DNA from: Spirochaetia bacterium
GTDB taxonomy: Bacteria > Spirochaetota > Spirochaetia > Sphaerochaetales > Sphaerochaetaceae
Assembly: GCA_022482625.1 (NCBI GenBank)
Contig: JAKVOU010000001.1
Location: 3,334,784 to 3,398,783 of the forward strand
Length of the DNA stretch: 64,000 bases
Reading direction: 5' to 3'
The position numbers and the translations under genes were made by a program. Of this stretch, positions 1-64,000 are shown piece after piece. Under the pieces are notes generated by a model, which searched no databases, was not told the DNA's origin, and worked only from the letters and a program-made list of their open reading frames with translations. Each line of letters starts with the position of its first letter. Within the stretch, counting starts at the first letter, position 1.

Positions 1-466
1 GATCTGTTATTGAATCTACTTTTTCTCCATCCAATTGGATAAAGGTTTCAACCGCGGGAACAACGGTTATAGCTGAATGATGTTCTTGTGTACAAGAAAT
101 ACATTTGGAAATCAATTCAGCATCAACAAAGGGACGAACTCCATCATGCACTAGGACTATAGTATCTTTTTCAACATGTTTGCTAAGTTCAAGAAGTCCT
201 TTATAAATAGATTCTTGTCCTGTCGATCCCCCTGGCACAATCCATTTGACTTTGTCGAGTTTATATTTCACAAGCAACTCTTTAAAATAGGGAATCCAAT
301 TTTCTTTGCATACCACGATTATGTTATCTATCTCCGGATGCTTCTGAAAGTTTTCTATGGTATAAACAAGTATTTCCTTGCCATATAATTGAAGAAACTG
401 TTTTGGCTTAGATTTTGTATTCATTCGCCTACCAGATCCACCAGCAAAAATGAGCGCACTATTCAT
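1..466 (-). CDS. Partial IspD/TarI-type cytidylyltransferase
   Basis: The first 155 codons of a nucleotidyltransferase that transfers CMP to a sugar-alcohol phosphate; the 3' end lies outside the window. The ATG at 466 follows a good ribosome binding site (GGAGGT, about 471-476). The N-terminus shows the family's glycine-rich CTP-binding loop (A-G-G-S-G-R-R-M) followed by K-P-K-Q-F, and at about residue 105 the H-D-G-V-R-P-F-V motif of IspD/TarI enzymes. It could be IspD (methylerythritol phosphate cytidylyltransferase) or a TarI/ribitol-phosphate enzyme of a surface polysaccharide pathway. The K-P-K-Q-F-L-Q-L stretch and the AT-rich composition lean towards a surface-polysaccharide role, but this is inference. 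The gene is more AT-rich than the downstream genes. Confidence 0.82.
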   Translation of the reverse strand, partial: MNSALIFAGGSGRRMNTKSKPKQFLQLYGKEILVYTIENFQKHPEIDNIIVVCKENWIPYFKELLVKYKLDKVKWIVPGGSTGQESIYKGLLELSKHVEKDTIVLVHDGVRPFVDAELISKCISCTQEHHSAITVVPAVETFIQLDGEKVDSITD

Positions 467-571
467 AGCTACCTCCTGTTTAAAACGAGAATTGAAAACA
501 CGCATATATTAATGAAGTTGTTATTTATTCGTTAATACATGTTTGTTATTTTTTTAGATGTTTAATTTGCC

Positions 572-1465
572 TCAGATGCTGATACCGAGGAATTGCTTGA
601 CCAACAGACCGATGACGAAAGATATTGCTGCGACTCCCAGGCTGATACCTGCCATTTCCAAGAAACGGGATCTGAAGGGTAGGTCCTTTGCAACGGCAAT
701 GTAGAAACTGAAACAGAAAATGACCAGTACTACGATGACCAGCATTGTTACGAGAGCCCCGATATAATGAGCTGGAGAAAAAAGCAAATAAGGCAAGATA
801 AGCAATGTGACCGTAATCAGATAGGTGAGGCCTGTATAGAAGGCACTTTTTTTTGCTTCCCTTCCTCCTGAAGTCTTAGCAGAAAGAAATTCACTGGAAG
901 CCATTGAAAGTGTAGCTGCAATACCTGTAATCAGACCAGACAAAGCTATCAACCGTGTATTTGCCAAGGCAAAGGTAAGCCCTGCCAATGTTCCTGAGAT
1001 TTCAACGATTGCGTCTGACAGCCCGAGTACCATGGAACCTACATAGTGAAGCTTTTCTTCATCGAGCATCTTGAGAAGGGCATTCTCATGGCTGTTTTCG
1101 TCCGCAATGATCTGTTTTGCTTCAGGGATTTCATCAATGACCTTGGTATAGTAATTGTCTGCTTTGCCTTCGCCGTTTTCCATCATCTTGAGCACAAAGG
1201 TCAGACCCAATAGCCTGGCGAGGAAGATAACCCGCCGTACCTTTGCCATATCCGGTTTCTGTTCCTTGCCGGTATACTGTTTCCAAATACTTGCGTGGTG
1301 TCCTTCTTCATTGGAAACTTGCTGCAGAATTTCTTTGTTGTGCTTGTCCTTGCATTTTTTTGCCAAGCGGGAGTAGATCAATTGTTCTGTCAGTTCACTT
1401 TTCTGGAACCGCAGTAAAAAAGCATATGTTTTTTTTGACAATCCATTTTTTTCGTTCATTTTCAT
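572..1465 (-). CDS. Ferritin-like/VIT1 fusion, putative iron or manganese transporter
   Basis: A 297-residue membrane protein. The N-terminal half (about residues 10-140) is a soluble ferritin-like (rubrerythrin-type) domain with two E-x-x-H type metal ligands visible (N-E-E-G-H-H and D-E-N-S-H-E). The C-terminal half (about 145-297) has five hydrophobic segments and the VIT1/CCC1 signature region (G-L-S-D-A-I-V-E, then M-A-S-S-E-F-L-S). VIT1/CCC1 proteins move Fe2+ or Mn2+ out of the cytoplasm, and the ferritin-like domain is thought to sense or deliver the metal. The start may be the second ATG (1459), because an AGGT-rich site lies only two bases before the first ATG and about eight before the second. 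The nearby feo operons support a role in iron homeostasis. Confidence 0.88.
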   Translation of the reverse strand: MKMNEKNGLSKKTYAFLLRFQKSELTEQLIYSRLAKKCKDKHNKEILQQVSNEEGHHASIWKQYTGKEQKPDMAKVRRVIFLARLLGLTFVLKMMENGEGKADNYYTKVIDEIPEAKQIIADENSHENALLKMLDEEKLHYVGSMVLGLSDAIVEISGTLAGLTFALANTRLIALSGLITGIAATLSMASSEFLSAKTSGGREAKKSAFYTGLTYLITVTLLILPYLLFSPAHYIGALVTMLVIVVLVIFCFSFYIAVAKDLPFRSRFLEMAGISLGVAAISFVIGLLVKQFLGISI

Positions 1466-1532
1466 TACCTACCTGGTCCGTAGTATGTGCCGGATGAAAG
1501 AAATTATCAACTGTTTTGATTAAGGATTCCGG

Positions 1533-1561
1533 TTGACGAAAAGAGTTGCCTTGCATACTAT
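1533..1561 (+). promoter_or_regulatory. Sigma-70 promoter for the TrpR-family gene
   Basis: TTGACG (1533-1538), a 17-base spacer and TACTAT (1556-1561) form a good vegetative promoter. Transcription would begin about 40 bases upstream of the ATG at 1608. Confidence 0.6.
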
Positions 1562-1607
1562 TTATAGAAACAATGTTGCCTTGAAAAGCAGGCACGGGGA
1601 GTATGCC

Positions 1608-1895
1608 ATGGAAAAATGTTATGAAGATCTGATAACTATATTTGCAACTACGACTGATCGTGAGAAGATGAAAAAGCTTTTTGAGGAAATGTTTACTCCC
1701 AATGAAGAGAAGGACTTTATACTTCGGTGGGAACTGATGAATGAGCTATATCAAGGCATTCCCCAACGGGAAATTGCTGCACGGCATAAGATAAGCCTTT
1801 GCAAGATTACCCGCGGGTCGAAAATTCTTAAGGAGAAGAAGTCCTATGTAAGAAGTCTGCTAAGTGCACGTTATGATGACCATCTCCATCTTTAG
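1608..1895 (+). CDS. TrpR/YerC-family DNA-binding protein
   Basis: A 95-residue all-helical regulator. The ATG at 1608 is chosen over the upstream in-frame ATG at 1533 because GGGGAG sits seven bases before it and because 1533 lies inside the promoter -35 element. The C-terminal half carries the Trp-repressor-type helix-turn-helix: G-I-P-Q-R-E-I-A-A-R-H followed by I-T-R-G-S, the same I-T-R-G-S recognition-helix motif found in TrpR. The protein is closer in size to the YerC/YecD branch found outside enterobacteria. No trp genes lie in the window, so the corepressor and targets are unknown. It is divergent from the VIT1 gene. Confidence 0.85.
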   Translation: MEKCYEDLITIFATTTDREKMKKLFEEMFTPNEEKDFILRWELMNELYQGIPQREIAARHKISLCKITRGSKILKEKKSYVRSLLSARYDDHLHL

Positions 1896-1989
1896 GAATA
1901 TCTTGCCTTTGTCTGATAATTCTTTGGATACTGTTTGTCAGGTGTGGAGTTCCTGAAAAACATCTAAGCCCAATATTATCTGTAATCTG

Positions 1990-2030
1990 AAAAAAAGATG
2001 CCCGCCGGTTTTTCTTGCCAGCGGGTATCT
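1990..2030 (-). terminator. Rho-independent terminator of the DEAD-box helicase gene
   Basis: Read on the minus strand, a 10-bp stem (one G-U pair, arms at 2021-2030 and 1997-2006) is followed by a run of seven T (1996-1990). It lies about 40 bases beyond the helicase stop codon. Confidence 0.85.
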
Positions 2031-2068
2031 ATTCTTATATATGGGGATTGAATGCAATCGGAAGCGAT

Positions 2069-3910
2069 TTAATATCGCTTACCCTTGTGACCTTTTTTAT
2101 CACTCGGTCCGAATTTGCTTTTCTTTGATGACCGTCTTTCATCTTCCCAAGAGAAAGAGTGCCGATCCCTGCGGTCTCTGTCCTTATGGAAACTGTTGCT
2201 ACGTTTTTTATTCTCGCCACGATCCCTGTGACCATACATGTGCTTGCCATTGGGGTTGTCCGGCCTTGCTTTTGTAACAATGGGACGGTCATCAGGTGCA
2301 TTTTCATTCAACGTCGTGATAATCCTTTCAGCTACAGCCAGTGGAGCAGTAACAAATGAGAATTCATCACGGACCGCTACATTTTGGATATCTGCATCTG
2401 CAGCGTCTGTTCTTTCGATCAGATAATCAATCAGGTCGCGTTTCTCAAGGCCATCCTTACGTCCTCGGGCAATGAACAATCTGACGGTACCATTGTCATC
2501 GTCCTCATATGAATCCCGTCTCGAAGAATTGCTGTTCCGCCTGTTTTCGTTACGGCCTTCATTTCTTTCCCTATTCTTAGCTGACAGCTTGATGTCCTTA
2601 TAACGTGTGACATCAAGTTCATCCTTGTAGAAATGGGATAGGATGCTGGACAATACATGGTCTGCTTCCCTGTCTTTCAGAAGCTCCTGCGCAAGAGGCA
2701 GGAACTGGGAACAGTCTTCCCCTGATTCCATTTGTTGAACCAGGCTGTTATGAATTCTCTCTTTCTTGATTGAGACTACATCTGAGGCAGCAGGGACTTC
2801 TTCCTTACGGATTTCTGCATTGGAAACTCTTTTGATGAACTTGAATTTCCTGAATTCCTGCGGGGTGATGAATGTAATTGCAGTGCCCATCTTTCCGGCC
2901 CTGCCTGTTCTGCCGACCCTGTGTATGTATGCTTCTGGGTCTTGTGGAATTGAATAGTTAATGACGTGTGTCAAATCATTGATATCAATACCACGTGCGG
3001 CAACATCAGTAGCAACGAGGATACTCAGTAGATGGTCTTTCATCCTACGAAGAATCTTTTCCCGTTGTGCCTGCGAAAGGTCTCCATGCAGTGCTTCAGC
3101 ATCATAACCTCTTTCCTGCAATTTCCTGCCGATTTCATCGCATTGTACTTTTGTCCTGCAGAACACCAATCCATAGAAATCATCTTCCATATCAACGATT
3201 CTGCACAGTGCCTCAAGTTTGTCCGATTCCCTGACTTCAAAGTATATCTGGTCTGTAAGGCTGCTGGTCAGGTCCTTGTTCTCGACTCTGACAATTGTCG
3301 GGCTTTCCATGAACTTTCTGGCCAATTTGAGAATGGGATCAGGCATGGTTGCTGAAAAACACAGCATACGTTTCTTGTCGGGTGTCTGTGAGAGGATGTT
3401 TTCAATATCTTCAATGAATCCCATGTCCAGCATTTCATCAGCTTCATCAAGAACCGCAAACCTGAGGTGATCGAGTTTCAATGTACCTCTTTTGAGATGG
3501 TCCTGTATTCTGCCCGGTGTTCCTACGACAATCTGCACGCCCCTGCGCAACTTCTTGAGTTGGAGTTCCATTGAGGCTCCGCCATAAATAGCGGTGATAT
3601 CCAAATGACGATCTCCCTTGAGAGATGTTATTTCGTCTGAGACCTGTATGGCCAGTTCCCTGGTCGGTGTGAGTATCAAAGCCTGTACGTCTTTGCAGTC
3701 CGGGTCGACGATTTCAAGAATCGGCAAGCCGAATGCGGCTGTTTTACCGGTACCTGTCTGTGCCTGTCCAATGACGTCTACCTGATCTTTCAGCAACAGG
3801 GGAATACACTGTTCCTGGATCTTGGTCGGTTCCTCAAACCCTTTCTTTTCCAGGGCTTGCAAGGTCTTTTCGCTAAGACCCAATTGTGAAAATTTCAATA
3901 AATCTGACAT
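2069..3910 (-). CDS. DEAD-box ATP-dependent RNA helicase (DeaD/CshA type)
   Basis: A 613-residue RNA helicase that unwinds RNA in ribosome assembly, mRNA decay or cold adaptation. Motifs in order: Q motif (P-T-K-I-Q), motif I A-Q-T-G-T-G-K-T, P-T-R-E-L-A, D-E-A-D (about residue 155), S-A-T, A-R-G-I-D and H-R-V-G-R-T-G-R-A-G (about 330). A linker rich in Asn, Arg and Ser leads to a DbpA-type RNA-recognition domain (about 475-555, starting V-R-L-F-I-A-R-G-R) and then a strongly basic Lys/Arg/Asp tail. The DbpA-like domain in a protein of this length points to the DeaD/CsdA group rather than a minimal RhlE. Single gene with its own terminator. Confidence 0.95.
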   Translation of the reverse strand: MSDLLKFSQLGLSEKTLQALEKKGFEEPTKIQEQCIPLLLKDQVDVIGQAQTGTGKTAAFGLPILEIVDPDCKDVQALILTPTRELAIQVSDEITSLKGDRHLDITAIYGGASMELQLKKLRRGVQIVVGTPGRIQDHLKRGTLKLDHLRFAVLDEADEMLDMGFIEDIENILSQTPDKKRMLCFSATMPDPILKLARKFMESPTIVRVENKDLTSSLTDQIYFEVRESDKLEALCRIVDMEDDFYGLVFCRTKVQCDEIGRKLQERGYDAEALHGDLSQAQREKILRRMKDHLLSILVATDVAARGIDINDLTHVINYSIPQDPEAYIHRVGRTGRAGKMGTAITFITPQEFRKFKFIKRVSNAEIRKEEVPAASDVVSIKKERIHNSLVQQMESGEDCSQFLPLAQELLKDREADHVLSSILSHFYKDELDVTRYKDIKLSAKNRERNEGRNENRRNSNSSRRDSYEDDDNGTVRLFIARGRKDGLEKRDLIDYLIERTDAADADIQNVAVRDEFSFVTAPLAVAERIITTLNENAPDDRPIVTKARPDNPNGKHMYGHRDRGENKKRSNSFHKDRDRRDRHSFSWEDERRSSKKSKFGPSDKKGHKGKRY

Positions 3911-4275
3911 ATTACTCCTAGTATGAGTGGCGTATCAAGCCATTTTTTTGGCAGAACCATAGCGAGGAAGTATGCTGTGCGCATATTTCCTATGTGCAAA
4001 ATGGAAAGATACATTTGGATTTTGTTTTTTTCATCCGCCAGCTCGTGCAACCACTCATTGCTCAGGGGCAATATCATCGAACATTTGGATGTTCTCACTC
4101 AAATCTTCCCTAGCATACTGAATACCGACAAGCGTTGCAAGGTGAAAGTAGTCTATTTTGAAAAATAATCACAAATGATAAAGGCTTGTCGTTTGGTGAA
4201 AAATTAGGATTGTTTGTTTATATCCATTGATTTGGAAGAATTCATTGATTTGGTTAGCTTTAGATAACAAAATGG
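3911..4275. other. Gene-free stretch between the helicase and feo locus 1
   Basis: No convincing gene. The short open frames here have no ribosome binding site and no recognisable protein. The region presumably holds the helicase promoter (minus strand) and spacer upstream of the feo promoter. I see no tRNA or riboswitch fold. Confidence 0.5.
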
Positions 4276-4305
4276 TTGACAAACAGCACGCTACTTATAT
4301 ATCAT
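4276..4305 (+). promoter_or_regulatory. Promoter of feo locus 1
   Basis: TTGACA (4276-4281) is followed after 16 bases by TATATC (4298-4303) or after 18 bases by TATCAT (4300-4305). Transcription would start at about 4311-4313, directly in front of the palindromic operator at 4314-4329. This is the arrangement expected for repression by a metal-bound regulator. Confidence 0.7.
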
Positions 4306-4313
4306 AGGCGTTA

Positions 4314-4329
4314 GTTAGCATTTGCTAAC
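4314..4329. promoter_or_regulatory. Iron-box operator, perfect palindrome (feo locus 1)
   Basis: GTTAGCATTTGCTAAC: perfect 7-bp inverted repeats around a 2-base centre. It resembles the core of DtxR/IdeR/MntR-type boxes (GTTAG...CTAAC). The same box, with 13 of 16 bases identical, recurs at 22927-22942 in front of feo locus 2 and at 46395-46410 in front of the flavodoxin operon. The DtxR-family protein encoded at 28835-29224 is the obvious candidate ligand; that link is inferred. Confidence 0.75.
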
Positions 4330-4408
4330 AATTAAAACCAAGCTTGCATGCGAAAAATGACAGGATTTTGAAGACATGACAACTTGGGGAGAGAGTGTGG
4401 GAGTATAT

Positions 4409-4636
4409 ATGAAATCTGTGGAAATGATGCCTGAAGGTTCTGTATGCCATGTAAAGGCTTTGCAGGGGTGTCCCCGGTTTCTCGGAAGGATTACGGCAAT
4501 CGGGATAACCGTAGGGAGTCAGCTTACGGTAATCAAGAACAATAGGCATCAACCGATGCTTGTCTATGGAAAAGATACGTTGATTGCTGTCAACAGAAAA
4601 GACTGCGGTGGCATCTTCATTGAGGCTGTACAGTGA
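4409..4636 (+). CDS. feoA: FeoA-type SH3-like protein of ferrous iron transport
   Basis: A 75-residue small cytoplasmic partner of FeoB with the FeoA beta-barrel pattern (G-R-I-T-A-I-G-I-T-V-G-S-Q-L-T-V, then a final strand ending I-A-V-N-R-K-D-C-G-G-I-F-I). FeoA binds FeoB and supports Fe2+ uptake. The ATG at 4409 is chosen over the ATG at 4376: GGGAG stands five bases before it, and the resulting length is normal for FeoA. The stop overlaps the feoB start by one base (TGATG), so the two genes are translationally coupled. Divergent in sequence from the feoA of locus 2. Confidence 0.87.
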   Translation: MKSVEMMPEGSVCHVKALQGCPRFLGRITAIGITVGSQLTVIKNNRHQPMLVYGKDTLIAVNRKDCGGIFIEAVQ

Positions 4637-6669
4637 TGGAATGTACGATTGCACTGCTCAGCCAACCGAATGCTGGCAAGTCTACCCTTTTCAATGGCTT
4701 GACGGGAGCACGGCAACATGTCGGAAATTGGCCGGGAAAAACAGTGGAAAAAAAGGAAGGGGAATTTCTTTTTGAAGGCAGACATATTCGCATTATGGAT
4801 TTACCAGGAAGCTATAGCCTATCGGCAAATTCTGATGAGGAAATGATTACCAGGGATTTCATTGCAAGTAAGGAAGCCGATATCGTATGTTTGTTGTGTG
4901 ATGCATCTCAGTTGGAACGGAGCCTGTTCATGCTGGCTGATTTCTGCGGTATGGACAAACCGGTTATGCTTGTGCTGAATATGATGGATGTGGCTTTGTC
5001 AAAGGAAATCCGAATTAATGTTGACGGTCTTGCCGAAAGATTGGGTATTCCTGTGGCACGTATGTCTGCTACAGACAAAAAGACCTACAAGGCCTTTTAT
5101 GATAAGTTAGGCGGCGCACTTCATGCTCCTTGCACGCTATCAAGTAAAAATCTTGACACGATCTATGAGGAGATTCTGGGACCTCCCTATGCTGTTGTTC
5201 GGAACATGCTTCCTGACTCCGGTTTGGATGGCTATGGACCTATCTGGATTGCTGCAAAACTGGTTGAAGGAGATGTACCTGCGTGGAAGTTGGCTGAAAA
5301 GTTGTTGTCAAAGAAACAGTTGGAACAAGTTGCACACTTGCTTGAAGGTATTTCCGATGGAAAAGTGCTCGCATCTTCTGCCAAGTTTCGATGGATTGAT
5401 ACTATCATTGCTGACTGTGTGACTAGGGAAAACAGTCAGCCGATTCCGAAATTAAGTCGGTTTGACAGGATTATTACTGATGCATTTTGGGGAAAATCTC
5501 TTTCCATTGTCATTATTCTGGTAGGACTGCTTGTTTCGTTTGTACCTGCTTATCCGTTTATGATGTTGGGAATGGCAATTCCTACTTCTGTCAGTCCTGT
5601 GGTTGCTTCTTATCTTGCTTCCATAGGAGTTGCAAGGATTCTTGTAGAAATCATTGCAGAAGTGTTGCTTGCTTCTTTTGGATTTTGTCTGGCAATGGTC
5701 GGGTTTGTTTTGGGAGTCAGCTTCGTTTTCGGGCTTATGGAAGAAACGGGACTGATGGCTCGCATATCATATGTATTTGACGATACGATGCATGGGATGG
5801 GGCTGCAAGGTAAGTCGTTGATGCCGATTCTGGTGAGTTTCGGTTGCAATATGGCCGGAACAGCGGCTGGCAGGGTCATTGACTCCTGGGGGCAGAAGAC
5901 GTTGACTATTGCCATGGCATGGGCAATACCATGTGGTGCGTCGTGGAGCGTATTTGGACTTTTGGCGAGTACGTTCTTTGCCGGGGAAGCTCCTATTGTC
6001 ATGGTTGCTTTTTTCTTGGTTCTGCTTTTTCAGATCAGATTGACTGCAAAAGTATTCAGTTCCCGGCTTGTTCCTGAAAATACCCAGCAGGGATTGATCA
6101 TGGAATTGCCTCCTTATCATAGACCCCGCTGGCTTGATCTGCTGAAGTTTGTGTTTGCCAGGTTTTTCAAGGTCTTTAAGAAAGCTTTCAGTGTTGTGTT
6201 TTTTGTTTGCCTTTTTATTTGGGCTTTGAGTTATTCTGCAAGCGACAATCCCCAAGGATCATTGCTTGTCCGTTTCGGAACTGCGGTTGAGCCTGTAACT
6301 ATGTTCTTTGGTCTACGGTGGCAGCTTTTCGTAGCTTGGATTTGTTCGGCTATGGGGAAAGAATCTGCGGTAGGGGTATTGGCTGCGCTGTTCTCCGTTT
6401 CTGATAATGGTATTTTTCTTTCTGAGGCTATGAAATATGCAGGAGGCACAGGACTGGGCGCTGCAATGGCTGCTGCAGTTACAAAGCCGGAGGCTCTTGC
6501 TTTCCTTTTTGCCTTCATGTTCAATATCCCTTGCTTTATGACAGTTATTTCTACCAATCAGGAAATTCACTCATGGAAATGGACGTTGAGGATTGCGTTG
6601 TTCTATATCGTATCGGCGTTGGTATATGCCTTTGTTGCATATCATGTAGGATTGCTTATCTGGAGGTGA
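4636..6669 (+). CDS. feoB: FeoB ferrous iron transporter (locus 1)
   Basis: A 677-residue inner-membrane Fe2+ transporter. The cytoplasmic N-terminal GTPase domain has G1 (Q-P-N-A-G-K-S-T, residues 9-16), G3 D-L-P-G-S-Y-S and G4 N-M-M-D, followed by a helical regulatory region. The Gate/core membrane domain starts at about residue 285 and holds the usual FeoB helices, including G-L-M-E-E-T-G-L-M-A-R and the G-C-N-M/A-G-T region. The ATG at 4636 overlaps the feoA stop. It has S-Q-P-N in G1 where locus 2 has G-N-P-N, and its membrane domain is clearly diverged from FeoB of locus 2, so the two are not a recent duplication. Confidence 0.95.
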   Translation: MECTIALLSQPNAGKSTLFNGLTGARQHVGNWPGKTVEKKEGEFLFEGRHIRIMDLPGSYSLSANSDEEMITRDFIASKEADIVCLLCDASQLERSLFMLADFCGMDKPVMLVLNMMDVALSKEIRINVDGLAERLGIPVARMSATDKKTYKAFYDKLGGALHAPCTLSSKNLDTIYEEILGPPYAVVRNMLPDSGLDGYGPIWIAAKLVEGDVPAWKLAEKLLSKKQLEQVAHLLEGISDGKVLASSAKFRWIDTIIADCVTRENSQPIPKLSRFDRIITDAFWGKSLSIVIILVGLLVSFVPAYPFMMLGMAIPTSVSPVVASYLASIGVARILVEIIAEVLLASFGFCLAMVGFVLGVSFVFGLMEETGLMARISYVFDDTMHGMGLQGKSLMPILVSFGCNMAGTAAGRVIDSWGQKTLTIAMAWAIPCGASWSVFGLLASTFFAGEAPIVMVAFFLVLLFQIRLTAKVFSSRLVPENTQQGLIMELPPYHRPRWLDLLKFVFARFFKVFKKAFSVVFFVCLFIWALSYSASDNPQGSLLVRFGTAVEPVTMFFGLRWQLFVAWICSAMGKESAVGVLAALFSVSDNGIFLSEAMKYAGGTGLGAAMAAAVTKPEALAFLFAFMFNIPCFMTVISTNQEIHSWKWTLRIALFYIVSALVYAFVAYHVGLLIWR

Positions 6670-6748
6670 AGTGCTGTTGTTGTGATGATTTTCCTTGAAA
6701 CAAAAGGAAGGGTATCATAGCATTCTCTTTGAGAGAGGAGAATGAGAA

Positions 6749-7366
6749 ATGAATGATTTTGGACAGACCGATGAAAACATAAGGAAAGCCGGTATGGATT
6801 TGTTTTTATCGTATGGTTTTCAGAAAACTAGTCTCAGGGAACTGTGTAAGGCAGCAGGAATTACCACCGGAGGATTTTACAGGCATTATGGTGATAAGGA
6901 GAGTCTGTTCCATGCGTTGGTGATTCCGGCTATAACTAAAATCGAGGCATTGGTACGAGAAGGGAAAGCTATGGGGAATAAGGCTATTTCGCAAGGGAAG
7001 TCAGAATTGATATGGACTATGGACGGCCTTTTGACCGAGCATTTCGTACAAGTGATCTATAGTGATTTCAATTGTTTCAAATTGTTGTTTACCTGTGCCC
7101 AGGGAACAAGATATGAAAATTATATCCATACCATAGCAGTTGAAGAGGCTGAGATTGCTGAAACTACCATGGAAAGACTCCGTGGCTTGGGACAGGATAT
7201 CCGCACTGTGCGTTTGGATGAATTGCATGTGCTGGCACAGGCGGAACTTTCCGCTATGTTGGAAGTTGTAGTACATGAGTTTACGAGGGAAAAGGCAGTG
7301 AAATATATGAAGACCATTGAAAAATTTTATTCTGCTGGATGGAAGGCACTTTATACGGAGGCTTAG
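6749..7366 (+). CDS. TetR/AcrR-family regulator
   Basis: A 205-residue regulator with an N-terminal TetR helix-turn-helix (T-S-L-R-E-L-C-K-A-A-G-I-T-T-G-G-F-Y-R-H-Y, residues 26-46, then D-K-E-S-L-F) and an all-helical C-terminal ligand-binding half. The start has a strong GAGAGGAG site. It lies 80 bases after feoB and 90 bases before an ABC exporter pair, all in the same direction, so it may be cotranscribed with feo and control the exporter genes. A 7-bp inverted repeat (6721-6727 / 6738-6744) spans its ribosome binding site and could affect translation. The ligand is unknown. Confidence 0.9.
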   Translation: MNDFGQTDENIRKAGMDLFLSYGFQKTSLRELCKAAGITTGGFYRHYGDKESLFHALVIPAITKIEALVREGKAMGNKAISQGKSELIWTMDGLLTEHFVQVIYSDFNCFKLLFTCAQGTRYENYIHTIAVEEAEIAETTMERLRGLGQDIRTVRLDELHVLAQAELSAMLEVVVHEFTREKAVKYMKTIEKFYSAGWKALYTEA

Positions 7367-7387
7367 ATACTTCCGTTTCTTTTATTT

Positions 7388-7419
7388 GATAACACTGTTA
7401 GCTAATACTGTTATCTAAT
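7388..7419. promoter_or_regulatory. Candidate operator: tandem 13-bp repeat with inverted repeat
   Basis: Two adjacent 13-bp copies (ACTGTTAGCTAAT at 7394-7406, ACTGTTATCTAAT at 7407-7419; 12 of 13 identical) overlap an inverted repeat GATAACA (7388-7394)/TGTTATC (7409-7415). It lies just upstream of the ABC exporter genes. It may be bound by the neighbouring TetR protein; the GTTAGCTAA core also resembles the iron box of the feo genes. Which protein binds is not decided by the sequence. Confidence 0.5.
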
Positions 7420-7456
7420 CTGATATGCATATGTACGTATATGCGAGGAGGAGAAA

Positions 7457-9217
7457 ATGGTCGAAGAAAAGACCACATATTATTGGATGGAACGGTGGGC
7501 ACGTCCTTTCAGGGGGTACTACATCGCTTCTGTGGCAATGGCGCTTGTACAGGTTGCCTGCAGCTTGATGCCATACTTCATCATAGCTTCCGTCATCCGG
7601 TCTTTGGTTGCTGGGACTGGTAATTGGTCTTACTATGTGATTGAAGTTGGCATTGCCGTCCTTTTTACAGTTGTATCAATGCTTTCCTACACGGTAAGTA
7701 CGACATTGTCACATAAGGCTACTTTTTCGGTCATAGGTGAGGTTCGGAAAAGACTATGTGACAAACTGACCAACTTACCGATGGGATATCTGCTGGATAC
7801 TTCTTCAGGTGAACTGAAGAATAACATTGTTGAAAAAGTGGATTCGATAGAGCCGGTTTTGGCACATGCCGTGCCTGAAATGACTTCAAGCCTGCTGGTT
7901 CCTTTGGGTATCCTTGTCTATGAAATGGTCCTTGATTGGCGGATGGGATTGGTATCCTTGGTTACGTTGCCTGTCGGTCTGCTTGTCATGATGGGCATGA
8001 TGAAGGGCTACGAGCAGAAATATGCTCATTATGTACAGGCGAACAAGGAACTCAATGCAACGGCTGTCGAATATATCAGGGGCATAAAGGTAATAAAAGC
8101 CTTTAACCAGCGGGCATCATCCTATGAAAAGTTTTCGAACAAGGCCAAGCTGGCGGCGGATTCTGCCATAGAGTGGATGCGTGATTGCCAGCTTTATTAC
8201 TGCCTTGGCATTGCAATCGTGCCTGCTACCTTGATTGCCATCCTACCGGTAGGCTGCCTTTTTATACTGAATGGTACTCTGTCCAGCAGCATGTTTATCC
8301 TGTTCATTATCCTTTCTTTGGGGATCATGAAGCCTTTGCTCCATGCGGTATCCTTTACGGATGATTTTGCCAAGGTAAAGGTAGTCGTCCATGATATCGC
8401 AGACATACTCGGACGGGAGAACCTGCAGCGGCCGAGAATGGAGGCAAATATAGACTCTTATGATATTGCACTTGAACGTGTCAGCTTTGCCTATGGCAAG
8501 GAACCGGTACTCACTGACGTGGATCTGAAACTGCCGGCAGGATCAGTCACTGCCTTGGTAGGGCCATCCGGCAGCGGGAAGACAACCATTGCAAGGCTCA
8601 TAGCTTCCCAATGGGATGCGAAGGAAGGAAACATAGCTGTCGGAGGTGTCAGGATGGAAAACATTCCGCTCAGCCAGCTCAATGATATGGTTGCTTTCGT
8701 CACACAGGACAATTTTCTGTTCAATGAAACGGTCATGGAGAATATCCGATGTGGCAGGAAGGATGCAACCGATGAGATGGTAATGGACATTGCAGTGAAA
8801 AGCAACTGTGACACATTCATAAGAAAACTTGAACATGGCTACCAAACCGTCTGCGGCAGTGGAGGCGGACATCTTTCAGGTGGAGAAAAACAACGCATCA
8901 GCATCGCCCGTGCCATGCTGAAGGATGCCCCGATCATTATTCTCGACGAAGCTACCAGCTATACGGATCCTGAAAGTGAAGCAGATATCCAGCAGGCTGT
9001 TTCCGGCCTTGTACAGGGAAAGACCTTGATTGTCATAGCTCATAGGCTTTCTACCATTATACATTCAGATAAGATTGCGGTGATCAATGAAGGAAGGGTA
9101 GAAGCAGAAGGAACCCATGAAGAACTGCTCGCACAGTGCAGGCTGTACAAGGATATGTGGGAAGCTCATGTCAGTTCACGAGAAACAGATATAAGAGGAG
9201 CGCAAGAAAATGTTTAG
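7457..9217 (+). CDS. ABC exporter-type half transporter, subunit 1 (IrtA/YbtP-like context)
   Basis: A 586-residue fused membrane-ATPase subunit: six membrane segments (about residues 15-305) and a C-terminal nucleotide-binding domain with Walker A G-P-S-G-S-G-K-T-T (about 376), Q-loop, signature L-S-G-G-E-K-Q-R, Walker B I-I-I-L-D-E-A-T and a switch His. GAGGAGG precedes the ATG. It overlaps the next subunit by 8 bases and would form a heterodimer with it. Such pairs beside iron genes include siderophore importers (YbtPQ, IrtAB) as well as drug exporters. The location after feoAB and TetR makes an iron or metallophore role plausible but unproven. Confidence 0.88.
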   Translation: MVEEKTTYYWMERWARPFRGYYIASVAMALVQVACSLMPYFIIASVIRSLVAGTGNWSYYVIEVGIAVLFTVVSMLSYTVSTTLSHKATFSVIGEVRKRLCDKLTNLPMGYLLDTSSGELKNNIVEKVDSIEPVLAHAVPEMTSSLLVPLGILVYEMVLDWRMGLVSLVTLPVGLLVMMGMMKGYEQKYAHYVQANKELNATAVEYIRGIKVIKAFNQRASSYEKFSNKAKLAADSAIEWMRDCQLYYCLGIAIVPATLIAILPVGCLFILNGTLSSSMFILFIILSLGIMKPLLHAVSFTDDFAKVKVVVHDIADILGRENLQRPRMEANIDSYDIALERVSFAYGKEPVLTDVDLKLPAGSVTALVGPSGSGKTTIARLIASQWDAKEGNIAVGGVRMENIPLSQLNDMVAFVTQDNFLFNETVMENIRCGRKDATDEMVMDIAVKSNCDTFIRKLEHGYQTVCGSGGGHLSGGEKQRISIARAMLKDAPIIILDEATSYTDPESEADIQQAVSGLVQGKTLIVIAHRLSTIIHSDKIAVINEGRVEAEGTHEELLAQCRLYKDMWEAHVSSRETDIRGAQENV

Positions 9218-10943
9218 GACCCTACGTAAATATTATTCATTCTGTGCTACATATAGCAAGGAACTTCACAAAGGAACAATAAGCAGCTTGATATACTCAT
9301 TTTGCTGGGGCCTGAAGTTCGGTGCAATTGCCGTGGTGCTTGCTGCTCTGTTTTCCGGGACAGTTTCTTATACTACCGTCTGGCTGTCGTTTGGACTGAT
9401 GCTTGCGGATGTCATAATCGAGGCTATCAGCAAAGACAAGCAGGTGATGGCTGATTGTATCGCTGGATATCAGGTGGCAGCTAACAAACGTATGGAGATT
9501 GCAGACAGGATGAAAGCTATTTCCATGGGATACTTCAATGACCAGAAACTTGGGTACATCGTGTCTGTCACTACCAACAACTGTGAGACAGTACAGGAGG
9601 TCGGTACCCGAATTGCACAGACAGTGACCGACGGCCTGCTGATTACCGCTGTCATCTTGGTATTCATGCTCATCTGGAATTGGAAGATAGGATTGGTTGC
9701 AGTCTGCGGTTTCCTTGCCTTTTTCCTGGTGAATGCAAAGATACAGAAAGTTTCTGCATCCATTACTTCAAGGAAAGTCAAGGCCGATTTGGACATTACT
9801 GATGCCATATTGGAATTTGTCCAGGGGATTTCAGTGATACGGTCCTATAATCTTGTTGGAACTTCAAGTCGGAAAGTACAGTCAAGCATTGAAGAATGTA
9901 CTGCCGTAAACTATAAGATGGAACGCAAGTTCATTCCATGGATAGGGTTGCAGAAGTTTGTCCTCAAATTTGCATCCTTTATGATTATCCTGATGTCAAT
10001 CAAGGTGTATCTGTCAGGAGAAACAAGTCTTCTGCTCAGCACGATGTTCATCATAGCTGCTTTTGGTATCTTCCAGGATCTTGAACTTGCAGGCGGCATG
10101 GCTACCTTGTTGAGGCTGTTGGACAGGAATATTGATCGGATACAGGCCCTTCTGGAAGCTGACGGTATGTCGGAAGGTTCACGTACTTCTGCGCCTGTAA
10201 GACATGATATCAAGATTGAGGACGTGACATTCAGCTATGAAGCCAGACAGGTCATAGACCATGTCAGTTTTACTGTACCGCAAGGTACCACTACGGCTCT
10301 TATCGGTCCTTCCGGTTGTGGTAAAACCACTATATGCAATTTGATTGCCCGTTTTTGGGATGTGGATGGTGGTTCAATCAGCATCGGTGGCATAGATGTC
10401 AGACATTACTCATTGGATGAACTGATGGAACAGATCAGCATGGTATTCCAGGAAGTCTATCTGTTCAATGACACTATAGAGAACAATATCCGTTTCGGAA
10501 GTCCGCAGGCAACCCATGAAATGGTTATAGAGGCGGCACGGGCTGCCTGCTGTGATGAATTCATTTCCAAGTTGGAAAACGGCTATGACACGGTAGTCGG
10601 TGAAGGAGGTGCAACTATTTCAGGAGGAGAAAAACAAAGGATTTCCATAGCAAGGGCTATATTGAAAGATGCGCCCATTGTCATCCTTGATGAGGCAACT
10701 GCCAATGTCGATCCTGAAAACGAATCAAGGTTACAGCTTGCCATTGAGCGGTTGGCTAAGGACAAGACGCTGCTTATCATTGCCCATCGCATGAATACGG
10801 TACGTAATGCTGACCAGATCATTGCGCTCAAAGACGGAATGATAGTACAGCAAGGGACCCATGATCAACTGATGAAGATGGGTGGGCTTTATGCTGATTT
10901 CATTATGACCCGAGAAAAGAGTATTGGCTGGAAGCTTGCCTGA
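9210..10943 (+). CDS. ABC exporter-type half transporter, subunit 2
   Basis: A 577-residue partner of the preceding subunit with the same layout: six membrane segments (about 20-300), then Walker A G-P-S-G-C-G-K-T-T (about 365), signature I-S-G-G-E-K-Q-R, Walker B I-V-I-L-D-E-A-T and the H-loop in I-A-H-R-M. Both ATP sites of the heterodimer look intact, unlike many asymmetric exporters. The start overlaps the end of subunit 1 and has its own GAGG site. A strong terminator follows, closing the unit that may begin at feoA. Confidence 0.88.
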   Translation: MFRTLRKYYSFCATYSKELHKGTISSLIYSFCWGLKFGAIAVVLAALFSGTVSYTTVWLSFGLMLADVIIEAISKDKQVMADCIAGYQVAANKRMEIADRMKAISMGYFNDQKLGYIVSVTTNNCETVQEVGTRIAQTVTDGLLITAVILVFMLIWNWKIGLVAVCGFLAFFLVNAKIQKVSASITSRKVKADLDITDAILEFVQGISVIRSYNLVGTSSRKVQSSIEECTAVNYKMERKFIPWIGLQKFVLKFASFMIILMSIKVYLSGETSLLLSTMFIIAAFGIFQDLELAGGMATLLRLLDRNIDRIQALLEADGMSEGSRTSAPVRHDIKIEDVTFSYEARQVIDHVSFTVPQGTTTALIGPSGCGKTTICNLIARFWDVDGGSISIGGIDVRHYSLDELMEQISMVFQEVYLFNDTIENNIRFGSPQATHEMVIEAARAACCDEFISKLENGYDTVVGEGGATISGGEKQRISIARAILKDAPIVILDEATANVDPENESRLQLAIERLAKDKTLLIIAHRMNTVRNADQIIALKDGMIVQQGTHDQLMKMGGLYADFIMTREKSIGWKLA

Positions 10944-10952
10944 TAGCTATGT

Positions 10953-10999
10953 CCATCCTGGCAGGCTGGTGCCAGGCCAGCCTGCTGACATGGTTTTTT
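10953..10999 (+). terminator. Rho-independent terminator after the ABC exporter genes
   Basis: A perfect 9-bp stem (10961-10969 with 10977-10985, GC-rich) and a further CCAT/ATGG pairing are followed by six T (10994-10999). Confidence 0.9.
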
Positions 11000-11019
11000 G
11001 TTGAGTAGTTGTTCGGAGC

Positions 11020-12057
11020 TTACCACTTGTTTTGGACTTTTTCCGCAAAACCAAGCAAGTGTGGAATCTGAAGTACCGTCCCATCGTCAAGGACTGCAGT
11101 TCCTTCAAAGGTACCGAAGACCTGATGCTGGAGACTTTTTATTACCTTGAAGTTGAAATGTGAATTTCTGTCCAGGGTAGGGGTGAAACTGAGATCCAAT
11201 CGCCGTGGGCTCTGAATTTTCCACGGTCCTTCGGTATAGCCCTTAGGAATGGTGAAGGAAACTTCTTCCAGTTTATGGATCTTTCCATCATAAAAGATGA
11301 CATTTTCACTTGCACTGGTCCGGTCGGAAAATCCATAGCCCAGATTCAAGCCGAATGGCACCTGGTCAATCAGGCCTGATGTGCTGGCCCAGTACCATGT
11401 ATTGCTGTATGTCCAGTTTCCCCGTCCCCAGTCCAATAGTGAGAAAGTCGTGTCCTTTTCAATTGTCTCCGCAGCAAACCCCCTGCGGATGATACCTGTT
11501 GTTTCCATACAGTTGACTTTTTGGTTGAGGTAGAAAGCTTTTCTGTTTTCTTTCCAGCTGGTGGCAATGTTCATGGTTTCCATTGTCTGTGGTTGCTTGA
11601 GGGCGATATTGACGTCCAGACCGACTGAACCGTCCGGTAGTTTGAGTTCAGGTGCCGCAAAAATAAGCCGTCTGACATTTCCTTTTCGTATGAACGATGC
11701 CCGTAGCGGTGGCTTAGAAACGGCAACGGCGCTGTCAGCTGAACAATTGGAAGAAAGATGAACCCTACCCAAAGGAAGCGGCCAGTTTCGGCTTGTCTGT
11801 GAGACTGTTTTCCTTTTGTAATCCATGTAGGCGATTGCAATGAATCCATCATAACCAAGGTCACTGATGGTAGCTGAAATAGCGTAGCCTTTCTGCTGGT
11901 TTGTCAGGAGGTAATAGTCCCATTCCTTGAGCCGCACACGGCTTGCCCGCGCTTGTTTGCGGTCATATTGCCAGTAAGGATATCTTGCCCATCCTTCTTT
12001 TGTTACATGACCTTTTTCATTCAGCAAGGGAATTTCTTTGGTTATTTCATACTGCAT
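11020..12057 (-). CDS. DUF2804 family protein
   Basis: A 345-residue protein of the DUF2804 family, recognised by the central L-L-D-W-G-R-G-N-W-T-Y-S-N-T-W-Y-W-A stretch (about residue 220) and the beta-rich, lipocalin-like pattern around it. The biochemical function of this family is not established; no signal peptide is present, so it is probably cytoplasmic. The ATG at 12057 is preferred over the one at 12078 because only the former is preceded by an AGAGG site. The gene stands alone between two terminators. Confidence 0.85.
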   Translation of the reverse strand: MQYEITKEIPLLNEKGHVTKEGWARYPYWQYDRKQARASRVRLKEWDYYLLTNQQKGYAISATISDLGYDGFIAIAYMDYKRKTVSQTSRNWPLPLGRVHLSSNCSADSAVAVSKPPLRASFIRKGNVRRLIFAAPELKLPDGSVGLDVNIALKQPQTMETMNIATSWKENRKAFYLNQKVNCMETTGIIRRGFAAETIEKDTTFSLLDWGRGNWTYSNTWYWASTSGLIDQVPFGLNLGYGFSDRTSASENVIFYDGKIHKLEEVSFTIPKGYTEGPWKIQSPRRLDLSFTPTLDRNSHFNFKVIKSLQHQVFGTFEGTAVLDDGTVLQIPHLLGFAEKVQNKW

Positions 12058-12130
12058 GGGTGGTAACCTCTTTTCCATATTTTAGCTTGAAAACAGGATA
12101 TTGCAAGTGCAATCAGAACACAGCCGTCAT

Positions 12131-12172
12131 AAAAGAATCAGGACCTGCTCTATACAGATCCTGATCCTTTTT
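12131..12172. terminator. Bidirectional hairpin terminator after the PpiC gene
   Basis: A 9-bp stem (12135-12143 with 12159-12167, one G-U) is flanked by T runs on both strands: four T on the minus strand (12134-12131) and five on the plus strand (12168-12172). It lies just after the minus-strand gene ending at 12194. Confidence 0.75.
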
Positions 12173-12193
12173 ATTACGTCAACAAAAGCAATG

Positions 12194-13867
12194 CTATTTG
12201 CCTGAGGCTTCTGTTGAAGTCGTACTGGTTCCTGTCGTCGATGTCGACCCGGAATCGGTTTTTGCCGTACTGTTTTCTGTTGTTCCTGATGCGGCAGATG
12301 CATTATTGTTGGTGAAGTTCGTCTTGCTGAAGATTTCATTGATGAATACATTTGTGAAATCATTCTTGAACTTTGGATTGTCATCGCTGAGAATTGCATT
12401 CTGTAAGTCAGATTCCATCAACTGTCCTGCATAGTACGGATAAGCCTTCTTTATGTAGTCTCCCATACCTGAAGCCTTGTCTTCCTTGACGACCTTTACT
12501 ACTACATAGGAACTATTATACTTGATCGGATCAAGGATTGAGCCTACCTTTGCCTTGAAGAGTTTCTTCATATTGTCAGCATCAGAAGAAAGGGCGGTAA
12601 GGTATTTACCGGAATCACTGTAGGAGAAACTACCCATGAACTGACTTCCTCCGATATTGGCCGGTGTAGAGGAAACAGAAATCGCCTTGAGGTCTTCGTC
12701 CTTTGCTGCCTTGTCGAAATCCGTTGTTGCTGCATCAGTGAATTCCTTGGCTTTTGACAGTAGGAACTCATCCATCAGGGAACTGTCCTTGAGAGAGATA
12801 TAACTCTTGATTTCGGTAAGTATCTTTGCATCAGTATAATCTGGATCGGTTGCTTTCGTATCTATCTCGTAGAGTGCATAGCCACCATCAGCAGTTTCAT
12901 AGGGACCGAAGACAGAGCCTTTGCTACCGCTGAGCAATACGGTTGCTTCATCACTGTTTTTGAAATTGCTCAGGATGCTGTAGTAAGGCATGATTCCCAG
13001 CTTACCGCCTTCAGCGGCATAGCTGTCTTTGCTTGAAGCTTTGGCAACTGTTGCAAAAGCTTCACCGCCGTTGATCTTGTCAAGTGCGGCTTGGGCATCA
13101 TCCTTGCTGGAAGCGGAGAGTACGGACAGACCAATCTGCTGGAACAGCTGTGGATTTGCCTGTGCATATTTGGTTGCCTGATCATCAGGATAAGAAGTAG
13201 GAGAAAAAACGACGTACTCAAATGAACGGGTGTCATCGGACATGGATGCTACGTAATCGGCTTCCGCGTCACTGGTAACGCCGGATGCGATATCATTAAG
13301 GACTGTTGATGAAGGCAGGTTTTCTTGTACTGATGCACGTATGCTTTCTTTTGTGGAAACATCGGCATTCTTGTAGGCGTTTACATCGAATTTGCCGTTT
13401 TCATCATTATAATAGCCACCTGCTTTTATTGCTTCATTGATGGTCGTGTCAGTGGTGATGATACCGGCTTTCTTTGCCATATCGGAAAGTGCGGTGTAGA
13501 TTACCGTGCTCTGGAAAGCTGATTCCCATATCTGGAACATGGCAAGCTGTGGACTGCTGCTGGACGAGCCGGAATAATTCTTGCTGTAGTTCTCGTATTG
13601 CTTTGCGAAGTAGTTGCCCGGAGCATAGCTGATATCCTTGCCGTCGTATTCACCGAATTTGATTCCTGCACCGTTCTTCCGGCCTACGATAGCTTCAACA
13701 GCCGGTGCCGCGACGAAGGTCAAAGAAACAAGTATCAGGATGACCATACCGAATATCCAGCCTATGCTTTTTCTTTCAGCTTTGGCTTTTCCGGCGGATA
13801 TGTTGGTTACTTTCTTGGTATCTGCCGTAGTTTTTTCAGTTTCAGTTTTCTTGTCTTTGGAAGGCAT
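12194..13867 (-). CDS. Membrane-anchored PpiC/SurA-type peptidyl-prolyl isomerase
   Basis: A 557-residue envelope folding factor. A Lys/Thr-rich cytoplasmic tail (residues 1-34) leads to one membrane segment (about 36-57, G-W-I-F-G-M-V-I-L-I-L-V) and a large periplasmic part. A SurA_N-like helical domain (about 70-210) precedes a parvulin-like domain (about 240-345, with A-A-E-G-G-K-L-G-I-M and V-F-G-P-Y-E-T-A-D-G-G-Y-A-L), then a C-terminal helical domain and a Ser/Thr/Gly-rich tail. The architecture matches PpiD: tethered by an N-terminal helix and assisting folding of secreted proteins. An AGAGGT site precedes the ATG. Confidence 0.85.
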   Translation of the reverse strand: MPSKDKKTETEKTTADTKKVTNISAGKAKAERKSIGWIFGMVILILVSLTFVAAPAVEAIVGRKNGAGIKFGEYDGKDISYAPGNYFAKQYENYSKNYSGSSSSSPQLAMFQIWESAFQSTVIYTALSDMAKKAGIITTDTTINEAIKAGGYYNDENGKFDVNAYKNADVSTKESIRASVQENLPSSTVLNDIASGVTSDAEADYVASMSDDTRSFEYVVFSPTSYPDDQATKYAQANPQLFQQIGLSVLSASSKDDAQAALDKINGGEAFATVAKASSKDSYAAEGGKLGIMPYYSILSNFKNSDEATVLLSGSKGSVFGPYETADGGYALYEIDTKATDPDYTDAKILTEIKSYISLKDSSLMDEFLLSKAKEFTDAATTDFDKAAKDEDLKAISVSSTPANIGGSQFMGSFSYSDSGKYLTALSSDADNMKKLFKAKVGSILDPIKYNSSYVVVKVVKEDKASGMGDYIKKAYPYYAGQLMESDLQNAILSDDNPKFKNDFTNVFINEIFSKTNFTNNNASAASGTTENSTAKTDSGSTSTTGTSTTSTEASGK

Positions 13868-13991
13868 TGTCTGATATTACCTCTCTACTAATAGTTGGTG
13901 TCCACATGATTCATTGGACATATCTTATGAAAAATACCATTTCAGCAGTCAGCTGTCAATGAAAAGAACCGGTATCAGTGGTTTTCCTCAT

Positions 13992-15320
13992 TCATTTGAC
14001 TGCCTGTGTGTTATTTTTGTCATTTCTGATGGGAGTTGAAATCCCATACATTCCCTCTGCTGCCCGTATGCCGCTTGCCCACGCACCGGTAATACCTCTG
14101 GATGTACCCGCCCCGTCACCGGCAAAATATACGTCTTCTGCGACCTTGAACTGCTCATCCAAGTAAATAGGTTTGTTCGCATAGAGCTTGATTTCGGGAT
14201 AGTACATGATCGTTGAAGGATGGAGTACGCCCGGTACGATAGTGTCGAGGTTCTTCATGGCTTTCCAGATGGCGCGGAGTATCTTGGCCGGCATAGCCAG
14301 GGAAATGTCACCGGGACAGCAGCTCGGAAGGGACGGCTTGAAGTCATATAAGTCGTCATTGAAAGAAAATTCCTTGCTTCTTGAACCAAGCCTGAAATCT
14401 CCGACCCGTTGCATGAGCGGGCGGCCGCCTCCCAGTTGGGCTGCAGTCGTGCCCAGGTTCTGCGCATACTGCTGGCCTGAGGCGAGCGGGGCTGTGAGCC
14501 TGACTGTTTTCAGAAGTGCAAAATTGACAAGTCCGTTGTTCTTTGAGGATTCTTCGGAGTAGGCATGTCCATTCACCGAGAACCATTTTTCATTTCTTTC
14601 GGTCAGATATGTTTCCTTGACTACATGGGCCCTGCCGCTGTTTGTACAGAAGGTCCTTACTTTTTCAGGGAAATAGAACTTCGGGTCATAGTAATCCTTT
14701 ACGATCGGATAATGTTCAAGTCGTGTTTCGACTCTTATGCCGATATCGACGATGTTGTCAACAAAGCTGACTCCCATATGGTGCATTGCCTGCTGAAGGA
14801 AACGAAATCCATGTCTTCCTGGGGCTACCAACAGTTTCCCATAGGTCAACTGTCTTGTATCCGTTACGATCGTGTGTGCCTTGTCATGGATGGAAAGTAC
14901 TTCTTCTCCCAAGGCAAGGACGACGCCTGCATCAGAAAGCTGTCGTAGGAGTTTCTTGATCAGCTGCAGTCCTCCATCCGTACCCAGGTGGGTCTGTTGG
15001 ATTTCTACTAATCTGCATCCTAGCCTTTCTGCTCTTTTTTGATATCTTGCGATATTGTCTTTTTGCATGAAATTCGGCTTGAAGAATGCAATCTGTTTGT
15101 CCAGATATGTTTCAGCCTGTTCCTGTGTCCAGTATTCTTCAGGGAATCCGATAGGATAGGTAAAGTTCATCTTGCAGTCGTTTCGCATGCCGCCTGTCGA
15201 GTAGCTTTCCTTGTCAAGTATCAGTATATCGCTGCCTTTTACAGATTTCTCAAGCAGGGCAAAGGCGCAGCCCATTCCTGCCGGGCCTGAGCCGACGATT
15301 ATATAATCATAGTGTTCCAT
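13992..15320 (-). CDS. FAD-dependent dehydrogenase (COG2509-like)
   Basis: A 442-residue flavoprotein. The N-terminus has the dinucleotide-binding fold I-I-V-G-S-G-P-A-G-M-G (about residues 7-17) and the C-terminus a second FAD contact, Y-F-A-G-D-G-A-G-T-S-R-G-I-T-G-A-W-A-S-G, typical of the 'uncharacterised FAD-dependent dehydrogenase' group. The substrate is unknown. The ATG at 15320 is preferred to the one at 15356 because the protein then begins just before the Rossmann strand and AAAGGA stands about 11 bases upstream. A single gene on the minus strand, divergent from the Fic-like gene. Confidence 0.85.
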   Translation of the reverse strand: MEHYDYIIVGSGPAGMGCAFALLEKSVKGSDILILDKESYSTGGMRNDCKMNFTYPIGFPEEYWTQEQAETYLDKQIAFFKPNFMQKDNIARYQKRAERLGCRLVEIQQTHLGTDGGLQLIKKLLRQLSDAGVVLALGEEVLSIHDKAHTIVTDTRQLTYGKLLVAPGRHGFRFLQQAMHHMGVSFVDNIVDIGIRVETRLEHYPIVKDYYDPKFYFPEKVRTFCTNSGRAHVVKETYLTERNEKWFSVNGHAYSEESSKNNGLVNFALLKTVRLTAPLASGQQYAQNLGTTAAQLGGGRPLMQRVGDFRLGSRSKEFSFNDDLYDFKPSLPSCCPGDISLAMPAKILRAIWKAMKNLDTIVPGVLHPSTIMYYPEIKLYANKPIYLDEQFKVAEDVYFAGDGAGTSRGITGAWASGIRAAEGMYGISTPIRNDKNNTQAVK

Positions 15321-15458
15321 TGAAGACAAGGTCCTTTTTTTAAGTATACCCTGCATTATCCATCAATTGGCTTCCTTGGTCAAACGGCCTTTTCTTACTT
15401 GCCCAGCTACCATGCAAATGGTATCATTTCACCCAGATTACAAGTCTGGAGGAGCGTC

Positions 15459-16406
15459 TTGGAATATATCAATATCAGACAAGCCAGCCAAAAATGGGGT
15501 ATTTCTGAACGAAGGATCAGGATTCTATGCAGCGAAGGACGGGTAGACGGAGTAACACGGTCCGGTTGGGCCTGGAATATTCCTGCCACTGCCCCAAAAC
15601 CATCAGATGGCCGTACGCTCAGACATCTGCGGAATTTTGACCTGAGAATCGGAGGTATTGATTTCCGGGAACTCGAGGAAATGCAGTCCAGATTGTCAAC
15701 AGCCAAGCTTGATGAGGGTTTCCGCCGTTCCTGTTGGCAGAACAACCTACACAAGTTCCTCTATCTGGCTTTGGCAGATGAAGGCTATGGAAAAGATGAC
15801 ATTGATTCTGCATTGTCTGGCGTGATTCCCGAAGGCATGGGTGTCCGTCGCTTTCTTCTTGTCATCAATGCACACAACATCCTTGTCGAATTTCTCCGTG
15901 GCAGCAGGAATACCGGCGGAGAGAAGACTTTCTTCAGTGAGGAACGCCTGTATGAAACCTATCGGCAGCTGTTCCGGGGAATCGATGATTATATTGAACC
16001 TTCCTATCGGAATGTAAGCATACCTCATGCCGGTGCCTGGAGTGGCGACAATCGAAGTTATAGCGTCAGTGTGCAGATGAAGACGTTGTTCATCCAATAT
16101 GAAAGGGAATGGGCTTTCCTCAATCCTGTTGTCCGTGCAGCTTTCATGTTCGGTGAACTGCTTCGGATTCAGCCCTATGAAGCGCACACTTATCTGTTTG
16201 CTTTCCTTGTGCTTGCCGGTAATCTGTTGGATGCGGGCTATCCGCTTCCGATACTTGCTCCGGACAGGATAGATGAACTGAAAGCAGACCTTGCGCTTAC
16301 GCTGAAGCGGGGAAACTACAACAAGGTACTCAGGATATTTGAGGAAGCTTTGGTCTTGGAATTTTCCGTGTTTTTACAGGGAGAAGGAGAGAATGAAAAA
16401 AAATAA
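15459..16406 (+). CDS. Helix-turn-helix/Fic-fold protein with a degenerate Fic motif
   Basis: About 315 residues. I place the start at TTG 15459 because GGAGGA lies five bases upstream and the protein then opens directly with an HTH domain (Y-I-N-I-R-Q-A-S-Q-K-W-G-I-S-E-R-R-I, residues 3-20, ending in W-A-W-N-I-P); the ATG at 15399 has no ribosome site. The C-terminal half (about 165-300) follows the Fic domain pattern, including N-P-V-V-R-A-A-F-M-F-G-E-L-L-R-I and A-G-Y-P-L-P-I-L. Where active Fic enzymes have H-P-F-x-D-G-N-G-R, this protein reads Q-P-Y-E-A-H-T-Y-L-F, so the catalytic His and the phosphate-binding Asn/Arg are missing. It is probably not an AMP transferase. It overlaps the D-aminoacylase gene by 14 bases. 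Confidence 0.75.
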   Translation: MEYINIRQASQKWGISERRIRILCSEGRVDGVTRSGWAWNIPATAPKPSDGRTLRHLRNFDLRIGGIDFRELEEMQSRLSTAKLDEGFRRSCWQNNLHKFLYLALADEGYGKDDIDSALSGVIPEGMGVRRFLLVINAHNILVEFLRGSRNTGGEKTFFSEERLYETYRQLFRGIDDYIEPSYRNVSIPHAGAWSGDNRSYSVSVQMKTLFIQYEREWAFLNPVVRAAFMFGELLRIQPYEAHTYLFAFLVLAGNLLDAGYPLPILAPDRIDELKADLALTLKRGNYNKVLRIFEEALVLEFSVFLQGEGENEKK

Positions 16407-18000
16407 TGGTACTGTTACCCTTTTGAAGGGCTGTACGATAGCTGATGGTACGGGCAGGCAGGCTTTTGTCGGCGATGTTGCCTTGAATGGTAGTGAAATT
16501 GCAGCAGTTGGAAAAAATTTAGGAACTGACGGGACTGTGGTAGACTGTGCAGGGCTTCATCTGATGCCTGGTTTCATTGATATACATGGGCACAGTGACC
16601 TGAAGGTCCTGAAAGATCCTTCAATGACCTGCAAGCTACAGCAGGGTATTACGACTGAAGTAGCAGGCAACTGCGGCGTAGGGACTTTTCCCCTCTGTGC
16701 GGAAAGCAGGGAAGTGACCTTGCTGGATACGCGTGATGTACTTGGAACTTATGATTATGATTGGACTGATTTTGCGTCCTATGCCTCGAAGGTGGAAGAG
16801 CAGGGAAGTGGTACAAATATCCTTTATCTGCAGAGCCATACAGCCTTGCGGACCTGTGTATTGCATGACGATTGCAACAGGCCTGCGACGAAGGAAGAAA
16901 TTACGTCCATGTGCCATCTGCTTGATGTGTCACTGTCACAGGGATGCATCGGACTTTCAAGCGGGTTGTATTATGCTCCATGTGTATTTGCACAGCGGGA
17001 TGAACTTGAAGCATTGCTGCGTGTCGTCAGTTCCCATGGAAAGCTGTTTGCTGTCCACCATAGATGTGAAGGTGATGAAGTAGTTTCATCCCTGCAGGAA
17101 GTGCTTGACCTTGCCCGGAGCACAGGGGTACGTCTTGAAGTCAGCCATCTCAAGGCCATAGGCATAAAGAACCAGCAGTATGTTCCCCGGCTGCTTACCA
17201 TGTTGGAGGAAGCCCGAAGAGAGGGAATTGATGTGGCCTTTGACCAATATCCATATGATTTCGGTTCCACAAGCCTGTTCAGCCTTTTGCCACCCCAGTA
17301 TCTGCGCCTGTCTCATGACCAACTGCATATGGCCTTAGGTAACAGGGAAGACAGGAAGAGGATGTCTGCTATGATCATGCATCCCCAAGGATGGGATTCG
17401 CTTGTCGAACTTTGTGGTTTTGACAAGATCATACCCATTGTCCTGGAAGGTCAGGAAAACTATCAGTACAAGACATTGCGGCAGATTGCCCTGGAAATGA
17501 AAGGAAGCAGTACCGATGAGGCTTGCATGGATGCTTTTCTTACCTTGCTTGAAAACGAGCAGGGTGTTGCCTTGATGGTTGACACTACCCAAAGCGAAGA
17601 GAGCCTTTGTACTATCATGAGACATCCTCTCATGTGTTTCGGCACTGATGCATTGTATGCAAGCAATCTGTGCCATCCCCGTTCTTACCAAGCTGCAATA
17701 CATATGTTGCAAGAATATTGCCTTGGTCAGAAAGTGCTGGGATTGGAAGAAATGGTACATAGGATGAGCGGCAAGACCGCACAGCGACTGGGCCTTTCTG
17801 ACAGAGGCACAATAGAAGCCGGGAAGAAGGCAGATATTGTCTTGCTTGATTTGTCCAGGCTTAAGGATAATTCTACCTTGACTGATCCCGCGGCAAGACC
17901 TGATGGAGTTGAAAAGGTTTTTGTCAACGGCCGGCTGGCCATTGAGGACGGAAGGCTTGTTGCCTCCTGTCCGTTCGGAAAGATACTGAGAATGCTGTAA
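16393..18000 (+). CDS. N-acyl-D-amino-acid deacylase (D-aminoacylase family)
   Basis: A 535-residue amidohydrolase predicted to release D-amino acids from N-acyl-D-amino acids. Visible family features: zinc-site H-G-H-S-D (about residue 65), G-N-C-G (the metal-binding Cys of D-aminoacylases, about residue 97), E-V-S-H-L-K, and G-T-D-A with the catalytic Asp (about 415). The C-terminus has the small beta-sandwich common to this superfamily (G-K-K-A-D-I-V-L-L-D). The ATG at 16393 is chosen because AAGGAGAG precedes it; it lies inside the end of the pseudo-Fic gene, so the two are translationally coupled. The amino acid importer downstream is on the opposite strand. Confidence 0.85.
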   Translation: MKKNNGTVTLLKGCTIADGTGRQAFVGDVALNGSEIAAVGKNLGTDGTVVDCAGLHLMPGFIDIHGHSDLKVLKDPSMTCKLQQGITTEVAGNCGVGTFPLCAESREVTLLDTRDVLGTYDYDWTDFASYASKVEEQGSGTNILYLQSHTALRTCVLHDDCNRPATKEEITSMCHLLDVSLSQGCIGLSSGLYYAPCVFAQRDELEALLRVVSSHGKLFAVHHRCEGDEVVSSLQEVLDLARSTGVRLEVSHLKAIGIKNQQYVPRLLTMLEEARREGIDVAFDQYPYDFGSTSLFSLLPPQYLRLSHDQLHMALGNREDRKRMSAMIMHPQGWDSLVELCGFDKIIPIVLEGQENYQYKTLRQIALEMKGSSTDEACMDAFLTLLENEQGVALMVDTTQSEESLCTIMRHPLMCFGTDALYASNLCHPRSYQAAIHMLQEYCLGQKVLGLEEMVHRMSGKTAQRLGLSDRGTIEAGKKADIVLLDLSRLKDNSTLTDPAARPDGVEKVFVNGRLAIEDGRLVASCPFGKILRML

Positions 18001-18010
18001 TGCAGGAATT

Positions 18011-18038
18011 GTGGCAATATGCGGAACCGTATTGCCGC
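18011..18038. terminator. Hairpin between convergent genes
   Basis: GGCAATA (18013-18019) pairs with TATTGCC (18030-18036), extendable to about 9 bp, between two convergent genes. There is no T run on either side, so it is only a possible bidirectional terminator. Confidence 0.35.
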
Positions 18039-18039
18039 C

Positions 18040-18789
18040 TCAGGTCCTGTATCGTGTAAGGAATTGTCTTGTCCTTTCATGTTTCGGATTGCCGAATACT
18101 TCTTCTGGCGTACCTTCTTCCGCGATGAGACCGTCATCCATGAAAATAACCCTGTCGCTGATACCTCTGGCAAAGGCCATTTCGTGGGTAACGACGACCA
18201 TGGTCATCTTTTCCGCGGCCAGTTCCCTGATGACTTTCAGGATTTCCCCGGTAAGCTCGGGATCCAATGCACTTGTCGGTTCATCAAACCATAGGACCTG
18301 AGGTTTGAGCGCAAGGGCCCGTGCAATGGAAACCCTCTGTTGCTGTCCTCCTGACAATTGGCAGGGATAGCTGTCAGCTTTGTCAGCAAGCCCCATTTTT
18401 TCAAGTAATCCCATAGCTGTGGCATCGGCATCAGTTTTTTCCTTGTGCAGTACCGAAACCAAGGCTTCCGTGATGTTCCTTTTGACACTGAAGTGGGGAA
18501 AAAGGTTGAAATTTTGGAAAACCAATCCGCACATGAGCTGAATCTGCCTGAGTTTGTCAGCAGAAGGCTGGTGACCGTTGTCGTACAGGATTTCTCCGCA
18601 GATAGTCACTTTTCCTCCCTCGATGCTTTCCAATTGGTTGATGGCCCTGAGCAATGTGCTTTTACCTGAACCGGAGGGACCTATGATCGAAAGGACTTCT
18701 CCTCTGTCAACGTGGAATGAAATATCCTTGAGTACCCTGAGGTCTCCATAGTTCTTGACCATGTGTTCGACGTTTATCATCCTATCCAT
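18040..18789 (-). CDS. Polar amino acid ABC transporter ATP-binding protein (importer 1)
   Basis: A 249-residue GlnQ-type ATPase that drives uptake through the adjacent permease. Walker [11 protein letters not shown]-loop F-Q-N-F-N-L-F-P-H, signature L-S-G-G-Q-Q-Q-R, Walker B V-L-W-F-D-E-P-T and H-loop V-T-H-E-M-A-F-A are all present. The ATG at 18789 is chosen (GGGAG upstream) over the in-frame codon at 18861, which would overlap the permease gene and add 24 residues unlike the family. Third gene of a minus-strand unit: binding protein, permease, ATPase. Confidence 0.93.
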
Positions 18790-18805
18790 TTCAACATTCT
18801 CCCGT

Positions 18806-19441
18806 TCAATTGTAGTAATCAAGTTTTTTCTCAAGAAGATCGAAAGCCTTTGAGACAACACCGTTCATGACGAAGTAGAAGATTCCCGCGACAAACAGCG
18901 GTGTAGTGGAGAACTCCCTTGCCGAGGCTGTCTGGGCAACCCTGAAAAGCTCTGCAACACCGATAGTCTGGGCCAATGCGGTATCCTTGACCAGGGTAAT
19001 CACTTCATTGCCCATGGCCGGAATGATTTTCTTGACTACCTGTGGCAGTACTATGTGGGTGAATGTATGAGATTTCGTGAATCCCAAGACCTTGCCTGCC
19101 TCATATTGTCCTTTCGGTATGGATTGGATACCACCTCGGTAGATTTCAGCAAAGTAAGCCGCGTAGTTGATGACATAAGCGATGATGGCTGCTGTAAAAC
19201 GGTCTGTTGAGGAGCCGAAGACGTAGTAGGGTGCAAAATACACGAAGATGAGCTGGAGGATCAGCGGTGTGCCTCTCATGATCATGATGTAGATGTTGAC
19301 GATTTGAGAAATGATCTTGATGTGGCTCATCCGCCCTTTTGCCACGAGCAAGCCAAGTGGCAGGGCAAACAGGAGCGTAAGGAAAAAAATCTGGAAACTT
19401 ACCACAGTTCCTTGGAGCATTTGTTGGAGAAGCTTTTCCAC
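18806..19441 (-). CDS. Polar amino acid ABC transporter permease (importer 1)
   Basis: A 211-residue inner-membrane permease of the HisMQ/GlnP type with about five membrane segments. The family signature is visible: R-G-T-P-L-I-L-Q (about residue 57), [23 protein letters not shown] and A-L-G-like coupling segment, with L-P-Q near residue 133. It probably acts as a homodimer with the ATPase 16 bases downstream. It is separated from its binding-protein gene by a terminator-like hairpin. Confidence 0.92.
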
Positions 19442-19510
19442 GTTGACCTCCGTAGGTTAAAAAATTCATTCTACTATAAGCGAAAAGTTCCGGGATACGC
19501 AACCCGAGGG

Positions 19511-19543
19511 ACAAAAACAAGCAGGGGATGCTTCAGCATCCCC
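19511..19543 (-). terminator. Attenuating terminator between binding protein and permease (importer 1)
   Basis: Read on the minus strand: an 8-bp perfect stem GGGGATGC-loop-GCATCCCC (about 19523-19542) with a T-rich tail (19520-19511). Such a hairpin inside the unit would leave the binding-protein message in excess over the membrane parts. Confidence 0.75.
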
Positions 19544-19565
19544 CGCATTTCATTCCTGAATGATG

Positions 19566-20375
19566 TTATTTCCCTATGACAGTGATATCGCTGCCGAACC
19601 ACTGTGTGGATATCTTTGCCATTGTACCATCATTTGCCATGGCATCCAGTTCTTCCTGTACCTTGTCTCTCAATGCAAGGTCACCTTTGCGGAAGCCCAC
19701 TCCGAACTGTTCGTCGGCAAGTGTCTGCTTGAGAATACGGAAATCCTTGCCTGATCTCTTGATGTTGTCAGTAGCGACCATGAGATCCACTGCAACTGCA
19801 TCGACGCCGCCGCTCTGCAGGTCCATCAATGCCGTCAGGTTATCCTTGAAGTCAATGATCTGCTTCAGGCTGGATTTGAACTGCACATTTGCGTCAATGG
19901 CATCATTGGAAGATGAACCAGCCTGCACGCCGATGGTCTTGCCGGCAAAATCAGCCAAGGCCTGGTAAGGGGCATTGCCTTTTACGACCAGGACCTGTGC
20001 ATTGTTCATATATGGCTTTGTGAACGTAAGGACCTTTTCCCTTTCTGGGGTGATGGTAAAGCCATTCCAGATACAGTCAATGTTACCGGTTGCCAATTCC
20101 TGTTCCTTGCTGTTCCAGTCGATAGGCTGGCATTTGAGTTCCACACCCATTCTCTTGGTGACTTCCTTTGCCAGGTCTATGTCAAAGCCTACGATTTCAT
20201 TGTCGTCATTGCGATATCCCATGGGAGGGAATGAATCGTCAAGTCCAAGTACGAAAACACCCTTTTTCATTACCTTGTCCAAGGAATCATCCTTCCCCGG
20301 GACCTCTTGGTTACCGTTGGCAAAGAGAGCCAGGCCTGTGACTGCCACAAGCAGAACTGTAAGAAATCTTTTCAT
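19566..20375 (-). CDS. Amino acid ABC transporter substrate-binding protein (importer 1)
   Basis: A 269-residue periplasmic binding protein, family 3. Signal peptide: M-K-R-F, hydrophobic core, then L-F-A-N-G at about residues 17-21, with no lipobox Cys. Family features: F-P-P-M-G-Y-R, V-G-F-D-I-D-L-A-K-E-V, the F-T-K-P-Y hinge region and V-D-A-V-A-V-D. The ligand class is polar amino acids; the exact one cannot be told. The ATG at 20375 follows GGGAGA and gives a proper signal peptide; longer in-frame starts do not. Confidence 0.93.
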   Translation of the reverse strand: MKRFLTVLLVAVTGLALFANGNQEVPGKDDSLDKVMKKGVFVLGLDDSFPPMGYRNDDNEIVGFDIDLAKEVTKRMGVELKCQPIDWNSKEQELATGNIDCIWNGFTITPEREKVLTFTKPYMNNAQVLVVKGNAPYQALADFAGKTIGVQAGSSSNDAIDANVQFKSSLKQIIDFKDNLTALMDLQSGGVDAVAVDLMVATDNIKRSGKDFRILKQTLADEQFGVGFRKGDLALRDKVQEELDAMANDGTMAKISTQWFGSDITVIGK

Positions 20376-20516
20376 CTGTATGTTTCTCCCATAGTGTGTG
20401 TAAGGCAATTGCCTTGTTTCTGATACTATCGGAAAAAACACATCGTTTCTAGAGTCGTGATGCATAAATATACAAAAAAGTGTAATAATATGCAGAAATC
20501 GTAACCAACCCTTTGC

Positions 20517-20681
20517 CTAAGGTCTCCGGTCGCAATGCTCACAATCCTGTTCGCCATGGCAGAAGGTACAGTTGCATTCCTTGTTCTTTTTCTTGGTACG
20601 GATTCCCTTTATTGCAAGGAGGACCATTGTTGTTATTGCAGCCAAGACTGCAATGTTGGCTATAACTGAAACGAATGACAT
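20517..20681 (-). CDS. FeoB-associated small Cys-rich membrane protein
   Basis: 54 residues: one membrane segment (about 4-25) then a Lys-rich stretch and a Cys cluster (C-N-C-T-F-C-H-G-E-Q-D-C-E-H-C) at the C-terminus. Small proteins of this kind are commonly encoded directly after feoB and may form part of the Fe2+ channel or bind metal or an iron-sulfur cluster. The ATG at 20681 overlaps the feoB stop by one base (TGATG) and follows an AGGGGGT site. Confidence 0.85.
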   Translation of the reverse strand: MSFVSVIANIAVLAAITTMVLLAIKGIRTKKKNKECNCTFCHGEQDCEHCDRRP

Positions 20682-22642
20682 CAGAACACCCCCTTGGCAA
20701 TAGTATATACCACTAAGGAGACTATGTAAGCCAGGCCTGTCTGCCAAAGAATTGTCAAAAAGAACAGCTTTCGGTCTTCAAGTTCACTTGCCATGGCCGA
20801 CAACGAAGCTATGCAAGGAGAGGCAAGCAGTATGAACAGCATATATGAAAGTGCCGAAGCCGGGGTCAGAAGCAATGAAAAAGGTTGTCCTTGCATCGTG
20901 ACGCTCAATGTGCTGACAATTGATTCCTTGGCTGCAATGCCAGTCAACAGTGCGACTGAAAGTTGCCATTTCCCGAACCCAAGAGGCTTGAATATCGGGG
21001 CAATGAATTTGCCGATTTGGGAAAGCATGCTTTTTTCAGCTTCGACTTCCATAAAACTGAAGCTGTATGTCTGCAGCAGCCAGATTACGACGCTGGCCAG
21101 CAGGATGGTGGTTCCTGCCTTGAGCAGAAATCCCTTTGTCCTGTCCCATGTCTGTATGGCAGTGTTCTTTAATGTCGGTACTTGGTAGCGTGGCAGTTCC
21201 ATGATGAATGCATTGTTTTCCTTGTGCGTATCAAGGGCTTGTGCCAGGATACCGGTCAGCATGATAGCCAAGATACCTGTAAAATACATCAGCGGAGCCA
21301 TGTACCATGCATTGTTGAAGAAATAAGTAATCATCAGCGAAAAAATCGGAAGCTTTGCACTGCAAGGAATAAACGGGGTGACGGCTATGGTAAGCCTGCG
21401 CATCTTCGGATGTTCGATGGTTCTGCTGGACATGATGGCAGGCACGGAACAACCGGTTCCGATGACAAGTGGAATGATGGATTTGCCGCTCAGTCCCAAG
21501 TCTCTCATCATCCGGTCCATGATGAAGGCTATACGGGCCATGTAGCCGCAGTCTTCCAATATCGAGAGGAGGGCAAAAAGCACGATGAGCTGGGGAACGA
21601 AAGAAAGCACGGAGCCACAGCCGGCTATGATACCGTCTACCAGCATGTGAGATAGGAAGGGAAGTACACCAAGCTGGGCAAACCATGTGGTAAGCGATTG
21701 CCTGAGTACCAGGATTCCTTTTTCAAAGAGTGGGACGGTCGCTCCTCCCACTATGCCGATGCTGAGAAAGAAAACCCCTGCCATGATAAGGATGAACAGG
21801 GGAATTGCCAAAATCCTGTTTGTCAGTATGGTATCGAGTGTAAATCTGTCTTCTGATTTCAGCTTGATTTGACAAGCCTTGCTGACTCTTTCGGCTACAT
21901 GGTAGCGCTGGTCGATGATAATTGCTTCTATGTCATCATTGAATACTTTTTCCAGTTCAGTCCTTTCTCTATCAAGGACTTTGTGCAGTCTTTCCGGAAC
22001 CGGTGGCATGTGAGTCCTGAACAGTTCATCCCGCTCAAGGAGCTTTATGGCACACCAACGGGGAGGATACCCGACCGGGATTGTATGGAGATAATCATCT
22101 TCGATCAATCGGGTGATGCAGGTTTCGACCGGAGGAGCAAAAATAGGACAGCTTGGAGCATGGGGATCAGCAAGAAGTTTTTCAGCTACTTTGGTAAATC
22201 CATCCAGCCCGATTCCCTTGCTGGCGGAAATTGATACGACCGGAGTTCCGAACATCTGGCTGAGCTGCTTTTCATCCAGCTTGATGCCCTCTTTTTCCAG
22301 CAGATCCTGCATGTTGAGTACCAGGATCATCGGCCTTGCCAGTTCGCTTAGCTGTGAAGTAAGATACAGGCTTCTTTCCAAGTTCGTGGCATCGATGACA
22401 TCAACGACGATATCCGGTTTTTGATCCAGGATGAAACGTCGTGAGAGTTTTTCTTCCGGACTATAGGGAGAAAGGGAATAGATCCCCGGCAGGTCAACGA
22501 CCTTGTGGCCTCTCCATAGCCCATCCTTTTCTTCTACGGTGACTCCAGGCCAGTTGCCTACATGTGCTGTCGTACCTGTGAGTTGATTGAAAAGAGTCGT
22601 CTTTCCGCAGTTCGGGTTACCGATCAAGGCTAGTGTCTTCAT
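20681..22642 (-). CDS. feoB: FeoB ferrous iron transporter (locus 2)
   Basis: A 653-residue Fe2+ transporter. GTPase motifs: G1 G-N-P-N-C-G-K-T (residues 8-15), switch I V-G-N-W-P-G-V-T-V-E, G3 D-L-P-G-I-Y-S-L-S and G4 N-M-Q-D. The membrane part begins at about 280 and includes the Gate motifs G-C-S-V-P-A-I-M and the final helix bundle. It is nearer to the classical FeoB than the copy of locus 1. Order: feoA (8 bases upstream), feoB, Cys-rich protein. An iron box stands in front of the operon. Confidence 0.96.
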   Translation of the reverse strand: MKTLALIGNPNCGKTTLFNQLTGTTAHVGNWPGVTVEEKDGLWRGHKVVDLPGIYSLSPYSPEEKLSRRFILDQKPDIVVDVIDATNLERSLYLTSQLSELARPMILVLNMQDLLEKEGIKLDEKQLSQMFGTPVVSISASKGIGLDGFTKVAEKLLADPHAPSCPIFAPPVETCITRLIEDDYLHTIPVGYPPRWCAIKLLERDELFRTHMPPVPERLHKVLDRERTELEKVFNDDIEAIIIDQRYHVAERVSKACQIKLKSEDRFTLDTILTNRILAIPLFILIMAGVFFLSIGIVGGATVPLFEKGILVLRQSLTTWFAQLGVLPFLSHMLVDGIIAGCGSVLSFVPQLIVLFALLSILEDCGYMARIAFIMDRMMRDLGLSGKSIIPLVIGTGCSVPAIMSSRTIEHPKMRRLTIAVTPFIPCSAKLPIFSLMITYFFNNAWYMAPLMYFTGILAIMLTGILAQALDTHKENNAFIMELPRYQVPTLKNTAIQTWDRTKGFLLKAGTTILLASVVIWLLQTYSFSFMEVEAEKSMLSQIGKFIAPIFKPLGFGKWQLSVALLTGIAAKESIVSTLSVTMQGQPFSLLLTPASALSYMLFILLASPCIASLSAMASELEDRKLFFLTILWQTGLAYIVSLVVYTIAKGVF

Positions 22643-22650
22643 CTTTACCT

Positions 22651-22881
22651 CTACCGCAGAACCAGGTTTTCAGCCTGTTCATTCCGAAGGCAGAGGTGGT
22701 ATCCTCTCAGCGACACTTCGATAGGATCACCCATCGGAGCCCTTTTGACTACCGAGACCTTGATGCCTCTGGTAAATCCCATGTCCATCAGCCGTCGCTT
22801 GATTTCCTTAGGTGCATTGATTGCCCCTATGGTTCCGCTTTGACCGACATCCAGTTTAGCCAGTGTCTTTGTATTTTCCAT
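22651..22881 (-). CDS. feoA: FeoA-type protein (locus 2)
   Basis: A 76-residue FeoA. The typical pattern is clear: T-L-A-K-L-D-V-G-Q-S-G-T-I, then I-K-R-R-L-M-D-M-G-F-T-R-G (the classic R-L-x-x-M-G-x-x-x-G motif), V-S-L-R-G-Y-H-L-C-L-R-N-E-Q-A and a final E-N-L. The ATG at 22881 is chosen because the family begins there; extending to 22944 would run the gene through the operator. No strong ribosome site is visible. Eight bases separate it from feoB. Confidence 0.9.
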   Translation of the reverse strand: MENTKTLAKLDVGQSGTIGAINAPKEIKRRLMDMGFTRGIKVSVVKRAPMGDPIEVSLRGYHLCLRNEQAENLVLR

Positions 22882-22926
22882 TTCAGCTATACTGTACTGA
22901 AATGGGCCGCGTTGGGCAATACAAAA

Positions 22927-22942
22927 ATAAGCAAATGCTAAC
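22927..22942. promoter_or_regulatory. Iron-box operator (feo locus 2)
   Basis: Read on the minus strand: GTTAGCATTTGCTTAT, 13 of 16 bases identical to the perfect box at 4314-4329. It lies 46 bases upstream of the feoA start. A tandem 11-bp repeat (TTTTTCATGTA twice, about 22944-22965) stands just upstream of it; a -35/-10 pair is not obvious. Confidence 0.7.
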
Positions 22943-23013
22943 ATTTTTCATGTATTTTTCATGTATCAGTATCCTACCCTTGTGTCAGAAAGGGGGCCGG
23001 TGTTTTTTCCTGT

Positions 23014-24273
23014 CTATATCGGCAGGGTAGAGAACTGTTTTCTGAAAGCCTCATGCAACCTGTTGTTACGTTGTGGACCTTCATAAAGGAGCGTGGAAAT
23101 GCCTACTTCCGCTGCAGCTGCCCGGTTTTCAGCAAGGTCATCGATAAAATATGTCTTGTCTGCAGGATATCCCTCTTTCTTCAATATGTAGCGGAAAAAT
23201 GCCGGTTGAGGCTTATATAAGCCGATTTCATTGCTTGCATATACAGCGTCAAACAATTTGCTGAAGCCAAGCTGTCCTTGGAAAATTTCCAAGTGCGGCT
23301 GGAATGTGTTGGATCCGAGAACCACTCGTTTACCTTCTGATTTCAATAATTTGACCAATGCCATCGTCTGTTCATTCAGCATCGGATGGAAGTGTTTGGC
23401 AAACGGTTCTCCTTCTACCCTGATGCCGAGCATATGTTCCAGATGCTTCCAGTACGCTGGTGTAGAAATATTGCCATCCATCAACGGGGCCGCATATGCC
23501 GTAAAATCAGCGAGGAATTCCTTTTTTGTCTTGCTGTCCATTCCATATTCCTTGATGATGCCTTCCAAACAGCTGATGCTGTCAATCATGACATTGCCTG
23601 CATCAAAGATGAACAACTGCGCAGAAGAAGTGGCGTCGCTGATATTGTCGTACAAGCCTTTCCATGACAATATATCTGAAAGACCTTGTATCGTCCGGTT
23701 ACCTTCAGTACCGATGCCGACGGTATACATGCCTGCCTGATGGGCTGCTTCGATTCCGGTGGGCGCATCTTCATAGGCTACGCAGTCACATGGTTTCTGT
23801 CCAAGCATGGCTGCAGCTGAAAGAAAGATAGCGGGATTCGGTTTGCCTTGGCTGATTTTGCTTATGTCTACGATTTTGCTGAAGTAGGGCATGAGACCTG
23901 TCTTTGTAAGCACAAATGAGGCATTGGCACTTGCTGAAGCAATTATCATCGGTATGGAAGCTTCTGCCAGACGTTCAAGAAGGGCGACTGTGCCCGGAAG
24001 TACCAAGGATTTTCCCTTTTTGCTGACAAGTTCCTGGAATACTTTGTTTTTCCGTTCAGAAATACTATGGATGTTTTCCTCTGTCGGTGACTGTCCTACG
24101 GCTGTCAGAAAATTCCTTGCTCCTTCTTTTCTCAGGACTCCTCGTAGCCCTTCCAGGTCTTTTTCAGTCAATTCCTTGTTGAATTCAGTTCTTCCGAGCT
24201 CAATGTAACAGGATTCATGCAGTTCCTGGGTGTTGCACAAGACTCCATCCAAGTCAAAGACAGCAGCTTTCAT
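23014..24273 (-). CDS. Fusion of a beta-phosphoglucomutase-like and a YihX-like HAD phosphatase
   Basis: 419 residues containing two complete HAD units. Unit 1 (1 to about 210): F-D-L-D-G-V-L-C-N-T (motif I), S-A-S-A-N (II), G-K-P-N-P (III), Y-E-D-A-P-T-G-I-E-A-A (IV), as in beta-phosphoglucomutases, including an L-R-G-V cap loop. Unit 2 (about 220-419): F-D-A-G-N-V-M-I-D, G-S-N-T, Y-K-P-Q-P and F-I-D-D-L-A-E-N, as in YihX-type alpha-glucose-1-phosphatases, whose motif I has G-N instead of a second Asp. Both units keep the nucleophilic Asp, so both may be active on sugar phosphates. The ATG at 24273 has GGAGGT seven bases upstream. Confidence 0.82.
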   Translation of the reverse strand: MKAAVFDLDGVLCNTQELHESCYIELGRTEFNKELTEKDLEGLRGVLRKEGARNFLTAVGQSPTEENIHSISERKNKVFQELVSKKGKSLVLPGTVALLERLAEASIPMIIASASANASFVLTKTGLMPYFSKIVDISKISQGKPNPAIFLSAAAMLGQKPCDCVAYEDAPTGIEAAHQAGMYTVGIGTEGNRTIQGLSDILSWKGLYDNISDATSSAQLFIFDAGNVMIDSISCLEGIIKEYGMDSKTKKEFLADFTAYAAPLMDGNISTPAYWKHLEHMLGIRVEGEPFAKHFHPMLNEQTMALVKLLKSEGKRVVLGSNTFQPHLEIFQGQLGFSKLFDAVYASNEIGLYKPQPAFFRYILKKEGYPADKTYFIDDLAENRAAAAEVGISTLLYEGPQRNNRLHEAFRKQFSTLPI

Positions 24274-24403
24274 ACGTGGTACCTCCGGATTTTCCCTACA
24301 TACTACAGGATGAAGGCAGATATGGAAAGTCTGTTTCCTTTTCTTTGTTTTCAATTTTACCTGCGGAGACAGCGGACTTATCGGAGATTGGTTTTATTTA
24401 GGT

Positions 24404-25039
24404 TCAAAACATAAATCCGATGATACTGAATACCATAGCAGCTGCCAGCATGATGATCTCAGGAAGGGGCAGGATCATATGTCTGACTTGTTTCTTATAG
24501 AGTCCATATGTTTCCTTGAATATCGGAATCAGTTGCTTCTTTTCCTCAAAGACTGCATTTATATATTGGAAGATCGCTATAAGCAAGGCAATTGCCATCC
24601 CTATGGAAGATCTGAGGGAAAGCATGAGTCCTGCCTGCAGTATAACGAACGTGCCATACATGGGATGCCGCACTTTTGCATAGTATCCGTCAGTTACGAG
24701 AGTAATGGGAGATCTTTTGTCATCCTTGCTTTTTGCCTTGTGGTTCTGTTGCGTTGCCTGTGAAAGTTTTACCATGCCATAACAACTCAGGATAAGGCCA
24801 TATGTGAAGTAAGGTAGGTCAATTTTTGAGAATTCCACGCCAATGAAGGAAAACCATACAGGAAAAACGTGCCAAGGTCGGAAATCCGGTACAAAGCCAA
24901 GCAGATACTTGATGAGGTAATAGAGTAGGGTATATTCTACGATTCCCCATGCAAACATACTGAATGTGTGCAGGAAGCTACTTGACTGTAATTTTTCATA
25001 TTGTTTGTCCCAGTGTAGCTTTTCTTCATATTTTAACAA
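24404..25039 (-). CDS. Membrane methyltransferase of the isoprenylcysteine/phospholipid methyltransferase fold
   Basis: About 212 residues with four to five membrane segments. The C-terminal half has the ICMT/PEMT signature: G-Y-Y-A-K-V-R-H-P-M-Y (about residue 130), then E-E-K-Q-L-I-P-I-F-K-E-T-Y-G-L-Y-K-K-Q-V. Such enzymes use S-adenosylmethionine to methylate membrane-embedded substrates; the substrate here is unknown. No in-frame ATG is available near the N-terminus. TTG at 25039 is preferred because GAGGT stands upstream; TTG at 25060 is an alternative. Confidence 0.75.
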   Translation of the reverse strand: MLKYEEKLHWDKQYEKLQSSSFLHTFSMFAWGIVEYTLLYYLIKYLLGFVPDFRPWHVFPVWFSFIGVEFSKIDLPYFTYGLILSCYGMVKLSQATQQNHKAKSKDDKRSPITLVTDGYYAKVRHPMYGTFVILQAGLMLSLRSSIGMAIALLIAIFQYINAVFEEKKQLIPIFKETYGLYKKQVRHMILPLPEIIMLAAAMVFSIIGFMF

Positions 25040-25237
25040 AGTTGTTACCTCGTACGCCAAGATTCTATGCTATGGGGGCAATTGAAACACCCAGCATAAG
25101 CAATTTTTATCTTTTAGCAAATTCTATCTTTTAGTACAAGTGATAGATTGTATGGTAACGACATATTCTTGTGATTTTTGTGGCATCATGTAATTTAGGT
25201 TAATAAAAGAAGAACGTATGGATAAATCAATGAAATT

Positions 25238-26200
25238 TCAACTGTTGCGATCAATCAAGGTAGGTGCTACCATGACAGTCCTCTGGACTGTTGCCTTATG
25301 TCCAAGCAGGTCCACCATCATCCGTGCTGCAGAATTTCCCATCTGTGCAGGGTTCTGTGAGATTGTTGACAAATTCCATGCCTTTGTATCATTGATACCG
25401 TTGAATCCGATGATCCTGACTGTCGAGCCGATGGCCCTGAGATGTCGGAGAATGTCGATTGCAAGTTCATCATTGCAGCAGGATATGCCTGTGATGCCAT
25501 GTTTTTCTACGAACCAGTCCAATATGAGGAACCTGTCTGCCTGCCTCATGGAAAAGGAACAGCTGTAGCAACGGCATTGTCCTTTGGCCTTTAGCTCATC
25601 ACGGAATCCTTTTTCTTGGGATGTCAGTCCGTTGATGCCTTTGGCTTCACAGATGTACAGCAGGGAAGAGCAGTTCTTGTCCAGCAGGTAGTCTGCGGCC
25701 AATTTACCTCCCAGATACTTGTCACTTTGTATAGACGGATATCCTTCTGCCATGCAGCTGAGGAATACCATGGGGATGTTCTTCTGTGACAGCAGTTTGA
25801 TGTCACTTGTTTCCGGTAGTACGGAGAGAAAGAGCAGGCCTGATACGGGAATATCGGCAAACTGTGGCAGGAAGGATTCTTTTTCCTTCTGATAATCCAT
25901 GAAAATAAGATGGATCTGTTTCTGCTGGAGCATCTGGTAGACTTCCTCAAGCAGGTCATATGTATACCGGGAGAGAAAATCGTGTGTCACAAAGCCGATA
26001 TAACTCTGGCAACTTGCTTTCATTGCCAGATGAGAAGCCATGGAATTGGGCTGGAAATCATATGCCCTGATGACACTGAGGACTTTCCCCTTGGTCTTTT
26101 CGGAAATATTCGGACTATTGTTGAGGACCCTGGACACTGTGCCTATACCGACATGTGCCTCTTTTGCTATTTCCTTGATGGTCAGATGCACTTCCTTCAT
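25238..26200 (-). CDS. LacI-family regulator, divergent from the GH4 glycosidase gene
   Basis: About 320 residues. N-terminal LacI HTH: L-T-I-K-E-I-A-K-E-A-H-V-G-I-G-T-V-S-R-V-L-N, followed by hinge helix and a periplasmic-binding-protein-like sensor domain. The ATG at 26200 gives the normal family start; an in-frame TTG at 26236 is possible, and neither has a clear ribosome site. The gene is divergent from a GH4 glycosidase gene, with a CG-centred palindrome of the LacI-operator type at 26311-26324 in between. It probably represses that gene in the absence of a sugar. Confidence 0.88.
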   Translation of the reverse strand: MKEVHLTIKEIAKEAHVGIGTVSRVLNNSPNISEKTKGKVLSVIRAYDFQPNSMASHLAMKASCQSYIGFVTHDFLSRYTYDLLEEVYQMLQQKQIHLIFMDYQKEKESFLPQFADIPVSGLLFLSVLPETSDIKLLSQKNIPMVFLSCMAEGYPSIQSDKYLGGKLAADYLLDKNCSSLLYICEAKGINGLTSQEKGFRDELKAKGQCRCYSCSFSMRQADRFLILDWFVEKHGITGISCCNDELAIDILRHLRAIGSTVRIIGFNGINDTKAWNLSTISQNPAQMGNSAARMMVDLLGHKATVQRTVMVAPTLIDRNS

Positions 26201-26310
26201 ATCGGAAAGTATGGATTCTTGCAATAAAGCTGTCAAGTTGCATGGTTTTTCTTTTTCAAGTGGCTGAAGTGAATTGACAGGTAAGCCGAGTAGGTAGATA
26301 ATGCATCCCG

Positions 26311-26324
26311 TGGAAGCGTTTCCA
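26311..26324. promoter_or_regulatory. LacI-type operator
   Basis: TGGAAGCGTTTCCA: 5-bp arms (TGGAA/TTCCA) around a CG centre, the hallmark of LacI/GalR-family sites. It lies 27 bases upstream of the GH4 start codon, between the divergent LacI and GH4 genes. Confidence 0.75.
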
Positions 26325-26350
26325 AATTAAAACAAACATAGGAGTTTTCT

Positions 26351-27703
26351 ATGAAGATTGTACTAGTAGGTGCCGGCAGTGCCCAGTTTGGTGCCGTGAC
26401 ATTAGGGGACCTGTTCCAGAGCGATATTCTGGCAGGAAGTGAGATCGTACTGGTAGATATTGACTGTGAAGCCTTGGACAAGATGCTCCATGCGGCACAG
26501 GATTACCTTGCAAAGACCGCACGTCCTTATTCTGTTTCTGCAACGACGGACCGTACGGAAGCCTTCAAAGGTGCTGATGCCGTTGTCATTTCAATTGAAG
26601 TCGGCAGTCGTTTTCCGCTATGGGATATGGATTGGAGCCTGCCGCAACAGTATGGGATCCATCAGGTATACGGCGAGAACGGAGGAGCCGGAGGAACGTT
26701 CCATGCCCTGAGGATCGTACCTGTGATAGTCGGGATCTGTGATGATATCGTCAGATATTGCCCGCAGGCCTTGGTCCTCAACTATTCGAATCCGATGAGT
26801 GCAATCTGTACGACGGTGGAGAGAAAATATCCAGATCTGAAATTCATCGGACTTTGCCATGAGATCGCATCCCTTGAACGCTATCTTCCAGGCATGCTTG
26901 GTACTTCCTTTGACAATCTTTCGCTGAGAGCTGCAGGCCTCAATCATTTCAGCGTCCTTCTGGAAGCAACCTACAAAGATTCCGGTCGGAATGCCTATCC
27001 CGATATCCTTGCCAAGGCCGATAGTTTTTTTGAAAAGGAACCGGGTTATTCCGCTTTGCTGGACTATTACAGGAAAAATGGGAAGTCGGTGGAAACGGAA
27101 GGAAGCCATGAAAGGGTAGCAGGGCTGGACAGTGGCAAGCCTTGGGCAGACAGGACATTGTTCGAAGTAATCCTGCACCGGTATCATCTGCTTCCCATTA
27201 CCACCGACAGTCATTTGGGTGAGTACATTTCCTGGGCTGCCGATGTAGCAGACCATAAGGGAATCAAGGATTTTTACAATTACTATCGCTTGGTCTTGGG
27301 GAACAAGAAAGTGAAGATTGACAGTTCTATACATGAACGGCTAGCCTATATTCTTGAAGGATATGCAGAAAACAGCGGTTATGAAGAACCTGCAGTCAAT
27401 ATCCGCAACGACGGCTTTATACCTGATCTGCCATCTTGGCTTTCTGTTGAAGTGCCTGCACGGATTACGGAAAAGGGTGCGGAAGGCATAGCTTTCCCCG
27501 ATTATCCCAAGGGGTTTCTTGGCCTTTTGCGGAATTATAGCAGCAGCTATGATCTGATTGCCGAGGCGGTATTGCATGGAAGCAAGGAATATGCATTGCA
27601 GGCTCTTATGGCAAATCCTGTCATTGACGTCTGTGCACAGCTTCCTGAGTTACTTGACCAGGTGATTGCCATGCAGAGTCCATGGCTTGACTATCTCAAA
27701 TAG
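26351..27703 (+). CDS. Glycoside hydrolase family 4 enzyme
   Basis: A 450-residue NAD- and Mn-dependent glycosidase. It starts with the NAD-binding fold I-V-L-V-G-A-G-S-A-Q-F-G. Family motifs: Y-G-E-N-G-G-A-G-G, N-Y-S-N-P-M (metal and substrate contact, about residue 150), G-L-C-H-E-I (the Cys-His pair of the active site) and G-L-N-H-F. The Cys-His pair (rather than Cys-Asn) argues for an alpha-glycosidase or alpha-uronidase rather than a 6-phospho-beta-glucosidase; the exact sugar is open. AGGAG precedes the ATG. No sugar transporter lies next to it. Confidence 0.9.
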   Translation: MKIVLVGAGSAQFGAVTLGDLFQSDILAGSEIVLVDIDCEALDKMLHAAQDYLAKTARPYSVSATTDRTEAFKGADAVVISIEVGSRFPLWDMDWSLPQQYGIHQVYGENGGAGGTFHALRIVPVIVGICDDIVRYCPQALVLNYSNPMSAICTTVERKYPDLKFIGLCHEIASLERYLPGMLGTSFDNLSLRAAGLNHFSVLLEATYKDSGRNAYPDILAKADSFFEKEPGYSALLDYYRKNGKSVETEGSHERVAGLDSGKPWADRTLFEVILHRYHLLPITTDSHLGEYISWAADVADHKGIKDFYNYYRLVLGNKKVKIDSSIHERLAYILEGYAENSGYEEPAVNIRNDGFIPDLPSWLSVEVPARITEKGAEGIAFPDYPKGFLGLLRNYSSSYDLIAEAVLHGSKEYALQALMANPVIDVCAQLPELLDQVIAMQSPWLDYLK

Positions 27704-27711
27704 CGGTACCA

Positions 27712-28674
27712 TCAGCTGTCCCGGTCCACAAGGGTCGGGACTAAGCTGATGTGCAACTGTGGTTTGCTACGGTTTGCAAGAAGGGAAAGTATTGCACGGA
27801 CAATGACTGCACCCAATTCATGCGGACCTTGGGAAATCGTGGACAATCCCCAGGCCTGTGTGATGCCCAATCCATCATAACCGATGATCCTGATATCTGC
27901 CTGTTTTTCCCGTATTGCCTGCAGTACGCCGATGGCGATTTCGTCACAGTATACGAAAACTCCGTCATATTTCCCTTGGAAACTGATTTCCTTGCCAATC
28001 CTATAGCCGTCTGTTTCTGCAATATCTGCAAAAAATTGTCTTGGCTTGCCATATCCCAGTTTCTGCAGTTCGTCAAAAAAACCTTTGTGCCGCTCTGAAT
28101 TTGAGGAAGAATCTCCTGCCTGCTCAACAATGCAGGGGTTCCTTACACCTTTTTGGAACAAGTAACGGGCAGCAAGGCGTCCACCTTCTTCATTGTCGCA
28201 TACAATACAGTTTTCTCCAGGAAAATCCTTGTCTGCAAATAGTACCGGTATGTTCCTGTTCTTCAGAAACTGTACTTCCGCAGAAGTCGGATCGAGACTG
28301 AAGAACACGACTGCCGAGAGTTTCATTTCTATGATTGTCCTGATGAAATCTGATGTTTTCCGCGCATAGTCAAGTATGACCAGCTGGTAACCGGATTTCT
28401 GCAGGTTGCCATAGGTGTTCTCAAAGATTTCGTAAAAATAATGTATGGAAAAGTTAGGTACGACCAGACCTATGCGTTTGTTCGGTTTCCTATTGCCTGC
28501 CAATGCCGTTGCCGAAGGGTTTGGTATGTAGTGGAGTTCCTTTATTGCTTCAAGTACCTTTTCCCTTGTTTCCTGTGATGTGTGAGGATTTTGGTTGAGG
28601 ACACGTGAGACGGTGGCAATGCCCACCTGTGCCTTTGCGGCAATTTCCCTGATGGTTACCTTTGTTTCCGACAT
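27712..28674 (-). CDS. LacI-family regulator, convergent with the GH4 gene
   Basis: About 320 residues; HTH V-T-I-R-E-I-A-A-K-A-Q-V-G-I-A-T-V-S-R-V-L-N at the N-terminus, then a sensor domain with N-F-S-I-H-Y-F-Y and G-I-T-Q-A-W-G-L-S-T-I-S-Q. It resembles the other LacI protein of this window in layout, including the end (L-V-D-R-D-S against L-I-D-R-N-S), so the two are probably paralogues. The ATG at 28674 is chosen for the normal family start. No CG-centred palindrome was found in front of the gene; its target is unknown. Confidence 0.87.
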   Translation of the reverse strand: MSETKVTIREIAAKAQVGIATVSRVLNQNPHTSQETREKVLEAIKELHYIPNPSATALAGNRKPNKRIGLVVPNFSIHYFYEIFENTYGNLQKSGYQLVILDYARKTSDFIRTIIEMKLSAVVFFSLDPTSAEVQFLKNRNIPVLFADKDFPGENCIVCDNEEGGRLAARYLFQKGVRNPCIVEQAGDSSSNSERHKGFFDELQKLGYGKPRQFFADIAETDGYRIGKEISFQGKYDGVFVYCDEIAIGVLQAIREKQADIRIIGYDGLGITQAWGLSTISQGPHELGAVIVRAILSLLANRSKPQLHISLVPTLVDRDS

Positions 28675-28798
28675 GGAAAAATCATACGTTTGCTTTTCCT
28701 GAAAGTCAATGTACGTGGTATCGGTAAGTCTTGCAGGAGCCTGGTTCCGGTATTTTGACAATTGCAATCATCCTATGTGAAGATACCGATGAAAAACG

Positions 28799-28827
28799 AT
28801 GACAAAAACCCAAAAATAAGATACGAT
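28799..28827 (+). promoter_or_regulatory. Promoter of the DtxR-family gene, apparently leaderless
   Basis: ATGACA (28799-28804), a 17-base spacer and TACGAT (28822-28827). Transcription would begin at about 28834, at the start codon (28835). There is no ribosome binding site, which fits a leaderless message. Confidence 0.5.
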
Positions 28828-28834
28828 TGACAGC

Positions 28835-29224
28835 ATGTATAAGTCGGGTGAAGATTATCTTGAGGCAATACTTGTTGTCGAAAATGAGAAAGGAAAGGTC
28901 CGCTCCATTGATATCGGACGTCAGCTCGGTGTCTCCAGACCTAGCGTGAACCGTGCGGTCAATGTATTGGCTTCACAGGGATATCTTGAACATGAGACGT
29001 ATGGCAATGTCGTACTTACGGACAAAGGAAGACGTTATGCCCAGCGTGTATATGGACGGCATACTGCCCTTGCTCGTTATCTGCACGAAATCCTTGGGGT
29101 AAGCCAGGAAATCAGTGTCAGGGATGCCTGTCTGATCGAACATGATGTATCGCCCGAGACAATGGACAGGATCAAGGAACACTTGCAGGCTTTCGATGCG
29201 CAGAACAAAGGGAGCAAGGGCTGA
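28835..29224 (+). CDS. DtxR/MntR-family metal-dependent repressor (short form)
   Basis: A 129-residue regulator: winged helix (about 1-65, S-R-P-S-V-N-R-A-V in the recognition helix) and dimerisation/metal-binding domain (about 66-125); the C-terminal SH3-like domain of DtxR/IdeR is absent, as in MntR. Likely metal ligands are D7, E10, H76, C99, E102 and H103. D7 is MntR-like, whereas C99 corresponds to the Cys of DtxR rather than the Glu of MntR, so metal preference (Fe2+ or Mn2+) cannot be read off with certainty. It is the best candidate to bind the GTTAG-N6-CTAAC boxes before both feo operons and the flavodoxin operon. Confidence 0.9.
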   Translation: MYKSGEDYLEAILVVENEKGKVRSIDIGRQLGVSRPSVNRAVNVLASQGYLEHETYGNVVLTDKGRRYAQRVYGRHTALARYLHEILGVSQEISVRDACLIEHDVSPETMDRIKEHLQAFDAQNKGSKG

Positions 29225-29238
29225 CTGTATCGGATTCC

Positions 29239-29988
29239 CTATTGGTTGTTGTTTGTCAGCTGGCTACGATATACACTCGGTGTCAGACCGCAGAAACGCT
29301 TGAATATCCTTGCGAAATATCCTGGGGTAGGGAAGCCGCTCAGAGCAGCAATTTTCTTGACGGACAGTTCCTTGTTGAACATGAGTTCAACGCTTCTGTT
29401 TACTCTCCAGGCGTTAAGGAACTGGAGAAAATTCATTCCCGTATACTGACGGAAAATCCTTGAAAGGTGACTTTCACTGACATTGAGGAACGTCGCTGCT
29501 TCCTGCAGGCCGATATTCTTGTCATAGTTGTCCCGGATATAGTCAATGGCCTTGTTGGCCAACTTGTTATCTGTCGTCAATGTCAGAGGAATTGCATCAT
29601 CGGCAACCAAAGCATTGACTACTGATTTGATCTGACAATCCCTGACTTTGTCAAGTTTGTTGATCATTGCCTGCAGTACCTTGTCAACAAGCAGGAAATC
29701 AACCGGTGGAATTATGGTCCTGAAAGGGCCCTCAAGATCCTGTGAGGCAATGACGACCGTATGCTGGAGAGAACACTTGGAAAGGAACAATTGCCCTTCC
29801 GCATCCTTTACCTTGTCATCTGTGATCATGATGTCACAGCTGAGCAACTTAAGTAATTTTGAACCTATTTTGCCGTCTCCGGTGCTTCCTGCAAGTTCTA
29901 GGTCCAGGCTTTCCCATCTGATGTTGTCTGTCAGGCCCTGTCTGAGGCCATTGTCCTCGAGTACGATCAAAACTGTATGATGTCCCAT
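29239..29988 (-). CDS. AraC-family regulator with a shortened receiver-like N-terminus
   Basis: About 249 residues. The N-terminus looks like a CheY/YesN-type receiver: V-L-I-V-L-E-D-N-G-L-R, W-E-S-L-D-L-E-L-A-G and I-M-I-T-D-D with the likely phosphoacceptor D57, but the second half of the domain is compressed. The C-terminal 100 residues hold two AraC helix-turn-helix motifs (N-V-S-E-S-H-L-S-R-I-F-R-Q-Y-T-G and I-A-A-L-S-G-F-P-T-P-G-Y-F-A-R-I-F-K-R). AAGGGG precedes the ATG at 29988. No histidine kinase is adjacent, so it may be an orphan. It is divergent from the ilv operon, with a 200-base gap to the ilv promoter. Confidence 0.83.
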   Translation of the reverse strand: MGHHTVLIVLEDNGLRQGLTDNIRWESLDLELAGSTGDGKIGSKLLKLLSCDIMITDDKVKDAEGQLFLSKCSLQHTVVIASQDLEGPFRTIIPPVDFLLVDKVLQAMINKLDKVRDCQIKSVVNALVADDAIPLTLTTDNKLANKAIDYIRDNYDKNIGLQEAATFLNVSESHLSRIFRQYTGMNFLQFLNAWRVNRSVELMFNKELSVKKIAALSGFPTPGYFARIFKRFCGLTPSVYRSQLTNNNQ

Positions 29989-30193
29989 AGCCAACCCCTT
30001 TGCCATTTACTGAAATGCAGACTTGTCATGATGCTACCTTATGATTCCTGATGAATCGGTAGGTATACATCAAATTCAAGACTTGGCGATATCAAATTTA
30101 TGACAGATTTGTCGAAAAATGTCAATGATACTGCATATTCAAGGAATATCTATGCAATAAATGAATATTATTGATTTTTATTGCAATTTTGGG

Positions 30194-30223
30194 TTGACAA
30201 GGAAACGAAATTGAGTCTAAGGT
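30194..30223 (+). promoter_or_regulatory. Promoter of the ilv-leu operon
   Basis: TTGACA (30194-30199) followed after 18 bases by TAAGGT (30218-30223); a 16-base spacing to TCTAAG is an alternative. The -10 is weak. It stands about 45 bases upstream of the leader peptide. The rest of the 478-base gap between the AraC start (29988) and this operon (30000-30190) is AT-rich and shows no gene. Confidence 0.55.
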
Positions 30224-30266
30224 AGTGACACCAGCTGAAAAGCGTATCTATCGCAAGGAGCACAGG

Positions 30267-30389
30267 ATGAATACCGCATATATATCTTCTGTATCGCTAT
30301 CCATTATTCCTGTCCATGTAGTAAACATGGTAGTAGCTCTGTATGCTGTCGTAATTCTTATTCTAGCAAGCCTACTAATTATTATTTAG
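30267..30389 (+). CDS. ilvL: Branched-chain amino acid leader peptide
   Basis: A 40-codon open frame with an AAGGAG site upstream and no resemblance to a structural protein. 22 of the 40 residues are Ile, Leu or Val (8, 6 and 8), and residues 28-40 read V-V-I-L-I-L-A-S-L-L-I-I-I, 11 of 13 branched-chain. The frame ends at 30389, one base before the stem-loop region, which contains a terminator. This is the classical layout of transcription attenuation: ribosomes stalling for lack of charged Ile, Leu or Val tRNA would change folding of the RNA behind. The peptide itself needs no function. It is too short for most gene callers. Confidence 0.88.
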   Translation: MNTAYISSVSLSIIPVHVVNMVVALYAVVILILASLLIII

Positions 30390-30460
30390 CCACGGTACGT
30401 CAGAGATAAACAGACAAAACCGTGGCAAGCCTCCCCCAATCAGACCGTGGGAGCGTTTTT
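30390..30460 (+). terminator. ilv attenuator (alternative stems and terminator)
   Basis: Directly after the leader peptide stop: CCACGGT (30390-30396) can pair with either of two identical ACCGTGG copies (30419-30425 or 30444-30450). The last copy overlaps the 3' arm of a second stem, CTCCC (30431-30435)/GGGAG (30449-30453), which is followed by five T (30456-30460). The mutually exclusive pairings fit an antiterminator/terminator switch controlled by the leader peptide. The exact fold needs an RNA folding calculation. Confidence 0.75.
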
Positions 30461-30483
30461 CTATATCCAAAGGAGAATCAAAG

Positions 30484-31017
30484 ATGGAAGACAAGAAGGA
30501 ACTGAGATACACACTGGCATTGTTGGTCAAAGACCATGCAGGTGTCCTTCAACGCGTAGTGGGCCTTTTTTCACGGCGTTGCTACAACATTGTCTCTCTC
30601 AGTGTCGGTCCTACCTCTACGGAGGGAATCAGCCGGATTACCATTGTCGTCGGTGGCAATGAATCCATAGTACGGCAGATCAAGAACCAGCTTGAAAAGC
30701 TTATAGATGTCCATCGGGTCGTCATACTGGACAGTGAAAGGTCAGTCCAGTCAGAACTCCTGCTTGTCAAGCTTCAGACCAAGGACGGCAACCGGAGCCA
30801 GGTGCTGGAACTTGGTGAGGTGTTCAAGGCAAAGATTGTTGATGTCACTCTTGAAACAATAACTTTTCAGATGATCGGGGGACTGAACAAGGTCCATTCA
30901 TTCCTTGATTTGGCCAAACCTTTCGGCATTGTAGAAATGGCTAGGACCGGTATGACGGCGCTTGAGAGAGGACCCCTTCCTCTTTCGCTTCATCCCTATG
31001 ATGAGGATGATGACTGA
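30484..31017 (+). CDS. ilvN: Acetolactate synthase, small regulatory subunit
   Basis: A 177-residue regulatory subunit that confers feedback inhibition by valine. An N-terminal ACT domain (about 8-80: L-L-V-K-D-H-A-G-V-L-Q-R-V-V-G-L-F-S-R-R-C-Y-N-I) is followed by the ALS_ss C-terminal domain (about 90-165). AAGGAG precedes the ATG. It is the first structural gene after the attenuator, while its catalytic partner ilvB is the last gene of the cluster, about 9 kb away, an unusual separation. Confidence 0.94.
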   Translation: MEDKKELRYTLALLVKDHAGVLQRVVGLFSRRCYNIVSLSVGPTSTEGISRITIVVGGNESIVRQIKNQLEKLIDVHRVVILDSERSVQSELLLVKLQTKDGNRSQVLELGEVFKAKIVDVTLETITFQMIGGLNKVHSFLDLAKPFGIVEMARTGMTALERGPLPLSLHPYDEDDD

Positions 31018-31051
31018 AACAGGTATTTTCGCGCATGCGAAACAGATATGA

Positions 31052-32077
<1,026 letters not shown>

Positions 32078-32192
32078 CCGGTAGTATCCGGTCTGCGTTC
32101 TCTGCTGACGCAGACCGGATGCTGATCACTCTGCCTTTTCAAAAAAGGAATCGGCATATGCCCATGATATGGGACAGAAGGATATATACGAC

Positions 32193-33794
32193 ATGGATAC
32201 GATTAGAATTTTTGATACGACACTCAGGGACGGGGAACAGGCTCCTGGTTATAGCATGAATCTGGAGGAGAAGCTCCGGATGGCCAAACAGCTTGAAAAA
32301 TTGGGTGTTGATGTCATTGAGGCAGGTTTTGCCATTGCAAGTCCGGGGGATTTTGAATCCATACAGTCAATTGCAGAAAATATTGATGATGTAGTCATTG
32401 CATCGCTGTCGAGAGCTTTGGAAAAAGACATAGATGCAAGTGCGAGAGCTATTGCGAAAGCGAGGCATCCGAGGATACATACGTTTCTGGCAACAAGTGA
32501 CCTACATCTGAAATACAAGCTGAAGATGACCCGGGAAACGGCATTGGAACGGATCGCAGCCATGGTCAGATATGCCAGGAACCTTTGTCCTGACGTGGAA
32601 TTTTCTCTTGAAGATGCGTCCCGGACGGATCTTGATTACCTGTGCAAGGTCGTTGAGGTCGCTATCAGGGAAGGTGCCGGTACCATCAATCTGCCCGATA
32701 CGGTAGGCTATGCCACGCCGACGGATATTGCGGAAATGTTTAGCAGGGTGAGAAACAGCGTTCCTAACATTGACAAGGCCGTACTGAGCTGCCATTGTCA
32801 CAATGACCTTGGTATGGCCTTGGCCAATACATTGGCGGCCCTTTCCAATGGTGCGCGCCAGGTTGAAGGAACTATCTGCGGCATTGGCGAGCGGGCAGGC
32901 AATGTCGCGCTTGAAGAATTGGCAATGAACCTGCGTACACGTGCTGATGCGTATCCATTCCAGTGCAGGATACATACGGAGGAGATTACCCATACGGCCC
33001 GTCTGCTTACTTCCATTACCAATGTACGTCTGTTCCCGTCGAAGGCAATTGTAGGGGAGAATGCCTTTGCCCATGAGAGCGGTATCCATCAGCACGGCAT
33101 CATGGCCAATGCCAAGACCTATGAAATCATGACACCGGAAAGTGTCGGTATGGTCAAGACAAAGCTCGTGCTCGGCAAACATAGCGGTATCCATGCCTTT
33201 ACTGAACGGATGGGTGAGCTTGGCTACCATTTTGATGAAGAAGAGGACAAGCGCCTTTTCGGTGAATTCAAGACCTTATGTGACCGTAAGAAGACCATTG
33301 AGGATGACGACCTTATTGCTTTGGTGGAATCTACAGCCCCACGTAGCGAGAATGATTGGATCTTGGACAATTTTGTCGTGAACAGCGGTAATCTGATGAA
33401 CAGTACGGCCTGTGTTACCCTTATACACAACGGAAAGAAACGGATGGAAGTAGCAGTGGGTACAGGGCCTGTCTATGCATCCCTGAGGGCTGTGGAAAAG
33501 ATTATCCGTCATCCCTTCGGCCTTACGGAGTATAGCCTCAATGCTGTTACTGAGCATAGGGATGCGCAGGGCGAAGTAATCGTCAAGATTACTGATGGCA
33601 ATGGATTCTATAGAGGTCGGGGAGTATCGACCGATGTAATCGAGGCATCCATACTTTCATGCCTTGCGGCAGTGAATCGGATGCTGAGCAATGAACCTCC
33701 CGTAGTGCGGGGAAGAAAACCACAGCAGCTGAGTCTTGATGACGATATGTTGGTCGGACACAGCGACAAAGGTAAGGAGGAAGATGATGAATGA
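32193..33794 (+). CDS. leuA: 2-isopropylmalate synthase
   Basis: A 533-residue enzyme that condenses 2-oxoisovalerate with acetyl-CoA, the first step of leucine synthesis. N-terminal TIM barrel opens with I-R-I-F-D-T-T-L-R-D-G-E-Q-A-P-G; metal ligands in S-C-H-C-H-N-D-L-G-M-A; C-terminal LeuA dimer/allosteric domain (about 385-510) binds leucine. The ATG at 32193 fits the family start and has AGAAGGA ten bases upstream; the ATG at 32169 is possible. The end overlaps cimA by 8 bases. Confidence 0.95.
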   Translation: MDTIRIFDTTLRDGEQAPGYSMNLEEKLRMAKQLEKLGVDVIEAGFAIASPGDFESIQSIAENIDDVVIASLSRALEKDIDASARAIAKARHPRIHTFLATSDLHLKYKLKMTRETALERIAAMVRYARNLCPDVEFSLEDASRTDLDYLCKVVEVAIREGAGTINLPDTVGYATPTDIAEMFSRVRNSVPNIDKAVLSCHCHNDLGMALANTLAALSNGARQVEGTICGIGERAGNVALEELAMNLRTRADAYPFQCRIHTEEITHTARLLTSITNVRLFPSKAIVGENAFAHESGIHQHGIMANAKTYEIMTPESVGMVKTKLVLGKHSGIHAFTERMGELGYHFDEEEDKRLFGEFKTLCDRKKTIEDDDLIALVESTAPRSENDWILDNFVVNSGNLMNSTACVTLIHNGKKRMEVAVGTGPVYASLRAVEKIIRHPFGLTEYSLNAVTEHRDAQGEVIVKITDGNGFYRGRGVSTDVIEASILSCLAAVNRMLSNEPPVVRGRKPQQLSLDDDMLVGHSDKGKEEDDE

Positions 33795-35394
33795 CCGGAG
33801 GGTCGAACTCTTTGACTCTACGCTACGTGACGGTGTACAGGGCGAAGGCATAAGCTATTCGGTTTCGGACAAACTGCGCATTGCTGCTTTGCTGGATTCA
33901 TTGGAATTCGATTATATTGAGGCCGGTAATCCCGGCTCAAACCCAAAGGACATGATGTTTTTCCAGGAAATAGAAAAACGGAAGCTGCAGCATGCTACCT
34001 TGGTAGCCTTTGGTTCAACCAGGAGAAGGGGAACCGATGTCTGTCAGGACGCAAATATCAAATCATTGCTTGCAAGCGGTACCTCCTGCCTGTGCATCTT
34101 CGGGAAGTCCTGGGACTTTCAAGTAACGGATATAATCAGGACCAGACTGGAAGAGAATCTTGATATGATCGGCGATACCATCAGCTATCTCGTTGCACAA
34201 GGTAGGGAAGTCTTCTTCGATGCCGAACATTTCTTTGACGGGTATGTTGCCAACAGGGACTATGCGCTGGCTACATTGGAAAGGGCCAGGACTGCCGGAG
34301 CATCAAGATTGATTCTCTGTGAGACAAGAGGCGGCATGATGCCTGACAAGGTCGGCAGGATCACAGGAGAAGTGGCCAAGGCATTTCCTGATGTACGCAT
34401 CGGGATACATGCACATGATGACTGTGGTGTTGCCGTGGCCGCATCCCTTATGGCAGTGCAGGCAGGGGCAACGCAAGTCCAGGGGACTCTTCTCGGTTTC
34501 GGAGAACGTTGCGGCAATGCAAACCTGGTCACGGTCGCTTCCGACCTGAAGTTCAAGATGGGATATTCATGCCTGAGTAACAAAAGCTATCCTAAGTTCT
34601 TTGAGACATGCAGGGAAGTGGCGGAGATCTCAAATATTAGGATTCCTCACCAGCAGGCGTTCATCGGTCATTCAGCTTTTTCACATAAGGGTGGCATGCA
34701 CATAGATGGTGTGAGAAAAAATCCGGTATCCTTTGAACATGAAAAACCTGAATCATTCGGAAACTGCAGACACCTGTTGACCAGTGAAGTGGCGGGCAAG
34801 GCCTTGTTGCTTCAGAAGATAAAGGCAATAGTTCCTGGCTTTGACAAACAGGATCCCCGAGTAGAAGAACTGGTTGTAAGCTTGAAGAGACTGGAGGCTG
34901 CAGGTTATCACTATGAGGGTGCCGAAGCTTCATTTGACTTGATTATCCGCAAGAGCCTGGGACTTGACAAATCATATTTCAGACTGGTGCACTATAAGAC
35001 GATAGGGGAGCAGGTAAACGGGAACAATGATGACCGGCAGATGCATACTGCCGTAATCAAGGTAATCTGTGCCGGACGTTCTGCAATCACGGCGGAAGAA
35101 GGTGCAGGTCCCGTCAATGCATTGGATAAAGCTTTGAGGAAAGTCCTTGAACCCTTTTATCCGCAACTTTCAGGCGTACACCTGAGTGACTATAAGGTCA
35201 GGGTCCTTGACGGTGTGGAAGCAACTGCTTCAAAAGTCAGGGTCCTGATTGAATCGACAGACGGAACCAGGTCATGGAATACGGTAGGCGTAAGCCATGA
35301 CATCATTATAGCAAGCTGGCAGGCACTGAGCGACAGCATCAGCTGGTACCTTCAGACAACGGGTGCCGAACCTGCGATGATAGGAGAAAAATAG
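33787..35394 (+). CDS. cimA: (R)-citramalate synthase
   Basis: A 535-residue paralogue of LeuA that condenses pyruvate with acetyl-CoA, giving a threonine-independent route to 2-oxobutyrate and isoleucine. Features of the CimA group: [31 protein letters not shown] near residue 50, H-A-H-D-D-C-G-V-A metal site, [12 protein letters not shown] and a C-terminal regulatory domain. The start at 33787 has GGAGG six bases upstream; another ATG lies three bases earlier. No ilvA (threonine deaminase) is present in the cluster, consistent with the citramalate pathway. The products go through LeuCDB. Confidence 0.92.
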
Positions 35395-35396
35395 AA

Positions 35397-36659
35397 ATGG
35401 GAATGACAATGTCACAGAAGGTGCTTGCAGCCAAAGCAGGGCTGGAGAGCGTCCGACCCGGACAATTGATCATGGCAAACCTGGATATGGTACTGGGCAA
35501 TGATATCACAAGCCCGGTTGCCATAGCTGAGTTCGGAAAGTTCGGAAAGACCGAGGTCTTCGACAAGGACAAGGTAGCCCTTGTGCCTGACCACTTTGCC
35601 CCGAACAAGGACATCAAGGCTGCCCAGCAGTGCAAGTGTGTCAGGAACTTTGCCAAGGAAAAGGGAATTACCAACTACTTTGAGGTAGGTAAGATGGGCA
35701 TAGAGCACGCACTGCTGCCTGAACAGGGGCTTGTGACCGCCGGAGATCTTGTCATCGGTGCTGATTCCCACACCTGTACCTATGGAGCTCTTGGCGCTTT
35801 TTCCACTGGCGTCGGTTCAACCGATATGGCCTGTGGCATGGCAACGGGAAAAGCTTGGTTCAAGGTCCCTTCGGCCATCAGATTCAATCTGTCCGGCAAA
35901 CTGGGAAAAAACATCCAGGGCAAGGACCTGATCCTTCATATCATCGGTATGATCGGTGTTGACGGAGCTCTGTACAAGAGCATGGAATTTACCGGTGAAG
36001 GCGTGCATGCCCTGACCATGGATGATCGTTTTACGGTCAGCAACATGGCAATTGAAGCCGGTGCCAAGAATGGTATTTTCCCTGTAGATGCAGCTACGCT
36101 TGAGTATCTCAAGGCCCATGGCAAGAAAGTACCGAAGGTATATGAGGCTGATGCAGATGCAGTCTATGAAAAAACCTATGATATAGATTTGTCCAAGGTC
36201 AAGAGCACGGTAGCTTTTCCGCATCTGCCTTCCAACACAAAGACCATTGACGAGGTCGGTTCCGTAAAGATTGACCAGGTAGTCATCGGGTCCTGTACCA
36301 ACGGCAGGCTTTCTGACCTTGAAGCTGCAGCTTCTATCCTCAAAGGCAAGAAGGTCGCTGAAGGTGTGAGGTGCATTGTCATACCGGCAACCCAACAGAT
36401 CTGGAAGCAGGCAATGGATGAAGGACTCTTTGATATCTTCATTGACGCAGGCTGTGCAGTATCGACACCGACCTGCGGTCCTTGCCTGGGAGGCCATATG
36501 GGCATCCTGGCTGAGGGTGAAAGAGCGGTCTCTACTACCAATCGGAATTTCGTAGGAAGAATGGGACATGTGAAAAGTGAAGTATACCTGGCAAGTCCCC
36601 AGGTCGCTGCCGCCAGCGCTGTAGCGGGCTACATAGCAGATCCGAACAAGGAGAATTGA
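35397..36659 (+). CDS. leuC: 3-isopropylmalate/citramalate dehydratase, large subunit
   Basis: A 420-residue aconitase-family subunit holding a [4Fe-4S] cluster. Cluster cysteines are visible in G-S-C-T-N-G (about residue 300) and P-T-C-G-P-C-L-G-G (about 360). The length and the start ([10 protein letters not shown]) match the shorter LeuC2/archaeal-type group rather than the longer enterobacterial LeuC. Two bases after cimA, four before leuD. Probably shared between the leucine and the citramalate (isoleucine) routes. Confidence 0.95.
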
Positions 36660-36663
36660 ACAG

Positions 36664-37155
36664 ATGAAAGCAAGTGGTAAGGTATTCAGATACGGAGACA
36701 ATGTGGATACGGATGTCATCATACCGGCGCGGTACTTGAACACTTCTGACCATGCACAGCTGGCACAGCATTGCATGGAAGATATAGATGCCGGTTTCGT
36801 GGGCAAGGTCGAGAAGGGGGATATCATAGTCGCAGACAAGAACTTCGGCTGTGGCTCTTCCCGGGAACATGCACCGATTGCCATCAAGGAATGTGGGGTT
36901 TCCTGTGTCATTGCAAGGACTTTTGCCAGGATTTTCTATAGGAATGCCCTCAATATCGGCTTGCCGATCCTGGAATGTCCAGAGGCCTGTGATGCCATTG
37001 AACAAGGTGATCAGGTAGAGGTCGACTTTGCCAGCGGTGTCATCACTGATGTGACCAGGGGCCAGAAATTCCAAGCTGAACCGTTTCCCCCGTTCATGCA
37101 GAAGCTTATTGCTGCAGGTGGCTTGGCAAACTATATGACCCAGGAGGAGAAGTAG
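36664..37155 (+). CDS. leuD: 3-isopropylmalate dehydratase, small subunit
   Basis: A 163-residue swivel-domain subunit, partner of LeuC. Family signatures: [14 protein letters not shown] (about residue 12) and [15 protein letters not shown]. Four bases after leuC and one base before leuB, all in one reading direction. Confidence 0.95.
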
Positions 37156-37156
37156 G

Positions 37157-38215
37157 ATGGAATTCAAGATTGCCTTGGTAAAAGGGGACGGCATAGGTCC
37201 TGATATCGTAGAGGAAGGCTGCAAGGTCCTTGATGCAGTCTGTGCAAAGCATGGGCATAAGGTCAGTTATGTTGAAGCTCCTGCCGGTGGTGCAGCCATT
37301 GACAGTACCGGAAAACCGCTTCCTCCTGAAAGCCTTGAGGCCTGCAAGGGGGCAGATGCTGTATTGTTGGGAGCCGTAGGTGGTCCGAAATGGGATTCCG
37401 TTGATCCCATGTTACGGCCAGAGAAGGCTCTGCTTGGTCTGAGAAGCGGTCTTGGACTTTTCTGTAACCTGCGTACTGCAATGATTTATCCACAGCTGAA
37501 AGCTGCTTGTCCTCTTAAGGATGAGATAATCAAGGACGGGCTTGACCTTGTCATAGTCAGGGAGCTTACCGGTGGTATATACTTCGGCAAACGTGGGAAC
37601 ACCGACGATGGCGCCTATGATACGATGGCCTATACAATTCCTGAAATCGACAGAATTGTCCGCAATGGTTTTGAGATTGCAATGGCAAGGCGGAAGAAGC
37701 TTTGTTCAGTCGACAAGGCAAATATACTGAGTTCCAGCCAACTTTGGAGATCTCGTGTCAATCTGATGTCCAGAGAGTATCCACAGGTCGAGGTGAGCCA
37801 TCTTTATGTTGACAATGCAGCCATGCAGCTTGTGAGGAATCCCCGTCAGTTTGATGTGATCGTAACCAGCAATATGTTCGGTGATATCCTTTCCGATGAG
37901 GCTTCCCAGATTACCGGTTCCATAGGCATGCTTCCGTCTGCTTCGACCAGAAGTGATGATTTCGGCATGTATGAACCGATTCATGGCAGTGCCCCTGACA
38001 TTGCAGGAAAAGATTTGGCAAATCCGATTGCGACCATTCTTTCGGTAGCCATGATGCTTCGTTATTCCTTCCATCTTGGCAAGGAAGCGGACGAAGTGGA
38101 GGCTGCCGTAGGCAAGGTATTGGATGCAGGTTACCGTACTGCAGACATCTACAGTGACGGCATGAAAAAAGTCGGGACCATGGAAATGGGCCGGCTCATA
38201 GCGGAAGCACTTTAG
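37157..38215 (+). CDS. leuB: 3-isopropylmalate dehydrogenase
   Basis: A 352-residue NAD+-dependent oxidative decarboxylase of the isocitrate/isopropylmalate dehydrogenase family. Motifs: G-D-G-I-G-P-D-I-V near the start, [17 protein letters not shown] (substrate loop, about residue 92), [10 protein letters not shown], and [11 protein letters not shown] (metal-binding Asp residues). AGGAG stands upstream of the ATG. It can act on both isopropylmalate and methylmalate in organisms that use CimA. Confidence 0.96.
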
Positions 38216-38224
38216 GAGCGTAGT

Positions 38225-39908
38225 ATGAATAATATGAAAGGCAGATCCAAGGCTATGACTGATGGCCTTGAACGCGGACCGCACAGGTCATTGATGAAAG
38301 CTCTTGGCTGGACTGATAGAGAAATTGCCATGCCGACTGTCGGAATTGTGAATTCGATGAATGAGATTATTCCTGGGCATATGCATCTCGGACAGATTAC
38401 CGAAGCTGTCAAGGCAGGTGTACGGGAAGCCGGCGGCAATCCCGTGGCATTTCCTACCATTGGTGTCTGTGATGGCATTGCAATGGGCCACAAGGGAATG
38501 AAATATTCTTTGGCAAGCCGCGAGTTGATTGCTGATTCAGTTGAGATAATGGCAACTGCACATCCTTTTGATGCACTGGTATTCGTACCGAACTGTGACA
38601 AGATTGTACCAGGCATGCTGATGGCGGCCCTTAGGCTGAATATTCCCTGTATCTTTGTTTCAGGCGGACCGATGCTTGCAGGCCATGTCCCCGGAGAGAA
38701 AAGGGGAACTGACCTTGCTACTATGTTCGAGGCAATCGGACGTTATAAGGCCGGTACCATGGATGATGAGACTTTCGGTTGCTATGAGGACAATGTCTGT
38801 CCCACTTGCGGATCCTGTTCCGGTATGTTTACTGCCAATTCAATGAACTGCCTGTGTGAGGCATTGGGATTGGCACTTCCTGGCAATGGAACCATACCTG
38901 CAGTCTATTCCGCTAGGCTCCGGTTGGCCAAGGAAGCTGGATGGCAGGTTATGGATCTGCTCAAGAAGAATATCAGGCCGCTTGACATCGTTACTCCGGA
39001 TGCTTTCCGCAATGCACTGACTGTTGATATGGCTTTGGGTTGCAGTACCAATACTATGCTGCATCTTCCAGCCATAGCACATAATGCCGGCATAGAATTC
39101 AACATCTTCCAAGCAAATGAGCTGAGCTCAAAGGTGCCGAACCTTTGTCATCTGGCCCCTGCGGGACCTCATCATGTCGAAGACCTGTATGCTGCCGGAG
39201 GCATTATGGCTGTCATGAAGGAGCTGGATTCGCTTGGCTTGCTCAATGGAGATCTCATTACCGTTACAGGTGCTTCCATAAGGGACAGCTACAAGGATGC
39301 AGAGAAACTATGATCCTGAGGTCATCCGCCCTGTTGACAATCCATATTCAAAGACTGGTGGCATAGCTGTACTCAGCGGCAATCTTGCTCCCGAGGGAGC
39401 GGTAGTCAAACGCAGTGCCGTTGCACCTGAGATGTTGAAACATACAGGTCCTGCAAAGGTCTATGAGAGTGAAGAGGAAAGCATCGCGGCCATATTCGGT
39501 GGAAAGATCAGTGAGGGTGATGTCATTGTCATCCGCTATGAAGGTCCTAAGGGTGGTCCTGGCATGAGAGAAATGCTTTCTCCGACCAGTGCCATTGCCG
39601 GCATGGGCTTGGACAAAAGCGTTGCATTGCTTACCGACGGCAGGTTCAGCGGAGCAACCAGGGGAGCTTCTATAGGACATGTCTGTCCTGAAGCAGCCCA
39701 AGGCGGACTTATCGGCTTGGTGGAAGACGGGGACATGATTTCCATCGATATTCCGGCGGGTAAGCTTGAACTGTTGGTAGATGACAAGATCCTTGCTGAA
39801 CGAAGAAAACACTGGGTATGCAAGAAACCTTCGATTACGACAGGATATCTTGCTCGGTATGCAGCTATGGTGACAGACGCCAGCAAAGGTGCAGTATTCA
39901 AGGATTGA
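38225..39908 (+). pseudogene. ilvD: Dihydroxy-acid dehydratase, interrupted by a one-base frameshift
   Basis: Two frames together make one IlvD of about 560 residues. Frame 1 (38225-39313) covers the N-terminal part with the iron-sulfur cysteines ([10 protein letters not shown] and [11 protein letters not shown]) and ends at an early stop at 39311. Frame 2, read from about 39303 to 39908, continues with N-Y-D-P-E-V-I-R-P and holds the C-terminal barrel ([14 protein letters not shown]). Removing one A from the A run at 39305-39307 joins them as Y-K-D-A-E-N-Y-D-P-E-V. The rest of the gene is well preserved, so the shift is either recent or a sequencing error. If real, it blocks synthesis of valine, leucine and isoleucine in an otherwise intact operon. 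Confidence 0.88.
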
Positions 39909-39928
39909 CATTGAGAAGGGAGAATGCC

Positions 39929-41608
39929 ATGAAATTGAGCGGTGCTCGTATTTTGATTGAATGTCTGTGTGAGCAGAAAGTGGATACGGTCTTCGGCTAC
40001 CCCGGTGGTGCCGTCCTGCCCATTTATGACGCACTGTACGAGAACAGTGACCGGATCAGGCATATATTGACTGCCCATGAACAGGGGGCCAGCCATGCTG
40101 CGGATGGTTATGCAAGATCGACAGGTAAAGTCGGTGTCTGCATTGCCACCAGCGGTCCTGGTGCAACCAACTTGGTCACAGGTATTGCAACTGCCTATAT
40201 GGATAGTGTGCCGATGGTAGCTATTACAGGAAATGTTCCTGTAGCACTGCTGGGCAGGGACAGTTTCCAAGAGGTGGATATTACCGGCATTACCATTCCG
40301 ATTACAAAGCATAATTTCATCGTAAAGGATGTCAAGGACCTTGCGCAGACCGTAAGGGATGCTTTCTATATAGCTAAGGAAGGCCGTCCTGGGCCCGTGC
40401 TGATAGATATTACCAAGAATGTCATGGTAAGTGAGGATGAGTGGTCATATGTCGAGCCCAAGCCGATCAAACTGGTCAGTTCCCGTCTCAAGAAGGAAAA
40501 CCTTACAATTGCCACTGACCTGCTCAAAAAGGCGAAACGTCCCATGTTTTATTTGGGCGGAGGCGTCGTGAGATCATCGGCATATCTGGCTGTACGGGAC
40601 TTCCTTGAACTTATAGATGCTCCGGCCTGTGTTTCTCTTATGGGATGTGGCATCCTTGATTCTTCCTCTCCTCGGTATACGGGACTGGTCGGCATGCATG
40701 GGAGCCGGGTGTCAAATGTCTGTATCAGCAGATGTGACCTGCTAGTTGTCATCGGTGCCCGTTTTTCAGACAGGGTAGTATCTAAGGCAAGCAGTTTTGC
40801 GAAAAATGCATCGATCATACATATTGATGTTGATCCGGCTGAGATTGACAAGAACATCAAGACGACCTGTCATCTGATAGGAGATGTCAATATAGTTCTT
40901 GAACAGCTTTCTGCTTTGGTGGGGAAGCCCTTGGAACATGAGGCTTGGATGACAGAGGTTGCCAAGTATCGGCAGAAATATCCTATGAAGACGAATCAGG
41001 AAAGTCAGAGGGCAAGCCAGGTGCTGCATGCACTGAATGGTTTCCTAGGCGAGGATGATATCGTTGCTACTGAAGTCGGCCAGCATCAGATCTGGGCTGC
41101 CCAGTTCCTTCATCACCATAAACCTTGCAGGTTCCTGACCAGCGGAGGCCTTGGCACGATGGGATATGGTACCGGAGCTGCCATGGGCGCTCAGGTAGGC
41201 AATCCACAGGCCCGTGTGGTAAATGTAGCCGGAGACGGTTGTTTCAGGATGAACTGCAATGAGCTGACGACCTTGGTCCGTTATCAACTGCCTGTGGTCA
41301 TCCTTGTGATGGATAACCACACCCTTGGTATGGTACGTCAATGGCAGACGCTTTTCTATGACGGCAGACACAGTCAGACGACTCTGGATACTCCGATAGA
41401 TTGGATTATGCTTGCAAAGGCATATGGAGCGGAAGGCTTGCGCTTGACAAAGGAAGATGATCCGACTGAAGTGCTTGCAAAGGCTTTCAGAATGCATAAA
41501 CCTGTGGTTGTCGATGTGGAAATCCCTATCGATGACAAGGTATATCCGATCGTGCCTCCGGGAGAAGCATTTGACAAGGTAATCGGTGTTGCAATCTGTG
41601 AAGACTAG
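39929..41608 (+). CDS. ilvB: Acetolactate synthase, catalytic subunit
   Basis: A 559-residue thiamine-diphosphate enzyme joining two pyruvates (or pyruvate and 2-oxobutyrate). N-terminal TPP-binding half with the catalytic Glu in A-H-E-Q-G-A-S-H-A-A-D-G-Y-A-R; central FAD/NAD-like domain; C-terminal TPP/Mg site A-G-D-G-C-F-R-M-N with V-M-D-N-H-T about 28 residues on. The ATG at 39929 follows AAGGGAG; the longer in-frame start at 39818 would overlap ilvD. Last gene of the cluster; its regulatory partner ilvN is the first. Confidence 0.95.
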   Translation: MKLSGARILIECLCEQKVDTVFGYPGGAVLPIYDALYENSDRIRHILTAHEQGASHAADGYARSTGKVGVCIATSGPGATNLVTGIATAYMDSVPMVAITGNVPVALLGRDSFQEVDITGITIPITKHNFIVKDVKDLAQTVRDAFYIAKEGRPGPVLIDITKNVMVSEDEWSYVEPKPIKLVSSRLKKENLTIATDLLKKAKRPMFYLGGGVVRSSAYLAVRDFLELIDAPACVSLMGCGILDSSSPRYTGLVGMHGSRVSNVCISRCDLLVVIGARFSDRVVSKASSFAKNASIIHIDVDPAEIDKNIKTTCHLIGDVNIVLEQLSALVGKPLEHEAWMTEVAKYRQKYPMKTNQESQRASQVLHALNGFLGEDDIVATEVGQHQIWAAQFLHHHKPCRFLTSGGLGTMGYGTGAAMGAQVGNPQARVVNVAGDGCFRMNCNELTTLVRYQLPVVILVMDNHTLGMVRQWQTLFYDGRHSQTTLDTPIDWIMLAKAYGAEGLRLTKEDDPTEVLAKAFRMHKPVVVDVEIPIDDKVYPIVPPGEAFDKVIGVAICED

Positions 41609-41616
41609 GCAATAAG

Positions 41617-41680
41617 GAAACAGAGAGGGTCGTCATAGCATCTTGCCGGATGCATGATGGCCCTTTCTGTTTCTCTTGTT
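41617..41680 (+). terminator. Hairpin terminator after ilvB
   Basis: A long imperfect stem with a perfect 8-bp base (GAAACAGA 41617-41624 with TCTGTTTC 41666-41673) and T-rich sequence behind it, 8 bases after the ilvB stop. Confidence 0.7.
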
Positions 41681-41758
41681 AAGTCCCTATAGCAGTGACT
41701 GGTGCACAAATCTTTATCTACGGCAAAAGCACTTGCTTTGATTTCAGATACAAAGTTC

Positions 41759-42583
41759 CTAGCCTTGAGGTGTAAGAATCTGCCTGAGGAATTCCTTGGT
41801 CCGTTCATTTTCAGGATGACTGAACATTTTTTCAGGAGGAGCCTCTTCTAGGATCTTACCTCCGTCCATGAACAGTACGCGGTCTGCGACTTCACGGGCA
41901 AACCACATCTCATGAGTTACCACTATCATGGTCATCCCTGCCTTGGCCAGGTCAGTCATGACGGTAAGCACTTCACCTACCAGCTCAGGATCCAACGCAC
42001 TGGTAGGTTCATCGAACAGCATGATCTGCGGTTCCATGGCGAGGGCCCGTGCAATCGAGACCCGTTGTTTTTGTCCACCGGACAACATCGCGGGGTAGAC
42101 ATCTGCCTTTTCTTCAAGACCGACATCCCTGAGCAACCCAAGTGCCTTTTCCCTTGCCTTGCCCTTCGATATACCTTTGACCTGCACGAGCCCTTCCATG
42201 ACATTTCCAGCTACTGTCATGTGCGGGAAAAGGTTGAAATGTTGGAATACCATTCCCAGTTCCTGCCTGACCTTGTTGAGCTGTTTCTCTTGGTTCCGTA
42301 CCTGCTTGCCTTTGATATAGATTTTTCCTGAATTTGCTTTTTCAAGGAAGTTGATGCACCTGAGCAATGTGCTTTTGCCACTTCCTGAAGCCCCGATCAG
42401 TACGACGACCTCTCCTGTTGTTACTTCAAGGCTTATATCTTTAAGTACTTCAAGCTTTCCATACCATTTTCTCAGATGTTCTACCCTGAGGATCGGTTGG
42501 TTTGTCGAATCCAAGCAAGATGCTTGGCTTGTTGCAGTAGCTTCAACTGGTTGTTTTCTTTCATTATTGCTGTTCACGGTCAC
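41759..42583 (-). CDS. Polar amino acid ABC transporter ATP-binding protein (importer 2)
   Basis: A 274-residue GlnQ-type ATPase with Walker [11 protein letters not shown]-loop F-Q-H-F-N-L-F-P-H, signature L-S-G-G-Q-K-Q-R, Walker B I-M-L-F-D-E-P-T and H-loop V-T-H-E-M-W-F-A. It begins with GTG (42583, AAGGT upstream) and has an unusual 30-residue polar extension before the family start. It overlaps the permease gene by 20 bases. Last gene of a minus-strand importer unit. Confidence 0.92.
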
Positions 42584-43238
42584 TTACCTTCAGTTTGTTC
42601 TCAATCTGATGCATTACGATGGAAAGGATACTTGTCATGATCAGGTACCAGATACCGACGATGAGAAACATTTCCATATACATGAATGTGGATGACCCCA
42701 TCTGGCGTCCCTTGAGCATAAGTTCCGGCACGGCTATGGTCGATGCCAGAGAACTGTCCTTCAAGGCAATTATCAGCTGATTGCCCAAGGAAGGTACTGC
42801 CCGTTTGAAGGCTTGTGGAAGAATGATCCGCCGCATGGCTTTCGCATGAGTCATACCAAGGCTTCTGGCTGCTTCCATCTGCCCGTAATGGATTGACTGG
42901 ATTGCCCCACGGAAAATCTCTGCAATGTATGCACCGTTATGGACTCCCAGTGCTATGATGGCAGAAGGGAGAGGATCAATCGTCACTACGGATGTCAATC
43001 CATAGTAGATTATGAAAAGTTGTACCAGAAGCGGAGTTCCCCTGATCAGAAAGATGTAGGCACGGGCAATGCCCGAACCTACAGGATTTTTTGCAATACG
43101 ACCCAGCGCTGCAAACAGTCCGATTGCCAGCCCCAACAAGATACCGAAAAAAGTAATATGGATGGTGTAGCCGGCAGCAGTAGTAAATAAAAAGAATTTC
43201 TGTGGAATGACACTGAAATCCCATGGTAAAGCTTTCAT
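42564..43238 (-). CDS. Polar amino acid ABC transporter permease (importer 2)
   Basis: A 224-residue HisMQ-type permease with about five membrane segments, R-G-T-P-L-L-V-Q (about residue 75) and the coupling region [21 protein letters not shown]. The ATG at 43238 is chosen because AGGAAA precedes it and it follows the binding-protein stop by 8 bases. Confidence 0.92.
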
Positions 43239-43246
43239 GGTTTTTC

Positions 43247-44035
43247 CTATTCGACTGTAATGTCTTCGCCGTTGAACCACTTCTTGCTTATGGCTGTAAG
43301 CGTACCGTCTGTATGCATCTGCTCAAGAATTGAATTGACTTGTTCCCGCAGTGCATCTTCATTGTTTCTGAATGCTATGGCAATTTTTTCTGAACGTAGC
43401 ACGGAACCGACCATCTCCAGCTTGTCTCCGCCATTCATTTTCTGAATAGCGTTCAGACCTACGATCCTGTCAGTTAGTACGCCATCTACGCGCCCGTTGA
43501 GTAATTCCAGAAGAGTTTGGTTGTCATCTTCATATAGCTTTACCTTGACCCCAAGTCTTTCTGCGTCTTTTTCATAGGTCGTTCCGGTAACCAAACCGAT
43601 TACTGAGCTTGTAGTCAAGTTGTCGGGGCTGTTGATGCCGCTGTCTTTTCGGACAATCAGCTGTGGACCGCTGTAATAGTACGGAACTGAAAAATCTACG
43701 ATTTTTTCTCTTTCTGCGGTAATGCCCATGCTTCCTAGGATTCCGTCATAACGACCAGCACGCAGGCCTTCGATGATACCGTCCCAAGCGGTTGTCTTAT
43801 ATTCCATTTTTCTGTCCAAGCGGTCTGCGATGGCTTGGGCTACGTCAACGTCAAAACCTATTACCTGACCTTTGTCGTTGATATAATTGAAGGGGGGGTA
43901 ACCTCCCGAACCAGCAAAGGATATGGTTTCCGTATCCTCTTCAGTTTGTCCATTTGCGAATGCTGAAGGCAAGGAAGCCATCAGTACAATTGTGATACAT
44001 GCCATTAAAATTTTAAATCGTTTTTTCTGCTGCAC
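43247..44035 (-). CDS. Amino acid ABC transporter substrate-binding protein (importer 2)
   Basis: A 262-residue periplasmic binding protein, family 3. GTG start (44035) with AAGGAG seven bases upstream. Signal peptide ends in S-A-F-A-N-G (about residues 24-29), no lipobox. Family features: Y-P-P-F-N-Y, I-G-F-D-V-D-V-A-Q-A-I, F-S-V-P-Y-Y-Y and R-V-D-G-V-L-T-D. Ligand class polar amino acid. First gene of the importer; unlike importers 1 and 3 no terminator separates it from the permease. Confidence 0.92.
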   Translation of the reverse strand: MQQKKRFKILMACITIVLMASLPSAFANGQTEEDTETISFAGSGGYPPFNYINDKGQVIGFDVDVAQAIADRLDRKMEYKTTAWDGIIEGLRAGRYDGILGSMGITAEREKIVDFSVPYYYSGPQLIVRKDSGINSPDNLTTSSVIGLVTGTTYEKDAERLGVKVKLYEDDNQTLLELLNGRVDGVLTDRIVGLNAIQKMNGGDKLEMVGSVLRSEKIAIAFRNNEDALREQVNSILEQMHTDGTLTAISKKWFNGEDITVE

Positions 44036-44343
44036 AATATCTCCTTATAAAATTAAGTATGTGGCCAGTATAACATTATTTTAAGTCGTTTTCAACCTAC
44101 ATGAAAAATAATGGTTTATTAGATAAGCAGATATAAAAAGTATTATATATGATTATTAGTCATTTAAATTAAATCTGTTACCTTTTCAAGTTCTGTTTAC
44201 AGAAATATGATGTTGTGCTGTCAGTTTGCTTGCTGGAAAAACTGATTATATTCGTAACTATTATATTTCAAAATAATATTCCCAATACGGCATATAATAT
44301 CAGTTAAATCTATATAAAATGACAGCCATATACAAAAAAATTT
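44036..44343. other. AT-rich intergenic region between importer 2 and aroE
   Basis: No gene seen. It must contain the minus-strand promoter of importer 2; several AT-rich -10-like words are present, so I do not pick one. No riboswitch or tRNA recognised. Confidence 0.45.
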
Positions 44344-44372
44344 TTGCAGTCCTGCGATGATTGCTGTATACT
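44344..44372 (+). promoter_or_regulatory. Promoter of aroE
   Basis: TTGCAG (44344-44349), 17 bases, TATACT (44367-44372): near-consensus sigma-70 promoter about 30 bases upstream of the aroE start. Confidence 0.7.
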
Positions 44373-44402
44373 TAGGACAAGTATGCAAAAAGGAAAGCCA
44401 AG

Positions 44403-45284
44403 ATGAATGATGTCATGCTCGAGGCTCTGATGAAAGGGCCACTTTATAATTGTTATGGTTGCATAGGGGACCCAGTGGTCGGAAACCCGACTGAAAGGAT
44501 GTTTCAGAATGTTTTTTCCAAAATGAAAATTGCAGCCAAGTACCTGACATTCACTGTCGGACGGGAACACTTGGGAACGGCCGTCAAAGGACTGGATTCA
44601 TTGGGTTTTGCTGGGTTCAACGTGACCGCTCCACATAAGCAGACTATAATTCCCTATCTGCATGGGCTGAGTCGGTCTGCTGAGATCTGCGGAGCTGTCA
44701 ATACTGTGTACCGTGACCATGGCAAGTTGATCGGGGACAATACTGACGGAAAAGGTTTCTATGCCTCTCTTTGCCAGCGAATACATACAGCAGAAGGCAA
44801 AAATTTTGTTATCATCGGAGCCGGTGGTGCTGCCAGTGCAATAGCTACGGAATTGGTCCTTGGCAAGGCAAAGGAAATAACAATAGTCAATCGCACGTTG
44901 GACTCTGCACGACGGCTTGCAAATCGGTTGGAGCGTATTGCTGATACACGCCTTGCTGCCGCTGAACTTTCAAGTCCTTATGCTGTCAGCGTAAAGACAG
45001 ACGTAGTCGTGCAGGCGACCACTGTCGGATTGTTCGAGCCGGACAGAGCCATAGCTGTCGTGTATCCGAAACTGGAAAAACCGATGTATGCCTGTGATGT
45101 CGTGTTCAATCCTGTGGAGACAAAGTTCCTGAAAACGGCCGCTGCCGCAGGATTGGAAACCATTGATGGACTTGGCATGCTTGTCAACCAAGGCTTGGTT
45201 GCTTTTGAACGATGGTTCGGCTCTGCCGCAGATCCCCAGGTCATGCGGGCGGCGTTGGAAGAAGCTTTTGCCGTGATTGGATAA
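44403..45284 (+). CDS. aroE: Shikimate dehydrogenase
   Basis: A 293-residue enzyme that reduces 3-dehydroshikimate with NADPH. Substrate site: F-N-V-T-A-P-H-K (catalytic Lys, about residue 78) and N-T-D-G (about 118). Cofactor site: I-I-G-A-G-G-A-A-S-A-I-A and V-N-R-T. The C-terminus G-L-G-M-L-V-N-Q-G is also typical. AAGGA before the ATG. Single gene with its own promoter and hairpin; the other shikimate genes are elsewhere. Confidence 0.95.
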   Translation: MNDVMLEALMKGPLYNCYGCIGDPVVGNPTERMFQNVFSKMKIAAKYLTFTVGREHLGTAVKGLDSLGFAGFNVTAPHKQTIIPYLHGLSRSAEICGAVNTVYRDHGKLIGDNTDGKGFYASLCQRIHTAEGKNFVIIGAGGAASAIATELVLGKAKEITIVNRTLDSARRLANRLERIADTRLAAAELSSPYAVSVKTDVVVQATTVGLFEPDRAIAVVYPKLEKPMYACDVVFNPVETKFLKTAAAAGLETIDGLGMLVNQGLVAFERWFGSAADPQVMRAALEEAFAVIG

Positions 45285-45309
45285 AAGGGCTCTTGCAAAA
45301 GCCTTTTAT
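45281..45309 (+). terminator. Hairpin after aroE
   Basis: ATAAAAGGGCT pairs with AGCCTTTTAT (one bulged G) at the aroE stop codon; the T-rich 3' arm may act as the U tract. Confidence 0.5.
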
Positions 45310-45345
45310 GAAAAGAAGGCCGGACTGGGTATAGGTCCGGCCTTC
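45308..45345 (-). terminator. Terminator of the DUF3793-flavodoxin operon
   Basis: A perfect 11-bp GC-rich stem (45315-45325 with 45335-45345); on the minus strand it is followed by a T-rich tail (45314-45308). About 60 bases beyond the flavodoxin stop. Confidence 0.75.
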
Positions 45346-45406
45346 GGTATATATAAGCTAAATCAATAGGACGGTAAACAGAACTAACGAATTGCATTAA
45401 GGAGAA

Positions 45407-45817
45407 TCATTGAGATAGCTTTTTACCCAATTGTCTGCATTGTTCCATGATTTTTTCATCTGGTTCGTTATTGCAGATGAGTCCATCCTGAACAAGTAAG
45501 GCGCCGCTGTCTTCCATTACAGTCTGCCAGTTTTGCATCCATGTGCCGTCACCCCAGCCATATGAGCCGAAAAGTGCAACCCGTTTTCCTTTCACTTTTG
45601 GCAGAAGTGCATCGATGAAAGGTTGGAACTCTTCTTCCTCCAGGGTTTCATCTCCCATGGCAGGACAGCCCAAAGCCAAGGCATCATAGGATAAGGCCTG
45701 TTCGGCGGTAATGTTGTCTACGTAGAAAATTTCACAGTTTCCGGCTCCGACCGCTACAGCCCTTGCCATTGCTTCGGTGTTTCCTGTCTGGCTCCAGTAG
45801 ATTACGACAGTATTCAT
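45407..45817 (-). CDS. Short-chain flavodoxin
   Basis: A 136-residue FMN protein that replaces ferredoxin as electron carrier, typically when iron is scarce. FMN phosphate loop: S-Q-T-G-N-T (residues 9-14); the ring-binding loops are G-C-P-A-M-G-D-E and G-S-Y-G-W-G-D-G-T-W-M. The start overlaps the DUF3793 stop by 4 bases. The operon carries an iron-box operator, consistent with induction under iron limitation. Confidence 0.93.
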   Translation of the reverse strand: MNTVVIYWSQTGNTEAMARAVAVGAGNCEIFYVDNITAEQALSYDALALGCPAMGDETLEEEEFQPFIDALLPKVKGKRVALFGSYGWGDGTWMQNWQTVMEDSGALLVQDGLICNNEPDEKIMEQCRQLGKKLSQ

Positions 45818-46377
45818 TTTGTCTTTTCTCCTTTGACGATGTCCCTGAAGGGGACTCCATCATATAATTTGCAAAGATTTTCCTTCCTGCATCTTTTGTA
45901 GGAAGCAAATTTCTGTACGGCCATTGTTTCGTTTCCATAGACTTTCCAATAACCGCAGACTCTATAATCCTTTCCTTTGTGTTCCAAGAAACCTTTGACA
46001 TCTTCGGTAGGATAGCCGAGAAAAATGCCGATTTCATGTGGAAAGTCGCATGTAGTGGTGAATCTTTTCTGTAAGGTTGCAAGCAATTCATCAAGGTTGC
46101 CTTTTGGGTAGCCGAAATTCTGTAGGATGCAAAATCTTTCCGAGGTATAGACACATTCAGAAAGTGCCTTTCTTTCAAAGATCAGCAGCCGTGTCCGAAA
46201 TGAACAGCTACCCATGGTCTTGATTTCAAATCCTTTTTCCTCAAGCTCTGCCAAATTCTTTTCCGTGGTTATCTGTGGGAGCATGCAGGTTTTTACCATC
46301 ATAAGGGCAGATGGCTTGATACCGGTAAATACCGGGCTACAGTAGGAGAGCAACTGCTCAGCAACCATAAAACTCAT
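45814..46377 (-). CDS. DUF3793 family protein
   Basis: A 187-residue cytoplasmic protein of the DUF3793 family, of unknown biochemical role. Conserved landmarks: H-E-I-G-I-F-L-G-Y-P-x-x-D-V-K-G-F (about residue 115) and a Cys-rich C-terminal part (R-V-C-G-Y-W-K-V-Y, Y-K-R-C-R). Members are often found beside flavodoxins and iron uptake genes in anaerobes, as here. GAGGAG precedes the ATG; the operator stands 12 bases further upstream. Confidence 0.85.
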   Translation of the reverse strand: MSFMVAEQLLSYCSPVFTGIKPSALMMVKTCMLPQITTEKNLAELEEKGFEIKTMGSCSFRTRLLIFERKALSECVYTSERFCILQNFGYPKGNLDELLATLQKRFTTTCDFPHEIGIFLGYPTEDVKGFLEHKGKDYRVCGYWKVYGNETMAVQKFASYKRCRKENLCKLYDGVPFRDIVKGEKTK

Positions 46378-46389
46378 AGATACTCCTCA

Positions 46390-46415
46390 ATCATGTTAGC
46401 AATAACTAACATGAT
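46390..46415. promoter_or_regulatory. Iron-box operator of the flavodoxin operon
   Basis: A perfect 10-bp inverted repeat with a 6-base centre: ATCATGTTAG-N6-CTAACATGAT. Its core GTTAGCAATAACTAAC (46395-46410) matches the feo box in 13 of 16 bases. It overlaps the -10 element of the minus-strand promoter. A second, weaker copy, GTTAGTTTTTGCAAAC (46461-46476), lies just upstream of the -35. Confidence 0.75.
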
Positions 46416-46442
46416 GATATGGTTGTTTTACCCTGATGTCAA
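46414..46442 (-). promoter_or_regulatory. Promoter of the DUF3793-flavodoxin operon
   Basis: On the minus strand: TTGACA (46442-46437), 17 bases, TATCAT (46419-46414). The same -10 word, TATCAT, occurs in the feo locus 1 promoter, again with the operator directly downstream. Confidence 0.75.
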
Positions 46443-46537
46443 TGACTTTTACGAAAATAAGTTAGTTTTTGCAAACTTTTTGTGCGGAACTGTATCTGCA
46501 AGCCTAACATTTCCTTTTGGCAGTCTTTTTTGCACTT

Positions 46538-47143
46538 CTAGTCAGTAAGCAAGCCTAGTTTTCTGCAGCATTCCATCAGGTCCGGTTCATAGTAAACATT
46601 CATATCCTTCAGCTGTCTGTTGATAAGGACATAGTGTCCATGGTCCCGCCAGTTGCCGTCAATGAACAGGTAATCCTTTGAAGTCCCTTCATAAGAGAAT
46701 CCCATGGACATGGCAAGCCTTTTGCTCGGTATATTGGTTGGTATAATGTTTGCTTCGATACGATGGAGGCCGAGACCTTTGAAAGCAATATCGATGCCAA
46801 GGGAGAGGGCTTCTTTCCCAAGACCCGTATGACGTACGTCGTTTCGGCAATACCATCCGGCATAACAACTTCTGAATGGTCCCCAGATTATTGCGGAAAA
46901 ATTCAATGTGAATACCAGCTCATTCGTATCTTTTGAGAAAAATCCCAATGGCATGAGCTTTCCTGCCTGCAAGTCGGACCTGTTGGAAGCAAGTCTTTGC
47001 AATGTCTCTGTCCTGGTATAGTAAGAATCTGAATGTCTCACGAGGAATCCGCAATCTTCTGTTTTCTGTTTCAGAGCCAATGCATAGAATGCTTCCAATT
47101 CTTTTTCAACCAATGTCCTTGCTGTTAATCTGTCTGTGTTCAT
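46538..47143 (-). CDS. GNAT-family N-acetyltransferase (RimJ/RimL type)
   Basis: A 201-residue acetyltransferase. The core pattern is visible: L-N-F-S-A-I-I-W-G-P-F, the acetyl-CoA loop V-R-H-T-G-L-G-K-E-A-L (variant of R/Q-x-x-G-x-G/A), then H-R-I-E-A-N-I-I-P-T-N and S-M-G-F-S-Y-E-G-T-S. This matches ribosomal-protein or small-molecule acetyltransferases of the RimJ/RimL group; the substrate is unknown. The ATG at 47143 follows AGGA; the longer open frame up to 47317 has no ribosome site and would run into the ferredoxin promoter. Confidence 0.85.
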   Translation of the reverse strand: MNTDRLTARTLVEKELEAFYALALKQKTEDCGFLVRHSDSYYTRTETLQRLASNRSDLQAGKLMPLGFFSKDTNELVFTLNFSAIIWGPFRSCYAGWYCRNDVRHTGLGKEALSLGIDIAFKGLGLHRIEANIIPTNIPSKRLAMSMGFSYEGTSKDYLFIDGNWRDHGHYVLINRQLKDMNVYYEPDLMECCRKLGLLTD

Positions 47144-47301
47144 TTTTATTCCTGATGTTATTTTTCCATGCAAGGGTAGGCATAGGCTACGTCGGTAACA
47201 TAAAACGCACTGTATTGCCGCAGGAGTATAACATGTACGGCTGTTTGTATCCAGTTGGTAATCAAGACATCGGACCTGTTGCCTGTGGAAGAATATCCCG
47301 C

Positions 47302-47330
47302 TTGACCAATATATCAATATGATATATCAT
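47302..47330 (+). promoter_or_regulatory. Promoter with PadR-type operator in its spacer
   Basis: TTGACC (47302-47307), 17 bases, TATCAT (47325-47330). The spacer contains a 19-base palindrome, ATATATCA-ATA-TGATATAT (47309-47327), that reaches into the -10. A protein bound there would block RNA polymerase; the PadR regulator encoded as the second gene is the natural candidate. Confidence 0.7.
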
Positions 47331-47357
47331 ACTGAAAAATATATGAGGAGAATACAT

Positions 47358-48098
47358 ATGAAACGCCAACAACTGAGGAAGTTATGCCTTATTGTATCTC
47401 TATTGCTTTTTCCCATTACGCTTTATTATTTTTCACCGGTACTCATTCTTTTTGCAGGTTTGCAAGGTATCATCAACGGTAGCTTTATTGTTTTCATACT
47501 CATGCTGGTTCTGTCCATTCCGTTCGGGAGAGTGTTCTGTGCCTATATATGCCCGGCGGGAGGGTTACAGGCTTGTCTGTGCAATGTCAACCAAAAGAAA
47601 CCGGCGCAAGGTTGGAGGAATAGAATCAAATATGTAATCTGGTCAGTCTGGATCGTAGCCGTGGTGTTGTGCTACCTGAACAGAACAAGAAGCCTGAGCA
47701 TTGATTTCTTTTTTATGACGGAACATGGGATTTCTGTTTCTGCGATATATGGCTATGTCATTTACTATGGTATCATTCTGCTAATTGCTGTCCCTTCCCT
47801 TGTTTTTGGGAAAAGGGCCTTTTGTCACTATCTGTGTTGGATGGCTCCTTTTATGGTCCTTGGAACGAAGTTGCGTAATCTGCTGCACTTGCCTGGGTTG
47901 CATGTCGCAGTACGTTCCCAGTCCTGCATCGGATGCGAAAAATGTACCAGAAGCTGTCCTATGGGATTGGATGTGGCACAAATGGTCAAAGACGGCAAGT
48001 TTGCTGACAGTGAGTGCATACAGTGTGGAGCTTGTGTTGATGTCTGCCCACGTGATGTGCTGTGTTATACGATGAAGGGAAAGAAGGAGGGTAACTGA
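47358..48098 (+). CDS. NapH/CcoG-like membrane 4Fe-4S protein
   Basis: A 246-residue polytopic membrane protein. Four or five membrane segments (about 10-175) carry two C-x-x-x-C-P/W motifs at the cytoplasmic face: F-C-A-Y-I-C-P-A-G-G and F-C-H-Y-L-C-W-M-A-P. The C-terminus has two ferredoxin-type [4Fe-4S] sites, C-I-G-C-E-K-C-T-R-S-C-P and C-I-Q-C-G-A-C-V-D-V-C-P. NapH/NosR relatives pass electrons across or along the membrane; the partner is unknown. The ATG at 47358 has GAGGAG upstream. It shares one base with the padR start. Confidence 0.87.
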   Translation: MKRQQLRKLCLIVSLLLFPITLYYFSPVLILFAGLQGIINGSFIVFILMLVLSIPFGRVFCAYICPAGGLQACLCNVNQKKPAQGWRNRIKYVIWSVWIVAVVLCYLNRTRSLSIDFFFMTEHGISVSAIYGYVIYYGIILLIAVPSLVFGKRAFCHYLCWMAPFMVLGTKLRNLLHLPGLHVAVRSQSCIGCEKCTRSCPMGLDVAQMVKDGKFADSECIQCGACVDVCPRDVLCYTMKGKKEGN

Positions 48099-48646
48099 TG
48101 GCATCGGAAAAAAAACTGGATTGCGTGATTCTTGGATTGTTAAGTCATGAAGAACTCAGCGGATATGCGATTAAGAAATTGATAGATACAGAACTTTCCT
48201 ATTTCTGGGGAGCCAGCTACGGGAGCATATATCCTACGCTGGCTGGTTTGGTGGACAGAGAACTTGCGACAAGACGGACCGGTTCAGACAACGGGCGCAA
48301 CAAGTGGCTGTATGCCATTACGGGTGAAGGCCATCAGTATCTGCAGCAATGGTTGCTCCAACCGATATGCAAGGATGAGCTTAGATATGAAACTTTGCTG
48401 AAACTGTTTTTCGGCAATGAAGTAGGAGCTGACCAGACAGTTTCACATATCCGTGCTTTCAGAAAAAAATTTAAAAAGGAACTTGCAGACTTGCTTCTGG
48501 CTGAGCAGGTATTGGAGAAGATTTTGGGTGATGAGACGCATAGGTACTATCTTCTGACAGTCCGGTTCGGGATAAAAAGTTACCGAGCCTATCTTGAGTG
48601 GTGCGATGAAGCTGAGGCAATGCTACAGGGTAAGGAAAGGTCGTAA
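48098..48646 (+). CDS. PadR-family transcriptional regulator
   Basis: A 182-residue regulator with the PadR winged helix (L-D-C-V-I-L-G-L-L-S-H-E-E-L-S-G-Y, F-W-G-A-S-Y-G-S-I-Y-P-T-L) and a C-terminal dimerisation helix domain (Vir/PadR C). Start and stop of neighbouring genes overlap (TGATG). Probably represses its own operon through the palindrome at 47309-47327; the inducer is unknown. Confidence 0.92.
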   Translation: MASEKKLDCVILGLLSHEELSGYAIKKLIDTELSYFWGASYGSIYPTLAGLVDRELATRRTGSDNGRNKWLYAITGEGHQYLQQWLLQPICKDELRYETLLKLFFGNEVGADQTVSHIRAFRKKFKKELADLLLAEQVLEKILGDETHRYYLLTVRFGIKSYRAYLEWCDEAEAMLQGKERS

Positions 48647-48677
48647 CGGTCCAATAAGTAGTAGATTTTGAATTTTC

Positions 48678-48700
48678 CGGCGGAAGCCGACTTGTTTTTT
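48678..48700 (+). terminator. Possible terminator after padR
   Basis: A short 4-bp stem CGGC-GGAA-GCCG (48678-48689) followed at 5 bases by six T (48695-48700). Weak stem but a stable GNRA loop. The following 270 bases up to the AbiEii stop (48971) show no gene and mark the start of AT-rich island DNA. Confidence 0.45.
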
Positions 48701-48970
48701 AGAGTGGCTATGTAAGATGGTAAGGGAGTACCAACAAATTGTATAGTTATAGTATTATACATTGCAGATTTCTATATATCAACTTCTGATTTACCAAATG
48801 GAAATGACCAGAATAATATGTTTTAATTAATGACAGAGGACCTACTTGAATCCATAATTTGCTTAGATTTTTTGCTCAATGCTATGGTTCTGGGGAAATA
48901 ACCCGATTGCCTTTGCGTAGGATATTTCCATACAAATACCCCAGAGTTCCATAAAGTACTAATTTCTGTT

Positions 48971-49816
48971 TCATTTGAACAATAGTTCCTTTATGGTAGC
49001 TATAACTTTTTCATAGTCTAAGCCTTTTGAAAATGGATTACTCTTTGCGTAACGATTCCAGAATTCCTTTAAATCAAGACTATTTTCAATTATAGAAAAA
49101 TTGTCTTTTGATTTCATTATTCTTTCAAATGAACCGCGGTGCCTGCTTGTTTCTTCAAGTGCTTTGTCAAAAATGTCTTTATCAAATTGAGAAGTTTTTG
49201 TCAGGACATAGACATCATAAAAATCTTTTGGGCGCGTAGATAAAACTCCACGACTCAGAATTGTTTCAACTTTTTCGGCCAGAATTGTTTCTATTGGGTA
49301 AGCAAAAAGTTCAAATGAATTTTCTTCATTCAAAAGGCAATTCCATTTTCTTTTCTGAGGTTTTGGAGTAATAATGTCTCCTGTTGAAACATCAAGACTG
49401 AATGGAACTTGAATTGCTTTGTTATCAAAATAACCGTTCATAAAAATACGAAAGCCACCGTAAATATCATCATCGCGAATTGTTTCACAGCGTTTTAATT
49501 CAAAAGTTACATTGTCTTCAAGATTGATGCTGCAAATGGTTGAGAGTACTGCTTCTATTTCCTTTTCATTAAGAATAAAGCCAGTTACTGTAACATCAAC
49601 ATCCATTGTGGTTCTGCTTGTAAGTCCGACAAGCATAGAAACAAGAGATCCACCCTTTACAATAAAACTTTCTTTATATTTTGATAAAGCCACTCTATTT
49701 AGAAAACGTTCCATCATAAAATTCTGCAAGACAATTTGAGGAGCAATATCCTTTTCCTTTGCAACATTCTTTATTCTTGATTTCAAGCTCATTGATTTTG
49801 GCGTTCTGTTTTTCAT
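48971..49816 (-). CDS. AbiEii/AbiGii-type nucleotidyltransferase toxin
   Basis: A 281-residue nucleotidyltransferase of the type IV toxin-antitoxin system AbiE. Motif I is K-G-G-S-L-V-S (about residue 54) and motif II R-T-T-M-D-V-D-V-T (about 68), containing the two catalytic Asp; R-P-K-D-F-Y-D-V-Y (about 195) corresponds to the later conserved motif. AbiEii toxins block growth by modifying nucleic acid targets such as tRNA and give phage resistance. The gene overlaps its antitoxin gene by 4 bases. Markedly more AT-rich than the surroundings, which suggests acquisition by transfer. Confidence 0.88.
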   Translation of the reverse strand: MKNRTPKSMSLKSRIKNVAKEKDIAPQIVLQNFMMERFLNRVALSKYKESFIVKGGSLVSMLVGLTSRTTMDVDVTVTGFILNEKEIEAVLSTICSINLEDNVTFELKRCETIRDDDIYGGFRIFMNGYFDNKAIQVPFSLDVSTGDIITPKPQKRKWNCLLNEENSFELFAYPIETILAEKVETILSRGVLSTRPKDFYDVYVLTKTSQFDKDIFDKALEETSRHRGSFERIMKSKDNFSIIENSLDLKEFWNRYAKSNPFSKGLDYEKVIATIKELLFK

Positions 49817-50427
49817 AATAAGACTTCTAATGCTCTTCTGACCTTTTTTACCAATCCCATTTTTTCTGCATAACTAGAAAGTTTCGTCAGATCTTTATTC
49901 TTTGATATAGCATACATTTTAATTGAGGTAAGATAAGTTTCTGGATCAAGTTTGTTTTTATCACGAATAATGTCACATACCGTCCTTTCCAAATCATAAC
50001 AAGGAACTTCATTGCCTTGAAATGTTTTTATGGTTGTTTTTCCAATATTGAAATACTCGTCTTTTACATGATGAATCTTACATTTTTTTGAAAGTGCAGA
50101 AGAGCGTCTTTTACCATTCGGAAGTGTGAATGAATTAAAAGCCGGAGTTCGTTCAGTAATTCCATGTAGAAATAAAGCTGTTTCGTGAGAGAAAACAATA
50201 TTCTTGGAATAAAGACTAAGTATATATAATTCATCAGGGATAGAATCAGGAAGCATATAAATTCCTTTAGACACACGTTCAATCCTTCCATCTATGGACA
50301 TCAATGATAACATAGCCCTTGAAATGCCGGCATTTTCTGCTGCATTGGCAGAAATAATACCGTTATTATTTGCAGACAATGTTTTGAGAATAGCTGTAAA
50401 GTTTTTCTTTTTATATTTGACAATCAC
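49813..50427 (-). CDS. AbiEi-type antitoxin and repressor
   Basis: About 204 residues. N-terminal winged-helix DNA-binding domain (G-I-I-S-A-N-A-A-E-N-A-G-I-S-R-A-M-L, about residues 21-38, then G-R-I-E-R-V-S-K-G-I-Y) and a C-terminal AbiEi antitoxin domain (F-S-H-E-T-A-L-F-L-H-G-I-T, Y-D-L-E-R-T-V-C-D-I-I-R-D). It would repress its own operon. I place the start at GTG 50427, the predicted transcription start of a perfect promoter, so the message is leaderless; an in-frame ATG at 50484 lies upstream of the -35 and cannot be on that transcript. Confidence 0.83.
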   Translation of the reverse strand: MIVKYKKKNFTAILKTLSANNNGIISANAAENAGISRAMLSLMSIDGRIERVSKGIYMLPDSIPDELYILSLYSKNIVFSHETALFLHGITERTPAFNSFTLPNGKRRSSALSKKCKIHHVKDEYFNIGKTTIKTFQGNEVPCYDLERTVCDIIRDKNKLDPETYLTSIKMYAISKNKDLTKLSSYAEKMGLVKKVRRALEVLL

Positions 50428-50463
50428 TACATAATTATAAATATAGTTGTAGTAATTGTCAAA
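50416..50463 (-). promoter_or_regulatory. abiE promoter inside a 48-bp palindrome
   Basis: On the minus strand TTGACA (50462-50457), 17 bases, TATAAT (50439-50434): both hexamers and the spacing are perfect consensus. The whole promoter lies within an inverted repeat with 15-bp arms (50416-50430 and 50449-50463, one mismatch) separated by 18 bases. This is the expected site of AbiEi autoregulation. The GTG start codon (50427-50425) is inside the downstream arm. Confidence 0.8.
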
Positions 50464-50578
50464 TACTAGATTTTGCCTAAACATGCTTGTTTCGTTTTTT
50501 TTTATGCATTAGATTTTATTGTAGAAAAACTACTTTCCTGCATTCACTATTTATAGATGAAAGCATAGGTATTCCATA

Positions 50579-51079
50579 TCAGTTATCTTTTACAAAACAG
50601 TTCCATAAGTTCTTTACAGTTTCGTAGATATTCGTTTTAGGTTTGTACAAGGGGTATAATGTACGTAATTTTGCAACGGTAGTGTCAAAATCGGCATAAT
50701 CAAATGCACCCAGACGGGCTGCATACAACATTCCCATCGTTGGTCCACGTGATTCACCCTGATTGCAATGAATGAGTATTTTATATTCTTTGTTTCGGTA
50801 ACCATCCAAGAAACTAAATGCTGTTTCAAACATTCGTTTATTGAAATCCAGATAGTTTTTACTGAAATAATCCATATCAACAAGATTGAGAGCCATCTCA
50901 TTTCCTTTGATTTTGAAGGCATAATCGGGATGAGAAGGTGATAAATTTCCTTTGTATCCGACAAAATTACAATGAAATGGATATTTGCAACAATGAAGAA
51001 TTGCCCATTCGGTCTTGTCAGGAATATTGTAATAATCCAGTTCAGTACCAATATAAATATTCGCCATCAATTCCATCAT
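50579..51079 (-). CDS. Dual-specificity phosphatase-like protein
   Basis: A 166-residue cytoplasmic protein with the Cys-based phosphatase signature H-C-N-Q-G-E-S-R-G (H-C-x5-R, about residue 103-111), preceded by the fold's typical L-N-L-V-D-M-D-Y-F region with a candidate general-acid Asp. It could dephosphorylate proteins or nucleotides; the substrate is unknown. GGGAGAG precedes the ATG. It is AT-rich, transcribed in the same direction as abiE but with a 150-base gap, and belongs to the same accessory island. Confidence 0.78.
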   Translation of the reverse strand: MMELMANIYIGTELDYYNIPDKTEWAILHCCKYPFHCNFVGYKGNLSPSHPDYAFKIKGNEMALNLVDMDYFSKNYLDFNKRMFETAFSFLDGYRNKEYKILIHCNQGESRGPTMGMLYAARLGAFDYADFDTTVAKLRTLYPLYKPKTNIYETVKNLWNCFVKDN

Positions 51080-51231
51080 ACTTTTACTCTCCCTATTTTG
51101 GTATTCTATTGTTGGATATTTGTTCTATATGTTGTTTTAATTCAAATGCCATTCTATCTGTTCCTTATTTATTGCAAAATGATATTTCTTGGATCCAATT
51201 ATACCTAGAAGTATCCATTTCAACTATCTAG

Positions 51232-51357
51232 TCACACTGTTTTTTCTTTTCGACTCTTGCTTGCTTCCTTTTCTGCTTTACCTCTGCCATTTTGTTGTAA
51301 ACTTTGAAACTTGTTTCTTTCTGAAATGCTCAGTTGCTCTGCAATAGTTTCGTTTAT
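51232..51357 (-). pseudogene. Possible truncated gene remnant at the island edge
   Basis: An open frame of 41 codons without a start codon, ending at 51232. It reads I-N-E-T-I-A-E-Q-L-S-I-S-E-R-N-K-F at the truncated end and becomes very Lys/Glu/Ser-rich. It could be the C-terminus of a mobile-element or replication protein cut off at about 51357, right where the oligopeptide-binding remnant on the other strand begins. I do not recognise the family, and chance cannot be excluded. Confidence 0.3.
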
Positions 51358-51371
51358 TCAACAGAAACAAA

Positions 51372-51569
51372 TGCCGGCAACTTCCTGCAGGTGAGGAGCG
51401 TTTCAGTGTCCTCAAGACTGCTGAAGATATCCTCGTCAACGAAGACAGCGCAGTGATGCCTCTCTACTACTATGTCACCCTCAACATGATTGACACAAGC
51501 AAGTGGGGCGGCTGGTATCCTAACACGATGGATATCCATCCTGTGAAGGACATCTATTTGCGTCAGTAG
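51372..51569 (+). pseudogene. C-terminal remnant of an oligopeptide-binding protein (OppA/DppA family)
   Basis: The last 65 codons or so of a family 5 extracellular solute-binding protein: P-A-G-E-E-R-F-S-V-L-K-T-A-E-D-I-L, then A-V-M-P-L-Y-Y-Y-V-T-L-N-M-I and a C-terminal G-W-Y-P-N-T-M-D-I-H-P-V-K-D-I-Y. The GC content is back to that of the main chromosome. The rest of the gene and its ribosome site are missing. The sequence upstream belongs to the AT-rich island, so the gene was cut by insertion or deletion. The 300 bases that follow (51570-51867) hold no gene and must include the promoter of importer 3. Confidence 0.75.
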
Positions 51570-51867
51570 ATAAGGGCTTCATAAAAACACGTTGTTTTTT
51601 TAAGTTATTTTATCCGTTATGATCAATGCATGAGATAAAAGTGAATGATTTTGCTTGTCATGATGGGACACGATGGTCCTTGCTGTATTGTTTTTGATTT
51701 TCTAAGTTTGATGTTACAAAATAAAAGATAACAAATTGAACTGTTTTGACAGTTGAGCAGAAACATCTTGTCTCTGGAATCCTTTCTCTTTAACATGTCA
51801 CCATCACATTGCAAAGGTGCAATCAGTATGAATGCTGGTTGCGTTTTTTTTATTACGGAGGCGGAAA

Positions 51868-52668
51868 ATGAATTTGATGAAGAAATTCCTGGTAACTGGC
51901 GTGCTTTGTGCCATGGCAGTGAATATCTTTGCAAACGGCACTGCTGAAACCCAGTCGAGTGGTTCAATTGTTGACCAGATCAAGGCACGTGGAGTAGTAA
52001 AGGTTGCTACCGGGACCTATGTACCTTTTGAATTCAGGGATGCAAAGACGGACAAGATTGTCGGATTCGATATAGACCTTGCCCAGTTGATTGCTGACAA
52101 GCTCGGTGTAAAACTTGAAGTGTCCGATATGCCTTTTACTACAATCATTCCTTCTGTTGAAAAGGGTGATTATGATTTTTCCATTGCCGCGATGTATGAT
52201 ACGCCCGCACGGAGAAAGATAGTCCTGATGAGTGACAGCTATATGAAAACGGGCATGGTGCTTGTTGCAAAGAAAGGTAATCCCCTTGGAATCAAGACCC
52301 TTCAGGATTGCAATGGACTCAAGGTAGGCGTAAAGGCCGGTGCAACTTCCCAGAAAGTCGCTGAGGATGCAAAGGAAAAGTATGGTCTCAATTACAAGAT
52401 AGTGGGGTATGACGAGACCGTAGGCTGTGTGTCGGATCTGGAAGTAGGGCGAGTCGATGCCGTAGTCAATGACCTTCTCAATGAACTTGAGCTGGAGAAA
52501 GTACACCCGGGTGTCGAGATTGTCAGTGACGATCCTTTCACGACGGCAGACTTGGCATGTGCAACGAAAATTGGAAATGACGATCTGATGAAAATCATCA
52601 ATGAAGTAATTGCAACCTATAAGACTGACGGAACATACGACAAATTGTATCAGAAATGGCTCAAGTAG
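51868..52668 (+). CDS. Amino acid ABC transporter substrate-binding protein (importer 3)
   Basis: A 266-residue periplasmic binding protein, family 3. The ATG at 51868 has GGAGG upstream. Signal peptide ends in N-I-F-A-N-G (about residues 19-24), no lipobox. Family features: Y-V-P-F-E-F-R, V-G-F-D-I-D-L-A-Q-L-I, V-E-K-G-D-Y-D-F and R-V-D-A-V-V-N-D. Ligand class polar amino acid. First gene of a plus-strand unit with a permease and an ATPase. Confidence 0.93.
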   Translation: MNLMKKFLVTGVLCAMAVNIFANGTAETQSSGSIVDQIKARGVVKVATGTYVPFEFRDAKTDKIVGFDIDLAQLIADKLGVKLEVSDMPFTTIIPSVEKGDYDFSIAAMYDTPARRKIVLMSDSYMKTGMVLVAKKGNPLGIKTLQDCNGLKVGVKAGATSQKVAEDAKEKYGLNYKIVGYDETVGCVSDLEVGRVDAVVNDLLNELELEKVHPGVEIVSDDPFTTADLACATKIGNDDLMKIINEVIATYKTDGTYDKLYQKWLK

Positions 52669-52688
52669 TCTTATACCTTTCATGACCG

Positions 52689-52723
52689 AGGCATCTTTCC
52701 TGCTGGGAGATGATGCCTTTTTT
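52689..52723 (+). terminator. Attenuating terminator between binding protein and permease (importer 3)
   Basis: Stem AGGCATC (52689-52695) with GATGCCT (52712-52718), extended by TTTCC/GGGAGA inside, followed by six T. Same position in the unit as the hairpin of importer 1. Confidence 0.8.
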
Positions 52724-52737
52724 ATATCGGAACGCAA

Positions 52738-53388
52738 ATGCATACTCTCGATTTTTCAGTTATATTGAATAAATGGACTTCAATTCTTCAAGGTGCTGCC
52801 GTTACCCTGATACTCTGTGGTGTTTCCATAGCCCTTGCATTGGTACTTGGTATCATCATCGCCTTGCTGAGGGACAGCAAGATCAAACTGCTTTCCTATC
52901 TTTGCAGGTTTTATGTATGGATATTCCGTGGTACACCGCTTATGGTCCAGCTTTTTCTTATTTACTTCGGATTACCTTCCTTAGGAATGAAGTTGTCGGC
53001 TGTTTCTGCCGGTATCCTGGGTCTCACCCTCAACTGTGGGGCATATATTTCGGAAATAGTGAGGAGCGGTATCAACGCAGTAGATCCTGGTCAACGGGAA
53101 GCTGCAAAAGCTTTGGGAATGTCACCATTTCAGGAAATGGCAAGAATAGTTTTTCCCCAAGCCGGGAAAATTTCCCTGCTGCCGCTTATCAACCAGGTCA
53201 TTGCCACCATCAAGAATTCTTCACTGCTCAGTGCAATAACCATAACTGAGTTGACCCGGGCCGGCATGTTGATCAGCTATTCGACATTCAGATATTTCGA
53301 GGCATATCTTGCGATTGCCCTTTGCTATCTGATATTGACCAGTATCTTTTCCTCTTTGGGAAAGCATCTGGAGGAGAAAATGAAATGA
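52738..53388 (+). CDS. Polar amino acid ABC transporter permease (importer 3)
   Basis: A 216-residue HisMQ-type permease, about five membrane segments, with R-G-T-P-L-M-V-Q (about residue 64) and G-A-Y-I-S-E-I-V-R-S-G-I-N-A-V-D-P-G-Q-R-E-A-A (split over residues 100-122). It overlaps the ATPase start by 4 bases. Confidence 0.92.
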   Translation: MHTLDFSVILNKWTSILQGAAVTLILCGVSIALALVLGIIIALLRDSKIKLLSYLCRFYVWIFRGTPLMVQLFLIYFGLPSLGMKLSAVSAGILGLTLNCGAYISEIVRSGINAVDPGQREAAKALGMSPFQEMARIVFPQAGKISLLPLINQVIATIKNSSLLSAITITELTRAGMLISYSTFRYFEAYLAIALCYLILTSIFSSLGKHLEEKMK

Positions 53389-54119
53389 GTGCAACATTTC
53401 TCGAAGTGCAGGACCTGAAGAAAAGTTATGGGGACCTGGAAGTTTTGAAAGATATCAGTTTCACGATGGAACAGGGAGAAAAGCTTGTTGTTCTCGGACC
53501 TAGCGGAAGCGGAAAGAGTACGGCTTTGAGGTGCATCAACCGCCTTGAGGAATATCAGCGAGGGACGATTTCACTGCAGGGGCAGGATATTTGTAACATG
53601 AATCTTCCTCAACTCAGGCAACAGGTTGGCATGGTTTTCCAGCGCTTCAATGTATTTTCACATATGAACGTACTTCAGAACATCATGGAAGCCCCTGTCC
53701 ATGTACTCAAAAAAGGAAAGAAAGAAGCCAGGGAACAGGCTCTGAGTCTACTGTCGAAGGTAGGACTTTCAGACAAGGCAACCTATCGTCCTGACCAATT
53801 GTCAGGAGGACAGCTGCAGAGGGTAGCCATTGCCAGGGCTTTGGCAATGGAGCCGCTGCTGTTGCTTTTTGATGAACCTACCAGTGCCCTTGACCCTGAG
53901 CTGGTCGGGGAAGTACTGAAAGTAATGCGTGATATTGCAGAAAGTGGTACCACCATGATCGTCGTAACCCATGAGATGAATTTTGCAAGGAATGTTGCTG
54001 ACCGTATCCTGTTTATGGATGGTGGTCATATACTTGCAGATGAACCACCTGCTACTTTCTTCCGCCCGAACAGGGATGACAGGATAGCCAGTTTCATAGC
54101 AAAGGTAGTGGATGTGTAG
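53385..54119 (+). CDS. Polar amino acid ABC transporter ATP-binding protein (importer 3)
   Basis: A 244-residue GlnQ-type ATPase: Walker [10 protein letters not shown] (about residue 37), Q-loop F-Q-R-F-N-V-F-S-H, signature L-S-G-G-Q-L-Q-R, Walker B L-L-L-F-D-E-P-T, H-loop V-T-H-E-M-N-F-A. The ATG at 53385 shares ATGA with the permease stop and has GGAGGAG upstream. Confidence 0.94.
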   Translation: MSATFLEVQDLKKSYGDLEVLKDISFTMEQGEKLVVLGPSGSGKSTALRCINRLEEYQRGTISLQGQDICNMNLPQLRQQVGMVFQRFNVFSHMNVLQNIMEAPVHVLKKGKKEAREQALSLLSKVGLSDKATYRPDQLSGGQLQRVAIARALAMEPLLLLFDEPTSALDPELVGEVLKVMRDIAESGTTMIVVTHEMNFARNVADRILFMDGGHILADEPPATFFRPNRDDRIASFIAKVVDV

Positions 54120-54142
54120 GGTGGAGTGGCTATAAAGCTACT

Positions 54143-54685
54143 TCAAAGGTCAAAAGACACTACTTCGCAATTCTGCATATGGTAGGCATTGTAGGCTTCA
54201 AGGGGCATGTCCAGAAAATATGTCCGCATGATTCGGGCAACCGTGCCATGACAGACGAAAAGTACATTATGTCCATTATGGCGTACCTTGATGTCGTCTA
54301 TCAGATTATAAAGTCGTTGGGCAACCTGGACTTGGGATTCTCCACCGGGGTAGTTGGAGAAATACTCCCTTCTGAGCCTTTGGAAAAGAGGGTCGGTGAA
54401 GCTTGTACCTTCCATCTTGCCAAAGTTGATCTCAGCTAGTCGAGGCTCTACAGTTGCTGTAAGTCCCAATGCTTCTTCAATCGGCCTTGCGGTCCTGATG
54501 GCCCGTTCCAGGGGAGAGACATAAATGTATTCGATCCTGTTTGTCTGCTGTGTAGCTTCCAGTCTGTCTGCAAGTTGCTGTGCCTGTGCCAATCCCTTTG
54601 CAGTCAGTTGTCCATTGCTGTTGCCACAGATCCTATGGGCCAAGTTCATATCTGTTTCGCCATGTCGAGTAATGAATAGTTTCAT
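54143..54685 (-). CDS. Histidine phosphatase (phosphoglycerate mutase-like)
   Basis: A 180-residue member of the histidine phosphatase superfamily. Catalytic R-H-G-E-T (about residue 7-11), Y-V-S-P-L-E-R-A-I-R-T-A, and the second His in F-V-C-H-G-T-V (about 145). Likely a phosphatase of small phosphorylated metabolites; its place after a nucleoside transport and deaminase cluster suggests a nucleotide or sugar phosphate. The ATG at 54685 is chosen to match the family start; no ribosome site is visible, and a TTG at 54739 overlapping the deaminase stop is an alternative. Confidence 0.85.
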   Translation of the reverse strand: MKLFITRHGETDMNLAHRICGNSNGQLTAKGLAQAQQLADRLEATQQTNRIEYIYVSPLERAIRTARPIEEALGLTATVEPRLAEINFGKMEGTSFTDPLFQRLRREYFSNYPGGESQVQVAQRLYNLIDDIKVRHNGHNVLFVCHGTVARIMRTYFLDMPLEAYNAYHMQNCEVVSFDL

Positions 54686-54735
54686 TGGTGCCATACTAAC
54701 AGGAAAAGAATATTCTGCCAATAAGGCAAAGGATC

Positions 54736-55245
54736 TCAATGTTTCCAGAAATCCAGATGGTCCTTCAATATTGCGGCTACAAGATCACTGTCCGCAGTTG
54801 GCCCTGCAACGACCATGTCCCTCTGTCCATGTCTGAGTACCTCGGCAGTCGAAAGGGAAAATGTGGGATTTTCATCATGGTCACCGGTAAGCTTCTTCAG
54901 TTGGGCTTCACTGACACCATAGACAATCCGGCTTACCCCGGTCCAGTACACGGCACCGGTACACATGACGCATGGTTCGAAGTTCGTATACATGGAACAT
55001 TGTTCCAGGAACTGCCTGTCATAGAGCTTGCCGGCCCTGATCATCAGGGCCGTTTCAGCATGCAGGCAAGGAGAGGCATCTTTGTCATTGCCTTGTTCTA
55101 TAAGGATATTGCCGTCTTTATCTGCCAAAAGGGCCCCAAAAGGATGGCAGCCTCTCATAAGAGCTTCATGGGCAACCCGCACTGTCTGATACAGCAGTGC
55201 AATGTCTTTGTCTGTCAATTTTTCCTGAATCTTTATATCTGGCAT
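54736..55245 (-). CDS. Guanine deaminase-like nucleoside/base deaminase
   Basis: A 169-residue zinc enzyme of the cytidine deaminase superfamily. Zinc and catalytic residues: H-A-E-T-A (about residue 63) and E-P-C-V-M-C (about 90-95). Length and the sequence N-F-E-P-C-V-M-C-T-G-A-V-Y-W resemble small bacterial guanine deaminases (GuaD type). It lies 5 bases after two nucleoside permease genes, supporting a purine salvage role. Confidence 0.85.
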   Translation of the reverse strand: MPDIKIQEKLTDKDIALLYQTVRVAHEALMRGCHPFGALLADKDGNILIEQGNDKDASPCLHAETALMIRAGKLYDRQFLEQCSMYTNFEPCVMCTGAVYWTGVSRIVYGVSEAQLKKLTGDHDENPTFSLSTAEVLRHGQRDMVVAGPTADSDLVAAILKDHLDFWKH

Positions 55246-55250
55246 GTTGC

Positions 55251-56195
55251 TTATACTCGCTTTTCTCTATCGAATGGAATGCCAAGGGCTGTCGGTTCCT
55301 GCATTTTCTTATCCCTGCTGAAGGCAAGTGTCACGATGACCAAGACATATGGAAGCATGACAGCAAACTCATAGGGGAAGTTGATTCCCTGTGCCTGGAT
55401 TGCGAACTGGAAACTTTGTGCCAAGGAGAACAGCAAGGCTCCCCACATGATGTTGACTGGGTTCCAATAACCGAAATAGACCAGTGCGACGGCAATGAAA
55501 CCTCGCCCGGCGATGATTTCATCACTGAACATCTTGGCTTGGCAGAGTGAAAGGTATGCTCCTGCAAGACCTGCAAGGGCTCCACCTACGGCGAGTGACT
55601 GGAATCTGATCCGGTTGACGTCGATACCGAGGGAATCGGCAGCGCCAGGAAAGGTGCCGCAGGCCCGTACTTTGAGTCCCCATTGTGTCTTGAACAGGAC
55701 CCAATAGCTGACCGGTACCAGAAGGAAGGCAATATAGACCAGGACATTGTTGGAAAAAAGCATGGGTCCCAATACAGGGATCTTGCTGAGGAGCGGTACC
55801 GGAGCTGTCCCGATGCCCGGCACGCTCTGGGTTCCGCCGATGAAATGACGGAACATAGTTCCTGCCAAGCCGACGCCGAACATCTGCAGTCCGATGCCTG
55901 CTATACCCTGCGGTGCCTTGAATGTGATGACTGACAGGCCGAAGAACAGGCCAAGCAGGGCTCCCACGGCTGTTGCAAGCAACAGTCCCAGCACATTGAA
56001 ATATCCCGGTGTAGCTCCTCCTTGTCCATAGGCATAGGGAACAAGCATGCCTAGGAATGCACCCATTGCCATTATACCCTCACAACCAAGGTTGAAGATA
56101 CCTGCCCGCTGGTTGAACATCTCACCTAAGGAAGCAAGCAACAGGGCAACGGAAAAAGGAATGCCCAATGTAATGATATTGATGACAAAGTTCAT
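55251..56195 (-). CDS. Nucleoside-type ABC transporter permease 2
   Basis: A 314-residue inner-membrane permease of the branched-chain/ribose permease family (NupQ/YufQ type), eight to nine membrane segments. Typical is F-N-L-G-C-E-G-I-M-A-M-G-A near residue 34. It pairs with the larger permease whose gene overlaps by 4 bases. Confidence 0.92.
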   Translation of the reverse strand: MNFVINIITLGIPFSVALLLASLGEMFNQRAGIFNLGCEGIMAMGAFLGMLVPYAYGQGGATPGYFNVLGLLLATAVGALLGLFFGLSVITFKAPQGIAGIGLQMFGVGLAGTMFRHFIGGTQSVPGIGTAPVPLLSKIPVLGPMLFSNNVLVYIAFLLVPVSYWVLFKTQWGLKVRACGTFPGAADSLGIDVNRIRFQSLAVGGALAGLAGAYLSLCQAKMFSDEIIAGRGFIAVALVYFGYWNPVNIMWGALLFSLAQSFQFAIQAQGINFPYEFAVMLPYVLVIVTLAFSRDKKMQEPTALGIPFDREKRV

Positions 56196-57289
56196 TTGAC
56201 TGCCTCCTTGTGTACGAATCGGCGTTCAAGCCTATCCATCAGATACGTATCTCCCAGTACCATCTGCGCAGAAACGATGACGAGGATAATGATGCCCTCA
56301 AGTACTTGGATCATGTTGGCTGGGACACCTACCATTCGTTGTGTCATATCTGCACCGACCAGAAGCATGCCAAAGAAAAATGAAGCAGGAACAATTCCGG
56401 CTGGGTGCAGGGCGCCGAAGAGAGCTACGACGATACCGGAGAAGCCGTAGCCGCTTGTGATGCCTTCTATTGCCCTGTGATGCAATCCAAGGACTTCTAT
56501 ACCTCCGGCAAGTCCTGCAAAGGCACCGCTGATTACCATTGAGACTGTCAGATAGAGCCCTACGTTGATGCCACCATATCTGGCCGCTTTCTTTCCAGCT
56601 CCCGCTGCCCGCATCTTATAGCCATAGGTGGTTCTCCAGAGCAGAAAATAGACGAGCAAAGCCAAGCCAAGTGCAATGAAGATACCTGCATGGAGCCTTG
56701 TGCCTCTCAGTAATCTTCCCAGCCACAGGTCCTTTGGAAGTCTCATTGACTGTGGTGTCCCGGATCCTGTCGTCATTTCTGCGGGATCCAACAGGGGCCC
56801 TCTGAGGCAGAATGTATAGAACTGAGCCGCTATGTAGTTGAGCATGACTGTCGACAGCAGTTCGCTTACCTGGAATTTTGCTTTCAATATGCCCGGCACA
56901 AATCCCCAGATACCGCCTGTGATGCCGCCGGCAACAAGGGAAATGATGATGACCAATACAGGGGGAATCGGTGCGGAAGCCAATCCCAGTGCCATCGATG
57001 TCGTACCGAGTATGCCCATTGCCATCTGTCCTTCGGCACCGATGTTGATGATGCCGCTTCGATAGGCTACGGTAATGCCCAGTGCAATGATGCTCAGAGG
57101 GATAGCCCTGACCAATACTTCGGTAACTTCGATTTTATTCTTCAACGGTTCGAACAGAATGACGGCATAGGTCTTCATTACGTCTGCGCCGAGTATCAAC
57201 AGTACTGCCGCACTCATTGCCAATGCTGCGAGAATGGCCAGGATGATGATACTGATCTTGTAGTAGATAGTGAAGTTGTGTTTAGTCAA
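56192..57289 (-). CDS. Nucleoside-type ABC transporter permease 1
   Basis: A 365-residue permease (NupP/YufP type) with an N-terminal helix, a periplasmic loop and eight or more further membrane segments; I-I-N-I-G-A-E-G-Q-M-A-M-G is the family landmark (about residue 80). It overlaps the ATPase gene by 4 bases and permease 2 by 4 bases. Confidence 0.92.
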   Translation of the reverse strand: MTKHNFTIYYKISIIILAILAALAMSAAVLLILGADVMKTYAVILFEPLKNKIEVTEVLVRAIPLSIIALGITVAYRSGIINIGAEGQMAMGILGTTSMALGLASAPIPPVLVIIISLVAGGITGGIWGFVPGILKAKFQVSELLSTVMLNYIAAQFYTFCLRGPLLDPAEMTTGSGTPQSMRLPKDLWLGRLLRGTRLHAGIFIALGLALLVYFLLWRTTYGYKMRAAGAGKKAARYGGINVGLYLTVSMVISGAFAGLAGGIEVLGLHHRAIEGITSGYGFSGIVVALFGALHPAGIVPASFFFGMLLVGADMTQRMVGVPANMIQVLEGIIILVIVSAQMVLGDTYLMDRLERRFVHKEAVK

Positions 57290-58803
57290 TTCTTAACTCC
57301 TGCCATCAAAAGGCCTATTTGTTTTCTGGTTGCTGTCTTTGCATCGAGTATTCCCTGGATCTGTCCCTTGAAGATGACAGAGATGCGATCAGAAAGTCTC
57401 ATGATTTCATCCAGCTCTTCACTGATCAGCAGGATTCCTGTTCCTTTCTTTCTGATTTCAAGCAATCTGTCGTGGATGAATTCCGCAGCACCCAGATCAA
57501 GGCCTCTGGTCGGGTACACGGCAATAAGGAACTTCGGGGCTCTGGTAAGTTCACGGGCCAGGATGACTTTCTGTATATTGCCGCCGGAAAGGGAACCTGC
57601 AGAGATTGATGTGCCTGCGCAACGGATATCGTAGTTACCTACGAGTTTGTCAGCGTTTTCTTCGACGATGTGGTGATTCAGCAGATGGTGTGAAGAAAAA
57701 AGACTGGAATCTGCATCCTTGAGGATTAGGTTTTCCTTGATGGAAAAAGAAGGAACAATACCTTCGGTGTTTCTGTCTTCAGGAATATACCCCATACCTT
57801 TTTCTATGATCTGTCCTGGAGTAAGTCCAAGTAACTCTTTTCCGAGCAGGACAATGGAGCCGCTTTCAGCCTTACGCAGGCCGTTGATGACCTGGGCAAG
57901 TTCTTTCTGCCCGTTGCCGGAAACACCGGCCAATCCCATGATCTCACCTCTGTTGATGGTCAGGTTGAAACCGTTGAGTGCCAAGAAACCACGGTCACTT
58001 CTTACGTTCAGGTCCTTCAAGATCAGAGCCGGGGCGGTAGCATGCTTCTTTTCTGAGTTTCTGGCAAGCTTGACCTCATGTCCGGTCATGAGGGAAGCCA
58101 TCTGTGCGATGTCACAGTCACAGGTATTGCCTTGGTAGACTATTTTCCCATGTCGAAGCACTGCAAAATCATCTGACAGTTCCTTGACTTCCTTCAGCTT
58201 GTGGCTGATGAAAATAAGCGGGATTTCTTTCTTCATGACCCTGAGCAAATCGATGAGCTCATCGATTTCCTGAGGGGTAAGAGCCGAGGTCGGCTCATCA
58301 AGTATCATGAGCTTGGCACCGAGGCAAAGGGCCTTTACCAATTCTACTTTCTGCTGTTCTCCGACTGAAAGTTGCCAGATATAGGCATTCGGGTCAACGG
58401 AAAGGCCATATTTGGATGAAACTTCATCTATTCTGCTACGAACGGTATCCAAGTCAAGCCTAAGCCTGTGCACAGTATGTCTGTATCCCAATGCAATGTT
58501 TTCCGTAACCGTGAGGTTTGGGACCAACATATAGCGTTGGTGTACCATACCGATGCCATGGCTATAGGCATCACTTGGAGACTGGAAGCTGACCGTTTCA
58601 TCATTGATGGAAATGCGCCCCTCGTCACTTTTGTAGAGACCCATCAGCACGTTCATCAAAGTCGTTTTTCCGGCACCGTTTTCCCCGACAAGGGCAAGTA
58701 CCTGGCCTGCATTGACTTCAATGGAAACGTCGTCCAAGGCAAGGATGCCCGGAAAACGCTTGGTAATATGATGCATTTTCAGGTTATGTATGGTTGTATT
58801 CAT
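57286..58803 (-). CDS. Nucleoside-type ABC transporter ATP-binding protein (double ATPase)
   Basis: A 505-residue duplicated ATPase of the RbsA/YufO type. Half 1: Walker A G-E-N-G-A-G-K-T-T (about 40), signature L-S-V-G-E-Q-Q-K, Walker B L-M-I-L-D-E-P-T. Half 2 (from about 260): the P-loop is degenerate (G-V-S-G-N-G-Q-K-E) and the signature L-S-G-G-N-I-Q-K; this asymmetry is normal in the family. The ATG at 58803 fits the family start; the frame open to 58896 has no better site. Confidence 0.92.
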   Translation of the reverse strand: MNTTIHNLKMHHITKRFPGILALDDVSIEVNAGQVLALVGENGAGKTTLMNVLMGLYKSDEGRISINDETVSFQSPSDAYSHGIGMVHQRYMLVPNLTVTENIALGYRHTVHRLRLDLDTVRSRIDEVSSKYGLSVDPNAYIWQLSVGEQQKVELVKALCLGAKLMILDEPTSALTPQEIDELIDLLRVMKKEIPLIFISHKLKEVKELSDDFAVLRHGKIVYQGNTCDCDIAQMASLMTGHEVKLARNSEKKHATAPALILKDLNVRSDRGFLALNGFNLTINRGEIMGLAGVSGNGQKELAQVINGLRKAESGSIVLLGKELLGLTPGQIIEKGMGYIPEDRNTEGIVPSFSIKENLILKDADSSLFSSHHLLNHHIVEENADKLVGNYDIRCAGTSISAGSLSGGNIQKVILARELTRAPKFLIAVYPTRGLDLGAAEFIHDRLLEIRKKGTGILLISEELDEIMRLSDRISVIFKGQIQGILDAKTATRKQIGLLMAGVKN

Positions 58804-58865
58804 TATGTTCCGATCCATAGGCCGATGCGGCATCCCTTGGGGAAAACCGCGCCGGTACATGGTTG

Positions 58866-59912
58866 TCAAAGTTTCGAATAATCTACTGATTTCCAATCAA
58901 TGGTATTGGGAGTTGCCTTGAATTTTGCAATCTGGGCATTTACAGCATCTTCGATCTTTCCTTCATACATGCTCTTGAGTGAAGGATTGAAGCCGAAGAC
59001 AAAACCATTGTTGTTGAAATTCATCGGGATGCATTCGCCACCTTTGACTCCGGCATCAAGTTTCTTGACCATTGAGACGATGACTGCCCCGTAATTGTAG
59101 GAAGAAGCTGCCACACACTTGTAGCCTTCTTCAGTAGCCATCTGGGCCATATCCTGTCCGACCCACCAGATATCCTTGTCTTTATATTCTGCAACGCTTC
59201 TCAGTGCGCCCAAAGCCTGCTGTGATGAACCTGTCAGTACATCTGCGCCTTCCTGGATGTCTGTCTTGGCCAATTGTCCTGCCTTGATATAATCGGAGAA
59301 GGAACCTGTGTGTCCGACCATGATTTTCACTGATGGATTGACACTCTGTGCGCCCAGTACAAAACCTCTGTTGTAACGTGCGCTGTCGCCGCCATCGACG
59401 GGCCCTACGACACCGAGCTTGTCCTTCTTTGTCAGCATACCTGCAATCATGCCGGAAAGGTAACCCGTTTCTTCGGATTCAGGCATGTAGGTAAAAACAT
59501 TGTCTGCAACGATCTGTGAGCTTGTGCCGAACGCAAAGGTGACATCTGGGAACTCATCTGCCATTTCCGTAATGACATTGGCATACTGCGCGCCATGGCC
59601 GATGATGATGTTGTATCCATCAGCTACGTACTGGCGTGCAGCTGAACCTGCATCGACAGGTTTCATCTTCTCGGAGTAGGCCATTTCAATCCTGCCCGGC
59701 ATTTCTTTCTGGGCTTCCTTGATACCGTCATACATTGCCTGGCACCATCCTTTGTCGTCAATGGTGTTTTCAACAATCAAGGCAACCTTTACTGTATTGG
59801 AAGTAGCTGCCGGAGCTGCAGTTTCCGGTTTGGCTGTTTCATTCTGGCCATTGGCAAATATAGGAAGGGCCAAAGCCGACATCAGGACAATTGCAAGCAT
59901 CGATTTTTTCAT
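58866..59912 (-). CDS. BMP/PnrA-family purine nucleoside-binding protein
   Basis: A 348-residue periplasmic binding protein of the basic membrane protein family. Signal peptide M-K-K-S then L-P-I-F-A-N-G (about residues 16-21); the lipobox Cys of the spirochaete PnrA/TmpC lipoproteins is missing. Landmarks: I-D-D-K-G-W-C-Q-A-M-Y-D-G, I-I-G-H-G-A-Q-Y-A-N, and W-V-G-Q-D. The ATG at 59912 has AAGGAG nine bases upstream. First gene of the nucleoside importer, with a possible structured leader before it. Confidence 0.92.
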   Translation of the reverse strand: MKKSMLAIVLMSALALPIFANGQNETAKPETAAPAATSNTVKVALIVENTIDDKGWCQAMYDGIKEAQKEMPGRIEMAYSEKMKPVDAGSAARQYVADGYNIIIGHGAQYANVITEMADEFPDVTFAFGTSSQIVADNVFTYMPESEETGYLSGMIAGMLTKKDKLGVVGPVDGGDSARYNRGFVLGAQSVNPSVKIMVGHTGSFSDYIKAGQLAKTDIQEGADVLTGSSQQALGALRSVAEYKDKDIWWVGQDMAQMATEEGYKCVAASSYNYGAVIVSMVKKLDAGVKGGECIPMNFNNNGFVFGFNPSLKSMYEGKIEDAVNAQIAKFKATPNTIDWKSVDYSKL

Positions 59913-59928
59913 AACTTTCATCTCCTTG

Positions 59929-59998
59929 GGCTCAGTATGGAAAATGTACAACTTCCTGTCAATTTGTTTTCCTGGAATTCCTTGATATTCTCTGAGCC
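59929..59998 (-). promoter_or_regulatory. Possible structured leader of the nucleoside importer operon
   Basis: Nested perfect inverted repeats: GGCTCAG/CTGAGCC (59992-59998 with 59929-59935) enclosing GGAAAA/TTTTCC (59967-59972 with 59939-59944). The outer stem closes 1 base from the ribosome binding site of the BMP gene. It does not match the purine riboswitch consensus I know. The rest of the gap to 60137 shows no gene. Confidence 0.35.
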
Positions 59999-60136
59999 AG
60001 ATCAAAAATAATATCGTTGACTGCTAATTATGTTGCAGTATGGTGCAATTTTAGATTGCTTCAAATCTGCTAGGTTCATATAAGACAAATCATTAGTTGC
60101 TGAATGGAATTAACATTTGTGTTGCTTCCAGTTCGC

Positions 60137-61366
60137 TTAGTTTTCCTTTGCAAACGAGGACCTGAGCGAGAGGAATACTACCATACAAGCGCACAGTATC
60201 AGACCATTGATGACGAATGTCGTCCTATAGCTCCATTTGCTGACCATCAGGCCGGAAAGGAGCGGGCCCAATGCAAAACCTGCAGTAGTCAGCATGCTCA
60301 TGATTGATGAAAAGCGTGCCCTATGTCCCAATGGTGTATGGTTGACGATGAAATAATCATGGTTCGTTGCATGCAGGATTTCTCCCAATGTATAGATGAA
60401 TACAAGGAACAGCAGTACTACGTAGGAATCAGTAAAACCCATGCAGAGTATGCTTACCGCATATAGGAACGTTGCCATGGATATTGCTGTAAGGGTACGA
60501 TGATTCCTGGAAAATCGCACGGCCAGTGGCGTCAGGACGATGACAGTTACTGCATTTGTCGTCATGAAAGTCCCATAGAGTCTCGGTCCCTCGGTTCCGA
60601 ACAGCTTTGTTGCGTAAAGAGGAAGCACAAAATAGATGGCTGCGATTGATGTGAACAGGAACAAGGTCACGAACATATAGAACGTAAGTTTCGGCCTGGC
60701 TTTCAAAGCCGCAAAGACGTCTCCTTTGACCGCTTTGTCGGAATTGTCCGATTCCATGCTCTTTTTGATCATCTGTGCATCGGGTTTTCGGTCAGGTATC
60801 TTGACCATGACGATGCTGACAGCCAGGAAAGCTGCAGCAGCATTGCCGAAGAAGATGCCCTGGGGATAGACCGAAAACAGCAGTCCTGCGGTGGCTGGAC
60901 CAAAGGCGAAGCCGATATTATGGCAGAGGTAGAAGAATGAATAGGCAACCTGCCTGTTCTGGAGGTTTGTCTGGTCTGCCTGGAACGCTGCCCTGGCAGG
61001 GTCTGTCATGCCGTCGAAGAAATAGACGGTAAGTATGAGATAGGGGACAAGTGCTGGCCTTACTGCCAGGAAAATACCGCTGACAAGCAACATGGTAGAC
61101 ATGCACATCTGGGTCAGCACCATGACTTTTTTCCGCGAGACCTTGTCTGCAAACTTGCTTGTGATCAATGAAGCTGGCAAGGCTACCAGCATGCTTGCCA
61201 TAGAGAAAAAGCCGGCTTCCTTTACTGAATAACCGAGGTTTTGAGTCAGCATCAGCGATAGAAACGGATAAAGGAAGGATCCGGCACCGTTGATCAATTC
61301 AACGAGCCCAATGATGTAGATCCGGGCAGGAAGCCCGGTGTAAAGAGAATTTTTAAAAAGTTTCAT
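60137..61366 (-). CDS. MFS transporter
   Basis: A 409-residue major facilitator with about 12 membrane segments and the loop 2-3 motif D-K-V-S-R-K-K (variant of G-x-x-D-R-x-G-R-R/K). It resembles multidrug or sugar efflux transporters; the substrate is unknown. It starts 15 bases after the HAD phosphatase stop, with no ribosome site, so translation probably depends on the upstream gene. Confidence 0.88.
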   Translation of the reverse strand: MKLFKNSLYTGLPARIYIIGLVELINGAGSFLYPFLSLMLTQNLGYSVKEAGFFSMASMLVALPASLITSKFADKVSRKKVMVLTQMCMSTMLLVSGIFLAVRPALVPYLILTVYFFDGMTDPARAAFQADQTNLQNRQVAYSFFYLCHNIGFAFGPATAGLLFSVYPQGIFFGNAAAAFLAVSIVMVKIPDRKPDAQMIKKSMESDNSDKAVKGDVFAALKARPKLTFYMFVTLFLFTSIAAIYFVLPLYATKLFGTEGPRLYGTFMTTNAVTVIVLTPLAVRFSRNHRTLTAISMATFLYAVSILCMGFTDSYVVLLFLVFIYTLGEILHATNHDYFIVNHTPLGHRARFSSIMSMLTTAGFALGPLLSGLMVSKWSYRTTFVINGLILCACMVVFLSLRSSFAKEN

Positions 61367-61380
61367 AAGTGTTGTTTTTG

Positions 61381-62190
61381 TTAATCTAATATTCTTTCCA
61401 TTTCGAGGGCAAAGCCTTCATGATCCATATCCTGGATGCTTGTGCGGCTTGCGCAAGACTTTACAGCCTGCGGACTGTTTGCCATGGCAATGGAAGTACC
61501 GGCTGCTTTCAGCATGCCGATGTCATTATAGTAATTGCCGATGGCAAGGGTGTCTGCTATGTCGATGTCCCAATGCGAGGCAACATCATTTATGGTAGTT
61601 CCCTTGTCAATATTCATCGGATTGACTTCGATGAAAAAAGGTGAGGACTTGAATATCATCAGTCCAAGTCCAAGTCCACGCAGAGCATCTTCGATTTGCT
61701 GGAGAATGTTCGGGTCTTCCTGCATGATGACAAGCTTGTAGAGTGGGATACCTGCTGTTTCATGTTCTTTGAGGAGGGTGTTGAAATCAATGACAATACC
61801 GTCGTAGTGCACGATTTTACATTCTTTCCAGTACCATTGATCAGCTGTCTGGCTGTACCAATCATTGGTTCCGTATATGAATGTACTGCATGAAAACCCT
61901 TCAAGCAAATGAAGAATTGCCCTAAAATGATCAAATGGCAGTGCATGCGACCCTACTTTTTGCCCGTCGAGGAAAGTGAGGGCTCCGCTGTAACAGCCCA
62001 GAGCCATATTGACACCAAGTTCTTCCATCAGAAAACCCATGGCCTGCGGGGCTCTGCCGCTGGCCAGACAGAAGCGGATACCTCTTCTGTCCGCTTCTCT
62101 GACTGCAGCCTTTGCCCTAGCAGAAATTCTTTTTCTGCTGTCGAGCAATGTATCATCGATATCTGTGGCAATTAACTTTATAGTATTCAT
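61381..62190 (-). CDS. Cof-type HAD-IIB phosphatase
   Basis: A 269-residue phosphatase of the Cof/YidA group. Motif I D-I-D-D-T-L-L-D (residues 10-17), motif II A-S-G-R-A-P, the C2B cap domain in the middle, and motif IV A-I-G-N-Y-Y-N-D-I-G-M-L. Acts on sugar phosphates or similar small molecules. Pairs with the MFS gene downstream, both on the minus strand. Confidence 0.93.
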   Translation of the reverse strand: MNTIKLIATDIDDTLLDSRKRISARAKAAVREADRRGIRFCLASGRAPQAMGFLMEELGVNMALGCYSGALTFLDGQKVGSHALPFDHFRAILHLLEGFSCSTFIYGTNDWYSQTADQWYWKECKIVHYDGIVIDFNTLLKEHETAGIPLYKLVIMQEDPNILQQIEDALRGLGLGLMIFKSSPFFIEVNPMNIDKGTTINDVASHWDIDIADTLAIGNYYNDIGMLKAAGTSIAMANSPQAVKSCASRTSIQDMDHEGFALEMERILD

Positions 62191-62218
62191 GGCATTCGAG
62201 CATATAACACATGCTTTG

Positions 62219-62253
62219 CCTTGCTGTCAATACCTGAATGAAAGACAGCAAGG
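62219..62253. repeat. Perfect 10-bp inverted repeat between adhE and the HAD gene
   Basis: CCTTGCTGTC (62219-62228) and GACAGCAAGG (62244-62253) with a 15-base loop. There is no T run on either strand, so it is not a standard terminator; it may stabilise the adhE transcript end or act as an operator. Confidence 0.5.
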
Positions 62254-62281
62254 AAGAAATCCTGCCGAAAATTTTATGAAA

Positions 62282-64000
62282 CTATTTTTCTTCCTCCCAT
62301 TTTCTTCCATAATAGCAGTCCAGATACAGTTGTTTGATCTGGCTTATCAGCGGATACCGTGGGTTTGTCCCCGTGCATTGGTCATCGAAGGCGTTTATGG
62401 ACATCTGGTCGACGGCAGAGAGGAACTGATCCTCCGATACTCCCCACTGTTGTATGGAAGTTGGGATATCGAGATCCTTTTTCAGTGATTCTATTGCATC
62501 TATCAGTGCGGCGACCTTATCCATGGGAGTTGCATCGTCCGGTATATGCAGGAAGGTCGTGTTTTTCTGTTGGTTTGCCTTCATGTTGATGTAATCGGCA
62601 ACCCTGGCATATCTGCTGATAGCAGAGGGATACTCATACTGGGGAAATGCTGCCTGTTTGGTAGGATTGTCCGTAGCATTGAACCTGATGATATTTGTCA
62701 GCAGTAGTGCATTGGCCATGCCATGGGGGACATGAAAACGCGCACCGAGCTTGTGTGCCATGGAATGGCAGAGGCCAAGGAATGCATTTGCAAAGGCCAT
62801 ACCTGCGATGGTTGAGGCATTATGGACCTTTTCCCTGGCTTTCCTGTCGGTGCCGTCATGGTATGCAGAAGGAAGATACTTGAAGATGATCCTTGCAGCC
62901 TCCATAGCCAAGCCGTTGGTATAATCCGTACTCATCGTCGAGACCAATGCTTCCAGACTGTGGGTCAGCACATCGAGGCCGCATGCTGCGGTCAGACCTT
63001 TCGGCAATCCCAATGTCAGCTGGCTGTCCACGATAGCCATCGAGGGAGTCAATGCATAGTCGGCAATGGCATATTTCATGCCGGATTCTTCATCGGTGAT
63101 GATGGCAAAGGGGGTAACTTCAGCTCCTGTGCCACTGGTGGTAGGAATACAGACAAGCTGTGCCTTCTTTCCCATGTTCGGGAAAGAGTAGATCCGCTTC
63201 CTGATATCCATGAAACGCAAAGCCAATCCTTCGAATTTGACTTCAGGATGCTCATAGAGCAACCAGATTATCTTGGCTGCATCCATGGGAGAGCCTCCAC
63301 CGAATGCTATGAAGATGTCAGGTTTGAAAGTCTGTACCAGGTTCATGGCAAGGGAAACCGTGCCGAGGGTAGGATCCGGCTTGACCTGATGGAAGACTTC
63401 GCATTCTATGCCCAGTTCTTCCAATCGGTCGGTAACCATATCCGTCATGCCGCTGGAAAACAGATAGTCGTCTGTTACCAAGAATGCTCTTTTCTTGCCC
63501 TCAAGTTCTCCCAGAGCGACAGGAAGACATCCATATTTGAAATATACCTTCGGGGGCAACCTGAACCACAGCATGTTTTCTCTCCTTGCAGCAACGGTCT
63601 TGATGTTGAGCAGATGTTTCGGGCCGACGTTTTCACTGATTGAATTGTTGCCCCATGAGCCGCAGCCCAAAGTCAACGACGGTTCCAGACGGAAGTTGTA
63701 GATATCACCGATGGCACCCTGGCTGGTCGGCATGTTGATCAGCACGCGGCTGGTCTTGAGTATCCGACCGAAGGTGTCGACCTTATCCTGTTCAGATTCA
63801 TCAATATACAGTACCGAGGTATGTCCGAATCCTCCCAAGGCAACAAGTTGTGCTGCCTTGGCTGCTCCGTCCCCGAAATTCTCACATTGGAACATGCCGA
63901 GAACTGGTGAAAGCTTCTCATGGGCAAAGGGTTCAGAAGCGGTAATCTTTTCACATTCGGCAATGAGGACCTTTGCTGTTTCAGGTACTTTGAATCCCGC
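62282..64000 (-). CDS. adhE: Bifunctional acetaldehyde/alcohol dehydrogenase, N-terminus outside the window
   Basis: The last 572 codons; the frame is open to the window edge and homology continues (A-G-F-K-V-P-E-T-A-K-V), so the Met at 63895 is internal. Full AdhE is about 870 residues. The visible part has the end of the CoA-linked aldehyde dehydrogenase half (G-S-W-G-N-N-S-I-S-E-N-V-G-P-K-H-L-L-N near the linker) and the whole iron-dependent alcohol dehydrogenase half: G-G-G-S-P-M-D-A-A-K, P-T-T-S-G-T-G-A-E, and iron ligands in D-V-L-T-H-S-L-E-A and G-L-C-H-S-M-A-H plus H-V-P-H-G. It turns acetyl-CoA into ethanol, regenerating NAD+ in fermentation. Confidence 0.96.
   Translation of the reverse strand, partial: AGFKVPETAKVLIAECEKITASEPFAHEKLSPVLGMFQCENFGDGAAKAAQLVALGGFGHTSVLYIDESEQDKVDTFGRILKTSRVLINMPTSQGAIGDIYNFRLEPSLTLGCGSWGNNSISENVGPKHLLNIKTVAARRENMLWFRLPPKVYFKYGCLPVALGELEGKKRAFLVTDDYLFSSGMTDMVTDRLEELGIECEVFHQVKPDPTLGTVSLAMNLVQTFKPDIFIAFGGGSPMDAAKIIWLLYEHPEVKFEGLALRFMDIRKRIYSFPNMGKKAQLVCIPTTSGTGAEVTPFAIITDEESGMKYAIADYALTPSMAIVDSQLTLGLPKGLTAACGLDVLTHSLEALVSTMSTDYTNGLAMEAARIIFKYLPSAYHDGTDRKAREKVHNASTIAGMAFANAFLGLCHSMAHKLGARFHVPHGMANALLLTNIIRFNATDNPTKQAAFPQYEYPSAISRYARVADYINMKANQQKNTTFLHIPDDATPMDKVAALIDAIESLKKDLDIPTSIQQWGVSEDQFLSAVDQMSINAFDDQCTGTNPRYPLISQIKQLYLDCYYGRKWEEEK

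Follow-up and report, generated by a model that had tools for sequence, protein, structure and literature searches.

The window, meaning the whole 64,000-nucleotide stretch of DNA that was analysed, belongs to a 3.47-Mb genome of the family Sphaerochaetaceae. It contains a run of ilv and leu genes preceded by a short open reading frame and a set of potential RNA structures. The features discussed here are as follows; labels such as g16 are the genus labels of the search tool.

30194 to 30223, plus strand: promoter-like element ahead of the leader, with -35 TTGACA and a weak -10 (TAAGGT) (from the sequence)
30256 to 30262, plus strand: Shine–Dalgarno-like AAGGAG of the leader peptide (from the sequence)
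30267 to 30389, plus strand: leader peptide open reading frame, 40 codons plus TAG, translation MNTAYISSVSLSIIPVHVVNMVVALYAVVILILASLLIII
30389 to 30396 with 30419 to 30426, plus strand: P1 sensor stem, 8 bp, GCCACGGT with ACCGTGGC
30427 to 30460, plus strand: P2, a weak terminator-like hairpin, AAGC-CTCCC / GGGAG-C-GTTT with T5 (from folding and sequence)
30444 to 30450, plus strand: second ACCGTGG copy, the antiterminator partner of the original prediction, probably not functional (not conserved, negligible pairing)
30461 to 30468, plus strand: CTATATCC, the conserved YTATAYCC element 3′ of P2 (match to the genus and to g16)
30484 to 31017, plus strand: ilvN, acetolactate synthase small subunit, putatively the first gene controlled (TIGR00119, 1.4e-50)
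31085 to 32077, plus strand: ilvC, ketol-acid reductoisomerase (profile match)
32202 to 33794, plus strand: leuA, 2-isopropylmalate synthase (profile match)
33784 to 35394, plus strand: cimA, citramalate synthase (TIGR00977, over cut-off)
35397 to 36659, plus strand: leuC, 3-isopropylmalate dehydratase large subunit (profile match)
36664 to 37155, plus strand: leuD, 3-isopropylmalate dehydratase small subunit (profile match)
37157 to 38215, plus strand: leuB, 3-isopropylmalate dehydrogenase (profile match)
38225 to 39908, plus strand: ilvD, dihydroxy-acid dehydratase, in two overlapping frames (TIGR00110)
39929 to 41608, plus strand: ilvB, acetolactate synthase large subunit (TIGR00118, over cut-off)

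The two ilvD frames (38225-39313 and 39297-39908) correspond to positions 1-341 and 345-542 of TIGR00110, which suggests a frameshift or a sequencing error. On the other side, the operon is adjoined by a divergent gene for an AraC-type regulator (29239-30006, minus strand). The promoter-like element at 30194 to 30223 was not picked up by a consensus promoter scan. In 87 of 88 relatives, a TTGAC element is present in the 110 nt that precede the leader start.

The leader frame runs from the ATG at 30267 to the TAG at 30387-30389, and 22 of its 40 residues are Ile, Leu or Val. Such a composition is rare in the window, as just 6 of 693 open reading frames of 25 to 90 codons reach at least 40% of these residues; in this count the leader was taken from an upstream GTG start, giving 54 codons and 44%. 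CTA, a rare codon with a share of about 3% among leucine codons in nearby genes, is used for four of the six leucines of the leader. Across the relatives, the last 16 leader codons encode 67% Ile, Leu or Val in frame, compared with 10% and 26% in the other two frames. When leader codons are compared within genera, 29% of the changes are synonymous and a further 26% exchange Ile, Leu and Val for one another. The length of the peptide is not conserved, with predictions of 17 to 89 amino acids when the start is chosen mechanically. What is kept is only the end rich in the three residues and its distance to the stem that follows. Taken together, the frame, the Shine–Dalgarno sequence and the conservation suggest that the leader is translated.

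The stem in question is P1. Its 5′ arm begins at the last base of the leader stop codon, such that the motif CCACGGT (30390-30396) lies directly 3′ of the stop. The complementary ACCGTGG occurs twice, at 30419-30425, within the 3′ arm of P1, and at 30444-30450. In the family, ilvN is encoded in 94 of 139 genomes, and 90 regions upstream of ilvN were read. A leader rich in Ile, Leu and Val ends 0 to 6 nt, almost always 0 or 1, before a CCACGG-type arm in 89 of these: 88 that were scored and one (G008, with CCACTGG) that was recognised by eye. Of the 88 scored regions, 83 have no more than 1 nt between the stop and the arm. G063 (locus L145) is the only family genome read that has ilvN without the leader and P1.

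A covariance model, R1, was built from the last eight leader codons plus P1. At E values up to 0.05 it finds a single match in each of 93 of the 139 family genomes, and 92 of these matches lie just before ilvN, the exception being a weak match in G126. Across 393 genomes of the phylum, R1 matched 28 from the family and gave one borderline hit outside it, and a search of the window genome returned one match. As R1 was trained on the same sequences, it is the single placement and the taxonomic limit that are informative and not the scores. The same leader was not found at 20 loci of other families, one of them truncated by a contig end. Within P1, the six core pairs (CCACGG/CCGTGG) are complementary in 96.7% of cells and nearly invariant, and it is because they hardly vary that covariation in the core is weak. 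The inner extension of P1 does covary in g1, g16 and g13 (inner with outer stem), with 18 compensatory cells against 5.2 in shuffles and none of 500 shuffles as high, although these counts are inflated by the relatedness of the sequences; slid controls are also lower. The sensor half of the window genome, comprising leader, stop codon and P1, is thus well supported by conservation.

The half downstream of P1 differs from genus to genus. For GCCCGTGG, the 3′ arm of P1 in g2 and g11, there is a second possible partner, a downstream arm of the CCACGGGC type followed by a U-run; this arrangement is present in 49 of the 50 genomes scored. As modelled, P1 and this GC-hairpin terminator are mutually exclusive in both genera, the layout of a textbook attenuator. 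The terminator wins over P1 at equilibrium, and therefore P1 would have to act kinetically, forming before the polymerase has reached the 3′ arm of the terminator. A further layout occurs in g6, g15, g19 and g20, where a downstream arm of the CTCCACGG type, nested in a longer stem, is a possible partner of the 3′ arm of P1. At L130, L132, L149 (g20), L160 (g19) and L131 (g15), the long stem that contains this pairing involves the P1 loop, and there is no U-run.

The reading that best accounts for this locus, to which we assign a probability of about 0.87 on sequence grounds, is that of a ribosome-mediated attenuator that responds to the charging of Ile, Leu and Val tRNAs and governs the ilvN-ilvC-leuA-cimA-leuC-leuD-leuB-ilvD-ilvB cluster. 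The anatomy it builds on is observed: the leader frame, the placement of the stop codon, P1, the conservation of these parts and the exclusive stems of g2 and g11. From these sequences we infer stalling, masking by the ribosome and termination. When amino acids are plentiful, the ribosome would reach the stop codon abutting P1 and cover the 5′ arm, with a footprint reaching some 12-13 nt beyond the A site. P1 could then not form, and the downstream RNA would take up an off-structure. In the two best-sampled genera, g2 and g11, this would be an intrinsic terminator that uses the 3′ arm released from P1. Under shortage of any of the three amino acids, the ribosome would stall upstream on the codon runs, the rare CTA among them. 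This would allow P1 to form as an antiterminator, with transcription of the operon as the outcome. The original prediction had likewise proposed an Ile/Leu/Val leader-peptide attenuator of an ilv operon in a probable spirochaete, starting from a 40-codon frame with 22 such codons. Conceptual translation confirmed that frame, and the arm, both ACCGTGG copies and the hairpin with its T run were all found where they had been placed. The conservation of peptide and stem among relatives that the prediction called for is present, in the 89 upstream regions and in the covarying P1 extension, and it supports the proposal.

In the window genome, the off-structure would be the weak and separate hairpin P2. 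Its core pairs CTCCC (30431-30435) with GGGAG (30449-30453), followed by five T at 30456-30460. As a candidate terminator it is weak, with a 5-bp core, a 13-nt loop and T5, and it went unreported by a terminator scan limited to loops of 3-8. For the segment 30387-30462, the predicted folding energy is -25.8 kcal/mol with a z-score of -4.56, and none of 200 shuffles was as stable. P1 and P2 coexist in the predicted structure, and the hairpin keeps a predicted probability of 0.99 whether or not the 5′ arm is masked. According to the folding model, the two structures do not exclude each other. For this reason, the description of the region as a complete attenuation module is too strong for the window genome, while its leader, stop codon and P1 stand.

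It may be that the same sensor works with a different output in part of the family. In g1 and in g16, which appears to be Sphaerochaeta-like, the next structure after P1 is a separate hairpin (P2) of the CCCC/GGGG type, in most cases lacking a U-run. The conserved YTATAYCC comes after P2, ahead of the ilvN ribosome-binding site, and has no convincing pairing partner. A variant of the attenuation model would hold that the off-state of g1 and g16 dispenses with a U-run terminator and operates through Rho-dependent termination, through control of ilvN translation or through switching between P2 and a further stem, P4. We consider this variant a serious contender, at somewhat less than even odds. 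It draws on the conservation of YTATAYCC and on the absence of the U-run from three of four members of the window's genus and from 21 of 23 scored g16 genomes, but the hairpin is followed by T5 in the window genome, and two g16 genomes carry T6. P4 (GGGGAGC/GCTTATACCC) points the same way, being more stable than all of 300 shuffles, though the sequences are closely related; in the window genome, however, it is weak and unconvincing. Another candidate, an extended stem P3 joining the 3′ arm of P1 with YTATAYCC in g1 and g16, was rejected, as 262 of 300 shuffles scored at least as well.

A far less probable arrangement is the one originally predicted, in which CCACGGT (30390-30396) would switch partners between the two ACCGTGG copies and break up the terminator when paired with the second. 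Both copies exist and the second does overlap the 3′ arm of the hairpin; however, the first is transcribed earlier, pairs over 8 bp against 7 for the second, and leaves the hairpin free. Under constrained folding, the best structure using the second copy reaches -12.5 kcal/mol against -26.4 kcal/mol for P1 plus the hairpin, a penalty of about 14 kcal/mol, and its equilibrium probability is about 0. The second copy is also missing from the three other genomes of the window's genus. On these two grounds, folding and genus comparison, the switch was rejected.

Two other explanations are scarcely credible: a metabolite riboswitch or T-box element in place of a translated leader would suit a structured, conserved 5′ region ahead of an amino-acid operon, but the window has no match to Rfam leader or riboswitch families at gathering scores (a chance hit only at a relaxed threshold), and conservation follows the reading frame, which ends at the stem; and an independent small membrane protein gene preceding the operon by chance would suit a hydrophobic peptide with a Shine–Dalgarno sequence, but the peptide matches no Pfam family, varies widely in length and retains only its terminal composition and spacing.

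Attenuation by a translated leader thus remains the preferred reading, and it can be set against known systems. The ilv and leu leaders of E. coli are ribosome-mediated attenuators, the Enterobacteria being an established group in this respect, and E. coli leuL uses rare leucine codons, as does the Sphaerochaetaceae leader. The ilvBNC leader of Corynebacterium is also a ribosome-mediated attenuator (PMC10272879, PMC11857589). The Sphaerochaetaceae leader shares with the E. coli and Corynebacterium attenuators a peptide rich in Ile, Leu and Val just upstream of ilv genes, a stem that a ribosome could cover and, in many relatives, a terminator. Unlike them, it has a stop codon that directly abuts an almost invariant CCACGG/CCGTGG stem, a downstream half that varies by genus, an operon starting with ilvN, and no Rfam match.

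Closer to hand, the ilvB motif of Leptospira (PMC8632094) has been reinterpreted as an upstream open reading frame rich in branched-chain residues and threonine (PMC10272879), and an attenuator of this kind has therefore already been proposed for a spirochaete. Like the present leader it is a proposed ilv leader peptide attenuator; it differs in lying upstream of ilvB and in having seven representatives, a distinction drawn from its published description. The ilvB-OMG motif, found before ilvB in several phyla, likewise has a leader with many branched-chain and threonine residues (PMC10272879); this likeness also comes from description, and the window has no Rfam hit. In Staphylococcus aureus, a Leu/Ile-rich attenuator peptide, the ilvD leader, precedes the ilv-leu operon (PMC5794164). 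In the antiterminator fold proposed for it, the terminator stem is preserved (PMC5794164), as is the hairpin in the predicted fold of the window genome. By description, the S. aureus system differs in the first genes of its operon and in a terminator located 52 nt after the stop codon. The view that such modules are best known in Proteobacteria and Actinobacteria is accordingly incomplete, given the Staphylococcus example (PMC5794164) and the proposed Leptospira ilvB leader (PMC10272879).

A literature search, which was not exhaustive, found no earlier report of a Sphaerochaetaceae ilv leader. The leader is best described as a family-wide instance of a known attenuator type, with a possible variant output in g1 and g16. 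Well-supported branched-chain leader attenuation now reaches a whole spirochaete family with one recognisable architecture. With its roughly 90 naturally occurring versions of one attenuator, which share a constant sensor but differ in the output half, the family would allow testing of which attenuator parts are really required. If the variant proposed for g1 and g16 is true, a single family would couple the same sensor to different output devices.
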